From Chrysophaeum taylorii (lineage: Eukaryota > Sar > Pelagophyceae > Pelagomonadales > Pelagomonadaceae): 64,000 nt of DNA. Position 1 is the stretch's first letter; every line of letters begins with the position of its first letter. Below the pieces are notes generated by a model, which was not told the DNA's origin, made no database searches, and saw only the letters and a list, made by a program, of their open reading frames with translations. Below are positions 1 through 64,000 of the stretch, piece after piece. Made by a program: the position numbers and the translations under genes. The stretch covers positions 72,001-136,000 of the forward strand of contig JAQMWT010000084.1 of NCBI GenBank assembly GCA_029834535.1. The letters are read 5' to 3'.

Positions 1-45
1 GATTGGGCAGAGGCCTCAAAAGGCGCTCGCATGAGCTAGCTGTTT

Positions 46-1502
46 TTAGGGACTTGCATTCTCGAGCAATGCGTCGAGCGCTGGGCGATCAAGGACCACC
101 CCTCGTGTGATGACGGCATCAATGGTTCGGGTGTTGGCAATGTCGGTGAGTGGGTTGGCCGTCAGGAGGACAAGCTCACTGCTTTTTCCGACCTCGATGG
201 TCCCCATCTTCTCTTCCAGTCCAAAGAACTGTGCTGGGCGAAGCGTTGCAGCAGCAAGAGCCTCTTGTGGTGTAAGGCCTGCCTGCACCAATGTTTCCAT
301 TTCAAGGTGAAGGCTGAAACCAGGTGTCAGCAGGCCGATTGGTGTGTCGGTGCCTGCCATGATGGGAACGCCCGCGTCGTTTAACTGTTTCACCATGGCG
401 AGAGACCAATCGGCAAAGGCTGCATAGGCCGGGTCTATCGGTGTTGCTGCAACGCCGTCGGCAAAGGCATTCCAGCGATCGCGTACTGTTGCGGGCAGGT
501 AGGCAAATGCATCTCGCTGACGGGGTTCCAGGAACTGACGGAGGGCGCCCCGGGTGTTGAGGGCCATTGTGGGCGTTTGGAAGACCTGAGCATCAGCAAG
601 GGCGCTGATGACTTGCCCGCATCGCGCTTCATCTTGGGAAGAGAAAGCAATGGGGCGTTGAGCCGCGTGAATGGAGGAGCGGAGCGTGCTGCCCTCTTCT
701 TTCATGCCATCGCGCAGCATGTTTTGACGTTCTGCGAGGAGCATTTCAGACTTTGCAGAACAGCTAAGGCCTATATTGCGCAAATGCTCCATGCCGCGGA
801 CACCGGCGGCGATGACGGCCTCTGCATCCATGCTGAGAGGGATGTGCGATGTCACTGGCAGCTCGCGTTCCGTTGCGCGGGCGACAAGGGCGCGGAACAC
901 CTCCGGCTTCAACATCTCATAGGATTTGATCAGGCTTGCGCCTGCTGCTGCCAGTTCATCAACAATGCGTTCGGCATCTTCGGGTGTTGAGGCACCGTCA
1001 GAAATATTTGGAAGCGTGCAGGGGACCCATCATAAACACGGGGAATGCCATCGATCAGCGGGCCTGCGAAATAGATTTCAGGGGCCTTGGCGCCTTGTGC
1101 TTTCGCCACGTCTTCGACCAGAAGAACTTCAGACAGAAGCCCGCCTGTGTCGCGAACACGGGTGATGCCGTTGGCGACAAAGAGCGGAAGGGCGGCGTTG
1201 CCGATCTCCTTGTCGTAGGTCAGGTGAACATGAGCATCCCACAGCGCAGGGATGACGTATTTCCCTGTGCCATCCAATGTGTCTACCGGTGCGAATGTTG
1301 CGATGCTGCCGCGTTCACCCATGGCGGCGATGGTGCCATTGCCAATCAATATGTCCTGATGTGCGGTCTCTCCGGCGACGGGATCGATGATCGTGACGTT
1401 TTGGATCATCAAGTCTGCCTTGGCAGGGCTGCTTAAAGTAAGGGCGCTCCACAGTGCGAGTGCGGATGTGATCGCTGTTTTCTTATCGAGCCACTTGCCC
1501 AT
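46..1502 (-). CDS. Bacterial exported amidohydrolase, interrupted by one frameshift
   Basis: Metal-dependent amidohydrolase (imidazolonepropionase/dipeptidase-like). The N-terminal ORF (930-1502) opens with a Sec signal peptide ending SSPAKA-D and carries the metal-binding HVH in DAHVHLTY. The C-terminal ORF (46-915) continues with PVTSHIP, EHLRNIG and the late Asp in AGTDTPIG, all in family order. The two parts are in different frames: near 1008-1011 one base appears to be missing from a short C run on the coding strand, after which the other frame reads smoothly through DGASTPEDAERIVDELAAAG. The start at 1502 has a strong Shine-Dalgarno (GGGAGGAAG). The gene is last in an apparent minus-strand series with FabF and MarR. 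Substrate is unknown. A homopolymer sequencing error is more likely than a true pseudogene. Confidence 0.85.
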
Positions 1503-1580
1503 AACTTCCTCCCAAAAGATTTACCCTCATTGTGGGTGGGTTCTGGGACATGTGCAACGGTTGGCGGTGACCGGTCCTGT

Positions 1581-2018
1581 TTACAACCAGCGGCGGGTGC
1601 GGGTTTTGTAGGCCAGATAGTCTGCGCCGAAGGTTTCTTCCATCTTTCGTTCTTCGAAGGGGATGTACCAAAGGCTGGTGATCATGAAGAACGCAAAGAC
1701 GATCCCGAATGGTGCGAGTGTGCCCAATGCAATGGCGATACCGGCGAGTAGTAAGAGGAAGCCCAGATACATAGGGTTTCGGCTGATGCGAAAGAGCCCG
1801 CTTACCACCAATTGATCTGGCTTGTTGAAAGTTTTGATGTTGGTGCCGATGCGCGAGAACAGGCGCGCACCAGACAGAGTAAAGCCCAGCCCGATAGCTG
1901 CGACCAGACCTCCCAAGAGCGGCAGGTCGAGAATGTATCCGATGGGAAACACCAGGTGCAGAGCGATCATTGCCAGAATGCAGATGGCTACGAGGGCAGG
2001 GGGCAGTAGTTTTTGCAT
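1581..2018 (-). CDS. Isoprenylcysteine carboxyl methyltransferase-family membrane protein
   Basis: A 145-residue integral membrane protein of the ICMT/PEMT-like family found widely in bacteria. It has hydrophobic segments at roughly residues 6-25, 32-50, 80-97 and 100-118. Between them lies the signature RNPMYLGFLLLLAG, and the C-terminal cofactor-side motif EERKMEETFGADYLAYK ends in RTRRWL. These match the S-adenosylmethionine-binding half of the family. Bacterial members usually have no known substrate, so I give no specific reaction. It lies 78 bp upstream of the amidohydrolase and about 100 bp downstream of fabF, all on the minus strand. The ORF is intact, unlike two of its neighbours. 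Confidence 0.85.
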   Translation of the reverse strand: MQKLLPPALVAICILAMIALHLVFPIGYILDLPLLGGLVAAIGLGFTLSGARLFSRIGTNIKTFNKPDQLVVSGLFRISRNPMYLGFLLLLAGIAIALGTLAPFGIVFAFFMITSLWYIPFEERKMEETFGADYLAYKTRTRRWL

Positions 2019-2115
2019 GGGCTGTCGCTCCTGTTGGTGTGCCCCTAGACTCTAGCCCACATGGCCTCGTTGGATGATGAGTGAATGATGTCTGTTTGTA
2101 ACGGCGTGTTTCAGG

Positions 2116-3378
2116 TCACAGACGTTTCAGGCACAGCGTCGCATTGACACCGCCAAAGCCAAACCCGTTGCAAAGTGCGTTGGTGATCTGTCGTTTAACC
2201 GCGTGCAGGGGCGTCAGGTTCAGATCCTCCATACCCTCGTCCGGCGTGTGCAGATTGAGCGTGGGCGGGATGGTTCCGGTCAGCAGAGACATTGCTGTAA
2301 ACACGGCTTCAACGCCCCCAGCAGCCCCCAGTAAGTGACCAATTGCTGACTTTGTTGAGGATATGGAGACGTTGCCGATGCGCTCTGCGAATATTTGTCT
2401 CAGAGCGGCAACCTCTCCCCGGTCGCCGACAGGTGTGGAGGTTGCGTGAGCATTTACATAGTCGATATCGCTGCCATCGCTTCCCGCCATGTTGAGGCAT
2501 GCCCGCATGGACCTCGCCGCGCCGGACCCGTCTTCTGGACCTGCTGTTAGATGGTAGGCATCTGCGCTTGTGCCATAGCCGGTGATTTCTACGAGAGGGA
2601 TTGCCCCTCTTGCCTCGGCATGTTCAAGCGTTTCCAGGACGACGAGGCCCGCCCCTTCACCCATCACAAACCCATCGCGGTCTCTATCAAAGGGCCGGGA
2701 GGCCTTTGTCGGATCGTCATTGCGGGTTGATAAGGCACGTGCGGCGGCAAACCCGCCCAGGCCCAACGGGTCAATGCAGGCTTCGGTGCCACCTGCCAGC
2801 GCGACGTCCGCTTCGCCGGTCATGATCAGGCGCATGCCATCGCCGATGGCCTGAAGTCCTGCTGCACATGCGGTGACAGGGGTTCCAAGTGGTCCTTTGA
2901 AGCCGTACCGGATAGAGAGGTTCCCGGCTGCGAGGTTGGCGAGAAAAGCAGGGACGACAAAAGGTGAGAGACGGCGATAGCCACGGGCATCCATGGTTTC
3001 TTTGGCGGCTGTGATGATGGGCAAACCGCCAATGCCGGTACCGATGATGGTTGCTGTGCGCTCTTTGTCAGCTTCGTCTTCTGGTCGCCAACTGGCTTGC
3101 GAGAGTGCCTCTTCGGCCGCAGCCAGAGCATAGACGGTAAAGAGATCCATTTTTCTGCGTTCTTTGGGAGTGATGACAGTGTTGATATTGAGCCCTGCGG
3201 GATCATCTGCACCGTCTGGCACGAGCCCCGCAATGTGAGCGGGCAGGGTGCTGGTGTCGAAACGCGTGTTCGTGCGAATGCCTGATTGTCCAGCGGCAAG
3301 TCGTTGCCAGACACGGTCCACACCAACACCCAGTGGCGTGACAAGCCCCATACCAGTAATGACGATCCGCTTTTTCAT
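2116..3378 (-). CDS. fabF: Beta-ketoacyl-ACP synthase II (KAS II)
   Basis: Elongating condensing enzyme of type II fatty acid synthesis: decarboxylative condensation of malonyl-ACP with acyl-ACP in the cytosol. The 420-residue length is normal. Visible features are the start KKRIVITGMGLVTPLG, the nucleophile Cys in TPVTACAAGLQAIGDG, the first catalytic His in NAHATSTPVGD, the KSAIGHLLGAAG motif with Lys and second His, and the C-terminal GFGFGGVNA. The start at 3378 has GGAG six bases upstream. A fabF outside the core fab cluster, next to a MarR gene, suggests a specialised role in lipid modification or secondary metabolism; that is inference. The ORF is complete. Codon use and operon-like packing are bacterial, unlike the rest of the window. 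Confidence 0.95.
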   Translation of the reverse strand: MKKRIVITGMGLVTPLGVGVDRVWQRLAAGQSGIRTNTRFDTSTLPAHIAGLVPDGADDPAGLNINTVITPKERRKMDLFTVYALAAAEEALSQASWRPEDEADKERTATIIGTGIGGLPIITAAKETMDARGYRRLSPFVVPAFLANLAAGNLSIRYGFKGPLGTPVTACAAGLQAIGDGMRLIMTGEADVALAGGTEACIDPLGLGGFAAARALSTRNDDPTKASRPFDRDRDGFVMGEGAGLVVLETLEHAEARGAIPLVEITGYGTSADAYHLTAGPEDGSGAARSMRACLNMAGSDGSDIDYVNAHATSTPVGDRGEVAALRQIFAERIGNVSISSTKSAIGHLLGAAGGVEAVFTAMSLLTGTIPPTLNLHTPDEGMEDLNLTPLHAVKRQITNALCNGFGFGGVNATLCLKRL

Positions 3379-3389
3379 GGTTTCTCCAT

Positions 3390-3405
3390 TTATGTATATA
3401 CATAA
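3390..3405. promoter_or_regulatory. 16-bp perfect palindrome upstream of fabF
   Basis: The sequence TTATGTATATACATAA is a perfect inverted repeat in the 39-bp gap between the marR stop and the fabF start. MarR-family dimers bind 16-20 bp palindromes, so a site for the adjacent MarR protein is plausible. That pairing is inference; no -35/-10 elements were identified with confidence. Confidence 0.45.
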
Positions 3406-3417
3406 CTTGCTGAAATT

Positions 3418-3822
3418 TTAGGCCAGGTTGCCAACAGCGGTAAGGGCAGCCTGGACGCGGTTCCATTCGCGCTCGCCCAGCTCGTCTCGAAGATTGTTCT
3501 GTGCGCTGGTCCATAAAGGTGCGACCTGTTCCACGGTTTTCTTCCCCGCTTTGGTCAGGACGACTTTTTGTGCCCGTCCGCGTCCTTGAGTGTCTGATGT
3601 TATCAAACCTGCATCCCGCAGCACTTTGAGGTTTCTGGTCAGGGCACTGCGCTCAATCACAAGATGTCGGCGAGGTCTGAATGGACTCAAAGTTACCGGC
3701 ATAAATTGCAGACAGGAGATAGGCCTGGTGCTTTTGAGACCCACAGGTTTCAACAAGGCATTGTAGCGACGTGTGATCGCCCGCGCGGCGCGACGGGTCT
3801 TCAGCACCATGCAGTGCCACAC
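3418..3822 (-). CDS. MarR-family transcriptional regulator with two compensating frameshifts
   Basis: Winged-helix MarR regulator. The N-terminal dimerisation helix reads TRRAARAITRRYNALLKPVG. The recognition-helix region reads VIERSALTRNLKVLRDAGLI, and the wing is followed by LTKAGKKTVEQVAPLW. Between them the stated frame is nonsense, while the neighbouring frame reads HQAYLLSAIYAGNFESIQ, as expected for helix 2 and 3. The reading frame therefore leaves near the AAAA run at about 3732-3735 and returns near 3668-3676. The GTG start at 3822 is chosen because AAAGGAAA lies just upstream. It is the first gene of the minus-strand bacterial series and probably regulates fabF. Paired indels at homopolymers suggest sequencing error. 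Confidence 0.75.
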   Translation of the reverse strand: MWHCMVLKTRRAARAITRRYNALLKPVGLKSTRPISCLQFMPVTLSPFRPRRHLVIERSALTRNLKVLRDAGLITSDTQGRGRAQKVVLTKAGKKTVEQVAPLWTSAQNNLRDELGEREWNRVQAALTAVGNLA

Positions 3823-3909
3823 GATTTCCTTTCACTACGTGTGCTCCTCTCGTTACGTCCAATAATAACAGAGCGTCTGTCTGTCTGTCTGCCCGTCTGT
3901 CTCTCTCAG
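3823..3909. other. Bacterial/eukaryotic junction zone
   Basis: Left of about 3838 the sequence is the upstream region of the marR gene, including its ribosome-binding site. From about 3876 it is a (CTGT)n polypyrimidine stretch that ends TCTCTCTCAG, a textbook eukaryotic 3' splice site. No bacterial or eukaryotic gene spans the boundary. The join thus falls within or beside an intron. The exact breakpoint cannot be fixed from sequence alone. Confidence 0.6.
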
Positions 3910-4164
3910 GTTGAGGCTGTTGAGCAGTACGCGCTCCGCGGCGCGTTGGACGCTATGGCGCACTTTCGCGACGTCGCCCCCGAGAATATCGATGCTGCCG
4001 CCGAGGCCTGGTGAAAAGTTCGCGAGTTATTATTAGCGCGGATCTATCTTCGCGCCAGGCTCGACGAACACTGGCCGCGCAAGGACCTCGGCGGCTACGC
4101 TCGCCCCTTGCCGCGTCGACCTTCGCCCGATTCTGACACCGCCGCCGAGGCACAGCGACTGTGA
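3910..4164 (+). CDS. 3' end of a truncated eukaryotic gene (two exons)
   Basis: Only the C-terminal end of a protein is present. Exon one (3910-4010) follows a polypyrimidine tract and AG acceptor and encodes VEQYALRGALDAMAHFRDVA. It is joined across a 48-nt intron (4011-4058, GTGAAA...CGCCAG) to exon two (4059-4164), giving AEAWLDEHWPRKDLGGYARP and a stop at 4164. Without the splice the frame stops at once at TGGTGA, and with it the codon TGG is completed and the frame stays open. The 5' exons should lie left of 3909 but bacterial sequence is there instead. I do not recognise the family. Codon use matches the rest of the eukaryotic part. Confidence 0.55.
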
Positions 4165-4377
4165 GTGTAGTACGCTCCTCGCCGCCACCACCGCGACCGA
4201 AACGATGAAAGCCTCTCCCCTATCGCAGCCGCGAAGACCGCGCCGCCGTTCGGGACGTTTTGCTCCACAAAATTCGAATCGCCACGAACGGCTCTGTCTG
4301 CCGGGACGACGATGAAAAAAGCAGCACCTCCTCCTGATTTTTGTACTACGTAGAATAAATAGGTAGAGCACGTCACG

Positions 4378-5052
4378 TCATCGCGAGAGGCCCTCGTAGC
4401 AGTTGAGGCCGCTGTTGTTGACGACGTTGGGATCGGCGCCTTTTGACATGAGGTATTGGCCGAGGGTGTCGCCGTAGCCGTAGGCAAAGCAAAAGTGCAA
4501 GCCGGTGTTGCCGCGGGCGTTGACGGCGTTAATGTCGGCGCCGTGGCGGAGCGCCGCTTTCGCGACCCGCTTGAGGCCGTTCTGGCAGGCGATGATCAAT
4601 ATGGTGTTGCCGTGCTCGTCCCGTACGTTTGGGGGCACGCCGCGAGCCAGTAACCTCTCGACTTGGTCGACGCGGTTGTGCCTCGAGAAGCTGAATATGC
4701 TCTCGACGTACTCGCGGCGACGTCGCGCGTCGCTGTCGGCCCAATCTTCCCCCCCTTTGGCCTCGGCGCGGGCGTCGGCCGGTCGCACGAGGCCGTCCTC
4801 GTCCGTGAAGTAGGCCTTGTGGTGGGCGCGATAGGCCGTCGCGTTTTGTTTGTACTCGTCGCGAGGTGTGCCTCTTTTCGACGTCGTTGTCGCGGCGAAA
4901 AACTCCGTGTCGCTCTCGGAGGACACCGTCGTCGACCTCGCGCGCGGGGAGGCCCAGGTCTCGCCGTCGCTCGACGAGCTCCCCACGGTCCTCGCCGACT
5001 GCCGCGGCGTGTAGAATCGATCGTCCTTGCATTCGAAGTGAAGGAGGTCCAT
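4378..5052 (-). CDS. Ankyrin-repeat protein
   Basis: A 224-residue protein. The first ~110 residues are charged and Ser/Thr-rich. Three ankyrin repeats follow: GNTILIIACQNGLKRVAKAA, LRHGADINAVNARGNTGLHF and a last one with LMSKGADPNVVN, ending NSGLNCYEGLSR. Repeats with this wording recur in protists, typically as short adaptor proteins; the partner is unknown. The first in-frame ATG is at 5052 (MDLLHFECKDD); codons upstream to 5079 lack an ATG. The gene converges on the truncated gene ending at 4164 (213 bp of shared 3' sequence, nothing recognised), and its upstream side is occupied by the SINE-like insertion at 5113. Confidence 0.8.
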   Translation of the reverse strand: MDLLHFECKDDRFYTPRQSARTVGSSSSDGETWASPRARSTTVSSESDTEFFAATTTSKRGTPRDEYKQNATAYRAHHKAYFTDEDGLVRPADARAEAKGGEDWADSDARRRREYVESIFSFSRHNRVDQVERLLARGVPPNVRDEHGNTILIIACQNGLKRVAKAALRHGADINAVNARGNTGLHFCFAYGYGDTLGQYLMSKGADPNVVNNSGLNCYEGLSR

Positions 5053-5112
5053 AAGATCTCGTATCTTTCGTATCGCCACGCGCCCACGAGGGTTATTATT
5101 TTTTATTTATAA

Positions 5113-5475
5113 CCCTTACCCTGATCGCCGACTGCGGTTGCGATGGAGGACGGTGCCTCATGAATCCTGAGCCTTGCGAGGGCATCCGCCCTCCCGGCGT
5201 AGGTTGGCACCTATTCGCCTCCCGGGCGGGCCGGTTGGCAGCCGGAACGTTCGCAGTGGGACGGGGTATGGCCGGGGGGCGAAGACGGAAGGTTATCGGC
5301 GAGTTGGTTGTCAGTCACATCGCGGTCTCCTCGTCGCATTGCGACAAGCTTGATGGTCACTCTCCGCCGACCGACCTTTCGGCGCTCCTCGTCTACAGGC
5401 CCGTGATTCCGGACTGGCTCCTGTCGGTCCGGCCTGGCTCCCATGCTCGGGAGAGGTCTGAAGTTAGTTAGTTAG
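5113..5475 (+). mobile_element. SINE-like retroelement, copy 1, with target-site duplication
   Basis: A roughly 360-bp element that recurs at 27275-27627 with only about ten differences I can count. It ends in a short (GTTA)n tail and is bracketed by the 10-bp direct repeat TTATTTATAA at 5103-5112 and 5476-5485. A simple-repeat tail plus target-site duplication is typical of non-autonomous non-LTR retroelements. I could not identify convincing Pol III A and B boxes, so its RNA ancestor is unknown. The 103-codon ORF inside is not treated as a gene. The right duplication directly abuts the stop codon of the actin-related gene at 5486. Confidence 0.7.
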
Positions 5476-5485
5476 TTATTTATAA

Positions 5486-6565
5486 TTAGAGTGTGAAGAG
5501 GCCAACGGCTCGCGAGGCTCCCTGTTCGAGGAGCTCATCTTTGGTGAGGAAGGCAAAGTGCGGGGACTGGGCGAGGATGGCCGCGCCACGCCAGGCGGCA
5601 TAGGCGTCCGGGGATTGGTGGAGGTCGAGTGGTGGTGGTCTGTCGCGGAGGAGGAGGTCGTCGGCGAGGCGCTTGGCGTAGCCTCGAGAGAGGGCGGCGC
5701 CGCCGGAGAGGTGGAGCGCCGTAGTATCAAAGCGGGCGTCGACGAGAATCCGCGCGAGCGAAGCCGTAGGGCCTCTTTTGGGCGGGAAGAGGGGGTCGAG
5801 GTCGGTGCCGTCGGGCAGGACGAGAGCACCGCCGCAGTCGAATAATTCGTAATCCTCGGCGAGGCCCGAGGCGACGAAAGCGCACGCGGTCCGGTGGTGG
5901 CCGGCGCAGGCGGCGACGCCGTCGACGAGGCCGTCCGCAAACATCGCCAAAGGAAGCGCGCTGGCGACGGCGACGCCCTCCCGCACGTCGAGGGTCTCGA
6001 AGGCTAAGTCCACGACGGCGGCGGCAAAGTTTTTGAAGGCCTCGTCGGTCGGCCTCCCGCACCCGAGGGGGGCCGCCACGACGAGGTTATCGACGAGGCG
6101 GGGGGTGCGGTCCTGGAGGAGCGCGGCGAGGGAGTCGTAGTCGTCGACGCGGTCCGCTCCGACGGGCTTGGATATATCGAGAATAGCTTCGACTCCGCAG
6201 CACGCGTCGCCGCAGACGAAATTGCCGTCGTTGGAACGCTGCGCCAGCAGTCTCGTTCTCGCCTCGGGGGAGAGCGTCGGTTTTGGTTTGCCGGCGAGCG
6301 ACCGCCACGCGGCCGAGGGTTCGTCGTCGTCGGCCCACCCGCCGCGCACTTCGAAGGAGCCCACGTCCAGCACCCACGGCACCCCCCAGCTCGTCGTCGT
6401 CGTCTTCGTCGCCGATTGTGACGATGCCTCTTCGTGCAAGGCCGCTGCCTCCTCCTCCTCCTCGAGGCGATGCCTTGCCCCCCGAAAGCACCGAAAGAGC
6501 CGGCCCAAGCAATGTGGATGCCACAACAACAGGGCTTGGCTATTATTATTATTATTGTTGGCCAT
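5486..6565 (-). CDS. Divergent actin-related protein
   Basis: A 359-residue protein with the actin ATPase fold in order. An N-terminal phosphate-1 segment reads WVLDVGSFEVRGGW (residues about 65-78). A mid-protein VVAAPLGCG corresponds to the conserved actin strand. The adenosine-binding LHLSGGAALSRGYAKRLADD matches actin's SGG...PGI..R. The C-terminal AWRGAAILAQSPHFAFLTKD matches actin's W.GGSILASL..F....I.K.E. The first 60 residues are an extra low-complexity extension beginning MANNNNNN. Sequence is too divergent to name an ARP subfamily or say whether ATP is hydrolysed. The start is an ATG only 54 bp from the divergently transcribed hydrolase, so the two share a minimal promoter region. 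The SINE-like copy sits at its stop codon. Confidence 0.7.
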   Translation of the reverse strand: MANNNNNNSQALLLWHPHCLGRLFRCFRGARHRLEEEEEAAALHEEASSQSATKTTTTSWGVPWVLDVGSFEVRGGWADDDEPSAAWRSLAGKPKPTLSPEARTRLLAQRSNDGNFVCGDACCGVEAILDISKPVGADRVDDYDSLAALLQDRTPRLVDNLVVAAPLGCGRPTDEAFKNFAAAVVDLAFETLDVREGVAVASALPLAMFADGLVDGVAACAGHHRTACAFVASGLAEDYELFDCGGALVLPDGTDLDPLFPPKRGPTASLARILVDARFDTTALHLSGGAALSRGYAKRLADDLLLRDRPPPLDLHQSPDAYAAWRGAAILAQSPHFAFLTKDELLEQGASRAVGLFTL

Positions 6566-6619
6566 TGCTCTTTTGAAACCGCTGGTTGTAGGGTACTAGT
6601 AGTGGTAGTAGTAAGTAAC

Positions 6620-7831
6620 ATGGGGGGCTCAGCAGTGAACACAATCAGCAACAACACGCGGACCGAGCTGTGGCGGGCGCTGCGCGCGAGGCCGCCGCAC
6701 CGCGTCCAGCAAGTTCTCGAGTCGCAGGAATGGTGGGAAAACGATCTCGCCTGGCGGCGGGTGAGGCTGGCGGAGAGCAGCAGCGGGAGCGTCGGGCTGC
6801 CCGTGCTCGAGGCGTGGCGCAGTTCCTCTGACGGAATGAAAAAGCCGGCGATCCTCGTCGCGCACTGTACGGGGAGCGGGAAGGAGCTTCTCAAGGAGGA
6901 AATGGCGCGGTTTGCGCGCGCGGGAGCCTGGGCCGTGTCTTTCGACGGGCCGTACCACGGCGAGCGAGGGCCGGGCCTTTCGGAACCGCGAGAAGCACGT
7001 CTCGGACCATACCTCGACGCCCTCGTCGGCGCCTGGCGCGGCTCCTCGGAGCGCCCCTTTGTGATCGACGGCGCGGCCGACGCGCTCCGGGTGGTCGACT
7101 ACGTGGCGCCGAACGCGACGGCCGTGGCGGCGACGGGCGTCTCGCTCGGCGGGATGGTCGCGTGGCTCGCTGCCGCGGCCGACCCAAGGATAGCGGCGGT
7201 CGCGCCCATGATCGGCGTCCAGTGGTTCGAGTGGGCGGCGGCGAACGACGCCTTCGAGGGCCGCGTCGACAGCGTGCGCCGAGTCTTCGATGCGGCGAGA
7301 ATCGATTCGAACCTTTCGAGAATCGACGCCAACGTATTTCGGTCTGTCCTCGACAAGATCGCCCCGGGCCTCCGCGACCGCTTCGACGCCCCGGCGACCC
7401 TTCCGCTCATCGCCCCGCGACCCCTCCTCATCGCTAACGGAGAGACCGATCCGAGGTGCCCGATGCGCGGCGTTGCTGCCGTCTACCTAGATCGCCTCGT
7501 CCCCCGCTATGCTGCGCTCAAAGCCTCCCGCAACCTCGCGCTCTACGTCGAGCCCGGCGTCGGCCACGTCCCCACGCAGGGCATGTGGGACATCATTTTC
7601 GCCTGGTTCCAGCGCCACGGCCTCCTCGAAACAAGCGATGACACCCCACCGGATCCATCCAAGGACATTTCGCCCGAGGGGTACGCCTACGTCTTCCGCG
7701 ACGCTGCTGCTGGTGGTGCCGAGGAGGAGGAGGAGGCGGAGGGTCGCGCCGCTCGCTCCTACTTGGCCACGTTCCCGGGGCTTGTTAATCTTCCTCCCCC
7801 GGCGTCAAGGCCTCGGACCGCCGAGCTTTAA
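6620..7831 (+). CDS. Alpha/beta-hydrolase fold esterase-like protein
   Basis: A 403-residue predicted serine hydrolase. The oxyanion/N-terminal strand reads ILVAHCTGSGKE. The nucleophile elbow GVSLGGMVAW (G-x-S-x-G) is near residue 170, the acid region is LLIANGETDPRCPMRG, and the His lies in VEPGVGHVPTQGMWDIIFAW. These give a complete Ser-Asp-His triad in normal order. The tail after about residue 350 is acidic and low complexity. Substrate is unknown; dienelactone hydrolase- or acyl-esterase-like activities are possible. ATG at 6620 is chosen because upstream in-frame codons overlap the opposite-strand actin-related gene. No signal peptide is evident. The Helitron-derived repeat begins 11 bp after the stop. 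Confidence 0.8.
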   Translation: MGGSAVNTISNNTRTELWRALRARPPHRVQQVLESQEWWENDLAWRRVRLAESSSGSVGLPVLEAWRSSSDGMKKPAILVAHCTGSGKELLKEEMARFARAGAWAVSFDGPYHGERGPGLSEPREARLGPYLDALVGAWRGSSERPFVIDGAADALRVVDYVAPNATAVAATGVSLGGMVAWLAAAADPRIAAVAPMIGVQWFEWAAANDAFEGRVDSVRRVFDAARIDSNLSRIDANVFRSVLDKIAPGLRDRFDAPATLPLIAPRPLLIANGETDPRCPMRGVAAVYLDRLVPRYAALKASRNLALYVEPGVGHVPTQGMWDIIFAWFQRHGLLETSDDTPPDPSKDISPEGYAYVFRDAAAGGAEEEEEAEGRAARSYLATFPGLVNLPPPASRPRTAEL

Positions 7832-7842
7832 TATTAAAACGA

Positions 7843-8910
7843 GTGCAGGCCAGTAAGTTCACCTAGTCCCAATCTCTAACCCCAGCATTTTCACCCCGTT
7901 AAGTTCACCTAGTCCCAATCTCTAACCCCAGTAAATTCGGCGTAAAGTTAGTTAGTTAGTTAAAACCCAATCTATATAGTTCGGCGTAAACCCACACCCA
8001 CTCACCCCACTCTCCTTTGAGCTCGTCGCTCTCACCCCCGCCAATCTAAGCTGCTTTGACCCGCACACGCCGCTAAGCTTTGAGTTTATTCTAAAAGCCC
8101 CAGTAAGTTTGCGCTTGGTCTCACTAAGTTCACCTAATCCCAATCTCTAACCCCAGTAAGTTCACCTGGTTCCAGCAAGTTCACCTGGTCCCAGTAAGTT
8201 CACCTACAGTGCGCGTGTAGACGCCGTGAGGGGGCTTATCGGTATTGCGCAGCACGTGTGGGGTAGGGTGGAGTCGTCGACCCAGATGAGTATATCCTCG
8301 GGGATGCCGATCGACAGAGAGCCACGTAGAGCTGGACGTGGCAGAAGACGGGCTTGGGAAAGAGGACGCCGACCTCGCGGGACGTCTGGCCCTGGCTCTT
8401 GTTGATCGTTTGGCGTAGGCGGGCATACAGGTTGGAGGAGCCTCGGTGACAACGACACGATCGATCATGTATCTGGTACCGTTGCAGTGGCCGTGCGACG
8501 GGTCGAGGTTGCGAAGACATTAAGCTCGCGATCAAAGTCAGCATGCCGTTGGTTGTCACGGAGTTGAAAACTCTACTGTAAAGAGCGAGGCGTCGTCTTC
8601 CGACCCAGCCTAGTCAGCCGAAAAGAACTCCGACGCCTCGTCTCCGGGAAAAAAAGGCCGCGGTCATGCGCACGTTGTCAGCATCGACAACATCGTTTCG
8701 ACGGGGCGTGAGAATGGCGCGCTGAAAGAGCCGCCGCGGGTCGTGGAAATAGTCTGCGAGGTCGCCGTAGACGGCTTGGAGGATCACTGTCTGGCTCTCG
8801 CGTCTACCTGATCCTTACTCTCGCGCCTACCTGATCCTTACCCTAAATCGAGGGACAGACAGACAAACAAACAGACAGACAGACAAACATCTGTCGATTA
8901 GTAGTTTAGG
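7843..8910 (-). mobile_element. Helitron-derived 1-kb repeat, unit A
   Basis: First of five copies of a unit that begins GTGCAGGCCAGTAAG and ends in a (GACA)n tract plus GTAGTTTAGG. The left ~370 bp is a degenerate minisatellite of CAGTAAGTTCACCTGGTCC. On the minus strand the middle encodes the C-terminus of a PIF1-like Helitron helicase: LRQTINKSQGQT, VGVLFPKPVF and HVQLYVALCR, with frameshifts. Upstream in the minus sense is a decayed segment related to the QRAILTPRRNDV motif of unit B. No intact ORF remains, so this is a fossil or non-autonomous unit. It shares with unit B a roughly 10-bp deletion near 8417 that is absent in units C, D and E. Confidence 0.7.
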
Positions 8911-9960
8911 ACAAGTGCAGGCCAGTAAGTTCACCTAGTCCCAATCTCTAACCCTAGTAAGTTCAGGTCTGGTCCCAGTAAGTTCACCTAGTCAGTTAGT
9001 TCACTTAGTCCCAATCTCTATCCCGGCGTAAACCCACTCGTGCTCACGCCCACTCACCCCACTCTCCTTTGAGCTCGTCGCTCTCACCTCCGCTAATCTA
9101 AGCCGCTTTGATCCGCACGCGCCGCCAACCTTTGAGTTTGAGTTGTCAAAAAACTCCAGTAAGTTCACCTGGTCCCAGTAAGTTCACCTGGTCACTCGGT
9201 TCACCTAGTCCCAATCTCAAACCCCAGTAAGTTCACGTGGTCCCAGTAAGTTCACCTACAGTGCGCGTGTAGACGCCGGGAGGGGGCTTATCGGTATTGC
9301 GCAGCACGTGTGGGGTAGGGTGGAGTCGTCGACCCAGATGAGTATATCCTCGGGGATGCCGATCGACAGAGAGCCACGTAGAGCTGGACGTGGCAGAAGA
9401 CGGGCTTGGGAAAGAGGACGCCGACCTCGCGGGACGTCTGGCCCTGGCTCTTGTTGATCGTTTGGCGTAGGCGGGCATACAGGTTGGAGGAGCCTCGGTG
9501 ACAACGACACGATCGATCATGTATCTGGTACCGTTGCAGTGGCCGTGCGACGGGTCGAGGTTGCGAAGACATTAAGCTCGCGATCAAAGTCAGCATGCCG
9601 TTGGTTGTCACGGAGTTGAAAACTCTACTGTAAAGAGCGAGGCGTCGTCTTCCGACCCAGCCTAGTCAGCCGAAAAGAACTCCGACGCCTCGTCTCCGGG
9701 AAAAAAAGGCCGCGGTCATTCATGCGCGCGTTGTCAGCATCGACAACATCGTTTCGACGGGGCGTGAGAATGGCGCGCTGAAAGAGCCGCCGCGGGTCGT
9801 GGAAATAGTCTGCGAGGTCGCCGTAGACGGCTTGGAGGATCACTGTCTGGCTCTCGCGCCTACCTGATCCTTACTCTCGCGCCTACCTGATCCTTACCCT
9901 AAATCGAGGGACAGACAGACAAACAAACAGACAGACAAACATCTGTCGATTAGTAGTTAG
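8911..9960 (-). mobile_element. Helitron-derived 1-kb repeat, unit B
   Basis: Tandem partner of unit A in the same orientation, joined through GTAGTTTAGGACAAGTGCAG. It holds the clearest upstream helicase segment: the minus-strand frame at 9625-9843 reads VYGDLADYFHDP and QRAILTPRRNDV, then a FFPET region like the Helitron helicase stretch before motif V. The KSQGQT and LYVALCR motifs follow in another frame. A pair of 23-bp repeats built on CTACCTGATCCTTACTCTCG lies near 9855-9900. After the unit, 9961-10034 is a short A/G and CCTTAGT repeat stretch with no gene. Confidence 0.7.
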
Positions 9961-10169
9961 GACCCCCACCCAAGAAAAAAAAAGAGGGGGGGGTCCTTAG
10001 TCCTTAGTCCTTAGTAGTGGGAGTACTAGGTCTACTACCGCCGCCGCCATTTGCGAAGGAACGAGAGTGATGCGGCAAGCCGTGATGATGGGGCATGCGA
10101 GGCGGCCCCGAGTGTCGTCGTGAGTTGTCCTCGCAGTCGTTGCGGCGGCGGCGGCGGGCGGTAGAGCTG

Positions 10170-13100
10170 ATGGCAAACGAGGACAAGGCGCAGGGGGAGC
10201 AGGAGATGCTGACGTTGCTTCGGATGAATCTGCAGGCGATGTATCACGGCACGAATTCGAGCGAGCGGCGGTGCGCCGATCGTTTTTTGCAAAAGCTGCA
10301 GCGGGACTCGTCGGGGTGGGGTCTGGCCGACGCGATCCTGGGGGGTCGGACCCCCCTCGCGCCCCTCGAGAACCTCTCCGCGCAGCCGCTCGCGTGCGAA
10401 GCCTTGCTCTTCGCCGCGATGACGCTGCACGTCAAGGTATCGGGCGATCTTCACGAGCTGAGCGGCGAGCAGCAGGTGCAGCTGCGGGAGGCGGCGATCG
10501 AGCACCTGCGGCGGTGGGGCCGGGGGTCGACACCCCCGGCATTGGTGAAGAAGCTCGCGCTCGCGGTCGCGGCTCTGGCCGTGCAGACGAGCTGGCAAGG
10601 CGCGTTGGGCTTCGTCGAGCAACAACTCGGCGAGGCGGGGAGGGCGACGGGGGAAGACGAGGAGAGCGTGGTGCGTGCCACGCGGGCTCGGCTGGTGGCG
10701 GTCGAGCTCCTGACGGCGCTCCCCGAGCAGTGCGCGTCGCGGCGGTTGTGCGTGAATCGCGCGCGTCGCGACGCGTACGCTTCGCTGCTCGCGTCGGCGA
10801 GCGGCGGCGCCGTCGCGGCGGCGACGAGCGTGGTCGCCGCGACGAGCGCCGATCTGGCGCGGGGCTCGCTCGGCGCGTTGGCGACCCAGGCGGCCACGAG
10901 GCTCAACGCGCGGTGCTTCGCGTGCCTCCAGTCGTGGATGTGCTGGAGCGAGATCGAGGCGGACGTGCTCGCGTCCAACCCGTTGTTTCTGGGCGCGTTC
11001 GACGCCCTCTGGGGAGGGCGCGCCGACCTCTTCGACGTGGCGGCCGACGTGGTCGTGGAGGCCCTCCGCGCCTACGACTGCTCGGTCCCTTCGAACGCGC
11101 CCCTCGTGAGCGCCGTCGCGCCGCGCGTCATGGCCCTCCGGCCGCAGTTCGAGGCGGCGGGCGGCGACGAGGACGCGGCGCTCGGGTACGCGCGCGTGTT
11201 CTGCGAGATGGGAGAGGCGTACATCGTGCCTTTGATGGCGTCGACCCCCAGAACGCCTCCCAGCTCCTCGCGATCGTCGATTTGGAAATAGGGTGCGCGG
11301 CGCACCCGAGCCGGAAAGTCGCGGGCCTCGCGCTCCGCTTCTTCTACAAGTTGGCGCGCGCGTGGACCGAGTTCGACGAGGCGGCCAAGGCGACGCTCCG
11401 ACCGGTCCTCGACGAGCCCTTTTCGCGCCTCGTGACCATATGCGTGCGCCACGCCCGCCGCACCGAAGACGACGGCACGGCCGACCAGTTCGCCTTGGAC
11501 GAACTCGCGTTGAGCGAGGAATTTAGCCGTCATCGCCAGGACGTCGGCGACGCGCTCGGCGACTGCGCGTCGTTCCTGGGCTCGGACGCAATCGTCGAGA
11601 AGATCGGCGCCGAGCTCCAGCGCGCGACGACCGACCCGACCAACGCGAACGACGCGATCGAAGCCTGCTTCTTCGCCCTCAAGGCCGTTTCGGAATGGGT
11701 CGGCGACGACGACGCGACCGTGCTTCCCGGCGCGTTCCGCCTCCTCCACGGGCTCCCGCGCGACTGGGCGCCCGCGCTCCGGACGGGCGCGGCCATGGTC
11801 GGGGCCTACGCGACCTGGCTCAAGGCCCACGCCCACGAGTTCCTGGAGCCCCTCTTTTCCTTTTTGGTCGCGCAGCTCGAGACGACCGCCGCGCGGAACG
11901 CGGCGCGCGCCGCGAGGCAGCACCACCAGCACCAGCACCAGCACCAGTCGGCGCCCGCCCGACATCGCCCGCCCGGGGCCGGCGGCGGGCCCTCGGTCGC
12001 CGCCAAGTCCCTCAAGGCCGTGTGCCACGTATGCGCCCCTCAACTCGCTGCCGTCGGCGGGGTCCTCGACCTGCGCGACCGCGTGCGGCCCGCGGGCGTC
12101 GCGCTCCGCGACGAGCTCGAGGTCCTCGAGGGCCTCGGCCACGTCGTCTCGGCGACCGACGCCTACGATGCCCTCGCTTCCGGCTTCGAGCGCCTCGTCG
12201 CCCCCCCCGCGATGGCCCTCGCGAACTTCGCCTCCGCCTCGGAGGCGACCGACCCTAAACTCGTCGTCGACGACCTCGAACGGCTCACGTCGATCGTCCG
12301 TTGCGCGACGCCGTCGCACAAAGTCCTCCAAACCCGACCCCACCCCGTCCTCACGGCCGTCGAGCGCCTCTGGCCCGTCTTCGAGGCCCTCGCCGACCGC
12401 TACCGCGGCAACCCCCACCTCATCGAGCGCCTCTGCCGCTGCTACAAGCACTCGATGCGCAGCTGCCGCGCCCGCTTCGAACCCATGCTCGACAACATGA
12501 TCCAACATCTCACGCGACATTTCGCCCTCGCGCCCCTCTCCTCCTACGTCTATGCCTCCTCCATCTGCATCACCGAGTTCGGCCACGACCGCACCAAGGA
12601 GCGCGTCCTCTTCGAGATGCTCTCTGCCATATCGTCGACCGTCTTCAGCCTCCTACGCGCGCTCGACGACTTCCGCGACAGACCCGACACCGTCGAGGAA
12701 TTCTTCTACCTCGCCTCGCGCTTCCTCGACTATTGCCCCGACGAGCTCGTCAAGAGCCCCCTCCTCGCCAGCATCCTCCGCTGCGGGGTCGTCGGCCTCG
12801 CCCTCGAACACCGCGAGGCCCAGCGCGGCGTCCTCCACTGCTTCGAGCGCGCCGTCGTCGTCGCCCTCGCCTCCCACCAACCACCCCGAAGACAAAGCGA
12901 CCCCGCAGACCTCGAGAGGACCCAGGCCATCCACCGCCTCCTCCACGACGACGGCGAAGGCCTCGGCCGCGAAATTTCGAACGGCATCCTCAAGGCCCTC
13001 ACCGGCGAGCTCCCCGCGTACGCTCTCGACGACGGCAACGGCTCCCTCGTCGGCGTCCTCTGGAAGCTCAGACACTTCTGCCCCGCCGACCTCCCCCGCT

Positions 13101-13353
13101 GGTGCGCGCAGAGCCTCCTCGACGTCCCCGACCGCTTCGCCTCCAACGACATCAAGCAGGACCTCCTCAACAGCATCTCCGCCCACCCCCCCAAAAAAGA
13201 ACCATTCTGCGAAGTGAGTCGGGTTGTTTCTTTCTTCTTTCTCTCTTCTCGCCGCTCCTTCTCCTTCTCCTTCTCATTCCCTCCCTCCCTCCCGCGCAGG
13301 CCCTCCTCGTCTTCTCGGCGAGATGTCGCGACCTCGCCAAGGTCCTCCGCTGA
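10170..13353 (+). CDS. Transportin-3/importin-13-like nuclear import receptor
   Basis: Karyopherin-beta of the TNPO3/Mtr10 class, which carries SR-type and other cargo into the nucleus under Ran control. The importin N-terminal domain shows NLQAMYHGTNSSERRCADRF, LQKLQRDSSGW and EALLFAAMTLHVKV. The rest is HEAT-like helices, including LLHGLPRDWAPALRTGAAMV, YKHSMRSCRARFEPML and SICITEFGHD. The frame changes at a CCCCC run (11245-11249): one more C would join LMAST to PQNASQLLAIVDLEIG, so a homopolymer error is likely. An 86-nt intron (13214-13299, GTGAGT...CGCAG) joins KKEPFCE to ALLVFSARCRDLAKVLR and the stop. The start ATG at 10170 gives MANEDKAQ; length is about 1,030 residues, normal for the family. 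Confidence 0.85.
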
Positions 13354-14035
13354 GCGTAGGTCGTCGAGCCTCCGAAGACGACGACGACGGCGACCGACGT
13401 CGCGTTCCATGCCGGCGGCCCTCCGTTCCACCCGCCGCAAAAGCCGCCGTGGGCTCTGCTTGTACCACGTCTTTGCGCCCACACGATATTGATCAATATT
13501 ATGGGGGCGCCCGCTCGGCCGCTTCTGGTCTTCTCCTTGTAAGTCGCCGCCGCTCCTGCTCCAGAGGAGGTGGGTCCTCTCGATTTCCCCTCGAGCTCCC
13601 CTCGAGATCTCGCGTGCGTCCACGACCCCGAGTCGGCTCCTACCCCTAATAAAGTTAGTCCTGGGGACCGCACCACCGACTCCTAATTCTTGCGATCTAG
13701 GAAGACCCTTCCACCACCACAAGTCGTCGTCGTCGTCGTCGTGTTTCCGTCTCGCTCTTTAAAATTTTCTTTGTGTTTTACCGGCCGGCGGCGGGGTGGA
13801 AATTAAACAGAAAGGCTCCTGCTTTTCGCCACAGGCATCAGCAGCAGCCCTTCGGCTGCAGCATCACCCGGGAGACGGAGCACTGCTCACCACCACCACA
13901 CTTCGCTGAACGAACGAACGAACGAACGAACGAACAAACAACGTGTCTGGTTCGAAGACGCGGCCCCGCCACCTCCTCATGCAGCAGCACTTAGAGAAGA
14001 GCGAGGAGTCGGCGGCTATCAGAGCAGCTGAAATC
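13354..14035. other. Intergenic, convergent 3' ends, no gene
   Basis: Lies between the 3' ends of the transportin-like gene (plus) and the tyrosinase-like gene (minus). It contains a (CGT)n stretch near 13724-13740 and a (GAAC)n microsatellite at 13907-13935. ORFs here are low-complexity shadows; nothing else recognised. Confidence 0.6.
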
Positions 14036-15859
14036 TCAGTCCGCCTGCTTCGTAGCTGCTGCGGCCAGGATGGACTGGTCGCCGATGACGCCTCCGTCGC
14101 AGCCCGGCCACGACGTAAGACTGTCGTAGACGTAGGGCATGGCGGTCGAGTACGGGTGGATGAGCTTGTAGAATTCGCCGTTCGTGAGGAGGTCGGGAAA
14201 AAGATTGTCAAACGGGAGGATATCCGCCTCGCGATGCCCTGGACACGTCCCGCGAGTGCACTCGGGCATATGCATGCCGACGACGCCCGTCCAGTCGCAG
14301 ACGACGCCCGTGTCCGAGGCGAGGTCGGGGCTATGCTCGTATCCCCACGTCTCGTCGTAGTCGAGGATACCTCTGGCCTTGAGGATGCGCGCGTACTGGA
14401 GGAAACGCTCGGCGTTGCCGTGGAGCGGCCAGAAGAGCGGGTCCTGCGGCGCGGCCGACGTGAAGAGCTCACCCGGAAATCCGATCTGGCACAAGGCGCG
14501 GAGCATCTCGTCCGACGAGACGTTTTGGCCTCCAAAGTAGGCTTCGAGGGCAAAAGCGCCCGTGGTATTGAGGACGTCGCTGGGCGAGCGGCCTCCGAGG
14601 ATCTCGGTTGGGCAGTCGCAGCGGCACTCGGATTGCGGCACGTCCTTGGAACATTTTTCGGGACATCGCGAATAGCCTTGTCGCCAGAGGAACTTTGCAA
14701 ACAACAAGAACATGACGGCGTTGAGTTCTTTTTTGTTGCTGTCGACGACTTTCGTGGTGGTCGCCGAGTTCCAGATTCTGCGATCCCAACCCCAGTATCC
14801 GCCGAGCATGATGTGGACGGGCCCGTGGAAGCCGCCGTTGAGCTGGTTGAACGTTTGGCCGATCCAAACGTTGGCCATGAGAGCCTCCGAAAACTCCTCG
14901 CACGAGGGAAACGTACTAAAACCGCCCGCGTATTCGCCGAGGACGTAGGACGAACGCATCACGAAGGGGACCTTGTTGGTGTTCCAGGGCGAGCGCAACA
15001 AGCCGTACGGATTGGTTACGTTCGAGTAGGCGCGCGCGTGCTCCATAATACCCGTGTATCCCCAGCGCCCCGCGTCGACGACGTGGTCGGTGTTGTTCGG
15101 ATTGGCCGGCCCAAACCAATCAAAGATCGGCGAGGTGGCCCACTTTTTGCCGTAGGCTGCCGCGTCGAACGTGTAGTCCCAATACGGAACCGCCGTCCGC
15201 GAATCGACCGAGGTTAGAGACTTCTCCAGCTGCCAGGTGATGGCGACGTGGTGGTTCATAAAGCCCGCGTCGTCGTGCCAGTGATCGCACTCTCTCGACG
15301 CCGCGCCGTACAGGTGTTCTCGCACGAGCCACGCGATGCTCAGAAAATCCGGCCCAAATCTTTCGAGTCCCTCGTCGTCGGGCGTCGAGTATACCGTATG
15401 GAGCGCCGACAGAAATCGCTCGCGCTCGGGGGGGGGGAGGCTCCTGATTTCGCGCCGCACGCGTCGCGCCGACACCGCGTACAATTCGACCTTCGTACTC
15501 TTCGCGACGATCACTTCCACCGCGTATTCGCCAGGACCGGGGTAGTGCGCTTCGAACAACGAGGTGACGACATCGCTCTTCGCGACGACCCTTCCGGCCC
15601 GAACCACGCGCCATTCCCCGGCCTCGAAAGTCGTCAGCTGGTGTCGCGTCGGCACAGCGACGTCGACGAGGTGCTCAAACGGGTACAACGCGTCGCCGAT
15701 TGGCCCATCGCCGTACATATTGCTCACCCGAAGCTCTCTCTCTCGAACCGCCAAGCTCAACGCCCAACCGACGGGTGGTCCTGACACCCGGAGAATGACG
15801 ACGCCGATTGTCGCACTACCTAGCAACCAGAGCCGCAGTCTCGGCGTCATCATCATCAT
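14036..15859 (-). CDS. Tyrosinase-like copper protein with N-terminal membrane anchor
   Basis: A 607-residue type-3 copper protein. An N-terminal hydrophobic segment (LWLLGSATIGVVILRV, residues 10-25) suggests a signal anchor and luminal or extracellular location. CuA-side residues are in DHWHDDAGFMNHHVAITWQL, followed by the tyrosinase PYWDYT. CuB is formed by FHGPVHIMLGG (H-x3-H) and DPLFWPLHGNAERF, the usual DPxFWxHHxxxDR. Between these lies a Cys-rich insert (CPEKCSKDVPQSECRCDCP) not typical of fungal or animal enzymes. The family oxidises phenols or o-diphenols with O2, or carries oxygen in haemocyanins; substrate cannot be assigned. Predicted N-glycosylation sites such as NVT and NNT fit secretion. 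Start is the first of four consecutive Met codons. Confidence 0.8.
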   Translation of the reverse strand: MMMMTPRLRLWLLGSATIGVVILRVSGPPVGWALSLAVRERELRVSNMYGDGPIGDALYPFEHLVDVAVPTRHQLTTFEAGEWRVVRAGRVVAKSDVVTSLFEAHYPGPGEYAVEVIVAKSTKVELYAVSARRVRREIRSLPPPERERFLSALHTVYSTPDDEGLERFGPDFLSIAWLVREHLYGAASRECDHWHDDAGFMNHHVAITWQLEKSLTSVDSRTAVPYWDYTFDAAAYGKKWATSPIFDWFGPANPNNTDHVVDAGRWGYTGIMEHARAYSNVTNPYGLLRSPWNTNKVPFVMRSSYVLGEYAGGFSTFPSCEEFSEALMANVWIGQTFNQLNGGFHGPVHIMLGGYWGWDRRIWNSATTTKVVDSNKKELNAVMFLLFAKFLWRQGYSRCPEKCSKDVPQSECRCDCPTEILGGRSPSDVLNTTGAFALEAYFGGQNVSSDEMLRALCQIGFPGELFTSAAPQDPLFWPLHGNAERFLQYARILKARGILDYDETWGYEHSPDLASDTGVVCDWTGVVGMHMPECTRGTCPGHREADILPFDNLFPDLLTNGEFYKLIHPYSTAMPYVYDSLTSWPGCDGGVIGDQSILAAAATKQAD

Positions 15860-16064
15860 AATGCAATTTTGTTTTCGGCCCGCCGCCCTACCAACTTATA
15901 ATATTTAATTATTATTGTGTCTAACGCCTCGCAGTATTATTAACGAATTGAAGAAGAAGCACAAGGAGGAGGGAGGACAGTACTGGCTGCCTGATCTGAA
16001 ACTCAAACCGCGCGTGGCGCTCGGGGCTGGGTCCCCGAACGAAAGGATTAATAACGGATCATAA

Positions 16065-17192
16065 TTAGGCGAGGGGGGCTCGCCAGGCGGGGATGGCGCG
16101 GCCGACGTACTTGAGGTCGTAGGCTCCACCAAACACGGGCCTAGCGTGGGCAACGGTGCAGTCTCGGTCAAGCTGGGCGTCGTCGAGGTCGTCCGCGGCG
16201 AATTCGCGGAATTTGGAGGCGGAGGTAGGCCTTCGGAGGCGGGCAGCGTCGGGGGCCGCACGCGGCACGAGGGCGTCGGCGATCCTCTTGAGGCGGAGGT
16301 CCTCGCGGTCCCTCTTGGTGGACTTGGCTCGAGTGCGGTGCCACCGGTCTCGAGCCGTCTCGATCGCGCGCTTTGCGTTGTAGTCGAGGTCGGCCTTGGC
16401 TGGCTTTGGGGCGGGGGCGACGGGGGCGGTCTGGTTCTGAGAGCGTCGCTGCTGCCTGTAGGCCTGGAGCTTGGCGCGGTCGTCGGCGAGGCGCGCCGCG
16501 CGGCGCTCGGCCTGGCGGCGCTTCTCGCGGTCCTCGAGGCGCGCGGCCTCGGCGGTCTCGCGGTCGCGGTCCCGGTCCCTCAAGAAGCGCCAGGCCTTGG
16601 CGGCAGCCTTGGTCGCTTCTCTCGCGTCGCGCTCTCTTGCGGCCTCGCGCTTCGCCTCGGCTCGGTCGCCCCTCTTGGCAATCCGCTTCTCCAGTCTCGT
16701 CGTCTCCGGTCTCGTCGTCGCCCGCGTCGCCTCGCTCGACTCCCCGGCGGCCACGCCGGGCTTCCGCCTCAAACGCTCGAATACCTCCTGTCCGGAGGAG
16801 GAGGAACGCGCCTCGTTTTGCGACGGCCTTGATTCTTCTCGACTCGACGTCCAGCCTTCGAAGCGAAGTCGACTCGCCTCGACCTCGCGACTCAATTGGA
16901 CCTCGGCCCCGCGAAGCTCGTCGTACTCTAGTCGCATGCGCGACCGGAACCCGCGGAGCGCCTCGTCGAACCGCGTCAGGTCCAGCTCGGTCTTGACGCC
17001 GCGCCGCACGCCCTCGACCTGTGCTCGGACAACCGCGAGTTCTGCGCGGTGCGCGCCGAGCTCCCGGTGGAGCTCCTGCGCGGCGGCTCGCCGCTTCTCC
17101 AAAACCTCCTCGCTCTCGCGGACCCCGGCCGAGGCCGTGCTCGCGCGCTGGCACAGGCCGCGGTATTCGGCGGACCATAACTTGAAATCCAT
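16065..17192 (-). CDS. Coiled-coil protein of unknown function
   Basis: A 375-residue charged protein starting MDFKLWSAEYRGLCQ. Residues about 20-130 and 190-260 are Arg/Glu/Ala-rich heptad sequence (for example EEVLEKRRAAAQELHRELGA and EDREKRRQAERRAARLADDR), so long coiled coils are expected. The C-terminus has a more ordered segment, ARPVFGGAYDLKYVGRAIPA. I do not recognise a family. It is divergently arranged with the glycosyltransferase gene, whose ATG is 81 bp away, implying a shared promoter. No signal peptide or membrane segment is visible. It is annotated as real because of its single long ORF, clean start and GC-rich third-position bias like neighbouring genes. Confidence 0.65.
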   Translation of the reverse strand: MDFKLWSAEYRGLCQRASTASAGVRESEEVLEKRRAAAQELHRELGAHRAELAVVRAQVEGVRRGVKTELDLTRFDEALRGFRSRMRLEYDELRGAEVQLSREVEASRLRFEGWTSSREESRPSQNEARSSSSGQEVFERLRRKPGVAAGESSEATRATTRPETTRLEKRIAKRGDRAEAKREAARERDAREATKAAAKAWRFLRDRDRDRETAEAARLEDREKRRQAERRAARLADDRAKLQAYRQQRRSQNQTAPVAPAPKPAKADLDYNAKRAIETARDRWHRTRAKSTKRDREDLRLKRIADALVPRAAPDAARLRRPTSASKFREFAADDLDDAQLDRDCTVAHARPVFGGAYDLKYVGRAIPAWRAPLA

Positions 17193-17273
17193 TCTCGTGC
17201 TACTACTAATTCATAAGCGAATGAAAAAAAATAAATAAATAACCGCCATCATTTTTTGTTGTTTGTTTGTTTC

Positions 17274-18719
17274 ATGGGCGTTGTTGTTGTTCTGCTTGTG
17301 GTAGTGCTCTGGGGGCTCACCACCCACGGCAAGACGAGAGTGAGGTACTTGTCGGGCTACCCCGCCGCAAGCGTCAAGGTCGTCGCCGCGCAGCAATGGC
17401 TGCCCCCCGGGAGTAGGGAGTCGCTGCTGTTCAGCACCGCAGCCGAGAAGGCTGCGTGGTGCCGGCGATGGTGGGCTACCGTCGAGAAAAGCCCCAAAGT
17501 CGTCGGAAAACGGTGGTCCCGGATCTGTCCTGCTCCCGCCTCGAAGCAAAAAGCAACGCGCGAAGCGCGCCAATGGAGCGCGTGCCGCGTGAAGCGGTTC
17601 GTCGCCGCCGTAACAAACGGCGAGGTAACCGTCGCGCGCGACAAGCCAGCCGGCGGAGCGATCGTGGCCAACCGCACCCACGCGTTTCCGGTGCATTTGA
17701 ACACGATTATGTCGTCGCCCAGAACAAAAATTACGTCGCGCTTCGACGTTCCGATTGCGCACACCTTTGGCGGACTCTCCGTCCACGCCGCGCACCTCAT
17801 CAACCAAATTCCCAGATTGGTCGCGCTCGCGCGGAACGTCCCTAGGGGGACAAAGGTCCTCGTCTTCAACACGCGGCTGCACCGCGAATTCGTCGATTTG
17901 TTCCGCCGCCGCGATGTCATTCCCCAACACCTCGAGATCAAGTTCGTGCCGCCCGCCGCGCGCACCTTCTCGGCCCCGACAGTCTACTTTGCCGGCGAGG
18001 CCGTCGAGACCGAGAAGGGCTGGTATACCTTGGAGGAGGAGATCTGCTCCTGGCAACTCACGACAAATCGCACCGAAATCCGCGACCTCCTCGACGCCGG
18101 TCTAGGAAAAGAGGACACCGTCGGCGACGACGCGCCGGTCGTTTGTCGCGCGCCCGGCCGCGACGACTGCGGCGTCGAGGCGCTCGTCGTGAGCCGCGAG
18201 GACGCGACCTCGCGCTCCGTCAAGAACCACGACGACCTCCTACGCGCCGTACGAACCGCCCTCGCCGACTCGACCCGCTGCGCCGTCACCGTCCGCGTCT
18301 TCGTTGGCCGCGATCACCGCGTCGCCGCGACCGAGCGCATCTGGCGTCGCGCCGACCTCGTCGTCGCGCCCCACGGCGCAGCCCTTGCTTTTATGCTCTT
18401 CATGCGACCCGGCACCCACGTCATCGAACTCGGATACTACTATTCTGACCCCTCCACCACTTCCTGGAAGAAAAAGAAGAAGGAGGAGACAAACAACAAC
18501 GGCGCCCTCGCGCTCAGCAACGCCAACGGCATGCCCTGGCCCGCGCCTTACTACTGGGTCGTCGCCGTTAGCGCGAGCGTCCACCTCTACGCCTCGATGG
18601 CCAGGGGCTCCTACGGCGGCCCCATGACGGCCAACCTTTCCGACGTCGCGCGCGTCGTCGCAAACCGCGTCGCCCCCGCGCTCCGATTTAGTCGTTCAAA
18701 AAGACAACAACGATTATAG
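17274..18719 (+). CDS. GT61/DUF563-like glycosyltransferase, type II membrane protein
   Basis: A 481-residue predicted Golgi glycosyltransferase. The N-terminus MGVVVVLLVVVLWGL is a short signal anchor. The C-terminal half has the DUF563/GT61 signature DLVVAPHGAALAFMLFMRPG followed by THVIELGYYY, preceded by a nucleotide-sugar region with VRVFVGRDHRVAATERIW. The middle contains GGLSVHAAHLINQIPRLV, like the conserved Asn/His-containing stretch of the family. Members transfer xylose, arabinose or GlcNAc onto glycans; donor and acceptor are not inferable. The first true ATG is 17274; in-frame codons before it lack ATG. It converges on the racemase-family gene with 265 bp between the two stops, in which I see nothing notable. 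Confidence 0.75.
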   Translation: MGVVVVLLVVVLWGLTTHGKTRVRYLSGYPAASVKVVAAQQWLPPGSRESLLFSTAAEKAAWCRRWWATVEKSPKVVGKRWSRICPAPASKQKATREARQWSACRVKRFVAAVTNGEVTVARDKPAGGAIVANRTHAFPVHLNTIMSSPRTKITSRFDVPIAHTFGGLSVHAAHLINQIPRLVALARNVPRGTKVLVFNTRLHREFVDLFRRRDVIPQHLEIKFVPPAARTFSAPTVYFAGEAVETEKGWYTLEEEICSWQLTTNRTEIRDLLDAGLGKEDTVGDDAPVVCRAPGRDDCGVEALVVSREDATSRSVKNHDDLLRAVRTALADSTRCAVTVRVFVGRDHRVAATERIWRRADLVVAPHGAALAFMLFMRPGTHVIELGYYYSDPSTTSWKKKKKEETNNNGALALSNANGMPWPAPYYWVVAVSASVHLYASMARGSYGGPMTANLSDVARVVANRVAPALRFSRSKRQQRL

Positions 18720-18984
18720 AAAAAAAACAAGAAATGCACGACAAACGGCGGTTTTCTTCTTCTCCTCCGGCAACACCTGCGCAGAAATAAAGAGTGTCGG
18801 CCTCGTTTAAACGGGGGGGCGTCACGGGATTAGGGTATTGGCGTTTTGCGCAACGCCCAGGCGGGCGCCCCCCCAGTACGAGGGAGGTCTCATCCTTTCC
18901 CACGGGTTTGTGTTGTGCGAAACCCAACAACAAGACAGGATCGCACGACCGTCCACGTGGTGGTAATGGCGGCACTCACCTCGG

Positions 18985-20049
18985 CTACCATATGTCGGCG
19001 ACGTGCGGGAGAATGCCTCGAGGAAAAGGATCGGTCGGGTCGAGGACGACGGTCGCGTGCTGCGTGATCCAGGCCGAGCCCGAGATGGTGGGCCGGACGG
19101 CCTTGGTCCCGTCGCCAAGCACGCACTCCTCGGTAAGGCGGCCAATGAAATGGGTCCCGACGATCGACTCGTGAACGAATCGCTCGTTCAAGCCGAGCTC
19201 GCCGCGCGCGTGGAGCTGGGCCATCACGGCGCAGGTTCCCGTCCCGCAGGGCGACCGGTCCAGCATCGCCGACCAGGTCTCGGCGCTGTCGGTGGTACTC
19301 GACATGACGACCGTGTTCAACGCGCGGATCTCGTCCGCGTCGCGCGACGCCGGCTCGCGGAAAACCAGAATGTCCGGTCCGTCGTACGCGTACTCGGGAT
19401 GCGTCACGGGATGATGCCGCCTCGCGGCCGCCTTGATGGCCTCCCCCACCCTCGCGATCTCGCGCGCCCGCCGCCGGTCCAACGGCCCGAGTCCTACATC
19501 GTTGACGTCTACGATGCAGTACCACATTCCGCCGAAAGCGACGTCCGCGCGTACGAGGCCGACCCCCGGCACCTCCAGAGCGATATCCATGTCCGACGGC
19601 CGGCAAAAGGACGGCGCGTTCTGAAGCGTCACTACGCGCGCTTTCCCGCCGTCCATCTCGACGTGCACGGCGACGATCCCCGCGGGCGTGTCCAGCTTGA
19701 AGTTAGAATCCGACACCATGCCCGCCTCGACCAGCACCGTCGCGACGCACATCAAGTTGTGCCCCGACATCGCCGGGTACACTCCCGCCTGCTCCCCGAT
19801 TACTACCCCGAACGATGCCTCGGGAGACGTCGGTGCCACCAAAAAGTTCGCGTTCTGGCACGGGTACCCCCGCGGCTCGTGGCACAGCAGACACCGAAGG
19901 TGGTCGAGGTGCTCTCGAAAGTATTGCCGTTTTTCCAGCATCGTGGACCCCGGCACCACGGGCAGCCCGCCAACCACCACGCGCGCGGGCTCGCCGCCGC
20001 AGTGGGCGTCCACCACCTGGAGCAGCCTCCGAGCGCGCCGCACAACCAT
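18985..20049 (-). CDS. Proline racemase superfamily enzyme (Ser/Cys catalytic pair)
   Basis: PLP-independent epimerase/dehydratase of the proline racemase fold. It begins RRLLQVVDAHCGGEPARVVV, the usual family start. The first catalytic position is Ser in PAMSGHNLMC, where racemases have Cys; the second is Cys in DRSPCGTGTCA. Ser-Cys pairs occur among hydroxyproline epimerases, Thr-Cys in trans-3-hydroxyproline dehydratases and Cys-Cys in proline racemases, so hydroxyproline metabolism is the best guess. The C-terminus ends HVADIW. An in-frame ATG at 20118 would add 23 Lys/Phe-rich residues; I prefer 20049 because homologues start just before VVDxHxGGE and a TATA-like TTATAA sits at about 20119. 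Cytosolic by absence of targeting signals. Confidence 0.85.
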   Translation of the reverse strand: MVVRRARRLLQVVDAHCGGEPARVVVGGLPVVPGSTMLEKRQYFREHLDHLRCLLCHEPRGYPCQNANFLVAPTSPEASFGVVIGEQAGVYPAMSGHNLMCVATVLVEAGMVSDSNFKLDTPAGIVAVHVEMDGGKARVVTLQNAPSFCRPSDMDIALEVPGVGLVRADVAFGGMWYCIVDVNDVGLGPLDRRRAREIARVGEAIKAAARRHHPVTHPEYAYDGPDILVFREPASRDADEIRALNTVVMSSTTDSAETWSAMLDRSPCGTGTCAVMAQLHARGELGLNERFVHESIVGTHFIGRLTEECVLGDGTKAVRPTISGSAWITQHATVVLDPTDPFPRGILPHVADIW

Positions 20050-20943
20050 TCTTTCTTTCTTTTTTTGCCCCACCCCCGGGAAAAAAAATTTCATTCTGAC
20101 GACACCATCCATCTGCATTATAAGTCACGAGCCTGAGGCAAAATAACTACTCCTCCCTGCCTTTGGCTGAATCATCATCATCATGCACAGTGGTGCATGC
20201 ACACTCCCTGCGCATCAAGCGCACCATGGGGAATGAGCGAAAAACCAGGGTCGCAACCAACCAAGCAAGCAAGCGCCTTCACTATTATTTATTATTATTA
20301 GTCGAGTTCCGCGCGAAGTCTTCAGCCCCGAAGAAGAAGTGCCAACAAACCAACCAGTGCGGCTTGAACAACAGCAGAAGCAGCAGCAGCAGCAGCAGCA
20401 GCTTAAGGGAAGCAACCTTCTTTCTCTCGGTGTTGTTCCCGGCCAGAATAACGCAGAAATGATACGATTGAGTGGCGCGAGCCCCTTTCCCGCGCAGCCT
20501 TTCCCCGTACGCGCCCATCATAATGCGGCACTTCGGACACTTCCAACCCCGGAGGGAGTGGAGTGGGGAGGGGTGGGGTGGGGTGGGGTAGATGCCACCA
20601 TTATAAAGAGGGGCCGGGGAAGACGGGCGCGGGATTGACGACGTCGCGACGATGACGATGGTGCTGAATGCGAGGACAGCAAGAGGAGGTTGGTTGAACC
20701 GGCCGGGGGACGGGTCGATCGAGAAAGGCGCGCGACACGAGCCAGCCGGCTGTTTGTTGACGAGATCGCGCAAAAAAAGTAAAAATGGGTCGGCGAGGAG
20801 ATATGTGCAACACGAGGGCGACTTTGTCAACACAATGTCTGTCCCACGGAAGGAAGGAAGGAAAGAACGATTGCGCGCGCGGGCGTTTCCTCGCATTTTG
20901 CGCGCGCAACAACGCGGGCGTATGTACAGCGGTTCAAACAAGA
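20050..20943. other. Intergenic, low-complexity, no gene supported
   Basis: Upstream of the racemase-family gene and downstream of the phosphatase gene. It contains a CAG/GCA run near 20370-20402 and a GGGGT repeat near 20566-20590. Minus-strand ORFs here are made of simple repeats and show no domain. Part of it must be the promoter of the racemase-family gene. Confidence 0.55.
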
Positions 20944-22368
20944 TCAAGAGGAGGCCGACCGCGTGGCGGAAGATGAGGGATTGGATCTGAGGAAGGCGGC
21001 GAGGGAGGATCGTCTTGCTTTGGGCGTTTTGTGCGGCTTGGGATCGCGGTCCTTTTCTTCTCCGAGCTCTTCGGCGAGCGCGTGCCCGGTCGAGCGAGAG
21101 TGGAAGTAGGCCGCCCTCTTTGGCTCGCTGCCGTTGCTGCGGAGGCCAAAGGAAGGAAAACTCGGCAAGGTTGGGAGGACGCTCTTAACAACGGCAACAG
21201 AAACGCCGAGCTTTACGTCGAAGACGAGAATCGTCGTGTCGTCTTTGAACGGGTCGGTGCCAGAAGCCTTAGTTTTGTCGAGCTTTTTCATGTAGATGCG
21301 GCGCGCCGTGTTGAGGAGGGCGTTCGCGGCGTCGGAAGGCTCGAGCTCGGCCGCGACCAATTTGGCAGCCTTCTTGGGAGAAACGACGTCCCATAGTCCG
21401 TCGCTAGCGATGACGTATCTTCGCCAGACGGGGGCATCAGCGAGAGCGAGGTCGTGCCTCGCGACTTCGGGGTGCGGCAGGAGAGTTCTCGAGGAGTCCC
21501 AGTCCCCGAGGGCGCGCGTCACGCAGGTCGAGGCGCCGCGCACGAGAGGCGAGTCGGGATCGGGCGGTCGCCAGGTCGACTGAAGCACGACGGGACCGCA
21601 GGGTGTGCCGTGGAAGTTGTAGCGGCGGCCCACGAAGCTCTGCGACCTCACGACCCCGCCCATGTCGTGGGCGGCGTCGCAGGCGGCGAGGCGGTCCTCG
21701 TAGGTCTTGGCGCGAGTCAACAAGTCCCTTAGCGCGTCTTCGCTTCCAGAACTCGGCAAGTTTCCGTAACTCGAGGTGTCGGTGTCCTCGTCCGAGGACT
21801 TCTTCGAAGTCCGACTGCTCGAGACCTGGTGGTCGAGCACAACGCGATCCACGAGCTGCTCGTAGGCAGTCCCCGTTTCTGATTCGGCGAGCTCCCGGAG
21901 CTTCCATTGGAGCCTAACGCGGTCGAGCTCGTGCTTGTTCGTCACGTGGTGCACCGACGACTGCCAGACGAGCGCCTTGGCAAGGACGTCGACGGAAATG
22001 CTCCTCGAGTCGCCGACCCACGCCAGCCACACCGACGCGCCTCGCGGGCCCCTATTGACGCTCGCGATCGTCGCCGTCGACCCTTCCGTCGCAAACTTCG
22101 CGCCCACCTCGCTGTCGGCCTGGTAAAATGCCTCCACGAGCCCGTCCACCGACCGCTCGCCCCTCATGATCATACCCGGCAGCATCCGGGCCACCTCGGA
22201 CGCCAGCGACGACCCCCCGTGTCCGTCGAACAGCCCGTAGACCGCCTCGCCACCGTTCTTTTCCACCGCGCACCACTTATCCTCGCCCTTGCGCACGTGT
22301 GCGACCGCGGCGAACCCCTTCGTCGTCCCCGGACGCCTCGTCGACGAACACACCTCCGCCATCGCCAT
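20944..22368 (-). CDS. PP2C-family serine/threonine phosphatase
   Basis: Mn/Mg-dependent protein phosphatase of the PPM family, 474 residues. Motifs in order: GLFDGHGGSSLASEVA (metal Asp), EGSTATIASV, VWLAWVGDSRSI, TCVTRALGDWDSS, RYVIASDGLWDVVSPKKAA and the last metal Asp in KDDTTILVFDVK. An insertion of roughly 130 residues between VGDSR and TRALGD is Ser/Asp-rich and probably disordered, with SSSRTSKKSSDEDTDTSS. A basic C-terminal tail ends ARRSSLAAFLRSNPSSSATR. It is likely cytosolic or nuclear. The start is the first of two Met codons at 22368. The substrate is unknown. The divergent SH3-protein gene begins about 1.07 kb away. Confidence 0.9.
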   Translation of the reverse strand: MAMAEVCSSTRRPGTTKGFAAVAHVRKGEDKWCAVEKNGGEAVYGLFDGHGGSSLASEVARMLPGMIMRGERSVDGLVEAFYQADSEVGAKFATEGSTATIASVNRGPRGASVWLAWVGDSRSISVDVLAKALVWQSSVHHVTNKHELDRVRLQWKLRELAESETGTAYEQLVDRVVLDHQVSSSRTSKKSSDEDTDTSSYGNLPSSGSEDALRDLLTRAKTYEDRLAACDAAHDMGGVVRSQSFVGRRYNFHGTPCGPVVLQSTWRPPDPDSPLVRGASTCVTRALGDWDSSRTLLPHPEVARHDLALADAPVWRRYVIASDGLWDVVSPKKAAKLVAAELEPSDAANALLNTARRIYMKKLDKTKASGTDPFKDDTTILVFDVKLGVSVAVVKSVLPTLPSFPSFGLRSNGSEPKRAAYFHSRSTGHALAEELGEEKDRDPKPHKTPKARRSSLAAFLRSNPSSSATRSASS

Positions 22369-23440
22369 CGCACCTGCAAAGGTGCCCGATGGGCTCCACT
22401 AGAGACCCCACCAGCGATCTTCGAATAACTCTTCGAATAACCAAGCAGATTCATACATCCTTCGAAGACTATACGGAGAAGGGCAGCTTCAACTTACACG
22501 CAGAAAAGAAGACGGAACTGGTGGTGTCTCTTGTTGGAACATCATCGTCATCGTCGACGACATTAAAAACCCTACTTTTTTTGCACGCACGAATGAAAAA
22601 GACATTAATTGCAGGCCCGAGCCTGCGCACACACCATCGCCTCTCCTTGTTCACGGATGATCGTCGCCCCACCATTAATAAGAATTGGCGCACGCAATCT
22701 GCTGTTTATGGCAAACCCGAGGGTGAAGAGTCGGAGTGGGGTGGTGTGCGCACGGGGTTCGGGACTTCTTGCGTGAGTGGCTGAATTATTAATTGGCTTA
22801 TATATATACCCAGTAGGTGGTGGTACCTAGAAAGCGGACCGAGGCCTTATCGACGATCGGGGTCATCGCCGAGCCGCCGGCGATTATTATGTCACGCGAC
22901 AAGAGAGAGAGCGAGAGAGAGAGAGAGAGAGGAGAGAGAGACCCGTGGTGCCCGCGAAAGAAGCAGGAGACGAAGCACTTATAAAAAACGACGTATTGGG
23001 TATCCCAGCTTTTTTTTTTGTTTATTTATTTGGGGACTTTTTCTTCTCGCAGTATTTTCTAGCGTTCGTACTTTTATCTTGCTCAAAAAGTGTCCGCTTC
23101 ATGCTTTTCCGCCAGCCAGTATGCTTTACTTTACTGAATACAGGGACCTGCCTGCCCAAGTACATAACGTGCCATACTCTCCAAATAGGCTGGTAGAAGT
23201 ATGAGCGCGGTTTTTACCTAAATCTCCCGAGCGGTGGAGTGATCGTTGTGAGCTTCACACAGCGCGGTTCCCAACACTTCGTCGTACCGAAAACGTGGTG
23301 GTCTTGACCTTAAAGTGAAGGAAAACTATACAATATTGTAAAACTTGTCGTCGTCACTAAGAGGTCTAGTGTTGTATTGATTTTCTGGCCCTCTTGAGAG
23401 GAAGGAAGGAAGGGGGTTAAGGATAGAATAGGGTCGACGT
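22369..23440. other. Intergenic between divergent genes
   Basis: About 1.07 kb separating the phosphatase and SH3-protein genes. It holds a (GA)n microsatellite at 22901-22941 and T-rich stretches near 23010-23050. No gene or RNA recognised; it should contain both promoters. Confidence 0.55.
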
Positions 23441-24910
23441 ATGGAGTGGCTCGTAAAGTCTCAGCGTCGGATTTCGTTCCGTATGCGATCGGCCATCGGG
23501 CTGACTGGTGCCGGGGCCGAGGACCAGATCGGGGCCGCGCGGAAGGTGTTTGCGGAGATGGCGACGGACATGGACGTGTTGGGCGCAGGGATTAGCGAAC
23601 ACTTGAGCTACTTGCGGTCGTACGGTAGCAATGCTGAGAAGCTGGCGGGGGTGGTGGCGTCTTACGCCGAGGGTAAGTTTGATCGGCGGGAGGAGTGGGC
23701 CCAGGCCATCGGGGAGGCCCCTCCGCCCCCGCCGGCGTGGGGCGAGGCGGCGCGCGTGTCGAAGGAACGATGGGCGTACGCGACGAACGTCGTGCGACGG
23801 TCTGCCGTGGCCATCGTGGTGACGCACGCGCTGGATCCGCTCCGGGAGCTCGCGGGCGAGGAGAGCGCGGCAGTCCGGCGAGCCCTGGAGGCGTACGACG
23901 GCGCGCGGGCCGAGTACTTTCACCAGTCGACGAGTGTTAGTTCGGAAGACGAGACAGCGACTGCCGCGCGACGCCGCGATGCCGCGCGCGACCAGGCATT
24001 GCAGGCGCTCGAGACGATCTGCGCGCGCTACGACGCCGTCGTGGTGGAGGCGGCGTGCGCCTTGGCGGCAGCCCACGCCGAGTTTCTCGCGGCCGTCGCC
24101 GATTTCGCCGCCGAGGCGTGCGAGCGCCTGCCCGCCGACGTTGCCGCCAAGTTCCGCAGCCAGATGCGCGACGTCATCAAGGTCGGGGGACCCGCGGTGG
24201 TGCGCAAGGAGAGGTCGGGGGCGCGCAAGGCATACGAACTGGTGACGGGCAAGGCCCAGTTCGAGGACTATAAAAGAGAACGCGCCGAGGCAGACCGCCG
24301 CCGCCGCATGCAACAGGAGCAGTTCCGCCGCGCCGTCTCCGAGGACGCCAAGCCGCACCCGCCGGGGACTCCCCCCCAAAACCGCGACACCCTCGTCCAT
24401 AGCACGCGCAAGCCCACGAAGAGTATCCGCGCGACCGAGCTCCTCCGACGAGAACGACCAGACGCGGGAAAAACAACCAAAGACAAGACGGTCGTCGCCG
24501 TCTACGACTGCGCGGCCGACCTCGACGGCGAGCTTTCATTTTCCAAGGGCGACATAATTCGGGTCTTGGACGACTCCGATCCGGGCTGGTGGAAGGGTCA
24601 GCTCGCCGACGAGGTTGGCCTCTTCCCGGCTAATTACGTCATTTCGGAGCAAGTCCCTCGCAAGAGCGCACGCCTCCGCTCCGCAACTGAATCCATCAAG
24701 CCCAACATGGACTCTTCGGATCACCAGGAGACGGACGTTGTCGCTCTCTACGACTGTGACTCCGAGCAGGATGGCGAACTCTCCTTCCAGAAGGGCGATC
24801 GTCTCAGGGTCCTCGCCTCGAGCGATGAGGATGGCTGGTTGCTTGCCAAGCTCCAAGACGGCACCACGGGCATGGTTCCCGCCAACTACATCGCCCCCAC
24901 CGACGCCTGA
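23441..24910 (+). CDS. BAR-like helical protein with two SH3 domains
   Basis: A 489-residue membrane-remodelling or endocytosis adaptor of the amphiphysin/endophilin type. Residues about 1-290 are predicted long helices consistent with a BAR domain (AARKVFAEMATDMDVLGAGI, VVEAACALAAAHAEFLAAVA). A linker with PHPPGTPPQ follows. Two SH3 domains close the protein: TVVAVYDCAADLDGELSFSK with WWKGQLADEVGLFPANYV (about 350-405), and DVVALYDCDSEQDGELSFQK with GMVPANYI (about 430-486). SH3 domains bind proline-rich partners and BAR domains bend membranes. The BAR call rests on position and helix content, not on a signature motif; the SH3 domains are clear. ATG at 23441 opens the ORF. Confidence 0.8.
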   Translation: MEWLVKSQRRISFRMRSAIGLTGAGAEDQIGAARKVFAEMATDMDVLGAGISEHLSYLRSYGSNAEKLAGVVASYAEGKFDRREEWAQAIGEAPPPPPAWGEAARVSKERWAYATNVVRRSAVAIVVTHALDPLRELAGEESAAVRRALEAYDGARAEYFHQSTSVSSEDETATAARRRDAARDQALQALETICARYDAVVVEAACALAAAHAEFLAAVADFAAEACERLPADVAAKFRSQMRDVIKVGGPAVVRKERSGARKAYELVTGKAQFEDYKRERAEADRRRRMQQEQFRRAVSEDAKPHPPGTPPQNRDTLVHSTRKPTKSIRATELLRRERPDAGKTTKDKTVVAVYDCAADLDGELSFSKGDIIRVLDDSDPGWWKGQLADEVGLFPANYVISEQVPRKSARLRSATESIKPNMDSSDHQETDVVALYDCDSEQDGELSFQKGDRLRVLASSDEDGWLLAKLQDGTTGMVPANYIAPTDA

Positions 24911-25994
24911 CTCACTGCCTGCTCCACTCCTGACGTCCGCAATAATTAAAAAACGCTCTCATCTTTGTCGTCGTCGTTTATCTCGCCGTCGTCCTTCTTC
25001 GTGTTTCTCCAGACTCTTCCCATCTCATCGTTTAACTATTTTTTTCAGCTCCACGCCTCCGCGCCTTCGGGAGGACGCTGTTACTGCTGCTGGGGATCGA
25101 ATAGTCTTTAAATGTCGACTGCTAAGAGGGGGGGGGGCATGAAGGATGTGGGTGGGTTTGTGGGGTATGAGGGATGTGCCTGACGGGCGGATAGTCTTCT
25201 TCTTCTTCCTATTTTTATTCTTCTTACTCTGCTGTCTAATAATTTTTAGAAACCACCATCGAGGATTTTCGGTTTTTGTGCGCGCTTCTTGGACTAGGAC
25301 GGACGCCGCGAAACCAATCACAACAATTACCGTACGATCTCCGCCTAACCCAGATTCAATCAACACGATTTTTCCCGCCTACACGAAATATTATTTTTTG
25401 TGCAAAAGTTGTCAAAACAATATATAATCAAGAAACACATCAATAAAATATTTCCCATTTTATGTTATGGCAACAGATGATGATATTAAAAATCGAAAAC
25501 TCTTTACGACCTTGTACTCAAAAGACGGAAAACACAACGCTCTTGGGATTGCAGGTTAGCTTGCGTGCGTGCTGGCGACGAACGCCGTTGGCGACCGATC
25601 GGACGAGACTTAAAATGTGGATTGTGCTCTCCAACTTGACGCGCCGATACACTTCGCAGGAGGGCGCAAGTATGACATAGACGACGGCAATATGACAGAG
25701 GAGACGGCGCCGACGAAAATCAAGCCAACGGCAGTAAAAGACACAGGACGATCGTTGACATACCCGTTGAATCCAGTGACGGCGGGCTTCGTCCGCCGCC
25801 GCATTATCTTAGTGCGCTGCCAGCCTCTCTGCAGCCACGCTGTTCGTTAAAATGTCTGTTGTCCTTTCGCAAGATGAGGGACATCTTGGCGATGTGTCGA
25901 TCGGCGAAGAATAAGATGTCAGCGGGGGGGGGGGGTGCCGACACACTTCGGGGCGCGGTAGAGCCTGTAACAACCGAATCGTTAAGTAGCGAAA
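24911..25994. other. Intergenic, no gene supported
   Basis: Downstream of the SH3-protein gene. It is pyrimidine-rich at 24960-25040 and T-rich near 25200-25240. A plus-strand frame at 25617-25850 reads through 77 codons but shows no domain. Composition becomes AT-richer to the right, where retroelement sequence begins. Confidence 0.5.
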
Positions 25995-26546
25995 ATGGCA
26001 CGGGCAATCAGGCAGATCCGGAGCTTTAAGGGAGGTGAACGTAACTTTAACATCGCGTATCCTCACGAACCTTCCTTTGATGGCAGAATTAAAGCGCCAG
26101 TGTCCACTTTCGCATTTACCCATGCCGATAGGCATACGTATCAGAATACGTATTCTACGTTTCTGTTTACATTCTTCAACCACGAGTCGGCTAACAAACC
26201 AGCTCTTGCGACCTGGCCAGCCATAACTCATGTGTATAACAAACACTACCCCCATAACAAAACGCGCGATATCACGTCAATGGGATTTACCTACTATGAA
26301 ACTGTTAGTTCTAATGATGTCGCGTACTTAAAACAGCAATTTAACGCTGTTCTTTACAATCCTAACTGGTATGTAAACGTCTTTATTGAGTGTGTGCACT
26401 CTCTCGGGCACCTTTCGTATGAGCGTAATCCTGAGGAAACTGATCTTCTGTTCGATCAATCCACTTTTTTGTATCGGAAGGTGCGTGAAATGGTGTTTAA
26501 ACAATTCTCGAACAAACCGAGTAACAACCGCTATGATAGAGGTTGA
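25995..26546 (+). pseudogene. Gag-like ORF of a second, deleted retrotransposon copy
   Basis: A 183-codon ORF clearly related to the gag-like fragments of the minus-strand element at 37960-38374. Compare TFLFTFFNHESANKPALA here with SFLYTFFNTESIDKPALA there, and YYETVSSNDVAYLKQQFN with FYETVSSTDVSELKMQFN. Directly after its stop the sequence passes into LTR-like DNA at 26556, with no protease, integrase or reverse transcriptase between. It is therefore an internally deleted relative lying on the opposite strand. The ORF itself is open, starting with ATG at 25995. Capsid function is inferred from position only; no zinc knuckle is seen. Confidence 0.65.
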
Positions 26547-26555
26547 GCAGAATTA

Positions 26556-27803
26556 GAGAGATTTGACCCTCTCCGGGTGTACGGTAGAGACCACGTGCGG
26601 TCTTAGGTGCGACTAGACCATTCCGCATGTCATGTGGTACTACACAAGGCAGGAATTAGCTCCTCACTTCCCCAAGGACATTAAGTCCCGGAGAAGTTTT
26701 CACACTGACAACGAGGCACTGAGCTACTGCTAATTAAGCAACAGACTCGGGACCCTACGGCACGCAAAGGGTTGATATCTCCTGTCAGGAAGAAAACACT
26801 AGATGAGCTCTCATATCTAATTAGCTTGAAAGCGGAAGGGGAAGGGGTAAGGATGAGGGAAAGCCGTACTAACTCGGAGAGAAAACGCTCGTGGGAGATG
26901 GAGGTATGAGAGAAGGTGCGAAGAGCTCCTGAGCGTCGTACATGTTATGAGTCAACTCTCCATAGAGTTGACTCTATGGAGGTGCGAAGAGCTCCTGAGC
27001 GTCGTACATGTTATGAGTCAACTCTCCATAGAGTTGACTCTATGGAGTTGACTCATAACACTGACTCTATGGAGAGTTGACTCATAACATGTACGACGCT
27101 CAGAAGCTCATCGCGCCTTCTCTCATACCTCCATCTCTCATGAGCGTTTTCTCTCGGAGTTAATACGGCTTCATGAGAATTATCTACGGCTTTTCTTCTG
27201 ACAAGGAAAAATCCTCCAGGTGTGTGCCGTCAGGTACAGAGTCTTTTGCTTTATTAGCAAAAGAAGCTCTGTCCGATCGCCGACCGCATGGTTGCGATGG
27301 AGGACGGTGCCTCATGAATCCTGAGCCTTGCGAGGGCATCCGCCCTCCCGGCGTAGGTTGGCACCTATTCGCCTCTCGGGCGGGCCGGTTGGCAGCCGGA
27401 ACGTTCGCAGTGGGACGGGGTATGGCCGGGGGGCCCAGACGGAAGGTTATCGACGAGTTGGTTGTCAGTCACATCGCGGTCTCCTCGTCGCATGGCGACA
27501 AGCTTGATGATCACTCTCCGCCGACCCACCTTTCGGCGCCCCTCGTCTACAGGCCCGTGATTCCGGACTGGCTCCTGTCGGTCCGGCCTGGCTCCCATGC
27601 TCGGGAGAGGTCTGAAGTTAGTTAGTTAGAAGCTCTGTCCCTCGTTGTCAGTGTGAAAGCTTCCATGGGATCTAATATCCCTGAGAAGTTAGGAGCCTAA
27701 ATCCCTGCCTTGTGTTGTAGCATGTGACAAGCGGAATGGTATGTACACGCCTAAGACCGCACGCGGTCTCTACCATGTACCCGGAGAGGGTCAAATCTCT
27801 CCA
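26556..27803. repeat. Tail-to-tail LTR-like inverted repeats forming a large palindrome
   Basis: The left arm (26556 to about 27046) and the right arm (about 27050-27803, less the inserted SINE) are diverged inverted copies. Both contain GAGATTTGACCCTCTCCGGG near the outer end and CACTGACAACGAGG in the middle. The centre is a perfect 34-bp inverted repeat at 27000-27033 and 27065-27098. The left arm also has an exact 66-bp tandem duplication (26915-26980 and 26981-27046). The arms follow the internal regions of two opposing retrotransposon copies, so I read them as 3' LTR or 3' terminal sequences. True LTR ends (TG...CA) were not resolved. Confidence 0.65.
27275..27627 (+). mobile_element. 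SINE-like retroelement, copy 2
   Basis: Near-identical to the copy at 5113-5475 and in the same orientation. It is flanked by the 13-bp direct repeat AGAAGCTCTGTCC at 27262-27274 and 27628-27640, whose first two bases overlap the element tail. It begins at GATCGCCGAC, so it may lack about ten 5' bases compared with copy 1. It lies inside the right arm of the LTR-like palindrome and so inserted after the retrotransposon. Confidence 0.75.
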
Positions 27804-27993
27804 AAACTCTCTGGTCCCCCTCAAGCGTGTGGGAAATGTTTTGAACATCCCTGACGTTCTAGAGAGTGCACAGATTGTAAACCAGACGTGAAACGTCGAA
27901 CAATTAAACAAAACAAAACAAAACAAAACAACCTAACCTTACCTAACCTAACGTAACGTACCGTAACATAACATAAGAGAAGAGTATTAGCGC

Positions 27994-28716
27994 TCATGGT
28001 GAAGTGGAAGGCGCGCGCGTCGTTATATTGCGCAGAGCTGTTTGATCCAACATTGAAGATGAATTATAGTCCAATTCGTCTTCATTTTCTTCTTCTTTTA
28101 GTTTGTCGTCTGCCACATCAGCAGTTTCGTCTGGCCGCGAGTTAGTTGCAGCTTGAGAAGACTCATCATCAGTTCTGTCATCATCCGCAGTGCCATTATG
28201 AAAGGCAAAAAGGGTGCTAAGCGGGGGAAGAACAGAAACTACGTAAGAGAGCGCAGCAGCTGCGGATAGTTGACGAAGTTCGGTGACGGGGGCTATGACT
28301 CCATTAGTATTTGTTAACGCATCTTGGAGACTTCGAGTGGCGTTTTCAAGCTTAATTTGTTGATCCGGATCGTCTTCTGCAAACTGCTCCATGGACCCCA
28401 GTATTAAACGGGAGGTTAGCTGTGTAAGTTCACAGAACGCAGGCAGAGAGGTATCTTGGCGGGTTTGGTGATCTGACACTCGATCGTCTAAAAGTGCGAT
28501 GTTCTTTGTGTTCTGCACAATTTGCTTATCCCGTAGTTCGAGCTTAGAAGTGAGCTGGGCAATTGATTCGTGTGCAGCAGTTAGATGGCCTTGGAGGACA
28601 CAAACTTGATTAGAAAGTTCAGCAGCCTTTGCTTCGAGAGCTTGCAACTTAGGCGAGTTGTCAGAAGCTTCGTCAGCAAAGGAGACACTAGGCGTTTTCG
28701 CAGGTGTTATCAACAC
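27994..28716 (-). CDS. Retrotransposon extra ORF, coiled-coil part
   Basis: A 240-codon ORF downstream of RNase H in the retrotransposon. Residues about 20-75 are a coiled coil (LQALEAKAAELSNQVCVLQG, AQLTSKLELRDKQIVQNTKN), and the tail is acidic (KEEENEDELDY). It begins 15 bp after the previous ORF stops, in another frame, so the two may once have been a single protein. I recognise no family. The position after pol matches where some LTR elements place additional or envelope-like ORFs, but no transmembrane segment is present, so an envelope is unlikely. Confidence 0.45.
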   Translation of the reverse strand: MLITPAKTPSVSFADEASDNSPKLQALEAKAAELSNQVCVLQGHLTAAHESIAQLTSKLELRDKQIVQNTKNIALLDDRVSDHQTRQDTSLPAFCELTQLTSRLILGSMEQFAEDDPDQQIKLENATRSLQDALTNTNGVIAPVTELRQLSAAAALSYVVSVLPPLSTLFAFHNGTADDDRTDDESSQAATNSRPDETADVADDKLKEEENEDELDYNSSSMLDQTALRNITTRAPSTSP

Positions 28717-28730
28717 CTGTGTGTCTTGCT

Positions 28731-29489
28731 TTAGATTTGAAATTTTTTTGGGGTGGTTTGTGGGTACTGTGATTTTTTAAGAATGCTTATTAATTGACCC
28801 TGATTCTCCGGTTGTAGGTCGGAGAAGTAGTTTAAAAATGTGGGTAGAGCGGAGGAGCCTGGTGTCGTACTCAGCTCTCGTTGACGTATAGCACAGGATA
28901 CAAACAGGTCGAGTAAGAGATCAAATAACTCTTTAGGATTATCAATGATCGCACACTTGGTTTCTACAGAGTGCAGGAGAGCCGAACATACAATTAGATG
29001 TTCAAGGCTCGTCACTGAGAACTGCGAGAGTTGGAGAAAAGTGGATCCTGTTTTGTCGTCTGGATTAGCGAGGAAACCAGTGCTATTAATGTTTCTTTCA
29101 TTTAGCTGAGTTAATAGGGCATCTTTAAGTTGCTTGTTTATGGGGATGTCCTTATTGAAACGCAGTATAGCTTCACGGACATGTTCTGGCTTGTCCTCTG
29201 TACAAGCCAGCTTGTGACTATCGAGACAAGACTGTAGTCTTGGCGTGCCATGTGTTGATAACATACAAATAGCACAGATAGTCAAGTAAACTTGACGGGG
29301 AACATAAAAACGATGACATTTATGGTCATCGGATTGCAAATGAGATTGAACCAGCTTCAGAGTTTCATCAGACTTTAACTCGTCTTCGGTACCAGAAGTA
29401 ATGACAAGCGGCGTGCCAGGGGCAGATGTCTTCATCAAGCCTTTCGTGCACAAAGTAAAGAGCCCACAATTAGTGCTCATAGAAAGCAA
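28731..29489 (-). CDS. Retrotransposon extra ORF, helical part
   Basis: A 252-codon ORF between RNase H and the coiled-coil ORF. It is mostly predicted helix with Leu/Ser-rich segments such as TSLEHLIVCSALLHSVETKC and RQVYLTICAICMLSTHG; no catalytic motif is visible. It could be a capsid-like or structural protein displaced to the 3' side, or a protein unique to this family. The unassigned stretch between it and RNase H (29490-30120) has stops in all frames I inspected except a 29766-30425 minus frame that overlaps RNase H in another phase, so more of this coding region may have decayed. Confidence 0.4.
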   Translation of the reverse strand: MLSMSTNCGLFTLCTKGLMKTSAPGTPLVITSGTEDELKSDETLKLVQSHLQSDDHKCHRFYVPRQVYLTICAICMLSTHGTPRLQSCLDSHKLACTEDKPEHVREAILRFNKDIPINKQLKDALLTQLNERNINSTGFLANPDDKTGSTFLQLSQFSVTSLEHLIVCSALLHSVETKCAIIDNPKELFDLLLDLFVSCAIRQRELSTTPGSSALPTFLNYFSDLQPENQGQLISILKKSQYPQTTPKKFQI

Positions 29490-30120
29490 ACGATTTACGC
29501 GAATGCCCTCATTCGGGGCTATGTCATGAAATGGTTTGATTCGCTTAAAACCAAGACAGAGAAGAGATGAAAGAAAAATTGTAACTTAGATACATCATTG
29601 GTTTCATACGCAGCTTGCATGACAGTCTAAACAGATTTAGAAGTCCAATCATTCGTAGCCGGCAAGGGTAGTAGGTGGTTTAGACTAGAAAGACCATCGA
29701 AGAAGGGATTGCCATCAAGCATGCCGACCAAGTCGAAATTTGTGTGCTCTTGTAAAAAATAAGCACTAGTAACCTGAGGACCTTAGGTGACAGTTTTTAG
29801 CACCGTCGCAGGTGAAGTAGGTGCAGACTTTGCTGCGGCCAGATATGATGCATTTCATAAAGTGGCGGCCGCGATAGATGTACGGTCGCGCATTGTAACA
29901 GTAGGCGACCTGGGCAATAAAGATATACCACGTCCGCTGCGAAGATGTGAATGCCGCCGATTGGCAGCAGCCGTGTTCTCTGAAGAGTTCAATTCCAATA
30001 CATGAAAAATAGCAAATACAAGGAAGAACTATCAAGTTCAGCGAAGGATGAATCTTGCATAAATCCGTCGCTGCGAGGGCTAGTTTAATGTCGTTGCGGA
30101 CATAAAGATGAGGGTAAGGT
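29490..30120. other. Non-coding or decayed stretch inside the retrotransposon
   Basis: Between RNase H and the extra ORFs of the minus-strand element. Composition matches the element. No recognisable domain; a minus-strand frame at 29766-30425 is open but unlike any family I know. Confidence 0.45.
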
Positions 30121-30711
30121 TTAATCGTCTTGCTGGACGATGGTTTGTTGTAAACCAAGCAGAGTACGAAATGTTGAAAAGAGGGGAGCACCAAAGGTTC
30201 TCGTAAGGCCGTCGGCAGCATTATGTGAGCCAAAAATATGGTGCAACCGGATTCGTTTAAGCTGAACATAATCGCGTATTCGGAACCAGCGCGTGCTGAT
30301 CGCATTAGCTTTGGTAGCACTGTCTGGATTATTTGACAAATGAATAGCGGAAGCAGAATCCCCAAGGATAGGGCTGTTGCGGATGAACGACATATCCGAC
30401 GGTAGTGGACTGTCGTGGCCATCATAATCCAGCAGCAGATCTTTTCCTGAAGGTTGGCGGAGATAGTATCGAGGATTTATCGCGAGGGCCATCTCCATCA
30501 TAAGTTTACGCAACCAAACCACATCATCAGCGCAAGTATTAAGAGCAATAAGCTCACTTTCATGGGTGGAAGTAGCTGTTATAGGTTGGAGCTTGGACTT
30601 CCACGTAACAAGAGAACCAAATAAGTAAACTGCATATCCAGTTGTACTCTTGCGGTCACGTTCATATGATGGCGCGTTATCAGCATCTACAAAATGCAAC
30701 AAGAGGATCAA
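30121..30711 (-). pseudogene. Copia-type RNase H domain of the retrotransposon
   Basis: A 196-codon ORF giving the C-terminal RNase H of a Copia polyprotein, which degrades RNA in RNA-DNA hybrids during reverse transcription. Typical motifs are FVDADNAPSYERDRKSTTGY (first Asp), WKSKLQPITATSTHESELIA (Glu in the S-x-E-x-E position), GDSASAIHLSNNP (third acidic residue) and a final HHIFGSHNAADGLTRTFG, the counterpart of the usual ADxLTK. It is separated from the reverse transcriptase ORF by about 90 bp containing stops, so the polyprotein is broken here. Confidence 0.8.
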
Positions 30712-30798
30712 AATTACCAGAATCCACCTGCTCTGCGGTGTCGTCTAACATGGTTGCCATGTCAGAGCGATTGCCAATGACAGAGCGCAAGTGGTCCA

Positions 30799-33201
30799 TT
30801 AAAGCGGAAGACTTTGAATGATACCATAGGCGGAGGTTCGGTTCTCAGGTTTGCGAAGATATCGAAAGGTACCAACCAATAGCTGGACGTGCAAAGAGGA
30901 TGGAGTGTGCATCCCTCGAGAGCATCGGCTGAGACTTCGAGAGAGATCTGGCCGGCAAGATAACTGAACCAATGTCAATTCACCAAGGAGGGTCGAAAAA
31001 GTAGTAAGAATGTACTTGTCCGTCTCAGATGACTGCTCTCCAGTTTTATAAGTAGCAGAGGGCGACATCGGAGTCAAAGAAGGTTCCAATTTTAGTAACA
31101 TAGAGTGCTCCTCGAAGATTGCGTCGATTTTAGCCTGACAATCCTGTGAGATGGACCCATTATAAGTTCTCGTAACTCGCATACCCAAGAGAGTGTGTAC
31201 TTCCTCAAAAGCTTCAACAGAATATTGCTTCTTCGTAGCCTGTTGAAATTCAAGGCGAAGTATCTCTGAGGTGCAAATGACGACAACGTCGTCCACAGAT
31301 AAAGTGCACAACAAAAAGTTAGCATCATCTTGGACCTTAGCGTATATGTAAGTGTCTGTACGAAAGCGATGATATCCAAGAGAATCGAAGAACCCATTGA
31401 TCGTTTGGTTCCAGAATACCGGACTCTGCCGTGGTCCGTAAAAGGACTTTAGCAATTTGGGGAGTCGACGCCCATTGTATTCGGCGTCTTCAGGATCCAA
31501 TAAATAGATGCCTTGCGGGAGCTTGACATATACATGAGAATCGATAGGAGCTTGGACGAGCGCAGTGGGCACGTCTATATGATAGACGGGAAGCCGAAGG
31601 TGCGCAGCTAGTGCCAGGACACAATGAATACCTGTAAGCTGCGCCATTGGGCTGAACGTGTTGAAGAAGTCGGTGCCGAGGGAAGCTAGAAACCCCCTGA
31701 GCACCAACCTAGCCTTGTGCTTGGTATATTCACCGGCCGCATTGGTCTTGATACGCAGCACGAGCCTGGTGTCGATGGGCTTGGAGTTAGCCATCGGCAG
31801 CGACAATTTAAAGCAGCCGAACTTGACTATGTCGAAGATCTCCTTGGAAATCGCGGAGATGTAGGCCTTGCGATCAGCGTCTGAGAGACCTTTTAGGCAG
31901 GTCAGCTCATACTCATCAATCTTGATATCTTTGGCTTCCATCTTGTACTCATCAGGGCCGACGGTGCTAGGATCTTGATCTTGAGTCAAATAGGTGATGG
32001 CATAAGAATCGGCATCAGAATGAGCGGGAGCATGTTCGGGAGTTTCGACTAGTTGAACAACGAGTAGAGGATCAGCTTGTAGGTAAGACTCAATATAGTG
32101 AGCCTGCACAGTGATGTAGTCCTCGATGTCAGAGAGGCGTGGGTCGGAATCACCATAGGTGGAATTATTATGTGCCATAATAGCGTCAGGCGTCAACAGA
32201 GCGTTTGCGTATTGTGCGGTAGGCACTTGAAATGCTTGCGCATGCTCTGCAATTAGATGGACGAGAGTACGAGGTGAATGGAAATCCGAGAGGTTGGTTG
32301 TGTCGAGAAAACGAACTGGAGGGGCAGACCATGGACGTATATGTCTTCTCTGGTTCTCATCAGAAGAAGCACGTAAGCAAGATGGTTGCGAAAGAAGGTG
32401 GTGAGCGTGGTGATGAAGGGCTGGGGTAAAATCCCCCTCTGGAGCCATAGTCGTCCAGTGGATGCCATTAGAAGCATGAAGGGTGTGGAGGGTGGGGTCC
32501 AAGAAGGTGATGTAGCGCTTCGACAGATCATATTTAAAATCGGCCAAAGTGCCACCTGCCTGCTTGTAATCGACTTTAGTGGGCGAGGCAAGGCGAGCTT
32601 GGACAGCTTGTAAATTGGCTTTACGTCGAGGTTGAGGTTGATTAGGACCTTGGGTAAGACGTAGAGCATCTTGTGAGAAAAGTTCACGAAATGTGGGCAG
32701 AATGGGCAAGGCATTTTGCGGGAGGTCAGGTGTGGTCGGTGTTTCGACTGGGGCAGCAGAAGCGGGAACCATAGCAAAAGAAGCTGGAGCTGGTGAAGGA
32801 GTGGAAGTAGTCCCCCTCTCGTGTTCAGTGTCGGTTGACACAGCAATCCCCCTCTGCGACGCATCACTCGGGGGGCTTTGAACAGAAAAGGGTACCTCAG
32901 GAGAAGGTGCAGGTGGTGGGGATTGTTCATAATCGGGAGGAGACTTAGAGGTTAGATAAGGAAAAGTAAGTTTGGAAGAGACACGGACTTGACCGTTCTC
33001 TGGATTAAGAACAACATCAGCTAGATGATTAACATGCGGTGTAACTAGCGGGTTAATGGCATTAGCGCCACACAAGTAGATGTAAGGGCGACATCGACGT
33101 TCATACTTACGAAACTCTGTAGGTTCCAAGTGCAAATAACAAACAGAGCCAAACTGTTTTAGGTAGTCTTGTTGAGGAACGTTACATTGGTCGAGCAACA
33201 T
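30799..33201 (-). pseudogene. Copia-type integrase tail and reverse transcriptase ORF
   Basis: An 800-codon ORF. The first ~90 residues are the Copia post-integrase segment (QFGSVCYLHLEPTEFRKYER). After a low-complexity linker comes reverse transcriptase: TKHKARLVLRGFLASLGTDF, the catalytic Asp in YHIDVPTALVQAPIDSHVYV, KLPQGIYLLDPED and the double Asp in LSVDDVVVICTS, where most Copia elements have YVDD. It ends with the RPDLSRSLSRCSRGMHTPS region that normally leads into RNase H. It copies element RNA into cDNA. The ORF is open over its full length, but adjacent ORFs are in other frames, so this copy is probably not functional alone. Confidence 0.85.
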
Positions 33202-33328
33202 TTGTTAGGGACTAACTAGTTAGGGACTTCACACTTTATTATAAATGCTTTCGAGAGAGACATTAGGAAGGAGATTATAGGACTGAACAGCATGAATTAC
33301 AGCCCTCAGAAATGTGGAGCAGGGTCTG

Positions 33329-33727
33329 TTATAGGGCGGCCCTTGTATGGCACTTCAGTAGGCTCCTAAGTCTAGTGGACGCAGCAGTTGCTATATGACC
33401 AACAGCGGCTTCTACCTCATGATTAATGACATGTAAGTACGGCGGGAAAGCAGACATACTAATGTCATGTTCAACACGATAGGGAGTTGTAACGTAATGG
33501 GACAAAAAGGGTTTAAAAGAGTCACAGTAGATTTGTTTCAATTGCACATGGACATAAGTAGAACAGGAATTGCGAACAAACTCGAGTGCTTTGCAGAGTT
33601 CGCTAGCATTCGTAGTGCGACAGAAATACACTAACAAAATTGTGAAATAAGACACTTGAAGACCAATATGTGGCGGAATTGACCCCACTCGGAGAGTACG
33701 GAAATGTATCCACCGTCGCATGCCCAT
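33329..33727 (-). pseudogene. Integrase catalytic core, C-terminal part, frameshifted
   Basis: Continues the integrase whose first Asp lies in the upstream ORF. In this frame the sequence reads SYFTILLVYFCRTTNASELC, then the second Asp in LKQIYCDSFKPF, and the last catalytic residue in VINHEVEAAVGHIATAA (E of the D,D-E triad; usually NGxVER). The frame change from the methyltransferase-integrase ORF lies near 33650. A stop and about 130 bp separate it from the next ORF. It is a decayed part of the retrotransposon polyprotein. Confidence 0.7.
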
Positions 33728-36042
33728 GCTTCGCCAGGTTGGAAAGTCTTTTCGAAGGACGGCAGTTTCTTTAAATTATGTGGATGCGGGAGTTTCTTCT
33801 TGTGGAGAGTGCAGTCAACACAAAATTTCCGATAGGGAACGTCAGAGGGGTGATGACCAGGATTCGAGATGACCTGAACAGCCTTTATGGCTTGAGAGTC
33901 ACTCGAATGATGAGTGTCATGAAAAATTGTAGCGCGTCGCTGTGCATCGCGAAAGGCGAGTGTACCACGAGAATGTACTTTCCTGTCATAAAAAGCATAT
34001 TTTTTGTGTTGTTGTCTTGGTGTTATTAATGGGATAGGTTTTTCTCTGGGTTTAGAGGTGGAAGTTGATGTATCATTTAAAGACGAGATGTTAGACACAA
34101 ATACGCGTGCAACACAATCGACATCAAACGAAGGTAGATCGGGTTTAGTGGACAGGTTATCACAACACATGAAAGTTTTAGATGTTAAATGTTGCATTAT
34201 AAGGAAACTCTGAGAATGTAATTGTGAATGATCTGTAGGAAAGACGTTGGTGAAGAAAGTGGACCTGAATATTTTGGTTAGTTTGGCATGATCGGGATCG
34301 AAAGATGGAGATAAGGTTAATTTACGCAGATTATAGACGATCTGGCACAAACGTGTGAACAACACATGATAGGTGCCAGCTGGAATAGCATTTGCAATCA
34401 TGTCACAACACAAATCAGGAGGTATAGACAAAAGAAAATTAGTTTGGTGCGCTGTGAAATTATTGGCGCGCGCCAATTCTCGTGGCGAATAGTGTCGAAG
34501 TCGACCGACTCTTGGGTCGTAGACTAACATGTTTGCATATCCACGGATAGTGGGAGTGGGAGTGTAGCTTGTATGTACTTCAGCTCCGATTATTCTATCA
34601 CTAGAAGCGATGAAGCCCAGATACCTGCTTTGAGACAAATGCATGTCATTTAGAGCAAAAGACCTGTCGACAAACTCGAGATGGTTAGTTTTCGAGTAGA
34701 AAATTAGTGAATCCTGAAGCACATGAGAACTGTGCGAAACAAGAGTATGCATTAAGCAACGTGTGTCCCGCAGTTCACTGATGTGTTGATATGCTTGACA
34801 AAGCCATAAAAAAACAGTTGCAGATTCTAAAATAGCCATTTTGTCGACTCCACTCTCATGCGATTGCAGGGTATAAGTCTCACCAAAACGGTTGATATGA
34901 GCCTCATACTTGGAAGAAGCTTTGGTGACAGTGATGTCACCACCTGTGTGTCTTCCACCTGTGATGTAGATGATGGGAGTGGTTAATGATTTATTTAAGA
35001 ATAACCTACGTGTGGGTTCGTTAGTTTCGAATGTAGTTATACGAGAAGACACAGGTAAAGTGATTGATTGTGGGAACAAGCGCCCCATAATATTATATAG
35101 GATGACAAATGCTTTGAATTCAATACGCGATGTCATACAACGCAAGGGTTGCTTTGAATTCGTCAGGAATCCTAGGCGAGAGTTTGATCTATTCTTAGTG
35201 CCATCCTGAGAAGGAAGTGCAGACGTTTTCTGTGAGTGCAGACGTAGAAAAAGCATTGCTAGAGTCTCCAGCTCTGCTACAGTCAAGCGAACAGATCCAG
35301 TGCGATTAAAGGTACCAAAAGTCTTTGGATTTGACACGAAAGAAACATCTGGAAAAACTTGCGTCCATGGTTTGTCGACATACAGTTTTCGACTTATGGC
35401 ATTGCTATTATCAGCAATGTCAAGAAAGGAAGTGGCCCGTTTATTGGGCCAGGAGAGCAAGTCCAGAGGACCAGAATTGTATTTGCGGGCAACAAGGATC
35501 CATCGTCCCCTGGATTGATAATCGCCACACAAATAACAAGGAAAACGATCGCAGATGTCCACTGTATAGTGCATGGAAGAAAAGAGCAAGCTAGCAACTC
35601 TGATATGGTCTTCATAAGATGCACGATGCGGCGGGGTCATCTCCATAAGGAGGACAAGAGGCTTTGTAAGTTCAAGCACACTTAAAGCACTTGGAAACAA
35701 AGAATCGTCCATATCTCGTTCAAAAGTCGAGATGGCTCTCCCGTTGTTTACATTTCTATTTGTGCACGGAGAAGTAAGTTCCACGATATCGGAATAGTAT
35801 TTAGCACGTTCATTCTCCGAAGCACGATGCAGATACGTTAGGAACTTGGGGAGAGATGGAAAAATTTCTATGGAGTTGCCAAACCTAGTTCGTGGCATGT
35901 GCGTAAGAGTTTCATCGCTCTCAACAAGAACTTTGACGTTGATGTTGATTCCCAAGTCATGAGTAGCACTAGCTAGAAATTCTGGAATGGACAAGCCAGA
36001 GCAAAGAAGAGTAACTGTGGGAGTGCGAGAGTTAGATACCAA
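33631..36042 (-). CDS. Cytosine-C5 DNA methyltransferase fused to retrotransposon integrase N-terminus
   Basis: An 803-codon ORF of the retrotransposon. Residues about 8-565 carry C5-methyltransferase motifs in canonical order. Motif I is TVTLLCSGLSIPEF, motif II VLVESD and motif IV DIVELTSPCTNR with the catalytic Pro-Cys at residues 92-93. Motif VI is VLLMEMTPP (Glu134, where ENV is usual), motif VIII is YQSRGRWILVA (exact QxRxR) and motif IX is RHYSPRELARANNF. Motif X is MIANAIPAGTYHVLFTRL. About 330 residues between VIII and IX would be the target-recognition region. From about residue 700 follows the integrase zinc-binding HH...CC (HDTHH...FCVDCTLHKKK) and the first catalytic Asp in EAWACDGG. 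It is predicted to methylate cytosine in DNA; target sequence unknown. Confidence 0.8.
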   Translation of the reverse strand: MVSNSRTPTVTLLCSGLSIPEFLASATHDLGININVKVLVESDETLTHMPRTRFGNSIEIFPSLPKFLTYLHRASENERAKYYSDIVELTSPCTNRNVNNGRAISTFERDMDDSLFPSALSVLELTKPLVLLMEMTPPHRASYEDHIRVASLLFSSMHYTVDICDRFPCYLCGDYQSRGRWILVARKYNSGPLDLLSWPNKRATSFLDIADNSNAISRKLYVDKPWTQVFPDVSFVSNPKTFGTFNRTGSVRLTVAELETLAMLFLRLHSQKTSALPSQDGTKNRSNSRLGFLTNSKQPLRCMTSRIEFKAFVILYNIMGRLFPQSITLPVSSRITTFETNEPTRRLFLNKSLTTPIIYITGGRHTGGDITVTKASSKYEAHINRFGETYTLQSHESGVDKMAILESATVFLWLCQAYQHISELRDTRCLMHTLVSHSSHVLQDSLIFYSKTNHLEFVDRSFALNDMHLSQSRYLGFIASSDRIIGAEVHTSYTPTPTIRGYANMLVYDPRVGRLRHYSPRELARANNFTAHQTNFLLSIPPDLCCDMIANAIPAGTYHVLFTRLCQIVYNLRKLTLSPSFDPDHAKLTKIFRSTFFTNVFPTDHSQLHSQSFLIMQHLTSKTFMCCDNLSTKPDLPSFDVDCVARVFVSNISSLNDTSTSTSKPREKPIPLITPRQQHKKYAFYDRKVHSRGTLAFRDAQRRATIFHDTHHSSDSQAIKAVQVISNPGHHPSDVPYRKFCVDCTLHKKKLPHPHNLKKLPSFEKTFQPGEAWACDGGYISVLSEWGQFRHILVFKCLISQFC

Positions 36043-36078
36043 AGTTCCCGTATGTAGCAGATGGGGATTAAGTCTGCG

Positions 36079-36513
36079 TCATATGGGCGGTGATAGTTGT
36101 TTGCGTATGTATACAAGCTGAGAGTACATAGACTCCAAGATAGTCTTGTACCAGGGAACGTAGATTACACGTTCAAGCAGCTTCGTATAGAGACCCTGCA
36201 TTTCCCGTTGTTCACTGAAGGAACACAGCTTAAACTGTAGCGAGCGAAGTTCCATCTTGCGCGCCTTAGCCTGCTGTAGCGAGTAGATGGGCAGAGTGGG
36301 AAGCAAGTTGTCAAGTCTGAACAGAGGGATTTGCACATTATCATCAATCTTACAGGTGATGTTTGACTGACCCTTAAATTCAGTGCCAAAAGATATGCAT
36401 GCCAAGTTTGTCTTCACCCCATTGAGGGATACTGATGATATGGAGATCTGGGTCGTTGTTCTGATTTTGCTTAGGAAGGAACAGAGCGACATCCAATTTG
36501 ACGTAACCAACAT
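36079..36513 (-). pseudogene. Polyprotein linker between protease and methyltransferase
   Basis: A 144-codon ORF in a different frame from the protease ORF, which it overlaps. Its last ~100 residues (KGQSNITCKIDDNVQIPLFR, LPIYSLQQAKARKMELRSLQ, RVIYVPWYKTILESMYSQLV) look like the protein region that once joined the protease to the methyltransferase. Two frame breaks therefore flank it. No independent domain recognised. Confidence 0.4.
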
Positions 36514-37582
36514 CAGGATGATTAGGGAGAGCTGGTATCACCGTGCGAAGGATCATCGCGTGAGTGATTCTTTGTTTATTGGTTGCTGTCTGAATAGCCG
36601 GAGACAGTGAATCGGGCAACTTATCGATGTGCAAGGGATCAGCATAACGTCGAAAATTTATGGCATGGTGCGAAGCACAGGTATCAGCATAACCAGACGT
36701 AGTCATCTTTGGAAGATTATACACATTGTACAATTTTAGCATAGTAGCATAACACGCATGTGTAGAGCTTTGATCAAAAACATGCTGAGTTAAGAAAATC
36801 TGCGTTTGATCAGAAGGCGTGACTAAGAAAGTTAAACCGGTGTTAAGAGGTAACTTAGGAAGTATCCTAGGCGGTGCTGTATTGTCATCTTCCTCTCCGT
36901 CATGCTGGGTCTTACCCTGTTGCTCATCAGATTTGGGTGGGGCTTCCAGAGCATTACGGCGGACAACAGCACTTTGAGCTTTTGCACTAATATGCTGCAG
37001 TAGCGGTTGCGGAATGTTATCGATAGCTGAATCTTTGACTGTTAGGAAGGTTTGAAACAACTGTTCCATATCAGTGGTCCCCCTCGCCCCCCTCTGCTCC
37101 GCATCACTGGGTGACACTGTAGGAGCAGAAGTATTTACACCATCCTTTTCTTCAGGGACATGAGAAGATGGATCGGAATCGAGGAGACCAGCGATAGCTT
37201 TAGACATGGAACCGACACGAGACATACAAAGTTGCACTTGAGTGGCTTCATCTGGATCAAGGGTTTGTGTGGAGGCATAAGAAGCAGTAGTCCACAATGT
37301 GTTTAACAGCGTCTTCATCTCTTCTTGAACATTCTTAACTTCAGTGGATGGATTAGGATTAGCGTCCTGGAGTTTGCGAAAAAGATGGCGAAGTCGTTCC
37401 GTTTGATAGCCAGCCCTTTCCATTAAAGACATATTTGAGCGTGAGCTGCGATTAGTTGTCTGCGGATAGATAGGGCGGTCGTAACTGTTGCCTTTGAGGT
37501 TATAATTAGATGGAGGACGATTATAGGAGGTATCTCTAGGCGAGATTGATGCAGACTTGTCCTTAGCGCAGTTTACGCGCAT
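36380..37582 (-). pseudogene. Gag C-terminal region and aspartic protease of the retrotransposon
   Basis: A 400-codon ORF. The first ~250 residues are hydrophilic, Gln/Asp/Pro-rich gag-like sequence. A Copia-type aspartic protease follows: TTSGYADTCASHHAINFRRY aligns with the family's DSGASxH active site, with Cys in place of the conserved Gly after the catalytic Asp-Thr. Further on, GYVKLDVALFLPKQNQNN aligns with the usual VLYVPxLxxNLxSV region. The enzyme would cut the polyprotein, but the Gly-to-Cys change probably inactivates it in this copy. The frame ends before the linker ORF. Confidence 0.6.
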
Positions 37583-37959
37583 TGAAGCCTGATTTACCAG
37601 TGGCTATAGCCAAGAGAGCGTAAGTGCTGTCAAGAGTATCATGAGATTCTTGGATGGTGTCCATTAGTAACACTTTCGGGGTTTTAGAAGACGTTGTTCC
37701 TGGTATGTAAGGACCCAAGAAGAGGGTTTATCCAGTCGACGACTTGTGGTGTACTTGGTTTCATTATAAACCCGCAGAAGCTACTCAAGCAACGGACGGA
37801 CGGTCGGATCCACCAATTTTAAAATAGAGTGATCCAGGGTGGTGTTGTTGCGGGAGCGAGTCTCATAGACTTTACACCACTTCAGGAGCGATTGAGAGTA
37901 CCTCGCGTGATCAGACGGGCTGGCGTAAGTCTTGTAGAGCTCCTCGTGCGCTTTAAGCG

Positions 37960-38650
37960 CTATGATGGAGTTACTAAACTGGATTTAACCTCTTCTGTAA
38001 TCAGCTGATTTGCCTGAGTCTGAAAAGCAAGCAGTTGTTCAACAAACACATGAGCGTACCAATCAACATTAAGGGTCATCCTGTTGAATTGCATTTTGAG
38101 CTCGGAAACGTCTGTCGACGATACCGTCTCGTAAAAGTAATAGGCCAAGAGCATTATGGCTCGCGTTTTATTGGGATGGGCATTCTTAGCATACAGTACC
38201 TTCATTTCTGCCCAAAATGGCTAGAGCTGGCTTGTCAATGGACTCGGTATTGAAGAACGTGTAGAGGAAGCTTGCGTACGTCTCGGAATATTCAAGCCAA
38301 TCGGCTTTAGAAAAACCTGTGTAAGTTATGGTGATTAGAGACTGATTATACACAATTGACTTCGGAAACTGCATGTTTAATTGACTGATAACGCGTTCGA
38401 CTTCAGCGTAAATTTCCGGGCGTACAAGATTATAGTTAGATCAAGATTATACGCGCCCCGAAAGAATAAGCGCGTTAGGTTATTGCGCTCATCATCTGAT
38501 AGCATATGTGAATTATTTATATGCCACACTTGGAGATGCTCAGGAAGAGCGGATACATCAGGCAGGTTAAGAGCCTGTATTTGTACAGACAGTGCTTTTA
38601 GGAATATGAGTGGAAAGAATGTTCTGAGGTTTTTAGTGGCTAGTGCTCCT
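37960..38650 (-). pseudogene. Gag-like N-terminal region in three frames, 5'-truncated
   Basis: Three overlapping frames together read as one protein. Frame one runs from 38650 (NLPDVSALPEHLQVWHINNS, RNNLTRLFFRGAYNLDLTII). Frame two is 38374-38186 (SFLYTFFNTESIDKPALA). Frame three is 38205-37960 (FYETVSSTDVSELKMQFN). It matches the plus-strand ORF at 25995-26546. The coding sequence is already open at 38650, where retrotransposon-like composition ends, so the start of gag and the 5' LTR are missing. Between 37583 and 37959 nothing readable was found. Confidence 0.6.
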
Positions 38651-38659
38651 GGCGGTTTA

Positions 38660-39730
38660 AAACCGACAAAAGTTTAATCCGAATGAGAAGGTTTTAAACT
38701 GGTTTAAAACTGTCCAATACTCAGGGCGGTTTTCGGTTTTGGTTTTGGACCGCCACCACGTCGTGCCACGTAGGCTTATTACCCCACTCTCTCTCAGCTC
38801 GTGAGAGAGCTCCTGCTTGAGTCGTCGTCGTCGTCGTCGTCGTCGTCAAAGGATGGGGTAGCGGCTGAGGGGGGATCAATGATGACGGGCTCATCGTCGT
38901 GGTCATCACCAGGGGGAGTGTCGTTGGTGGTGTCTTCTTGTTCATACTCGCTGATGATGCACTGAAGGAGGATATCGCCGATCTCTTCTGTGCACTTATT
39001 CAGGAGGCGCAGGTTGTTGATGTATGTGAAAAGGAGCATGTGAAGGGTGCGGGTGTGGAGGCAGTTGGTGTGGACGACCTTGTGGGCCTTGCAGGCACGT
39101 TCGACGTCGGTTGACTGGACAGCAAGCCTGTCGAGGCGAGAGGCGATGGGGGCAAGCTTGGGGAATTGCGCCGCGCCGGTCACGACCCAGTCGGAGGCGG
39201 TGGAGTGCATCCTCGTCTGCTTCCAGATCTCGACCTCGACGATCGTGATAGTCTTTTGGTTAAACTTGGCGATGATGTCGGCTGTTGGACTTGGTTGCGG
39301 CGGATGAGGTCGCCCCAGGGGCCTTGGCGTAGGATGAGGTCGTCGCGCTCCTGGAGGGCGGCGTCCTGGTCGGCGGGACCCGGGTAGAACTATTTGATGC
39401 CCGCGAGGAGGAGGCACATCTCCTGCCAGTCTGGCGGGAGACTCTCCATTGTCGGCGTAGTGACGGGGTCGAGAAACCAGGGCAAGATGTGCGCCATATG
39501 GTCCTCGAGGCCGACCCGCCGTGCGCCGGAGCCGTTCCAGCCGCAGAGGACGGTTGCCTCGGCCGCCTCCCGCGTCGCCTCGTCGAAGCAGCGGCAAGTC
39601 GTGGCCTTAGCTGTAAATACACCATTTTTAGAGTTTTGGCAAAGTTGAAACCGGAATAAAACCTGTCCAAAACCGAGTTTAATCGGGCGCGGTGTTTATT
39701 TAGGCTCGGTCTAAAAGGAAGACTCAAACA
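38660..39730 (-). mobile_element. Decayed hAT-type DNA transposon (transposase C-terminus)
   Basis: On the minus strand, frame 38794-39597 contains a hAT C-terminal dimerisation domain: ASDWVVTGAAQFPKLAPIAS, STDVERACKAHKVVH and MLLFTYINNLRLLNK. These match the DUF659/hAT pattern (W..., P.L...A..L, S..ER, H, L...N.RL). A neighbouring frame upstream has DHMAHILPWFLDP, like the aA..LdP segment that precedes it in hAT transposases. An acidic tail encoded by a (GTC)n run ends the ORF. GGTTTAAAAC-rich DNA near 38650-38760 and 39640-39690 may be decayed ends, but I could not pair terminal inverted repeats or an 8-bp duplication. Confidence 0.55.
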
Positions 39731-39940
39731 CTAGTGGCCGATATTCAAATCCGGCGGCGTTATCCAATAATGTGGCGAAAAATGTGAAAATAATCCGTAT
39801 TATAAGTTGGATAAAAATTGAAATTCAAGAGACATTCATTCATCCAGCCACAGATTATTGTGGCAACGAATGCGAGCAAGTTGATAGTCCCCCCATCGAC
39901 ACCACGCGTTAACTCGCAGCAAAGAGTGACGAATCACAAA

Positions 39941-41857
39941 ATGCGTCTACTCCCTAAGAGCCACGCGACGCGAGAGCAAGCCGAGGAAGATAAGTTCAAG
40001 AGGATTCACGATGCCCAGATTGGTCTTGATGCGGTGATCACGACGCCGTTCGGCAAGCGATGCTTGCTTTATGCCGATTTCACGGCGAGTGGCCGCAGCG
40101 TCACCTTTATCGAAGACTACGTCGCCAAGCAAGTCCTGCCGATGTACGCCAACACGCACACCGAAGCCTCGGCGACCGGCAAGGCGACGTCCGCGCAGCG
40201 CGAGGGCGCGCGGCAGATGATTCACGAGGCGCTTCGCGCAGACCCCGCCAAGTACGTGGTGCTGTTCGTGGGCTCTGGCGTGACGGGTTGCCTCGCCAAG
40301 CTCGCCGACGCTCTGCTGGGCCGCTCGGAGGCTGCCGACGACAAGACGGTCGTGTTCGGTGGGCCGTTCGAACACCACTCGAACGAGATCTTGTGGCGCG
40401 AGCGGGGCGTCGGCTACGCGACTATCGACGAGGGAAGCGACGGGCTCGCCAACCTCGAGATACTCAAGGAGAAGATGGAGACGTATCAGGACCATCGTCT
40501 CATCGGCTCGTTCTCGGCCGGCTCTAACGTGACGGGCATCGCTCCTTCGGCAAAGTACAAGAAGGACCTCAACAAGTTGCTGAACGAACGCGGAGCGCTG
40601 GCGATTTGGGATTACGCCGGAGCCGGACCTTACGTTGACATCGACCTCTCGGGGCCGAACGCGCCCGACGCCGTCGTCATCAGTACGCACAAGTTCATCG
40701 GAGGACCTGGTGCGTCGGGCGTGCTGGTCGCCGACCGCGAGAAAATATTCGGCGCGGTTCGCGTGCCAACAATCCCGGGCGGCGGGACGGTCGTGCGCGT
40801 TTCCGAGAAAGAAGTAGACTACGTGGGCGAGCTCGAGGAGCGCGAGGCGGCTGGCACGCCGGGGATCATACAAGACATTCGCGCGGGCCTTGCCTTTCAA
40901 CTCAAATCGTTTATCACGCCCGAAGGAATCCGCGCGAAAGAGCGAGAACACCTCCTGAAGGCGTTGCCTCAGCTCTCGCAGCATCCAAAGATATGGCTTA
41001 TCGGCGCCGATCGCCGCAGCTACTGGGACTTTAACCATCGCCTCGGTATCGTCAGCTTCTTGATCCGGCACGGCGACGCATTCTTGCATCCCGCCTTCGT
41101 AACCACCGTACTCAACGACGTTTACGGCATCCAGTCTCGGCCGGGTTGCTCGTGCGCGGGACCTTACGGACACCGACTCTTCGAGATCAACGAGAACACG
41201 AGCAGAAAGATGATGGACCAAGCCGAGGACTCGTTTGGCTTCGTCAAGCCAGGATGGACCAGAGTTAACTTTGGGGCCTTCATGACGGCGGCGGAGGTCG
41301 ACTTCGTGATCGCGGCCATCGCGCAGGTGGCAGACCACGGCCACAAGCTGCTCACCCAGTATGCCGTCGACGCCGCCACGGCCGATTGGCTCCCTCGTCG
41401 CACGTGCACGGGTAATAATTCGAACCCCTTCGGTATGGACCTCGACCTCGAGCTCCGGGGTGGTTCCAAGCCCCCCCCGAAACCGCGCAAGGTGGCGAAC
41501 GCCAAGAAGAGAGAACAGCGTTTCGCGCAGTACCTCGCCGAGGCGACAGCGATTTACGCCGAGGCGGGTGCCGACGTCGAGTGTCACCAGGCCGCGCAAT
41601 GGCCGGGCGGCGACTTCGTCGATCCGGAAACCAAGATGCCGGGTACCTTCGCCCGACTAACGAGCGAAGACCTCGACGACCAAGCCAAGTGGCTTCACCG
41701 GGCTTTCGTCTTGCCGTCCGACGTCGCCGAAGAGCATCTCACTACCGCGAAGACTACCTCCAAGAAACTGGCTCGCCCGTGGCGTCGTCGGAAGTCGAGC
41801 GATTTGCCCACCCCCGCAAAACAAAAAGAACCCGTCGATCTCAGGACCTTCATCTGA
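39941..41857 (+). CDS. Class-V aminotransferase/cysteine desulfurase-like PLP enzyme
   Basis: A 638-residue fold-type I PLP protein. The catalytic Lys lies in DAVVISTHKFIGGPGASGVL (S-T-H-K, as in cysteine desulfurases). The cofactor-stacking and Asp region is LAIWDYAGAGPYVDIDL. A Cys-rich loop GIQSRPGCSCAGPYGHRL resembles the desulfurase active-site loop but is differently placed. The N-terminal domain includes YADFTASGRSVTFIEDYVAK and NTHTEASATGKATSAQREGA. A basic 130-residue C-terminal extension is unusual for NifS-type enzymes. The reaction could be sulfur mobilisation or amine transfer; I cannot choose. No clear organelle signal. ATG at 39941 is the first in frame after an upstream stretch without Met. 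Confidence 0.8.
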   Translation: MRLLPKSHATREQAEEDKFKRIHDAQIGLDAVITTPFGKRCLLYADFTASGRSVTFIEDYVAKQVLPMYANTHTEASATGKATSAQREGARQMIHEALRADPAKYVVLFVGSGVTGCLAKLADALLGRSEAADDKTVVFGGPFEHHSNEILWRERGVGYATIDEGSDGLANLEILKEKMETYQDHRLIGSFSAGSNVTGIAPSAKYKKDLNKLLNERGALAIWDYAGAGPYVDIDLSGPNAPDAVVISTHKFIGGPGASGVLVADREKIFGAVRVPTIPGGGTVVRVSEKEVDYVGELEEREAAGTPGIIQDIRAGLAFQLKSFITPEGIRAKEREHLLKALPQLSQHPKIWLIGADRRSYWDFNHRLGIVSFLIRHGDAFLHPAFVTTVLNDVYGIQSRPGCSCAGPYGHRLFEINENTSRKMMDQAEDSFGFVKPGWTRVNFGAFMTAAEVDFVIAAIAQVADHGHKLLTQYAVDAATADWLPRRTCTGNNSNPFGMDLDLELRGGSKPPPKPRKVANAKKREQRFAQYLAEATAIYAEAGADVECHQAAQWPGGDFVDPETKMPGTFARLTSEDLDDQAKWLHRAFVLPSDVAEEHLTTAKTTSKKLARPWRRRKSSDLPTPAKQKEPVDLRTFI

Positions 41858-41996
41858 CAAAATTCTGATGAGACACACACACACATAATATTGCCGCCGA
41901 GATAAAATTGCGCGACAACGAACCCGGCAGTCCGCTGCACATAACAAAACGCGCCGGTCGACTCCACAATGCGCATACTGCGCCTATCTACACCAT

Positions 41997-42036
41997 GAAC
42001 GAACGAACGAACGAACGAACGAACGAACGAACGAAC
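41997..42036. repeat. (GAAC)n microsatellite
   Basis: Ten tandem GAAC units in the 3' region between convergent genes. The same motif occurs at 13907-13935. Confidence 0.9.
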
Positions 42037-42073
42037 AAATGCCGCTCAAAAAAAAAAAAAAATCGTGTCGTTT

Positions 42074-42919
42074 TTAATTGCCGTGGAGGAGTGTCTGGGA
42101 GGAACAGTTCGGGGCGAAGCGCGAAAGGAACCCTTCGAAGACCTCTTTGGCCGTATTGTAGACGAGCTCGTCGTCAGCATCCACAAAGCCATCGAGCAGT
42201 TTGGTGTCGTACGGGACGAGTTTGTTCGTTCGGCCGCGGCCCATCTCATTCGCTCGGCTCGAGTGTCCTATCTTGAACTGGTCAGGCTGAGGCTTTCCCC
42301 CAAAGACTTTATGAAAAAGACAAATCGAGGTGTTCCAGTGTTCCACAAGACCCACAAACGCCAGCCTTCGAACGTTGGACGCGGCTCCGAGGGCTGAAAA
42401 ATTGTCGCGGACGCGCCGCGCTCGCGCGCACTTGCCATTCTGGAGCATCCGAGTCATGCAGCCAGCTATTCCGGGGTGCCTCGCGAAGGCGGCTTGATTC
42501 AAATGGCGCCAGGTCGCCTCCTTGTCCTCGTCCTGGAAGCCGTCCGCGTGCTTGCGGTCGCGAAAAGCCGAGATAATGCGCTGCGACGGGTCCCGGAACA
42601 TTGCGACGGTGCGGTCGAGCATCCGCTCGTCCACCGGCGGATGTCCGGGCATCGTCCCATCGACTTGGCGGTCGCAGTACGACTCGAGGAGCTGCGGGTC
42701 CCTCCGACTTTCGCGGTGCAGCTTGACATAGCTCCGTCCGTTGAAGGCCCCGAGATTCGGGCAGGCCCACCTGTAGATAGTTTCCTGGAAGGTTAGCCCG
42801 GCCTTGGGGAAGTGAAGCCACCGTAGCCGTCGCGACGTGCGCTCCTTGTCGAAGGTCCCGAAACACCGGTCGCACACCTCGGCGCAGTGCCCCACCGTTG
42901 CCCACCACAGGGTCATCAT
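42074..42919 (-). CDS. Sulfotransferase-family protein
   Basis: A 281-residue PAPS-dependent sulfotransferase-like protein. The 5'-phosphosulfate loop is LRWLHFPKAGLTFQETIYRW (PKxGxxF), and the 3'-phosphate motif is RTVAMFRDPSQRIISAF (RDPxxRxxS). The N-terminus MMTLWWATVGHCAEVCDRCF is hydrophobic and may be a signal peptide or anchor, fitting a Golgi enzyme acting on glycans. The substrate is unknown. In-frame codons continue upstream to 43114, but without an ATG except around 42950 (MHHTITITKN). I chose the MMT start, from which the predicted signal region begins directly. It converges on the aminotransferase-like gene with about 215 bp between the stops. Confidence 0.7.
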   Translation of the reverse strand: MMTLWWATVGHCAEVCDRCFGTFDKERTSRRLRWLHFPKAGLTFQETIYRWACPNLGAFNGRSYVKLHRESRRDPQLLESYCDRQVDGTMPGHPPVDERMLDRTVAMFRDPSQRIISAFRDRKHADGFQDEDKEATWRHLNQAAFARHPGIAGCMTRMLQNGKCARARRVRDNFSALGAASNVRRLAFVGLVEHWNTSICLFHKVFGGKPQPDQFKIGHSSRANEMGRGRTNKLVPYDTKLLDGFVDADDELVYNTAKEVFEGFLSRFAPNCSSQTLLHGN

Positions 42920-43825
42920 TAGGTTTTTTGTAATGGTTATAGTGTGGTGCATTAGGTCATGGAATGGTCGCCTGGACTGGTGACAGCGGCTGGCGGACTG
43001 GAGCACGCAGAGGTGTGGAGACGTGTGTGTGGTACTTGGAAAGGAGCCGGGGTCATCGCCAGGCAAAAGGGGCAAGCGAAGAGAGGAGGGGCCCTGCCCG
43101 CAGGACGTGCGCACCCTGCCGTCAGGCGACGAACGGTGACGTCCTGCTGGGCGCGGACGTCCTGGGTTCCAGGGCAGCCCAAGGCGGCGACATGGCTAAT
43201 GGCGTTGAGGGCACAGCGCGCCCAGCCAAAGGCGTTGGCGATCCCTAGATTCGGCGGCGAACTTGGGCTGGTTTGGCCTCGGTGTTCAAAGGTGGTACAG
43301 CCAAGTGTGTTTCCACCTGCGTCCGCGCTGCGATGCGCGCTACCCAGGTTTTGGCGAGTTTTGTGGCATACCGCACTGGCCTCACCGAAGGCACCACCAA
43401 AGACGAGGCCATCGACGGTGCCGTATTTGCGCACAACTCCTGCTCGACAGGGCCCGGGAGGCCTCCCGGGCGGGGGCGCAGCGCGCGTGCGAACAGCCGA
43501 GGCGACGACATCGTCAGCTGCCCCGGAAACCTCGGACAGGGCGGGGATACCAAATGCTTCGTGGAGGGAGGCGAGGAGGCAGCCGAGGACGTTGCCATGC
43601 CAGGTCGTCGGTCCGTGCGAGTCCGCGGTTTTGGGAACGTACGAGGAGGATCTTACCGCGAGCGTCGAGAACGGCGTCAGTGCGCGGGTAACCACGAGGT
43701 CCGGAGAAGGGTAGCCACAGAAAGTGTTTGGCGTACATCTCGGCCCAGCAGCAGCGGTCGGGTATTGGAAGGAGACGAGGTTGTCGAGAAGTGATCCCAC
43801 GAAGACGCCGCTGCCCGACGACGAG
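42920..43825. other. Unassigned 0.9-kb stretch
   Basis: Between the sulfotransferase start and the kinase stop. ORFs are open on both strands (for example 42952-43800 minus, 42959-43714 plus), but none shows a recognisable domain, and the composition lacks the TCG/GAC third-position bias of neighbouring genes. It may be promoter plus a fragment of an unknown repeat. Confidence 0.4.
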
Positions 43826-46800
43826 TCATCGTAAGGATAACGAATTGTCGGACATTCGAGCCAAGTCGACCGCCAGCGGTCGTTTCGTCGGGTCGCGCTG
43901 GAGTGCGGCCGCGACGACGTTTCGCGCGCGCTCGGGGATCGGAAGGTCGGGCGGCGGCAGGGGGTCGGCGCTCGTGACGAGCGTCACGAAGAAACGCGGC
44001 CAGTCGGTGGCCGCCATCGCCTCGAAGAGCTTGGTCCCGCAGAAGAGCTCGTAGAGGAGGCAGCCGAGGGCCCAGACGTCGGCCGGGGGCCCGACGGGCG
44101 CGGCGAGCTGGTGGCGCGCGCCGCGAATAACCTCGGGCGGCTGGATGCACTCGGTGCCGTGGGCGCGAAGGAGCGAGGCGCCCTGGGACATCGCGCCGTT
44201 GCCGAGGATCCGAGCCTCGCCGAAGTCGCCGACGCACACGGCGGCGTCGCACGCGTTTTCGAGCGGATCCGAGCGCAGGAGGACGTTGTCGCACGTGAGG
44301 TCGAGGTGAACGATGTTGGCTTGCGCGATGCGGGCGACGCACCGAGCGACGCGAGCAAAGACAGACATGTAACCTCGCGCGTCCGCGTCGGTGGGCGTCG
44401 CGGGTCGCCCGTGGCGCCACTCGGCGAGGGTGCCGCCGGCGCACCGCTCGAGGACGAGCACGTAGCAGTCTCGCCGGACGCCGTAGTCGACGAGCGCGGC
44501 GGTCGCGCTCGAAGGCGAGAGGCGCTCGAGCGCCGTGATCTCGCGGTAAAGGTCGTGGGCCACGCTTCGATCCTTGTCCGAGCGCTCGCGAGGGACAAGT
44601 TTGGCGGCTCGCCGGTCGTCGAGGGCGACGACGGTCCCGAAACGGCCTCGCCCCACGACCGTGGCCGCTTGGAGGCACGCCTCGAGGACCGCGGGGTCGG
44701 GCGCGGCGTCGTCGCACACCAAGCGCAGGAGACGCTTGGTGCCGGCGGCACGAAGTCGGGACCCCCACGCGTCAAGGCGGTGGAGGACGCGAGGCACGAC
44801 GCGCGCGGCTCGGCACCGTCGCTCGCGGTCGCCGTAGTTGAAGTGTCTGTGGAGCGAGTCGAGCACGTGAAACCCGAGCGTGCCGCCATTCCCGACGTCG
44901 AGCAGCTGCGCCGTCTCGTCCGACCGCGCCGACAGCAGCGCGGACCGCGCCGAGAGCGACCGCGCCGTGAGAGTTGGCCGCCCCCGAGACGAGTCTTCGA
45001 CGGGCGACCGCGCCGACCGTCGCGCTCGCCCGACTGGCGTGAACGGAAACGTCGCGCAGAAGCACGGCTCGAGCTCGCCACCCGCCGACGCCCGGCCGAC
45101 ACTCAAGCACAACAGAAGCGTTACGCACAGCTCGTGGATTTCGTCGTCGCCCAACGCGATCGTACTCGGCGCGTCGTCGTCGTCGTCGTCGTCCGCGTCC
45201 ATCGCGCGGGGCGAGCTCGCGATCGCGAGGCACGACAGCGACTCGCCCATGGCGGCCACGCCGCCGCCGCCGTCGCTGACCCGAGCCGTCGTCGCCCGGA
45301 CGTCGATGCGTCCAATACGCGGCCGTACTGACGATGACCGAGACTCGTTCGCGCTCGGGGCGTACGACGACGGGATCTCAACGCACCACGCTTCGCCCGA
45401 TGACTCCTCCTCGTAGTAACTCGTCGTCGTCGATACTCGCGGCGGCTCCAGCGGCTGTTTTGCTCTCTGGTCCAATGACCTCCTTCGCCGCACGTGATCC
45501 GGCGGCACTGTCTCGCGGCTGCCGCTTGAAAACTCAACGTCGAAGCTCCCGTCTACGTTGACGGCAGCGACGACCGCCGGAAACCATCGCCACTTGTCGT
45601 TGTTGGCCGACGTGTAGCCAAGGACATCGTCGCCGAGGTCGAAGTGATGGTGTTGTTGTTGTTGCTGCTTTCGGGGCCGCGACGGTGGCTTGAGCAGCTT
45701 TAAAAGAAATGGCACCGCTTCGCAATAGCGAAACGCGTCGACGACGTCCGCGGGGTCCGCGTGTGCGGCGAGAGCGAGCAGCGAGCGGAGGTGAAGCGTT
45801 GCCCTTTGTGCTCGACGCTCACACAGTGACGTTTCTTGTGCTGTTTCGAGCGCGTCGCGCAGCGCTTCGACGTGAAGTGGCACGAGCGTCGGTGCGAGGT
45901 GCGCAAAGTCAGAGGCGGTAGTCAGAAGCGCGAGGGTTGTCGGCCACAGTGCCTCTTCGACGAGATCGTTGTTGTCGTCTTCCCGCTCGGCGTCGAGAGA
46001 TGCCGCGAGAAAGACGATCGGCGCGCCTATACCTTTATGCCGGCCGCCGAGTGTGGCGCGTACCAATGCGCTCAAGAGTCGACCGGCGGCAGGCGTGCTG
46101 CGCAGCGCCGACCTCGTCAGCGAAAGCCACCCGTGTAAGGCGCGCAGGCTTTGCCGCTGCAAAGCAATGGCCGTCACTTTGTCGTCGACCTCGTCGATTT
46201 CCAAGCACCATTCAACGTATTGTCCGATCAGCTTCGCGATCTTGTCGTCGTCGTCGTCGTTTTTTTTGTGATGAACAATCGCGTCGACAACTGCCGCGGC
46301 CGTGCCTACCTCGACGCTCGTCGCCAAAGGCGCGTCGAAGAGCTGCAGCAGTAACGCTACTGCGCGCGCGTGAATCGCCACGCTCTCTCGCTCGATGACG
46401 ACGCACTCGGCGATATCACCGAGAAGTTCGGCCGCGATCTTGACGACGACGGTCTCTCGATAGCCGTCAGCCCGCGTCTGCTGCCGCTCTACGGCATCCG
46501 AGAAGGTGCGGACGTGAGCAGCCCGCTCGGCGGCGCGGCGCGGCGCCGTATCGTCGGAACGAGCGAGCTCACCGCACGCCCTCATAATCGCGTCGGAAAC
46601 GGCAGAGATGGGCGCATCGGGATGGAGCGCGAGCGCCGCGGCGTCGAGGAGCCGTTTGCACCATCGCGACGATTCCGCGCGCGCGCAAGCGACGCAGGCA
46701 AATCGAATCGCGAGCGGCGCGACGCTGTCGTTCAGACCAGCTTCGATCACCCGACATCCGAGTTCGATCTTCCGGCGAGCGCCCTCGTCGTCGTCGGTCC

Positions 46801-48142
46801 CGAGGTCGATAGTGTCGACCTTGCGGCGTTCGCTCGGCAGGACCGTGCCCAGGTGTTGCCAAGCGAGGTCGAGCCAGGCGGACGGAATCTCGCGAGGAGC
46901 CGCGCCGGGGCGACGGACGGCGACGCTCGTTCTCGACGTCCCGTGGCCTTCGATGAAACGTACGCTTGTCTCCAAGTTGGCGTCGTCATCGTCGTCTACG
47001 ACGACAACCGAACTTGGGTCGGGGGGCGCGTCCTGCTGTGGTGCCGAGGGAGCGACCGGCCTCGCCGACGACGGCGGCGCTCGTTCGGTGGGTCCGTCCG
47101 CTGCGACGTCGTCCGATCTGCTGAGCGCCCGCACCACCGCGCGCTGTCCCGAGTTCCGACGACCGACAATGTCATGACGCGGTGGACTTGCCACGAGACG
47201 ATGCTTGCACGACGCGCCGCGAGGGCCGACGGTGTGAATCCGGCGTCTCGGCGTTATCGAGAGCCCGGCGAGCCGGAGACTCGGCAGCAATTGATGATGG
47301 TGGGTGGCCTTTGAATCATCTTCGCAAGAAGAAGAAATCCCAGGTGGTGGCGTAACGTCGCTGGTGGTCGGCCTTTCGGGGGGGAGCTTTGCCTTGGATC
47401 CATGTTTTGAAATGCAGTCAACGATAGCGCGAGCGGCTTTCGCGTCGAACGCGGCTCTCGCTCGAGGAAACTTGGCAAGAAGTTCGCTTGCTATTTCCAG
47501 CAGCAATACCCCGTCGCCGTCGTCGTGCTCAAGCTTTGCCGCAAATGCCGCAGGAAACTGTTCCTGCATTGTCGTCGAATCGGACATCATGCGCTTGATC
47601 TCGTTCCGGTTCCCCAAATTCTTAAAGAACTCGTCGCGTTCGTCGGGCGCGGGTATCACGGCAGTCTTTTTTGGCCGTGAAAGCGCTCCCGCAAGCCGCG
47701 ATAGAAGAGTCGGTCGCTTCGCATTCTTCTGCGTGTACAAAATCTGGCTGCAATCATCAGTTCTCTCGTCGGCCATCTCCTCCGTCAGCGTCTCGAAGGA
47801 CCGCGGACTCAGCTCGCACGCGTAGTGGTCGTCGGCGACTCCCTCGACAACCGCGCACAACCCTAGTCTCTTCAATTGGACACGGGGTTCTTGCCCATGG
47901 CGGCGCCGGATGCAAACGACCACGTCGCCGCGTCTCTTGATGATGTCCTTGTTGTGGTCGTCATCGCGAAGGACAATCGTGACCATTGTCTTATCTTCTT
48001 GTGTGTCGAATCGACCTATGGCTGCCTCGGAGAGAACGACGTGCGCGCTCACACGTTGCGCTTCGTAAATCTTATTTTTTCTGCGGAAATGGATCCCGTC
48101 GCGGAAGCGCCGGTGGCGCGACACGATGGATGCGTTCGCCAT
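43826..48142 (-). CDS. Very large protein kinase with Tudor-like segment
   Basis: A roughly 1,438-residue protein. The C-terminal ~285 residues are a protein kinase: glycine loop VVGRGRFGTVVAL, Lys in RRAAKLVPRE, catalytic loop IVHLDLTCDNVLL, metal-binding VCVGDFGEARIL, PPEV, and ADVWALGCLLYELFCG. The loop has HLD-L-T-C instead of HRD-x-K, so the usual catalytic-loop Lys is absent although the Asp is kept. Around the middle, NDKWRWFPAVVAAVNVDGSF followed by DVEFSSGSRETVPPDHV resembles a Tudor/Agenet-type fold. The remaining 900 residues are Ala/Leu/Arg helices that may be armadillo-like. The N-terminal 130 residues form a compact unknown domain. Start chosen at MANASIV; an upstream ATG at 48193 is in frame. 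It is likely cytosolic. Confidence 0.75.
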   Translation of the reverse strand: MANASIVSRHRRFRDGIHFRRKNKIYEAQRVSAHVVLSEAAIGRFDTQEDKTMVTIVLRDDDHNKDIIKRRGDVVVCIRRRHGQEPRVQLKRLGLCAVVEGVADDHYACELSPRSFETLTEEMADERTDDCSQILYTQKNAKRPTLLSRLAGALSRPKKTAVIPAPDERDEFFKNLGNRNEIKRMMSDSTTMQEQFPAAFAAKLEHDDGDGVLLLEIASELLAKFPRARAAFDAKAARAIVDCISKHGSKAKLPPERPTTSDVTPPPGISSSCEDDSKATHHHQLLPSLRLAGLSITPRRRIHTVGPRGASCKHRLVASPPRHDIVGRRNSGQRAVVRALSRSDDVAADGPTERAPPSSARPVAPSAPQQDAPPDPSSVVVVDDDDDANLETSVRFIEGHGTSRTSVAVRRPGAAPREIPSAWLDLAWQHLGTVLPSERRKVDTIDLGTDDDEGARRKIELGCRVIEAGLNDSVAPLAIRFACVACARAESSRWCKRLLDAAALALHPDAPISAVSDAIMRACGELARSDDTAPRRAAERAAHVRTFSDAVERQQTRADGYRETVVVKIAAELLGDIAECVVIERESVAIHARAVALLLQLFDAPLATSVEVGTAAAVVDAIVHHKKNDDDDDKIAKLIGQYVEWCLEIDEVDDKVTAIALQRQSLRALHGWLSLTRSALRSTPAAGRLLSALVRATLGGRHKGIGAPIVFLAASLDAEREDDNNDLVEEALWPTTLALLTTASDFAHLAPTLVPLHVEALRDALETAQETSLCERRAQRATLHLRSLLALAAHADPADVVDAFRYCEAVPFLLKLLKPPSRPRKQQQQQHHHFDLGDDVLGYTSANNDKWRWFPAVVAAVNVDGSFDVEFSSGSRETVPPDHVRRRRSLDQRAKQPLEPPRVSTTTSYYEEESSGEAWCVEIPSSYAPSANESRSSSVRPRIGRIDVRATTARVSDGGGGVAAMGESLSCLAIASSPRAMDADDDDDDDAPSTIALGDDEIHELCVTLLLCLSVGRASAGGELEPCFCATFPFTPVGRARRSARSPVEDSSRGRPTLTARSLSARSALLSARSDETAQLLDVGNGGTLGFHVLDSLHRHFNYGDRERRCRAARVVPRVLHRLDAWGSRLRAAGTKRLLRLVCDDAAPDPAVLEACLQAATVVGRGRFGTVVALDDRRAAKLVPRERSDKDRSVAHDLYREITALERLSPSSATAALVDYGVRRDCYVLVLERCAGGTLAEWRHGRPATPTDADARGYMSVFARVARCVARIAQANIVHLDLTCDNVLLRSDPLENACDAAVCVGDFGEARILGNGAMSQGASLLRAHGTECIQPPEVIRGARHQLAAPVGPPADVWALGCLLYELFCGTKLFEAMAATDWPRFFVTLVTSADPLPPPDLPIPERARNVVAAALQRDPTKRPLAVDLARMSDNSLSLR

Positions 48143-48267
48143 GATGATGATGGATGAATAATTTGTGTCTTCGGGGGGTACACGGAGATACATACGGTTC
48201 CTAATTTCCTTACCCTAGAAGACATTTGGAATACCTCTATAGTCCTCGACTCCTTAATAACCCTTAC

Positions 48268-49235
48268 CCTAACTACTAATCGACAGATGTTTGTCTGTCT
48301 GTCTGTTTGTTTGTCTGTCTGTCTGTCTGTTTGTCCCTCGATTTAGGGTAAGGATCAGGTAGGCGCGAGAGTAAGGATCAGGTAGAAGCGAGAGCCAGAC
48401 AGTGATCCTCCAAGCCGTCTACGGCGACCTCGCAGACTCTTTCCACGACCCGCGGCGGCTCTTTTAGCCAGCGCGCCATTCTCACGCCCCGTCGAAACGA
48501 TGTTGTCGATACTGACAACGCGCGCATGACCGCGGCCTTTTTTTCCCGGAGACGAGGCGTCGGAGTTCTTTTCGGCCGACTAGGTTGGGTCGGAAGACGA
48601 CGCCTCGCTCTCAAGAGTCGAGTTTTGAACTCCCTGACAACCAACGGCATGCTGACTTTGATCGCGAGCTTAAAGTCTTCGCAACCTCGACCCGTCGCAC
48701 GGCCACTGCAACGGTACCAGATACATGATCGATCGTGTTGTTGTCACCGAGGCTCCTCCAACCTGTATCCCTTAAGGACCGCCTACGCCAAACGATCAAC
48801 AAGAGCCAGGGCCAGACGCCCCGCGAGGTCGGCGTCCTCTTGCCCAAGCCCGTCTTCTGCCACGTCCAGCTCTACGTGGCTCTCTGTCGATCGGCAACCC
48901 CGAGGATATCCTCTTCTGAGTCGACGACTCCACCCTACCCCACACNTGCTGCGCAATACCGATAAGCCCCCTCCCGGCGTCTACACGCGCACTGTAGGTG
49001 AACTTACTGGGACCAGGTGAATCATCCAAGCAGCTTAGATTGGCGGGGGTGAGAGCGACGAGCTCAAAGGAGAGTGGGGTGAGTGGATGTGAGCACGAGT
49101 GGGCTTACGCCGAACTTTTTAAGCCGAACGGTTAGAGATTGGGACTAGGTGAACTTACTGGGACCAGGTGAACTTACTGGGGTTAGAGATTGGGACCAGG
49201 TGAACTTACTGGCGAACTTACTGGCCTGCACTTGT
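48268..49235 (+). mobile_element. Helitron-derived 1-kb repeat, unit C (inverted, single)
   Basis: Same unit as at 7.8 and 53 kb but in opposite orientation and not in tandem. It starts CCTAACTACTAATCGACAG with a (GTCT)n tract, passes helicase remnants (LRQTINKSQGQT, KPVFCHVQLYVALCR in the plus frames), and ends in the GTGAACTTACTGGGACCAG minisatellite and GGCCTGCACTTGT. It carries the CCTTAAGGG segment that units A and B lack. One ambiguous base (N) is at 48946 inside the helicase remnant, the only N in the window. Confidence 0.7.
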
Positions 49236-49314
49236 TCTTATTATTATTATGCTCAGAGCAAAACGAAACTCTAGGGTAAGTAAGTAAGTAAGAATTTGGA
49301 GGATATAATAAAGC

Positions 49315-50445
49315 ATGAAGGGTGGCGGCGCGTGGGCCGCGCTGTTCGTGGTGCAGCTGTCGTACTGCGTGTGGCACGTCCTCGGGAAGGCGGCGCTGAA
49401 TGGCGGGATGTCGCCGTTTGTACTCGCGTTGTACCGACAAGGCGGGGCGTGCTTGTGCATGGTATTCCTGTCTCGGGTCGTTGATGGTCGCGGCGAAGTG
49501 CGGCGCCTGCGATCGCTTCCGCGGTACGAATTGTTTCGGGTCGCGGTGCTCGGTTTCTTGGGTTTTGGAAACATCTTTGGGTTTATCGTCGCGTTGTCGT
49601 ACGTGACGTCTTTCAACTCGGCGCTGCTGCACCCGATAATTCCGGTGGTTAGTTTCGCGGCGGCGGCGGCGAGCGGCGTCGAGAAACTCGATCTGCGACG
49701 CGGGTTTGGGGTGTTGTTGAGCGCCGGCGGGGCGCTCGTCGTCGTGGTGTTTGGCGTGAGCGAGGACCACGATTCGGAGGGCGGGTCGAAGACGTCGCGG
49801 CGCGACGTTTTTATTGGGAACGCTTATCTCCTCGGGCAGTGCGTTTGCATGGGCGTGCTCTTGGTGCTGCAAAAGTCCCTGCTTCGGACCACGGGCATCC
49901 CGCCGACCACCTTGACCCTTGTGTACAACGTGATCGCGGCGGCCCTGTCTGGCGTCTGCACGCTCTCGTCGGTCGGTTTCGAGAAAAGAGTTTACGAGTT
50001 TCATCGATGGATAGAAGTTGTCGCGACGCTCTACGGGGCAATCTTTGGGATATGCCTGATTTACGTTTTGCTCGGGTGGGCCACTCACCGCGCCGGACCG
50101 ACACTGGTCTCGCTTTCGATGACGCTCCAGGGACCCCTCAACGCGCTCCTCGCCTGTATCTTCCTCGGCCGCCGCTCCTTCACGGTTGGCGAGGTCGGCG
50201 GCGGTGCCTTGATCGCGCTGGGCCTCGCTGTCACGGTTATCGCTTCCCCCTTCGCCAAGACAGCCATGCCGTCGCCGCCGTTCCGAAGAGAAGAGGTGGA
50301 GGAGGAGGTCCGGGCTTTTTCTCCTCCTACTTCGAACGACCGCGCCGCCCTCGAGTACCACCACGCTCAAATCGCACCCCCCTCGGCGCTCCTGCTCCCT
50401 TCCAACGCGGGCGGGCCTCGGAAGGGCACCTCGGCGCTTGTGTAG
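49315..50445 (+). CDS. EamA/DMT-family (WAT1-like) membrane transporter
   Basis: A 376-residue ten-helix drug/metabolite transporter. It begins WAALFVVQLSYCVWHVLGKA with the first helix, then SPFVLALYRQGGACLCMVFL, as in plant WAT1-related proteins. The first EamA repeat ends near SEDHDSEGGSK; the second runs from VFIGNAYLLGQCVCMGVLLV through ATHRAGPTLVSLSMTLQGPL to LIALGLAVTVIA. The C-terminal ~60 residues are hydrophilic. Direction and substrate are unknown (amino acid- or auxin-like compounds in plants). Its ATG lies 80 bp after the unit C repeat, and its stop is only 17 bp from the stop of the convergent CLC gene. Confidence 0.85.
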   Translation: MKGGGAWAALFVVQLSYCVWHVLGKAALNGGMSPFVLALYRQGGACLCMVFLSRVVDGRGEVRRLRSLPRYELFRVAVLGFLGFGNIFGFIVALSYVTSFNSALLHPIIPVVSFAAAAASGVEKLDLRRGFGVLLSAGGALVVVVFGVSEDHDSEGGSKTSRRDVFIGNAYLLGQCVCMGVLLVLQKSLLRTTGIPPTTLTLVYNVIAAALSGVCTLSSVGFEKRVYEFHRWIEVVATLYGAIFGICLIYVLLGWATHRAGPTLVSLSMTLQGPLNALLACIFLGRRSFTVGEVGGGALIALGLAVTVIASPFAKTAMPSPPFRREEVEEEVRAFSPPTSNDRAALEYHHAQIAPPSALLLPSNAGGPRKGTSALV

Positions 50446-50462
50446 TCGCGGCGGCGGCGGAA

Positions 50463-52904
50463 TTAGACAATGCCGGTCGAGTGCGGCGCCAAGTTGATCC
50501 CGCGGGATGACGTCGAACCACCCGAGCCGCGGCCGGTGTCGATGGTGTAGGAAATGTCGGAGTGGTCGATGACGACGGGGGGGAGCGGCTTTCTGGCACG
50601 GGGGGGTTCGTCGTAGGCATGGAGGAGGTCCTTGCGGGTAACGATACCAACGACGCGGCGCTTGGAATCGACGACGGGGAGGTGGCGGAGGCCGAGGTCG
50701 CGGAAGAGGCGCCAGACGTAGCGGGCGTTAGTTTCGGGGGTGACGACGAGGGCGGACCGGTTGACGAAGGGGGAGAGGTCGAGGACCGCGTCCTCGCCCA
50801 CCGCCGAGAGAGGCGGGAGGTCGCCGCGTCGCGGAAAGTGGGGAAAAAAGTCCCGGGTGTCGGCGTCGACGGCCGCGAGGCGGGGGGGGGGTGGTTGCCC
50901 CCACGACCCCTCAGAAGAAGAAGAAGTTGACAAAGAAGACGGGGGTTGGGGCGTGGCCTGGTGCAGGACGACGCACAGCTGGTCGCGGGAGACGAGGCCG
51001 AGGTAGATGCCGGTGTCGTCGTCAAGGACGGGAAAGGCGTGGTGTGGGGTCTGGAGGACTTCGAGGAGGGCCTTGTATGAAGCGTTGCGGCACGGCACGC
51101 ACGCGAGGGTCGATTGCGACGCGACGTGGGCCTGGATGCTGCCGTTCCTTCTCGAGTCGTCGTCGTCGTCGTCGTCGTCGCGGTCCTCCTTCTCGGGGGG
51201 GTCGTCCTCCATGAAGCGGTAGTGATTGAGGTGGATGTGGACGTCGTAGAGGCCCTCGTTGAATATGTCGCCGGCGAGCTTGGAGGCGAGCGAGGCGACG
51301 AGAATGGGAACGAGGTGGGCGCCGTCGTCGATCGTGGAGGCGAAGATCATGACGATCGACACGGTCATGCGCGTGGTCGCGGCAAGGCCGGCAATGCCCC
51401 CGGCGACCGCGAGACTCCGAACCTTGTGGCCTTGGTTGTTCATCGAGTCGTTCGGGAAAACCAAGGGGAGGACCAATACCGCAAAGAGGCGGCCAAAGGT
51501 CGCGCCGTTGAGGATGCTCGGGATGAAGAGGCCAGAGGGCACGCTGAGGCCGTAGGTGACGCACGTGAAGACCGAGGCGTAGACCATAAAGCAGGCGAGG
51601 GCCTGGACCGAAAAGGCATGGCTGGCCGCCTGGTGAAAGAGCGCGGCGATGGCGTCCGACAAGCTCGAGAGCGCGAGGGTCGCGAACTCGTTGTACTCGT
51701 CGTCGTCGCACTGAAATCGCTTGGCGTACTTGGTCTTGAGCCCGTCGGGCGCGGGGTTGTCGATCTTGCGGCACCAGTCGAACGAGACCGCGGGCACGTA
51801 GGCGGCGAGGGCCGTGCAAAGGGAAACGAGCAAGACCTCGGCGAACCGCGCCGTCTTGGACGACGACGACGACGACGACGACTCGTTAAAAAATCTCGCC
51901 CGCCAGATAGTGAGCCGTTTGTTCGCGTACACGAAGGCAGCCCCCCAGAGGCCCACCAAGGCCCCCACCAAGACGCTCAAGAACAGGAGGCCGGTCGCGT
52001 CGTAGTCGCGGACGTCGTCGTCGAAGTCGTGGAAGACGGCCATCCCCCGGAACTTGAGCTTGGTCCACTTGCCCTTGCGCGTCCGGAATCGCGTCAGCAA
52101 AAGCACGATCGCGAAGCAGTTGAGGGTGGCGGCAAAGGTCGCGCGAAAGAAGAGGCGTCGCTTCCAGGAACTCAACGCTTCCTCGATCATGAAGAGGACG
52201 CCGCCGACGGGCGACCCGAAGGCAGACGAGACGCCGCACGCCGTGCCGATCGCTATGAGTTCGAGCTTCTCGGCGGCGCACCGCAGGAATTTGTGGGACG
52301 CGACGCGCGGGGCGTGCATCCGCCGCGCGAGGGTCTCGAACCTGCCCTGGGACACGATGGCCCCAACGATCGCGCCGATGTGAACCATTGGTCCCTCTTT
52401 GCCGCACAAAAGCCCGCCCGAGACCGAGAAGACGATGCCGACGAACTTGGCGACCAGAGTGCGCTCGGCGATGACGCGGTGCACGGCGACCCCATTCAGG
52501 TACGTCTTGATCTCGGGGATCCCCGATCCCTTGGCGCGCGGTTCGAACACCACGACCGTCGCGCCCGCGATCAGCCCGCAGAACGCCGCGAAACCACACA
52601 AAACCGCGCCCGCTTTCAAGTACATGCCGTGCCGCGTCATGATCTCCACCGCGCTAAACTTCCACGCGCTCAGCTTGCTTATCGACAGCTCGATGCCCGT
52701 GCCCAGCACAGCCACCGTCACTGCGACCAATATTGCGCACTCGTACCTTACGCGCTCCTCTTCGCGCCGCCGCCGCTTCCTCGCCGCGCCCGCGAGCTCC
52801 GCCGCGGCGCTGTAGTCAACCGTTCCGTCCAAGGTCTCCTGTTCGGCGAACTCGGGCTCCTCGGGATGCCACCACGACGCGAACCGCGACAACGCGCGCC
52901 GCAT
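50463..52904 (-). CDS. CLC-family chloride channel/transporter with CBS domains
   Basis: An 813-residue eukaryotic-type CLC protein. Selectivity-filter motifs are GSGIPEIKTYLNG (GSGIP), GKEGPMVHIGAIVGA (GKxGPxxH) and LSVPSGLFIPSILNGATFGR (GxFxP-like). FGSPVGGVLFMIEEALSSWK places Glu at the position of the proton/gating glutamate region. Two cytoplasmic CBS domains follow, VTPETNARYVWRLFRDLGLR and HLPVVDSKRRVVGIVTRKDL being the clearest. In CLCs the Glu of GKEGP is the gating glutamate, and its presence fits either an exchanger or a channel. Location could be vacuolar or plasma membrane. First ATG in frame is 52904 (MRRALSRF); the frame upstream begins at GTG. Confidence 0.92.
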   Translation of the reverse strand: MRRALSRFASWWHPEEPEFAEQETLDGTVDYSAAAELAGAARKRRRREEERVRYECAILVAVTVAVLGTGIELSISKLSAWKFSAVEIMTRHGMYLKAGAVLCGFAAFCGLIAGATVVVFEPRAKGSGIPEIKTYLNGVAVHRVIAERTLVAKFVGIVFSVSGGLLCGKEGPMVHIGAIVGAIVSQGRFETLARRMHAPRVASHKFLRCAAEKLELIAIGTACGVSSAFGSPVGGVLFMIEEALSSWKRRLFFRATFAATLNCFAIVLLLTRFRTRKGKWTKLKFRGMAVFHDFDDDVRDYDATGLLFLSVLVGALVGLWGAAFVYANKRLTIWRARFFNESSSSSSSSKTARFAEVLLVSLCTALAAYVPAVSFDWCRKIDNPAPDGLKTKYAKRFQCDDDEYNEFATLALSSLSDAIAALFHQAASHAFSVQALACFMVYASVFTCVTYGLSVPSGLFIPSILNGATFGRLFAVLVLPLVFPNDSMNNQGHKVRSLAVAGGIAGLAATTRMTVSIVMIFASTIDDGAHLVPILVASLASKLAGDIFNEGLYDVHIHLNHYRFMEDDPPEKEDRDDDDDDDDSRRNGSIQAHVASQSTLACVPCRNASYKALLEVLQTPHHAFPVLDDDTGIYLGLVSRDQLCVVLHQATPQPPSSLSTSSSSEGSWGQPPPPRLAAVDADTRDFFPHFPRRGDLPPLSAVGEDAVLDLSPFVNRSALVVTPETNARYVWRLFRDLGLRHLPVVDSKRRVVGIVTRKDLLHAYDEPPRARKPLPPVVIDHSDISYTIDTGRGSGGSTSSRGINLAPHSTGIV

Positions 52905-53053
52905 CCCCCTACACGTGTGCGCGCCTGCCACTCACGGTGGATTTTTGTATTTTTTAATCTATAAATTGCCACAACAACTACAACTCTTGCTCCTGGTGTA
53001 TCGGTGGTGTTGTTTTGTATTGTATTGTTTTGTTTTGTTTTGTTTAAAATAAT

Positions 53054-54088
53054 ACAAGTGCAGGCCAGTAAGTTCACCTATCTCTAACCCCAGTAAGTTC
53101 ACCTGGTCCCAGTAAGTTTCATATAAGTTCACCTGGTCAGTAAGTTCACCTAGCTCACACCAACTCCTTTGAGCTCGTCGCTCTCGCCTCCGCCAATCTA
53201 AGCTGCTTCGATCCGCACGCGCCGCCAACCTTTGAGTGAGTTTACTCTAAACACCCTTTGCTCTAAAACCCCAGTATGTTCACCTGGTCCCAGTTTCACC
53301 TGGTCACTCAGTTCACCTAGCCCCAATCTCAAACCCCAGTAAGTTCACGTGGTCCCAGTAAGTTCACCTATAGTGCGTGTGTAGACGCCGGGAGGGGGCT
53401 TATCGGTATTGCGCAGCACGTGTGGGGTAGGGTGGAGTCGTCGACCCAGATGAGTATATCCTCGGGGATGCCGATCGACAGAGAGCCACGTAGAGCTGGA
53501 CGTGGCAGAAGACGGGCTTGGAAAGAGGACGCCGACCTCGCGGGGCGTCTGGCCCTGGCTCTTGTTGATCGTTTGGCGTAGGCGGGCCTTAAGGGATACA
53601 GGTTGGAGGAGCCTCGGTGACAACGACACGATCGATCATGTATCTGGTACCGTTGCAGTGGCCGTGCGACGGGTCGAGGTTGCGAAGACATTAAGCTCGC
53701 GATCAAAGTCAGCATGCCGTTGGTTGTCAGGGAGTTGAAAACTCTACTGTAAAGAGCGAGGCGTCGTCTTCCGACCCAGCCTAGTCAGCCGAAAAGAACT
53801 CCGACGCCTCGTCTCCGGGAAAAAAAGGCCGCGGTCATGCGCGCGTTGTCAGCATCGACAACATCGTTTCGACGGGGCGTGAGAATGGCGCGCTGAAAGA
53901 GCCGCCGCGGGTCGTGGAAATAGTCTGCGAGGTCGCCGTAGACGGCTTGGAGGATCACTGTCTGGCTCTCGCGCCTACCTGATCCTTACTCTCGCGCCTA
54001 CCTGATCCTTACCCTAAATCGAGGGACAAACAGACAAACAGACAAACAGACAAACAGACAGACAAACATCTGTCGATTAGTAGTTAGG
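53054..54088 (-). mobile_element. Helitron-derived 1-kb repeat, unit D
   Basis: First unit of the second tandem dimer, in the same orientation as A and B. It has GTGCAGGCCAGTAAG at the left, minisatellite to about 53370, then minus-strand helicase remnants with LRQTINKSQGQTPREVGVLF, and a (GACAAACA)n tract near 54030-54065. It retains the CCTTAAGGG segment missing in A and B, near 53588. It lies downstream of the poly(T/G) stretch that follows the CLC gene promoter. Confidence 0.7.
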
Positions 54089-55156
54089 ACAAGTGCAGGC
54101 CAGTAAGTTCGCCAGTAAGTTCACCTGGTCCCAATCTCTAACCCCAGTAAGTTCACCTGGCCCCAGTAAGTTCACCTAGTCCCAATCTGTAACCCAAGTA
54201 AGTTCGGTGTAAGCCCACTCGTGCTCACATCCACTCACCCCACTCTCCTTCGAGCTCGTCGCTCTCACCTCCGCCAATCTAAGCTGCTTTGATCCATACA
54301 CGCCGCTCGCCTTTGCGTTCACTCTAAAAACCCCTGTAAGTTCACTTGGTCTCAGTAAGTTCACCTGGTCACTAAGTTCACCTAGTCCCAATCTCAAACC
54401 CCAGTAAGTTCACCTGGTCCCAGTAAGTTCACCTACCGTGCGCGTGTAGACGCCGGGAGGGGGCTTATCGGTATTGCGCAGCACGTGTGGGGTAGGGTGG
54501 AGTCGTCGACTCAGAAGAGGATATCCTCGGGGTTGCCGATCGACAGAGAGCCACGTAGAGCTGGACGTGGCAGAAGACGGGCTTGGGCAAGAGGACGCCG
54601 ACCTTGCGGGGCGTCTGGCCCTGGCTCTTGTTGATCGTTTGGCGTCGGTGGGGCTTGAGGGATACAGGTTGGAGGAGCCTCGGTGACACGACACTATCGA
54701 TGATGTATCTGGTACCGTTGCAGTGGCCGTGCGACGGGTCGAGGTTGCGAAGACATTAAGCTCGCGATCAAAGTCAGCATGCCGTTGGTTGTCAGGGAGT
54801 TGAAAACTCTACTGTAAAGAGCGAGGCGTCGGCTTCCGACCCAGCCTAGTCAGCCGAAAAGAACTCCGACGCCTCGTCTCCGGGAAAAAAAAAAGGCCGC
54901 GGTCATGCGCGCGTTGTCAGCATCGACAACATCGTTTCGACGGGGCGTGAGAATGGCGCGCTGAAAGAGCCGCCGCGGGTCGTGGAAATAGTCTGCGAGG
55001 TCGCCGTAGACGGCTTGGAGGATCACTGTCTGGCTCTCGCGCCTACCTAATCCTTACTCTCGCTCCTACCTGATCCTTACCCTAAATCGAGGGACAAACA
55101 GACAAACAAACAAACAGACAGACAGACAGACAAACATCTGTCGATTAGTAGTTAGG
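54089..55156 (-). mobile_element. Helitron-derived 1-kb repeat, unit E
   Basis: Second unit of the dimer, joined to D through GTAGTTAGGACAAGTGCAGG. Its helicase remnant reads RQTINKSQGQTPRKVGVLLP and KPVFCHVQLYVALCR on the minus strand. Several substitutions (for example GGCGTCGGTGGGGCTTGAGGG near 54645) distinguish it from D, so the D-E pair looks older or of different origin than the A-B pair. It ends one base before the P450 stop codon at 55158, so it forms the 3' flank of that gene. Confidence 0.7.
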
Positions 55157-55157
55157 A

Positions 55158-56960
55158 CTAAGAACTAGAGGTGCGCGGGGTGAGGGTCATCCAGAGTCCG
55201 TTTTTGGTGTGTATGGTCGCGCCCGTCTTGGTGCCGACGGTATCGGGATGGGGGGTGGGGCTCGCGAATTGGAAGTCGAAGCGCGAAACGAGGGCGGCGA
55301 GGGCGACGGTGGCCTCGAGCATCGCAAACTGGTCGCCGACGCACTTGCGGGCGCCGCCGCCGAAGGGGAGGAAGGCGAAGTCGGAAGCGAGCTCGTTGGG
55401 GTACAAGCTCGAGCCGAGCCACCTGGCGGGGTCGAAGCCCGCCCAGTTGGGAATGTCGGGGTTCTTGAAGGGGCGGAGGAAGCGCGTCGGGTCGAAGGTG
55501 TCGGGGTGTTCCCAGTACCGGGGGGAGCGGTGGATCGTGTAGACGGCGATGAAGAGGTCGGTCGCGCGCGCGAGGCGAGTCTCCGGATGGTCGTCGTCTA
55601 TTGGCGGGAGGGAATCAAAATCGAGGGCGCGTCTTATGAGGAGCGGGGGCTGGGGGTACATCCGAAGGCTCTCGGCGACGCAGAGGCGCACGAGCTGGAG
55701 GCTCTCGACGTCGGCGAGCGAGGACGGAATCGAGTCGCCGCACGCTTCGTCGACCTCTTCGCGGACTCGTCGCAGGAGGTCGGGTTGCTGCGCGAGCTCG
55801 AAGATGCACCAGGTGAGGGCCGAGGCCGTGGTTTCGTGACCCGCGATCAGCATGGTCATGAGGTCGTCGCGGAGCTGCTTGTTCGAGGCCTGCTCGCCGC
55901 GCGCGTCGACCAAAAATCGCAGCAGGCTCGGGTTCTCCATCGTCTCGTAGTCGCGGCGCTCGAGCTGCTCGATGTCGGCCTCGTTGCGGTCCAGGAGGGC
56001 CGCCGCGACGCACTTGTTGAGCTCGGCGTTGAGGAGATTCATGTTGCTGCGGAAAGCGACTTGGCGCGGGACGACGTACGTCGCTCCCGGAATTTTCCAA
56101 TAAGGCGCGGGCGTCACCGACCGGTGCTCCGCCTCTCGGAGCGTGTCGACGGCCGCCTGGACCACCGGTGAGACGCGGTCGACCGAGCCGAACTCGTAGT
56201 TGAACACGGCGCTCCCGATGATGTCGAGCGCGAGGCTCCCGACGCGCTCCTCGACGTCGACCGCCTCGGTCGTCTTCGCGAGCCGCGCGCACAGCTCGTC
56301 CGTCTTTTCGGCAAACATGGTCGTCATGCGCTCGAGCCACCGCCGGTGAAAGGCGGGGACGATGGCGCGCCGTCGCTGCTTCCAGGTGACCGGGTCGGCC
56401 GGAATGAGGCCCTTGCCCATGATGTCCTCGAGAATCTCGGCGAGCACGCCTTTGTCGTAGCATCTCGAGTTCTCCCGCAGTACGCGTTTGGCAACGTTGT
56501 GGTCCGAGACCACGATGAAGCTCTTGGGACCGAAGCACAGCTTGTAGACGGGACCGAACCGGAGGGCGTACTCGTGCATTCCCAGGTACAGCGTCCCGTC
56601 GGCGAGGCCCGCGATGTCGCCCTCGGCCAACGGCGCGCCGTCGAACGACTCGCCCCCCCCGTAGATCTGCTCGATGTTCGCCTTGAACACCCGGAGCGAA
56701 TCGCCCAACTGCAACGGCTCGCCGGGTTCGCCGCCTTGGGTCAACGGAAGACCCCACACCCACTTCCACCACCACGGCAGCCCTTTGTTCTTCACCTTCT
56801 CCACGCCCGGGATCTCGTACAAGTCGGACCGCTCCGACGTCGCGCGGAGGGACCTCGTCCTCAGAAGCCGCGCGCTGTTGCTGTTGCTATTGCTGTTGCT
56901 GTTCAGCGCGCAACACAACGCGACGCTCACAGCCGCGCCGATCAACGTCGTCCTTTTCAT
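55158..56960 (-). CDS. Cytochrome P450, CYP97-like carotenoid hydroxylase
   Basis: A 600-residue P450 resembling plant and algal CYP97 (LUT1/LUT5), which hydroxylate carotene rings in plastids. Motifs: WWWKWVWGLPLTQGGEPGEP near the N-terminus as in CYP97, oxygen-binding I helix MLIAGHETTASALTW, ExxR in CVAESLRMYPQPPLLIRRAL, FDPTRFLRPFKNPDIPNWAG, and haem loop FLPFGGGARKCVGDQFAMLE with the axial Cys. The N-terminus KRTTLIGAAVSVALCCALN followed by an Asn-Ser repeat and Arg-rich stretch could be a signal plus transit peptide for a complex plastid. ATG at 56960 is the first in frame. It is divergent from IFT54, 133 bp away. Unit E abuts its 3' end. Confidence 0.88.
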   Translation of the reverse strand: MKRTTLIGAAVSVALCCALNSNSNSNSNSARLLRTRSLRATSERSDLYEIPGVEKVKNKGLPWWWKWVWGLPLTQGGEPGEPLQLGDSLRVFKANIEQIYGGGESFDGAPLAEGDIAGLADGTLYLGMHEYALRFGPVYKLCFGPKSFIVVSDHNVAKRVLRENSRCYDKGVLAEILEDIMGKGLIPADPVTWKQRRRAIVPAFHRRWLERMTTMFAEKTDELCARLAKTTEAVDVEERVGSLALDIIGSAVFNYEFGSVDRVSPVVQAAVDTLREAEHRSVTPAPYWKIPGATYVVPRQVAFRSNMNLLNAELNKCVAAALLDRNEADIEQLERRDYETMENPSLLRFLVDARGEQASNKQLRDDLMTMLIAGHETTASALTWCIFELAQQPDLLRRVREEVDEACGDSIPSSLADVESLQLVRLCVAESLRMYPQPPLLIRRALDFDSLPPIDDDHPETRLARATDLFIAVYTIHRSPRYWEHPDTFDPTRFLRPFKNPDIPNWAGFDPARWLGSSLYPNELASDFAFLPFGGGARKCVGDQFAMLEATVALAALVSRFDFQFASPTPHPDTVGTKTGATIHTKNGLWMTLTPRTSSS

Positions 56961-57093
56961 CTTCAGCTTCAACCGCGCAACTATATTAATACTCAACCCT
57001 CCTTCCGTTCGAGACGAGAACCCAAACCCTCCAGCGTAACCTTTAACGCCACGAATTGAATTCGTGTTTGTTCAGGTCTCTCTGTCATCAAAG

Positions 57094-59079
57094 ATGAGTC
57101 TTGGGAAAGAAGCGCGCGAGATGGCCGATGCCGTGCGGCGGGTCGTGGCCGACGAGACGCTGCGAGAGGCCATCCAGAAAACGCAGGATAGTTTCGCTGG
57201 AATTATCACCAAGCCGGCTTTGACGACGCGGATGCTATCGCGCCCCCCCGTGGCCTTTTTGTTCGCCGTGTTCGAGAACGTCCGCGCAGCGACCGGGTTC
57301 GCCACGGGCCTCTTCGAGGAGGAGGAGGAGCCCCCCAAGGCCCGCAGCGACAAGATCCGCTTCCTCGTCAGGCTGATCGGATGCATCGCTTTCGCGCTCG
57401 AAGATCGAGACATCGAAATCCGTTGCGTTCCAGCTCGCCTCGTCGCCGGCCAGGACGCGCTCGCTGCCAACGCGCTGCTGCAGGCCCTCGCGCGCGCCGC
57501 GGGCGTCGGCGACCCCAGGGCCACCGCGGCAGTCGCGCGCACCCTCGAGCTCGGGGAGGTCTCTCTCTACGAAAGAGCGATCTCGATCCGAAGAAGCATC
57601 GCTCGGTGCCAAGCAATCATCCGCGGTCGCGTCAAGCGCCGCCGCCTCCTCGCGGCACCAAAACCGGTTGCCGAGACGCGCCGCAACGCGGCCGAAGTGG
57701 ACGCGGCGTCGGCCTCGGCGGACGCGGAGTCGGCCTCGGCGGACGCGGAGTCGGCATCGGCGGACGCGGCGTCGGCCTCGGCGGACGCGGCGTCGGCCTC
57801 GGCGGACGCGGCGTCGGCCTCGGCGGACGCGGCGTCGGCCTCGGCGGACGCGGCGTCGGCCTCGGCGGACGCGGCGTCGGCCTCGGCGGACGCGGCGTCG
57901 GCCTCGGCGGACGCGGCGTCGGCCTCGGCGGACGCGGCGTCGGCCTCGGCGGACGCGGCGTCGGCCTCGGCGGACGCGGCGTCGGCCTCGGCGGACGCGG
58001 CGTCGGCCTCGGCGGTCGCATGCAAAGCCGCCGCGGCCAACGCGGCGCTGGCCTCGGCAGACGCGGCCAACGCCGCTCTCGCCGCCGGCGCAGCCATCGA
58101 GTTGCGAGACCAGCAGCGCCAAGCGAAAAAGCTCCAGGCCGAGTGTCGCGCACGCATCGTGCGGCTGCGCGCCGCCGAGGACCACTTCCGCGTGCAGCAA
58201 TCGATGCTCGACTCCCAGTACGAGACCGTCGCGCGGCGCGAGGAGAAGGCCAAACAACTCGCCGACCGCGCGCGTCGCCAACTCAAAAAACTCAAAAAGC
58301 CGGTGGAGAACCAAAACAACCAGACGCTCCTCGATCAGCAGCAGCAGCAGCAGCAACAGGACCGCGTCGAGGAGAAGATCCGCGAGATCGACCCCCGGAG
58401 GAAAAAGAAGAAAGAGAACAACGTCGACGAGCAGCCTCTCGGAGGGGGTGGTGGTGGGAGGAAGAAGCCCGCCGTACGCAAGGTACCTCAGGAGCCGAGC
58501 CTCGCGTCGTCGGCGGCCAGCAGCCTGGGATCCGAGTACGCCGCGGCCGCCAAGAAGCGGCTCAAGGCGAAGGAGGAGGCCCGGCGGCTCCGGCTACGGG
58601 CGCGGGAAACCGAGGAGCCGGCGCCGCTGCACGAGGACATCAAGCGCTCTTACGAGGCGCTCGGCGGCAAGGCGGGCGTTTTCGGCCGTTTCCTCAAGGA
58701 CCGACTCCTCGAGGCTAACGAGCCGACGTCCGACAACTACGTCGATTCCGACGACATCGTGAACGACGGCGCGACCGCGAGCTGCGCCGCCCACGACCCC
58801 ATCAAAAGCAAGCCCTTGGCTCCGGGTGGGGCGGAGGAACTCCCCGAAAAGGACGACACACTTCCGCCGGTTTCTACGTCTGGTGGTTCATCATCAATGG
58901 GGATCGTCCGGGAAACAAACGAGGAGGAGCCCAACCAGGAGCCAAAGCCTCCCGACCAAGCGAAGAAAACAGACCGAAGGCATCCCCGTCCCCGCAAGGT
59001 CGTCGACGAAGGGGCCTGGATCTCCAAGTTTGACAAGGACTTCCAGCGCGCGCTCAAGACCCTTGAGCAAGCACGCTAA
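57094..59079 (+). CDS. IFT54: Intraflagellar transport protein 54 (TRAF3IP1/MIP-T3 homologue)
   Basis: IFT-B subunit that links the train to tubulin or microtubules in cilia. The N-terminal CH-like domain (residues about 5-140) matches the family: IITKPALTTRMLSRPPVAFL, ENVRAATGFATGLFEEEEEP, KIRFLVRLIGCIAFALEDRD and RCVPARLVAGQDALAANALL. An IQ-like basic helix follows (RSIARCQAIIRGRVKRRRLL). Next come fifteen DAxSASA repeats and charged coiled-coil linker sequence with KKKKENN-type stretches. The C-terminus is ISKFDKDFQRALKTLEQAR, shorter than the coiled coil of animal homologues. ATG at 57094 is preferred over upstream non-ATG codons. The gene implies a flagellated life stage. Confidence 0.85.
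   Translation: MSLGKEAREMADAVRRVVADETLREAIQKTQDSFAGIITKPALTTRMLSRPPVAFLFAVFENVRAATGFATGLFEEEEEPPKARSDKIRFLVRLIGCIAFALEDRDIEIRCVPARLVAGQDALAANALLQALARAAGVGDPRATAAVARTLELGEVSLYERAISIRRSIARCQAIIRGRVKRRRLLAAPKPVAETRRNAAEVDAASASADAESASADAESASADAASASADAASASADAASASADAASASADAASASADAASASADAASASADAASASADAASASADAASASADAASASADAASASAVACKAAAANAALASADAANAALAAGAAIELRDQQRQAKKLQAECRARIVRLRAAEDHFRVQQSMLDSQYETVARREEKAKQLADRARRQLKKLKKPVENQNNQTLLDQQQQQQQQDRVEEKIREIDPRRKKKKENNVDEQPLGGGGGGRKKPAVRKVPQEPSLASSAASSLGSEYAAAAKKRLKAKEEARRLRLRARETEEPAPLHEDIKRSYEALGGKAGVFGRFLKDRLLEANEPTSDNYVDSDDIVNDGATASCAAHDPIKSKPLAPGGAEELPEKDDTLPPVSTSGGSSSMGIVRETNEEEPNQEPKPPDQAKKTDRRHPRPRKVVDEGAWISKFDKDFQRALKTLEQAR
57700..58014 (+). repeat. 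Coding minisatellite, 15 x 21 bp, in IFT54
   Basis: Exactly 315 bp made of fifteen 21-bp units of the type GACGCGGCGTCGGCCTCGGCG, encoding DAASASA; units two and three encode DAESASA. Unit length is a multiple of three, so copy-number changes stay in frame. The array makes long open frames on all strands, which are artefacts. Confidence 0.95.
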
Positions 59080-59336
59080 GCAACTTATAGTTGTAGTAAG
59101 TAAGTAACCCTTGAAACTTTTTCTACAACCGATAAAAAACCCATCCCATGTGGCGCAGGGTAATAATAAATAAATAAATAAGGTCACATCCCAGCGCCGC
59201 AACGCGCGCGGGATTATCAGAATCACAGGGTGTTAGAAATATCATATCGGACGAGGGAGCAAGCATCGTCAAGGGACATACACGTGAGGAATCCGCGCAG
59301 AGTGTCGTCGGTTGGAAATCTCGCTTCAGAAAGAAA

Positions 59337-59337
59337 T

Positions 59338-59397
<60 letters not shown>

Positions 59398-59398
59398 T
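59337..59398. repeat. (CTTT)n microsatellite
   Basis: About fifteen TTTC units between IFT54 and the following coiled-coil gene. Confidence 0.9.
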
Positions 59399-59494
59399 TA
59401 TCCCCTCAAGGAAGGACAAGGACTATCTAGTAAGTAAGCCTTGTGCTAAACACAACACCACCGGAAACCGTTGTTTGGGCAAGGTGTAGTAATA

Positions 59495-60435
59495 ATGGCG
59501 GGGACGACGACGCCGATCAAGCGGAAGGCGCAGATCAAGGCGTGCTCGGAGATCGGGTACCTGTACCCGCAACGGGCGTCTTTGCTGGACCGGCGCGTGC
59601 TGGTGGAGGATCTACGGCGGCTGGAACGGAAACTGTGCCGCGCGTCGACGAGAGCCGTTGCGCTCGAGCGCGAAACGTTGGAGTAAGACTTGGTGTAAGC
59701 CAGGACGGACAGCCCCGCAGGACAGCGGTGCTGCGGAAGAAGAACCAGTTCGAGCGGCGCGTGACGTTGAGGCTGGAAACGTCCGTGCGGTCGATGTACG
59801 TTCGGTTACTACGCGCTCTCGAGGAGGAGGACGACGACGACGACCCCGAGGAGACGCTGCGAGCCATGCTGTGCGAGGAGGACATCAAGGTGCGGCAGGG
59901 CCTGCAGCCGGGGCTCGCACGGAGCAAGTCGACCCCCGCGCTCCACGCGGTCGCCGACGACGAGGTGGCGAGCGCAGCGCGGAGCGCGGCCTTGGCCCGC
60001 GCGGGCGAGCAGATCGTCGCGCGGGTCGAGGCCGCGTTTTTGGTTCGACGAGATAAATCCCCCGCCACCGCGGAAAAGGAGGAAGATCCGCGCGTCCGCG
60101 AGTTGGAAGAGACGGCGAATGCTTTTGCGAAGAAGGCAGCCGCGGCCGAGGCGCGCGCCGCCGAACTCCAAACGGAGCTCGAGGAGCGCACGACCGCCAC
60201 CCTCAACGAGCAGCGCGCCGCGATCGATGCGCGGCTCGAGAAGCGGGAGTTCAGGAACGCGGTCCTCGAGGTTTTGGGACAGCTGTCGACGGCGGTCCAC
60301 CGGCGGTTAGGGTTCGTGCCGTCGGAGACGCGCCGCGACATCAACGAATTCATAAAGTTCCTCGCCGACACGGAGGAGGAGGAGGAGGAGGAGGAGGAGG
60401 AGGAGAGACCCCAACTCGAGGATGATGATGCTTAG
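59495..60435 (+). CDS. Small coiled-coil protein with a 38-nt intron
   Basis: Exon one (59495-59682) encodes MAGTTTPIKRKAQIKACSEI through ASTRAVALERETL. A 38-nt intron (59683-59720, GTAAGA...CCGCAG) is proposed because it removes an in-frame stop and completes a Glu codon leading into TAVLRKKNQFERRVTLRLET. The rest is acidic and helical, with a coiled coil at LEETANAFAKKAAAAEARAA and a Glu-rich C-terminus. Length is about 300 residues. I do not recognise the family. It follows IFT54 on the same strand; a flagellar role would be speculation. If the intron is not real, the gene instead has a frameshift at this point. Confidence 0.6.
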
Positions 60436-60804
60436 GCTATGCTACAATACTTTTCTGCCGCGCGACCCTGACGCTCGGCCTCGCGGACGTCGGCACTTTC
60501 GTGGTTGGCCTTGCGGCGGCCTTCGCGGTTCGCCTCTCGCAATGTCTCGCGGAGGGTTTGGGGTTTCGCGACGCCCACGACCTCGGCCTCTGGGATGATG
60601 GTGGTGTCGTTCTGCTTGAGTTTTGGGTCCATGGGGTTTGTTTGTTTGTTTGTTGAATTTTGAGACGGAAGAAAAAACAAAACATCCCCCCCTGAGCTGA
60701 GCTGAGCTGAGTTGAGGTGGTTGTAGTGGGGAAGAAGAACACCCCCCCCCCTCTGATAACGGGATTAGAATATAGAAGAAGCATGGCGAATTGAATCAAA
60801 TAAA
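60436..60804. other. Intergenic, promoter side of the CHAT-STAND gene
   Basis: No gene seen. It contains GAGCT repeats (GAGCTGAGCTGAGCTGAG) near 60695-60715, a C run near 60743 and T-rich stretches. Minus-strand ORFs are low complexity. Confidence 0.5.
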
Positions 60805-63180
60805 ATGCCTGCGTCGAATCGCATTGTCTGCTTGCTGAGCGGGCCCCTCGCCGCCGTGGGACGCGCGTCGGCGAGCACGCCCGGGGTCGAGGGCGAGCTG
60901 CGATTACTGCCAATCCTCGACGCCGAGGCCGAGCGGCAGAACCTCGAGGGGGCGCTGAGCGAGGGATGCGCCGACACCGGACGCGCCATCGAGCTCCAGA
61001 TACGGTACGCGACCGTGGATGCGTTGCGGAGCGCGGTGACGCTCGGCGCGCGGGTGGTCCACTTCTCGGGCCACGGACACCCCGAGTTCCTGTGCTTCGA
61101 AGACGGGAAGGGGGGCGCGGTCGCGGTGTCGCCCGAGCAGCTTCGGCTTCTGGTGAGCGCGGGCGGGTGCGGACTCCTCCGGCTGGCCGTGTGCAACTCG
61201 TGCCACTCCCAGCGTGCCGGGTGTGCTTTCGTGGAGGCGGGCGTGCCGCACGTGGTGGCCGTGTCGTGCCGCGCGAACAACGACGGCCGCGTGTCGGATC
61301 GCGCGGCGACCGCCTTCTGCCGCGCCTTTTACCTCGGCGTCATCGCGGGCCGCACGGTGAGGCAGGCCTTCGAGATCGGGTGCGCGGCGGCGACGAATGC
61401 GGGGGGGGGCAGCGAGACGAAGACCTACGTCCTGCTGCCCGAGGACGACCCGCACGACGAGCGAATCTTCGCGGACGCGCCGTCGGGGTGTCTCGACGTC
61501 CACGCGCCGCGCCGCACGCCGACGAACGCGCCGGCCGTCCCGACCTACTACCTCGGCCGCGACGCCGAGCTGTTTTGCCTGGTGGACTCGATGCTGCGGC
61601 ACCGGCTCACGACGGTCGCGGGCTCCTTCGGGAGCGGAAAGAGCGCGCTCGCGGCGGCGGCCGCGCATTATCTCGGGAACCGCGGCCGCGACTTCGAGGC
61701 CGTGGTCTGGGCGCGCGTCGCCTCGAGGGAGACCCTCGTCGACGACGTGGTCGACGCCGCGCGCCGCGTCTTGTCGGAAGAAGAAGACACGGCCACCCAG
61801 CAGGACGCCGATCCCCCGACGACCCCCACGTTCCCGCTGTCGTCGGCGTCGTCTTCGGCGTTTCTCGCTCCCCCAAAGCACCTCCGGAGCCGGAGCCTCC
61901 GGCCGCGGCGGACATCGGACGAAAAGAATACCGCTCCCGACTTGGTCGTCTTGGGGGATCGGGTGTCCTCCTTTTCCTCGTTGGCCGGGGGTCCGTTGTG
62001 CGACGAACGCGACGACGACGACGCGGTCGCCGCCAAGACTTCGGCCGCGGCGCTCCTCCGAAATCAACGCGTCCTCGTCGTCCTCGACAACTTCGAGCGC
62101 CTGATCAGAAACACGCCGCGCGCCGAGTGCCAGCGGGCCCTCGCCTCCCTGCTCTCGACGGCATCGAGGGCCCACGTCGTTCTCACGTGCTCGCGCGGCG
62201 CGGGCCTCGGCCGCTCGACGAGCGTCACCGAGCGCGTCATCAAGCTCGCGCCCCTCGAGCCCTCGAGCGCCGCGAGGCTCCTGCTCCAGCGCGCCCCCGA
62301 GCTGGCGCGCCGCGCGACCAACGTCAAGGCGGCGCGCTCCCCGAGGTCCCCCCCCCACGTCCTCGTCGCCGCGACCGCCGCGCACTCGGCGTTGAGGCGC
62401 CTCGCCGGAAACCCGTTTGCCATCGCGCTCGCCGCGACGCTCCTCAACGCCCTCTTCGAGGCTGAGGACGCCGCCAGGGCCGCCGCCTCCAGGGCCGCGC
62501 GCGCCGCCGAACGCGGCCTCGCGCCCTCGGTCTCGGACAACGACGTCGCCGCTTCAAACCCCCCGCCCCCCGTAACCTACGCCGTCCGCGCCTCCTCGTC
62601 GCCCTCGGAACCAGTCGACCACCCCCTCGAACCCCTCGACCGCCTCGCCAAAGTCCTCGACTCCCTTGACCAAGAAGACCCCGAAATCGCTAAGCTCCGC
62701 GACGAGATTAACTACGTCACCTCCCGGCAGGACGTCTTCGGAACTCAGAACCCCCCTCCCTCCTCCCGCGAGAGCAGCGACCCCAGCGTCTCGCCCGCGC
62801 CCAACGACGACGACGACGACGACGACAACCGGGTCGTTGTCGCCGACGCCGCCGTCTCTTCCTCCTACCCGGTCCGCTTCTCCCACCACCACCACCACCA
62901 CCACTCCGGTGGTGCTTCCCGGATAAGAAGCAACGCTCCGCCGCCGCCGCCGCCGCGGCCCTACCTCGACCGGAGGACCCTGGACGCCTTCGCGACCGTC
63001 CTCGGCTTGGTTTGGCTCGTGCGCATCCTTTTGGACGCGGTCATCGCAAACGACTTTTCCCTCAGACTCGACGCCGTTGCCCACCTCTTCGTCGACGTCG
63101 CACTCCTCGTCGTCCTCGCGAGCCTCCTCCCACCGCACCCCCCGTTAAACAAGAGTTCGCGACGAGCCATGCGTGAATGA
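60805..63180 (+). CDS. CHAT protease-NB-ARC (STAND) ATPase fusion with C-terminal membrane segment
   Basis: A 791-residue caspase-like sensor protein. The CHAT domain (about 1-230) has the catalytic His in VVHFSGHGHPEFLCFED (His90) and Cys in LLRLAVCNSCHSQRAG (Cys130). NB-ARC follows: P-loop VAGSFGSGKSALA (273-280), Walker B RVLVVLDNFERL, sensor HVVLTCSRGAGLG, and LAGNPFAIALAATLL, the counterpart of GxP. A low-complexity region includes PPPPPP and a His run. The last ~55 residues are hydrophobic (FATVLGLVWLVRILLDAVIA, LFVDVALLVVLASLL), predicted to be one or two membrane helices. CHAT proteases act in bacterial defence and separase-like roles; here a stress or cell-death receptor is plausible. 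No TPR or WD repeats are visible. Confidence 0.8.
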   Translation: MPASNRIVCLLSGPLAAVGRASASTPGVEGELRLLPILDAEAERQNLEGALSEGCADTGRAIELQIRYATVDALRSAVTLGARVVHFSGHGHPEFLCFEDGKGGAVAVSPEQLRLLVSAGGCGLLRLAVCNSCHSQRAGCAFVEAGVPHVVAVSCRANNDGRVSDRAATAFCRAFYLGVIAGRTVRQAFEIGCAAATNAGGGSETKTYVLLPEDDPHDERIFADAPSGCLDVHAPRRTPTNAPAVPTYYLGRDAELFCLVDSMLRHRLTTVAGSFGSGKSALAAAAAHYLGNRGRDFEAVVWARVASRETLVDDVVDAARRVLSEEEDTATQQDADPPTTPTFPLSSASSSAFLAPPKHLRSRSLRPRRTSDEKNTAPDLVVLGDRVSSFSSLAGGPLCDERDDDDAVAAKTSAAALLRNQRVLVVLDNFERLIRNTPRAECQRALASLLSTASRAHVVLTCSRGAGLGRSTSVTERVIKLAPLEPSSAARLLLQRAPELARRATNVKAARSPRSPPHVLVAATAAHSALRRLAGNPFAIALAATLLNALFEAEDAARAAASRAARAAERGLAPSVSDNDVAASNPPPPVTYAVRASSSPSEPVDHPLEPLDRLAKVLDSLDQEDPEIAKLRDEINYVTSRQDVFGTQNPPPSSRESSDPSVSPAPNDDDDDDDNRVVVADAAVSSSYPVRFSHHHHHHHSGGASRIRSNAPPPPPPRPYLDRRTLDAFATVLGLVWLVRILLDAVIANDFSLRLDAVAHLFVDVALLVVLASLLPPHPPLNKSSRRAMRE

Positions 63181-63274
63181 ACGAATGAATGAATGAATGA
63201 TTGATTGATTGATTGAGTAAAGCAAACCCCTATTTATTATCATCATCATCAACTCCTCCTCCTCCTCCTCCTCC

Positions 63275-64000
63275 TCAGGGGGGGGGCTCTTTCAAAGCGG
63301 CGGCCGCCGCGTTTTTCGGGTTTTCCGGCGATTTTTGCCAGAGAGCGAAGCACCGGTCCTTGTACTGGGAAAGCTTGAGCCCAGGAGACTCCTCCTTGAG
63401 CTGGGCGATCGTCTTCTCCTGAAAGGCCGCGTACAACACCTTGAGGTTCTTCGACTCGACCTTGGCATTCGAGACGCCGAGCATCGAGAGCGCCTCGTCA
63501 ATTCCCGTCGCCGCGCTCTCGTCTTCGTCGTCCTTACGATTCGTGTTGGCGACCAACACGTCGCTCTGCATCACGATACCCTTGGACCTGGCCACCTTCT
63601 CGGTCTGCGCCTGCTGCGCCTTGCGGAGCGAGGCCTCGGCCGACGGCTCCGTCGCCTTGGCCGCGTCCTTCTTCTTCTTCTTCTTCCCCTCCTGGCCCTC
63701 GAGACCCGCCATCAGAAGCGCCGACACGTCCTCGCCTTTTTTCTTCGTCTTCTTCGGCTTGCTCACCCCAGCGTTGCTCGCCTCGTCTTCCTCCAACGCC
63801 TTCTTCTTCTCGTACTCCAACCGTGCCTTCTCGGCCTGCTTCTCCGCCACCGACAGGGCACGCGCGGCACCACGCGTGTCCGACCCCACAGCCCACTCCG
63901 CGGCTGTACGAGCCTCCTCCTGCCGCGCCTTCTCGGCCTGCTTCTTCGCCTCCACGGCGGCCTTCTTCTCCATCGCCGCCTCCACCTTGGAATTGGTTTT
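63275..64000 (-). CDS. CCDC124 homologue, N-terminus beyond the window
   Basis: Ribosome-associated coiled-coil factor related to human CCDC124 and yeast Lso proteins, which bind the intersubunit space of resting ribosomes. The N-terminal part begins KTNSKVEAAMEKKAAVEAKK at the window edge, with the Lys/Ala/Glu-rich helix typical of the family. The diagnostic C-terminus reads ATGIDEALSMLGVSNAKVES, LYAAFQEKTIAQLKEESPGL and KLSQYKDRCFALWQKSPENP, as in CCDC124. A Lys-rich run (EGKKKKKKDAAK) lies mid-protein. About ten to twenty N-terminal residues and the start codon lie to the right of 64000. The gene converges on the CHAT-STAND gene with 94 bp between the stops. Confidence 0.85.
   Translation of the reverse strand, partial: KTNSKVEAAMEKKAAVEAKKQAEKARQEEARTAAEWAVGSDTRGAARALSVAEKQAEKARLEYEKKKALEEDEASNAGVSKPKKTKKKGEDVSALLMAGLEGQEGKKKKKKDAAKATEPSAEASLRKAQQAQTEKVARSKGIVMQSDVLVANTNRKDDEDESAATGIDEALSMLGVSNAKVESKNLKVLYAAFQEKTIAQLKEESPGLKLSQYKDRCFALWQKSPENPKNAAAAALKEPPP

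Follow-up and report, generated by a model that had tools for sequence, protein, structure and literature searches.

A C5-Methyltransferase-like Domain between Protease and Integrase in Copia Retrotransposons of the Pelagophyte Chrysophaeum taylorii

Judged from its sequence, the genome of Chrysophaeum taylorii, a pelagophyte and thus a stramenopile, holds hundreds of retrotransposon copies in which a cytosine-C5 DNA methyltransferase (C5-MTase)-like domain is built into the replication proteins. The domain organization supports assignment of the element to the Ty1/Copia class, with the putative MTase domain lying between the protease and the integrase.

Results

The window copy is a decayed Copia element

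The window, i.e. the whole stretch of 64,000 nucleotides analysed here (positions 72001–136000 of contig C84), carries the element on its minus strand. The assembly used comprises 70.8 Mb in 697 contigs, and the genome paper reports 71 Mbp in 702 contigs; transposon, retro- and repeat terms do not occur in its main text (PMC10366177).

The window element is a broken relic of a Ty1/Copia LTR retrotransposon: Gag is cut off at about 38550, and the protease, integrase and reverse transcriptase (RT)/RNase H are scattered over different frames. Its features, in the order of the element, are as follows.

37604–38550, minus: Gag remnant with the 5′ end missing; likeness to copy L039 starts at about 38550
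36082–37603, minus: C-terminal Gag and protease, counterpart of the 571-aa frame of copy L041
36665–36691, minus: YADTCASHH, taken by its motif to be the protease, upstream of the MTase frame
36079–36081, minus: in-frame UGA between protease and MTase
33631–36078, minus: open frame with the C5-MTase-like domain (34348–36078), the integrase zinc motif and the first catalytic Asp
33329–33775, minus: integrase core, in a separate frame in this copy; 33509–33529 and 33404–33424 presumably hold the second Asp and the Glu
30799–33204, minus: integrase end, linker and RT (RVT_2, E 4.9e-36; catalytic LSVDDV at 31276–31302)
30121–30744, minus: frame with DADNAPSYERDRKST, STHESELI and GDSASAIHL, which we take from these motifs to be the RNase H region
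27994–29585, minus: an additional ORF3 region following RNase H, in overlapping broken frames (28731–29585 and 27994–28776)
27637–27803: inverted A-type LTR fragment near the probable 3′ LTR
26556–26909, minus: probable 3′ LTR remnant; a 366-bp alignment with the LTR of family A shows 73% identity

The Gag/protease region changes frame between 36537 and 36380, and the presumed RNase H frame gave no Pfam RNase H match. The ORF3 region resembles an open frame of 541 aa in the equivalent position of a copy on contig C428; no Pfam family exceeded its cut-off there, and the weak matches of the second frame were to coiled-coil families. The inverted LTR fragment indicates that the 3′ end of the element has been rearranged. 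No 5′ LTR was found for this copy, and an Rfam search of the window returned no match.

The MTase lies in an open frame of 815 aa that runs on the minus strand from 36078 to 33634. As the preliminary description had claimed, motifs I, IV, VI, VIII, IX and X, under the names that we assume for them, could be located in order, followed in the same frame by the integrase HHCC motif and the first catalytic Asp. The Pro-Cys pair that it had placed at residues 92–93, counting from 36042, corresponds to residues 104–105 of the full frame.

35995–36012, minus: motif I, TLLCSG
35914–35928, minus: LVESD
35752–35775, minus: motif IV, TSPCTNRN
35626–35652, minus: motif VI, LLMEMTPPH
35500–35526, minus: motif VIII, GDYQSRGRW
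34531–34563, minus: pre-IX segment, TPTPTIRGYAN
34456–34497, minus: motif IX, RHYSPRELARANNF
34366–34398, minus: motif X, IANAIPAGTYH
33898–33924, minus: integrase HH
33802–33825, minus: integrase CC
33706–33726, minus: integrase first Asp, WACDGGY

Three element families share the position of the domain

RVT_2-type RTs were identified in the window and in copies of two further families (E 4.9e-36 for the window, 1.6e-38 for L044 and 2.5e-41 for L045). The order protease, integrase, RT and RNase H was confirmed, with the protease and RNase H presumptively assigned by motif and the integrase profile rve scoring under its cut-off in L040, L044 and L045. The placement of a protease upstream of the MTase and of RT/RNase H downstream, claimed at the outset, thus holds.

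In family A, to which the window copy belongs, several copies show the layout LTR (about 400 bp), Gag-protease, UGA, MTase-integrase-RT-RNase H, ORF3 (up to 541 aa) and LTR, the LTR being inferred from the 5′ end of one copy and the 3′ end of another, which match at 86%. In family B, the copy on contig C96, the only B copy with both flanks, has 208-bp LTRs that are 89% identical (TAGAGA...TCTCTA) and a 5-bp target duplication (CTCAC); in this one copy, gag, read in the -1 frame, shares 37 nt with a 1952-aa protease-MTase-integrase-RT frame. Family C resembles A in layout; a search of the stretch examined revealed no LTR. The LTRs were detected by blastn, exact-seed repeat searches having missed them.

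The claim that the MTase is part of the polyprotein stands for other copies, in which a single frame of 1464 aa (L040), 1868 aa (L043) or 1952 aa (L044) covers the MTase, the integrase and the RT, or at least the beginning of the RT; on contig C42, the MTase and RVT_2 matches report an equal frame length of 1691 aa. In the window copy, however, the arrangement is discontinuous, with a UGA preceding the MTase frame and the protease, integrase and RT/RNase H lying in different frames.

The domain recurs throughout the genome

At least 281 places with the MTase domain were counted among the matches listed, distributed over the three Copia families. Family A accounts for at least 76 loci (79 matches, from which three second fragments were dropped); besides the window copy, these comprise at least 75 places that match the whole or part of a 577-aa stretch of the window protein at 65% identity or more. 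A genome search with the Pfam DNA_methylase profile (PF00145) gave at least 57 matches, namely two host genes (L001 and L002) and 55 others, which were of type B in all nine examined (L003–L008 and L042–L044). Family C is represented by at least 150 matches, with one copy examined.

Relatives lacking the domain, a possibility raised in the preliminary description, were looked for among the best 150 RVT_2 places, and the outcome favours the domain as far as these were examined. At least 60 of the 150 are preceded, on the same strand and at a distance of 3.0–6.3 kb, by an A or C MTase among the matches listed, compared with one on the opposite strand; none has a listed B MTase place upstream. 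Two of the other 90 were opened (on C483 and C365), and both proved to be family A elements with the MTase. No Copia element without the MTase was seen among those opened. A stray insertion into one copy is excluded by the many genomic copies and by the position of the domain upstream of RVT_2. Bacterial contamination was rejected as improbable, as the domain lies within LTR elements on many contigs.

Relationship of the domain to C5-MTases

On sequence evidence, membership of the C5-MTase superfamily is very likely for family B, likely for family C and, through C, likely for family A. The family B copy L044 exceeds the curated PF00145 cut-off of 22 bits (34.7 bits, E 1.7e-8), and its motifs LPCQHLS and VENVP contain the canonical PCQ and ENV, with the Gln of motif VIII absent. 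The sole NCBIfam match of B was dcm (TIGR00675; 34 bits, E 2.4e-8, below the model cut-off of 100.65), and the sole PDB match of the B profile up to E 10 was a cytosine-specific methyltransferase (E 0.59).

For family C (L045), PF00145 was the only Pfam match among 24736 models, at a score under the 22-bit cut-off (13.7 bits, E 0.043), and the alignment was co-linear (residues 43–198 against profile positions 22–165). Against a profile built from B, L002 and 120 DNMT proteins, without any A or C sequence, C scored 13.6 bits, a value reached by none of 300 shuffles. The A sequences were hardly above shuffles with this same profile (11–27 of 300 as high); among the control pieces of the element, four of five scored like shuffles, and a piece from the insert region (31 of 300) behaved about as A did.

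The likeness of family A itself is fainter. The DNA_methylase match anticipated for the window protein did not appear, no Pfam family being matched at E ≤ 10, and PF00145 was matched by one of nine A sequences (L038; 11.3 bits, E 0.22, under the cut-off). With a B-only profile, four of five A sequences and the C-terminal piece of C outscored all 700 shuffles; the window sequence was absent among the matches listed, and the N-terminal piece of C fell below two shuffles. Profile–profile comparisons by hhalign gave a probability of 1.4% (P 0.036) for A to B and 10.7% (P 0.0029) for A/C to DNMT2, and that of B to DNMT2 gave 18.6% (P 0.0013); these scores are weak in part because the alignments are shallow. 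A BLASTP comparison of the window domain with B gave no significant match (E 0.12). No DNMT was among the PDB matches of an A+B profile, an A/C profile or a B piece, and an AlphaFold2 prediction from the single window sequence reached a pLDDT of 33. The link of A to C is close: over motifs I–VIII, A and C are 58% identical, and the window copy and C 57%.

The Cys of motif IV and the Glu of motif VI are present in all 12 aligned A and B sequences and the Pro in 11 of 12 (motif IV of L038 reads S-R-C, with Arg for Pro); the Pro-Cys and the motif VI Glu also occur in C. Motif VI reads E-N-V in B, and E-M-T in C and in nine of nine aligned A sequences, with variants E-M-R in L021 and K-M-T, in which the Glu is lost, in the A copy L052. 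Because of the E-M-T, A and C would be divergent C5-MTase members at best, and the claim of a full C5-MTase has to be qualified: the six motifs occur in order, but motif VI departs from E-N-V in both families. In addition, a large insert separates motifs VIII and IX in families A and C.

That the A/C domain resembles methyltransferases by chance and is unrelated to them is extremely improbable: although the A sequences alone give no significant match, B lies above the curated cut-off in the equivalent slot of related elements, the sole Pfam match of C is PF00145, co-linear, and six motifs occur in order.

A second reading, in which the domain would be an RNA methyltransferase with the genomic RNA of the element, its tRNA primer or RNA:DNA hybrids as substrate, appears quite unlikely. 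The top PDB match of C is a DNMT2, tied at E 0.11 with an unrelated dioxygenase. With a DNMT2-only profile, every decoy scores lower than C and than two of three B sequences, whose own scores stay below 10 bits; the A sequences, however, score like shuffles with that profile, and DNMT2 was almost the sole DNMT family sampled. No result here tells DNA from RNA enzymes apart: dcm, the match of B, is also the best NCBIfam match of the DNMT2-like host gene L001. A precedent can be found in the SymbioLINE DNMT, which did not methylate DNA in yeast and for which PMC5890265 raises the possibility of an RNA enzyme.

No protein relatives were found at E ≤ 0.001 for the window frame among the best 8000 scored candidates, nor for family B at the same threshold. 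Viral contigs scanned with the B, A and A/C MTases and the B and C RTs, and prokaryote genomes scanned with the C RT, yielded no relatives; these scans say little about other algae, because the collections consist of viral contigs and prokaryote genomes.

Selection and divergence

The MTase domain is under purifying selection in family A. Ratios of pN/pS were computed for 21 of the 29 other A copies, those with long open frames, leaving out the RT; pairs with coverage under 80% or identity of at most 60% were dropped, and medians were used because saturation gave infinite values in the dN/dS means. Among A copies, the median pN/pS was 0.10 for the catalytic half, 0.09 for the insert and 0.10 for motifs IX–X (210 pairs each), whereas the linker reached 0.36 (120 of 210 pairs) and the first part of the integrase 0.24 (91 of 210). 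Between the window and the A copies, at synonymous sites near saturation, the values were 0.13, 0.22 and 0.19 for the three MTase segments (21 pairs each), 0.31 for the linker (4 of 21) and 0.12 for the integrase (14 of 21).

These values bear on the possibility that the A/C domain is a C5-MTase relative that has lost DNA methylation and is kept as a module that binds SAM, RNA or DNA or plays a structural part, for instance in the folding of Pol, the packaging of the genome or the targeting of integrase. The replacement of E-N-V by E-M-T, seen in nine of nine A sequences in one alignment and in C, the nearly erased profile likeness to DNMTs and the large insert all point in that direction. We nevertheless regard this reading as unlikely, if one to be taken seriously: A and C have the Pro-Cys, the Glu of motif VI and N-A-x-P in common, A and B likewise the Cys, Glu and N-A-x-P, and the pN/pS values of the three MTase segments among A copies are the lowest of the five segments compared.

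MTase and integrase diverge alike between the families (identities of 0.58 and 0.56, respectively, for A–C, and of 0.19–0.27 and 0.24 for A–B), while the RT diverges less, which fits an MTase travelling with pol. Two separate captures, one in an ancestor of A and C and one in B, could explain the A–B identity of just 19% over motifs I–VIII, the differing motif details and the non-significant A–B profile comparison. Against this, the domain occupies an identical slot between protease and integrase and aligns co-linearly over its whole length, the integrase decays similarly between A, B and C, and A–B global alignments score 3.6–10.5 standard deviations above the shuffle mean, with at least one of 300 shuffles higher in two of eight comparisons. 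Separate captures therefore seem unlikely, though they retain some weight, and a single capture is preferred.

An invariant UGA precedes the MTase in families A and C

The UGA between Gag-protease and Pol lies at the same place in 27 of the 29 A copies examined, a count that leaves out one further copy, L011; in L012 and L017 the sequence ahead of the MTase reads differently, apparently through rearrangement or a shift. Genome-wide, with exact flanks, the family A codon is UGA at 170 of 170 sites, a pattern with the codon left open finding as many sites as the TGA pattern. When the next codon was left open instead, 7 of 177 sites differed (Fisher P 0.015). In family C, UGA occupies all ten sites with exact flanks.

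An in-frame AUG directly after the UGA is absent in A and present in C. Readthrough would thus be the simplest route to Pol in A, and re-initiation would be possible in C. No RNA structure better than in shuffles was found downstream of the UGA. We infer from the invariant UGA that families A and C employ readthrough, which provides a concrete proposal for how the enzyme dose would be set. A bolder extension, in which nearly all Copia elements of this genome would depend on a Pol-linked C5-MTase governed by UGA readthrough, and the E-M-T of A and C would mark a rebuilt active site suited to an unusual substrate, for instance the RNA:DNA hybrid or single-stranded cDNA that the linked RT makes, is highly doubtful.

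Host DNMTs and CpG content

The host gene L001 (contig C634) is 100% identical to CTAYLR_008533 and is DNMT2-like by the names of its relatives; a second host DNMT, L002, matches PF00145 at E 7.9e-18 and is presumably DNMT5-like. The CpG observed/expected ratio is 0.89–1.05 in the elements and 1.26–1.34 in the host flanks, i.e. lower in the elements without strong depletion, which is compatible with some methylation. With ratios of 0.89–1.05, CpG decay was rejected as proof of methylation.

Discussion

The whole account that we favour, comprising capture of a C5-MTase before the families split, dosing by readthrough, packaging and self-methylation, is given a probability of roughly 0.6. A C5-MTase domain would have been captured into a Copia pol, between protease and integrase, before A, B and C separated, and would then have been inherited with pol. 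We infer readthrough, packaging, catalysis, substrate and benefit as follows. In A and C, Gag-protease would end at the UGA, and readthrough would yield MTase-integrase-RT-RNase H in smaller quantity; in B, protease, MTase, integrase and RT would be made from one frame, which the gag frame overlaps with a -1 offset. Being made as part of the readthrough or Pol product, the MTase would be packaged with the RT and integrase, and its target would be nucleic acid of the element itself while this is being replicated or integrated. Its likeliest substrate would be the cytosines of new cDNA, a natural substrate for a Pol-linked enzyme sharing the particle with RT and integrase, or the chromatin at the insertion site. 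Such methylation would allow the copy to be tolerated in a host with a methylated genome. For SymbioDIRS, cDNA was likewise argued to be the substrate by the authors of the 2018 study, in the part of it available (PMC5890265).

Retrotransposon DNMTs have been described in LINE and DIRS elements of dinoflagellates and in Gypsy elements of a charophyte (PMC5890265, available text). C. taylorii is a pelagophyte and neither of these, so the suggestion of a further capture, made before the host was named, agrees with its identity. According to the same available text, SymbioDIRS-Dnmt3 and SymbioLINE-Dnmt of Symbiodinium resemble the present case in having a C5-MTase in the retrotransposon coding region, many intronless copies and purifying selection, and SymbioDIRS also in having its DNMT within the Pol polyprotein. 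They differ in being tyrosine-recombinase DIRS and LINE elements of a dinoflagellate, whereas the elements here are Copia, and in that their DNMTs have conserved key positions and demonstrated de novo CG methylation (PMC5890265). KnitGypsy-Dnmt3 of Klebsormidium nitens, as described there, is likewise an LTR retrotransposon with a DNMT in Pol and a Ka/Ks below 0.2, but it is a Gypsy element of a streptophyte host with fewer copies than in Symbiodinium (PMC5890265). By comparison, the elements described here are Copia, reside in a stramenopile, fall into three families and carry the MTase between protease and integrase.

In one sentence, Sarre et al. (2025) mention DNMT3 in LTR Copia and DIRS families (PMC12344493); that sentence concerns streptophytes and dinoflagellates, and the source given for it is the 2018 paper, which, in its available text, describes Gypsy (PMC5890265). 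The available text of Sarre et al. contains no stramenopile case and no element anatomy (PMC12344493), and no stramenopile retrotransposon DNMT was seen in the accessible parts of PMC9998398, PMC3145265, PMC12477816 and PMC6338049. Among the papers listed by searches of the open-access literature, bioRxiv preprints not included, one is devoted to retrotransposon DNMTs (PMC5890265) and one names Copia in a sentence (PMC12344493). Within the literature searched, this is apparently the first Copia-borne DNMT described in detail. With a small genome (71 Mb) and hundreds of copies in a culturable alga, methylomes, cDNA methylation and the effect on transposition are all measurable. Through the present elements, the record of captured C5-MTases is extended to retrotransposons of stramenopiles and apparently to the Copia superfamily, and a further lineage and superfamily beside the DIRS, LINE and Gypsy cases argue that such capture recurs for a reason.

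Further features in and around the Copia elements with a methyltransferase-like domain

In families A and C, an additional frame (ORF3) lies downstream of RNase H, and the following features were located in the window.

27994-29585: ORF3, also present at loci L040/L050 and L045+L047
26553-27804: region downstream of ORF3 that contains a 66-bp tandem repeat as well as LTR fragments in inverted orientation
27275-27629: repeat of 355 bp that ends in a (GTTA)n tail and is flanked by a 12-13-bp duplication; second copy at 5123-5475

ORF3 reaches at most 541 aa in family A and is represented in family C by a 351-aa frame and a 277-aa frame, with no known family matched by the ORF3 of either. In the family B copy on contig C96, the LTR directly follows RNase H. 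At L012, a family A copy, LTR-derived sequence seems to run straight into the methyltransferase frame.

The 355-bp repeat, which looks like a SINE, is also contained in the loci of a family B copy (L042) and a family A copy (L029).

Among the matches listed, approximately 39 RVT_2 places in the C. taylorii assembly share an identical score (148.1 bits, model range 8-220), a sign of recent amplification, and family C methyltransferase places adjoin several of them.

A DNMT encoded elsewhere in the assembly (L002, contig C621), within a 2086-aa open frame, is DNMT5-like and probably a host methylation enzyme.
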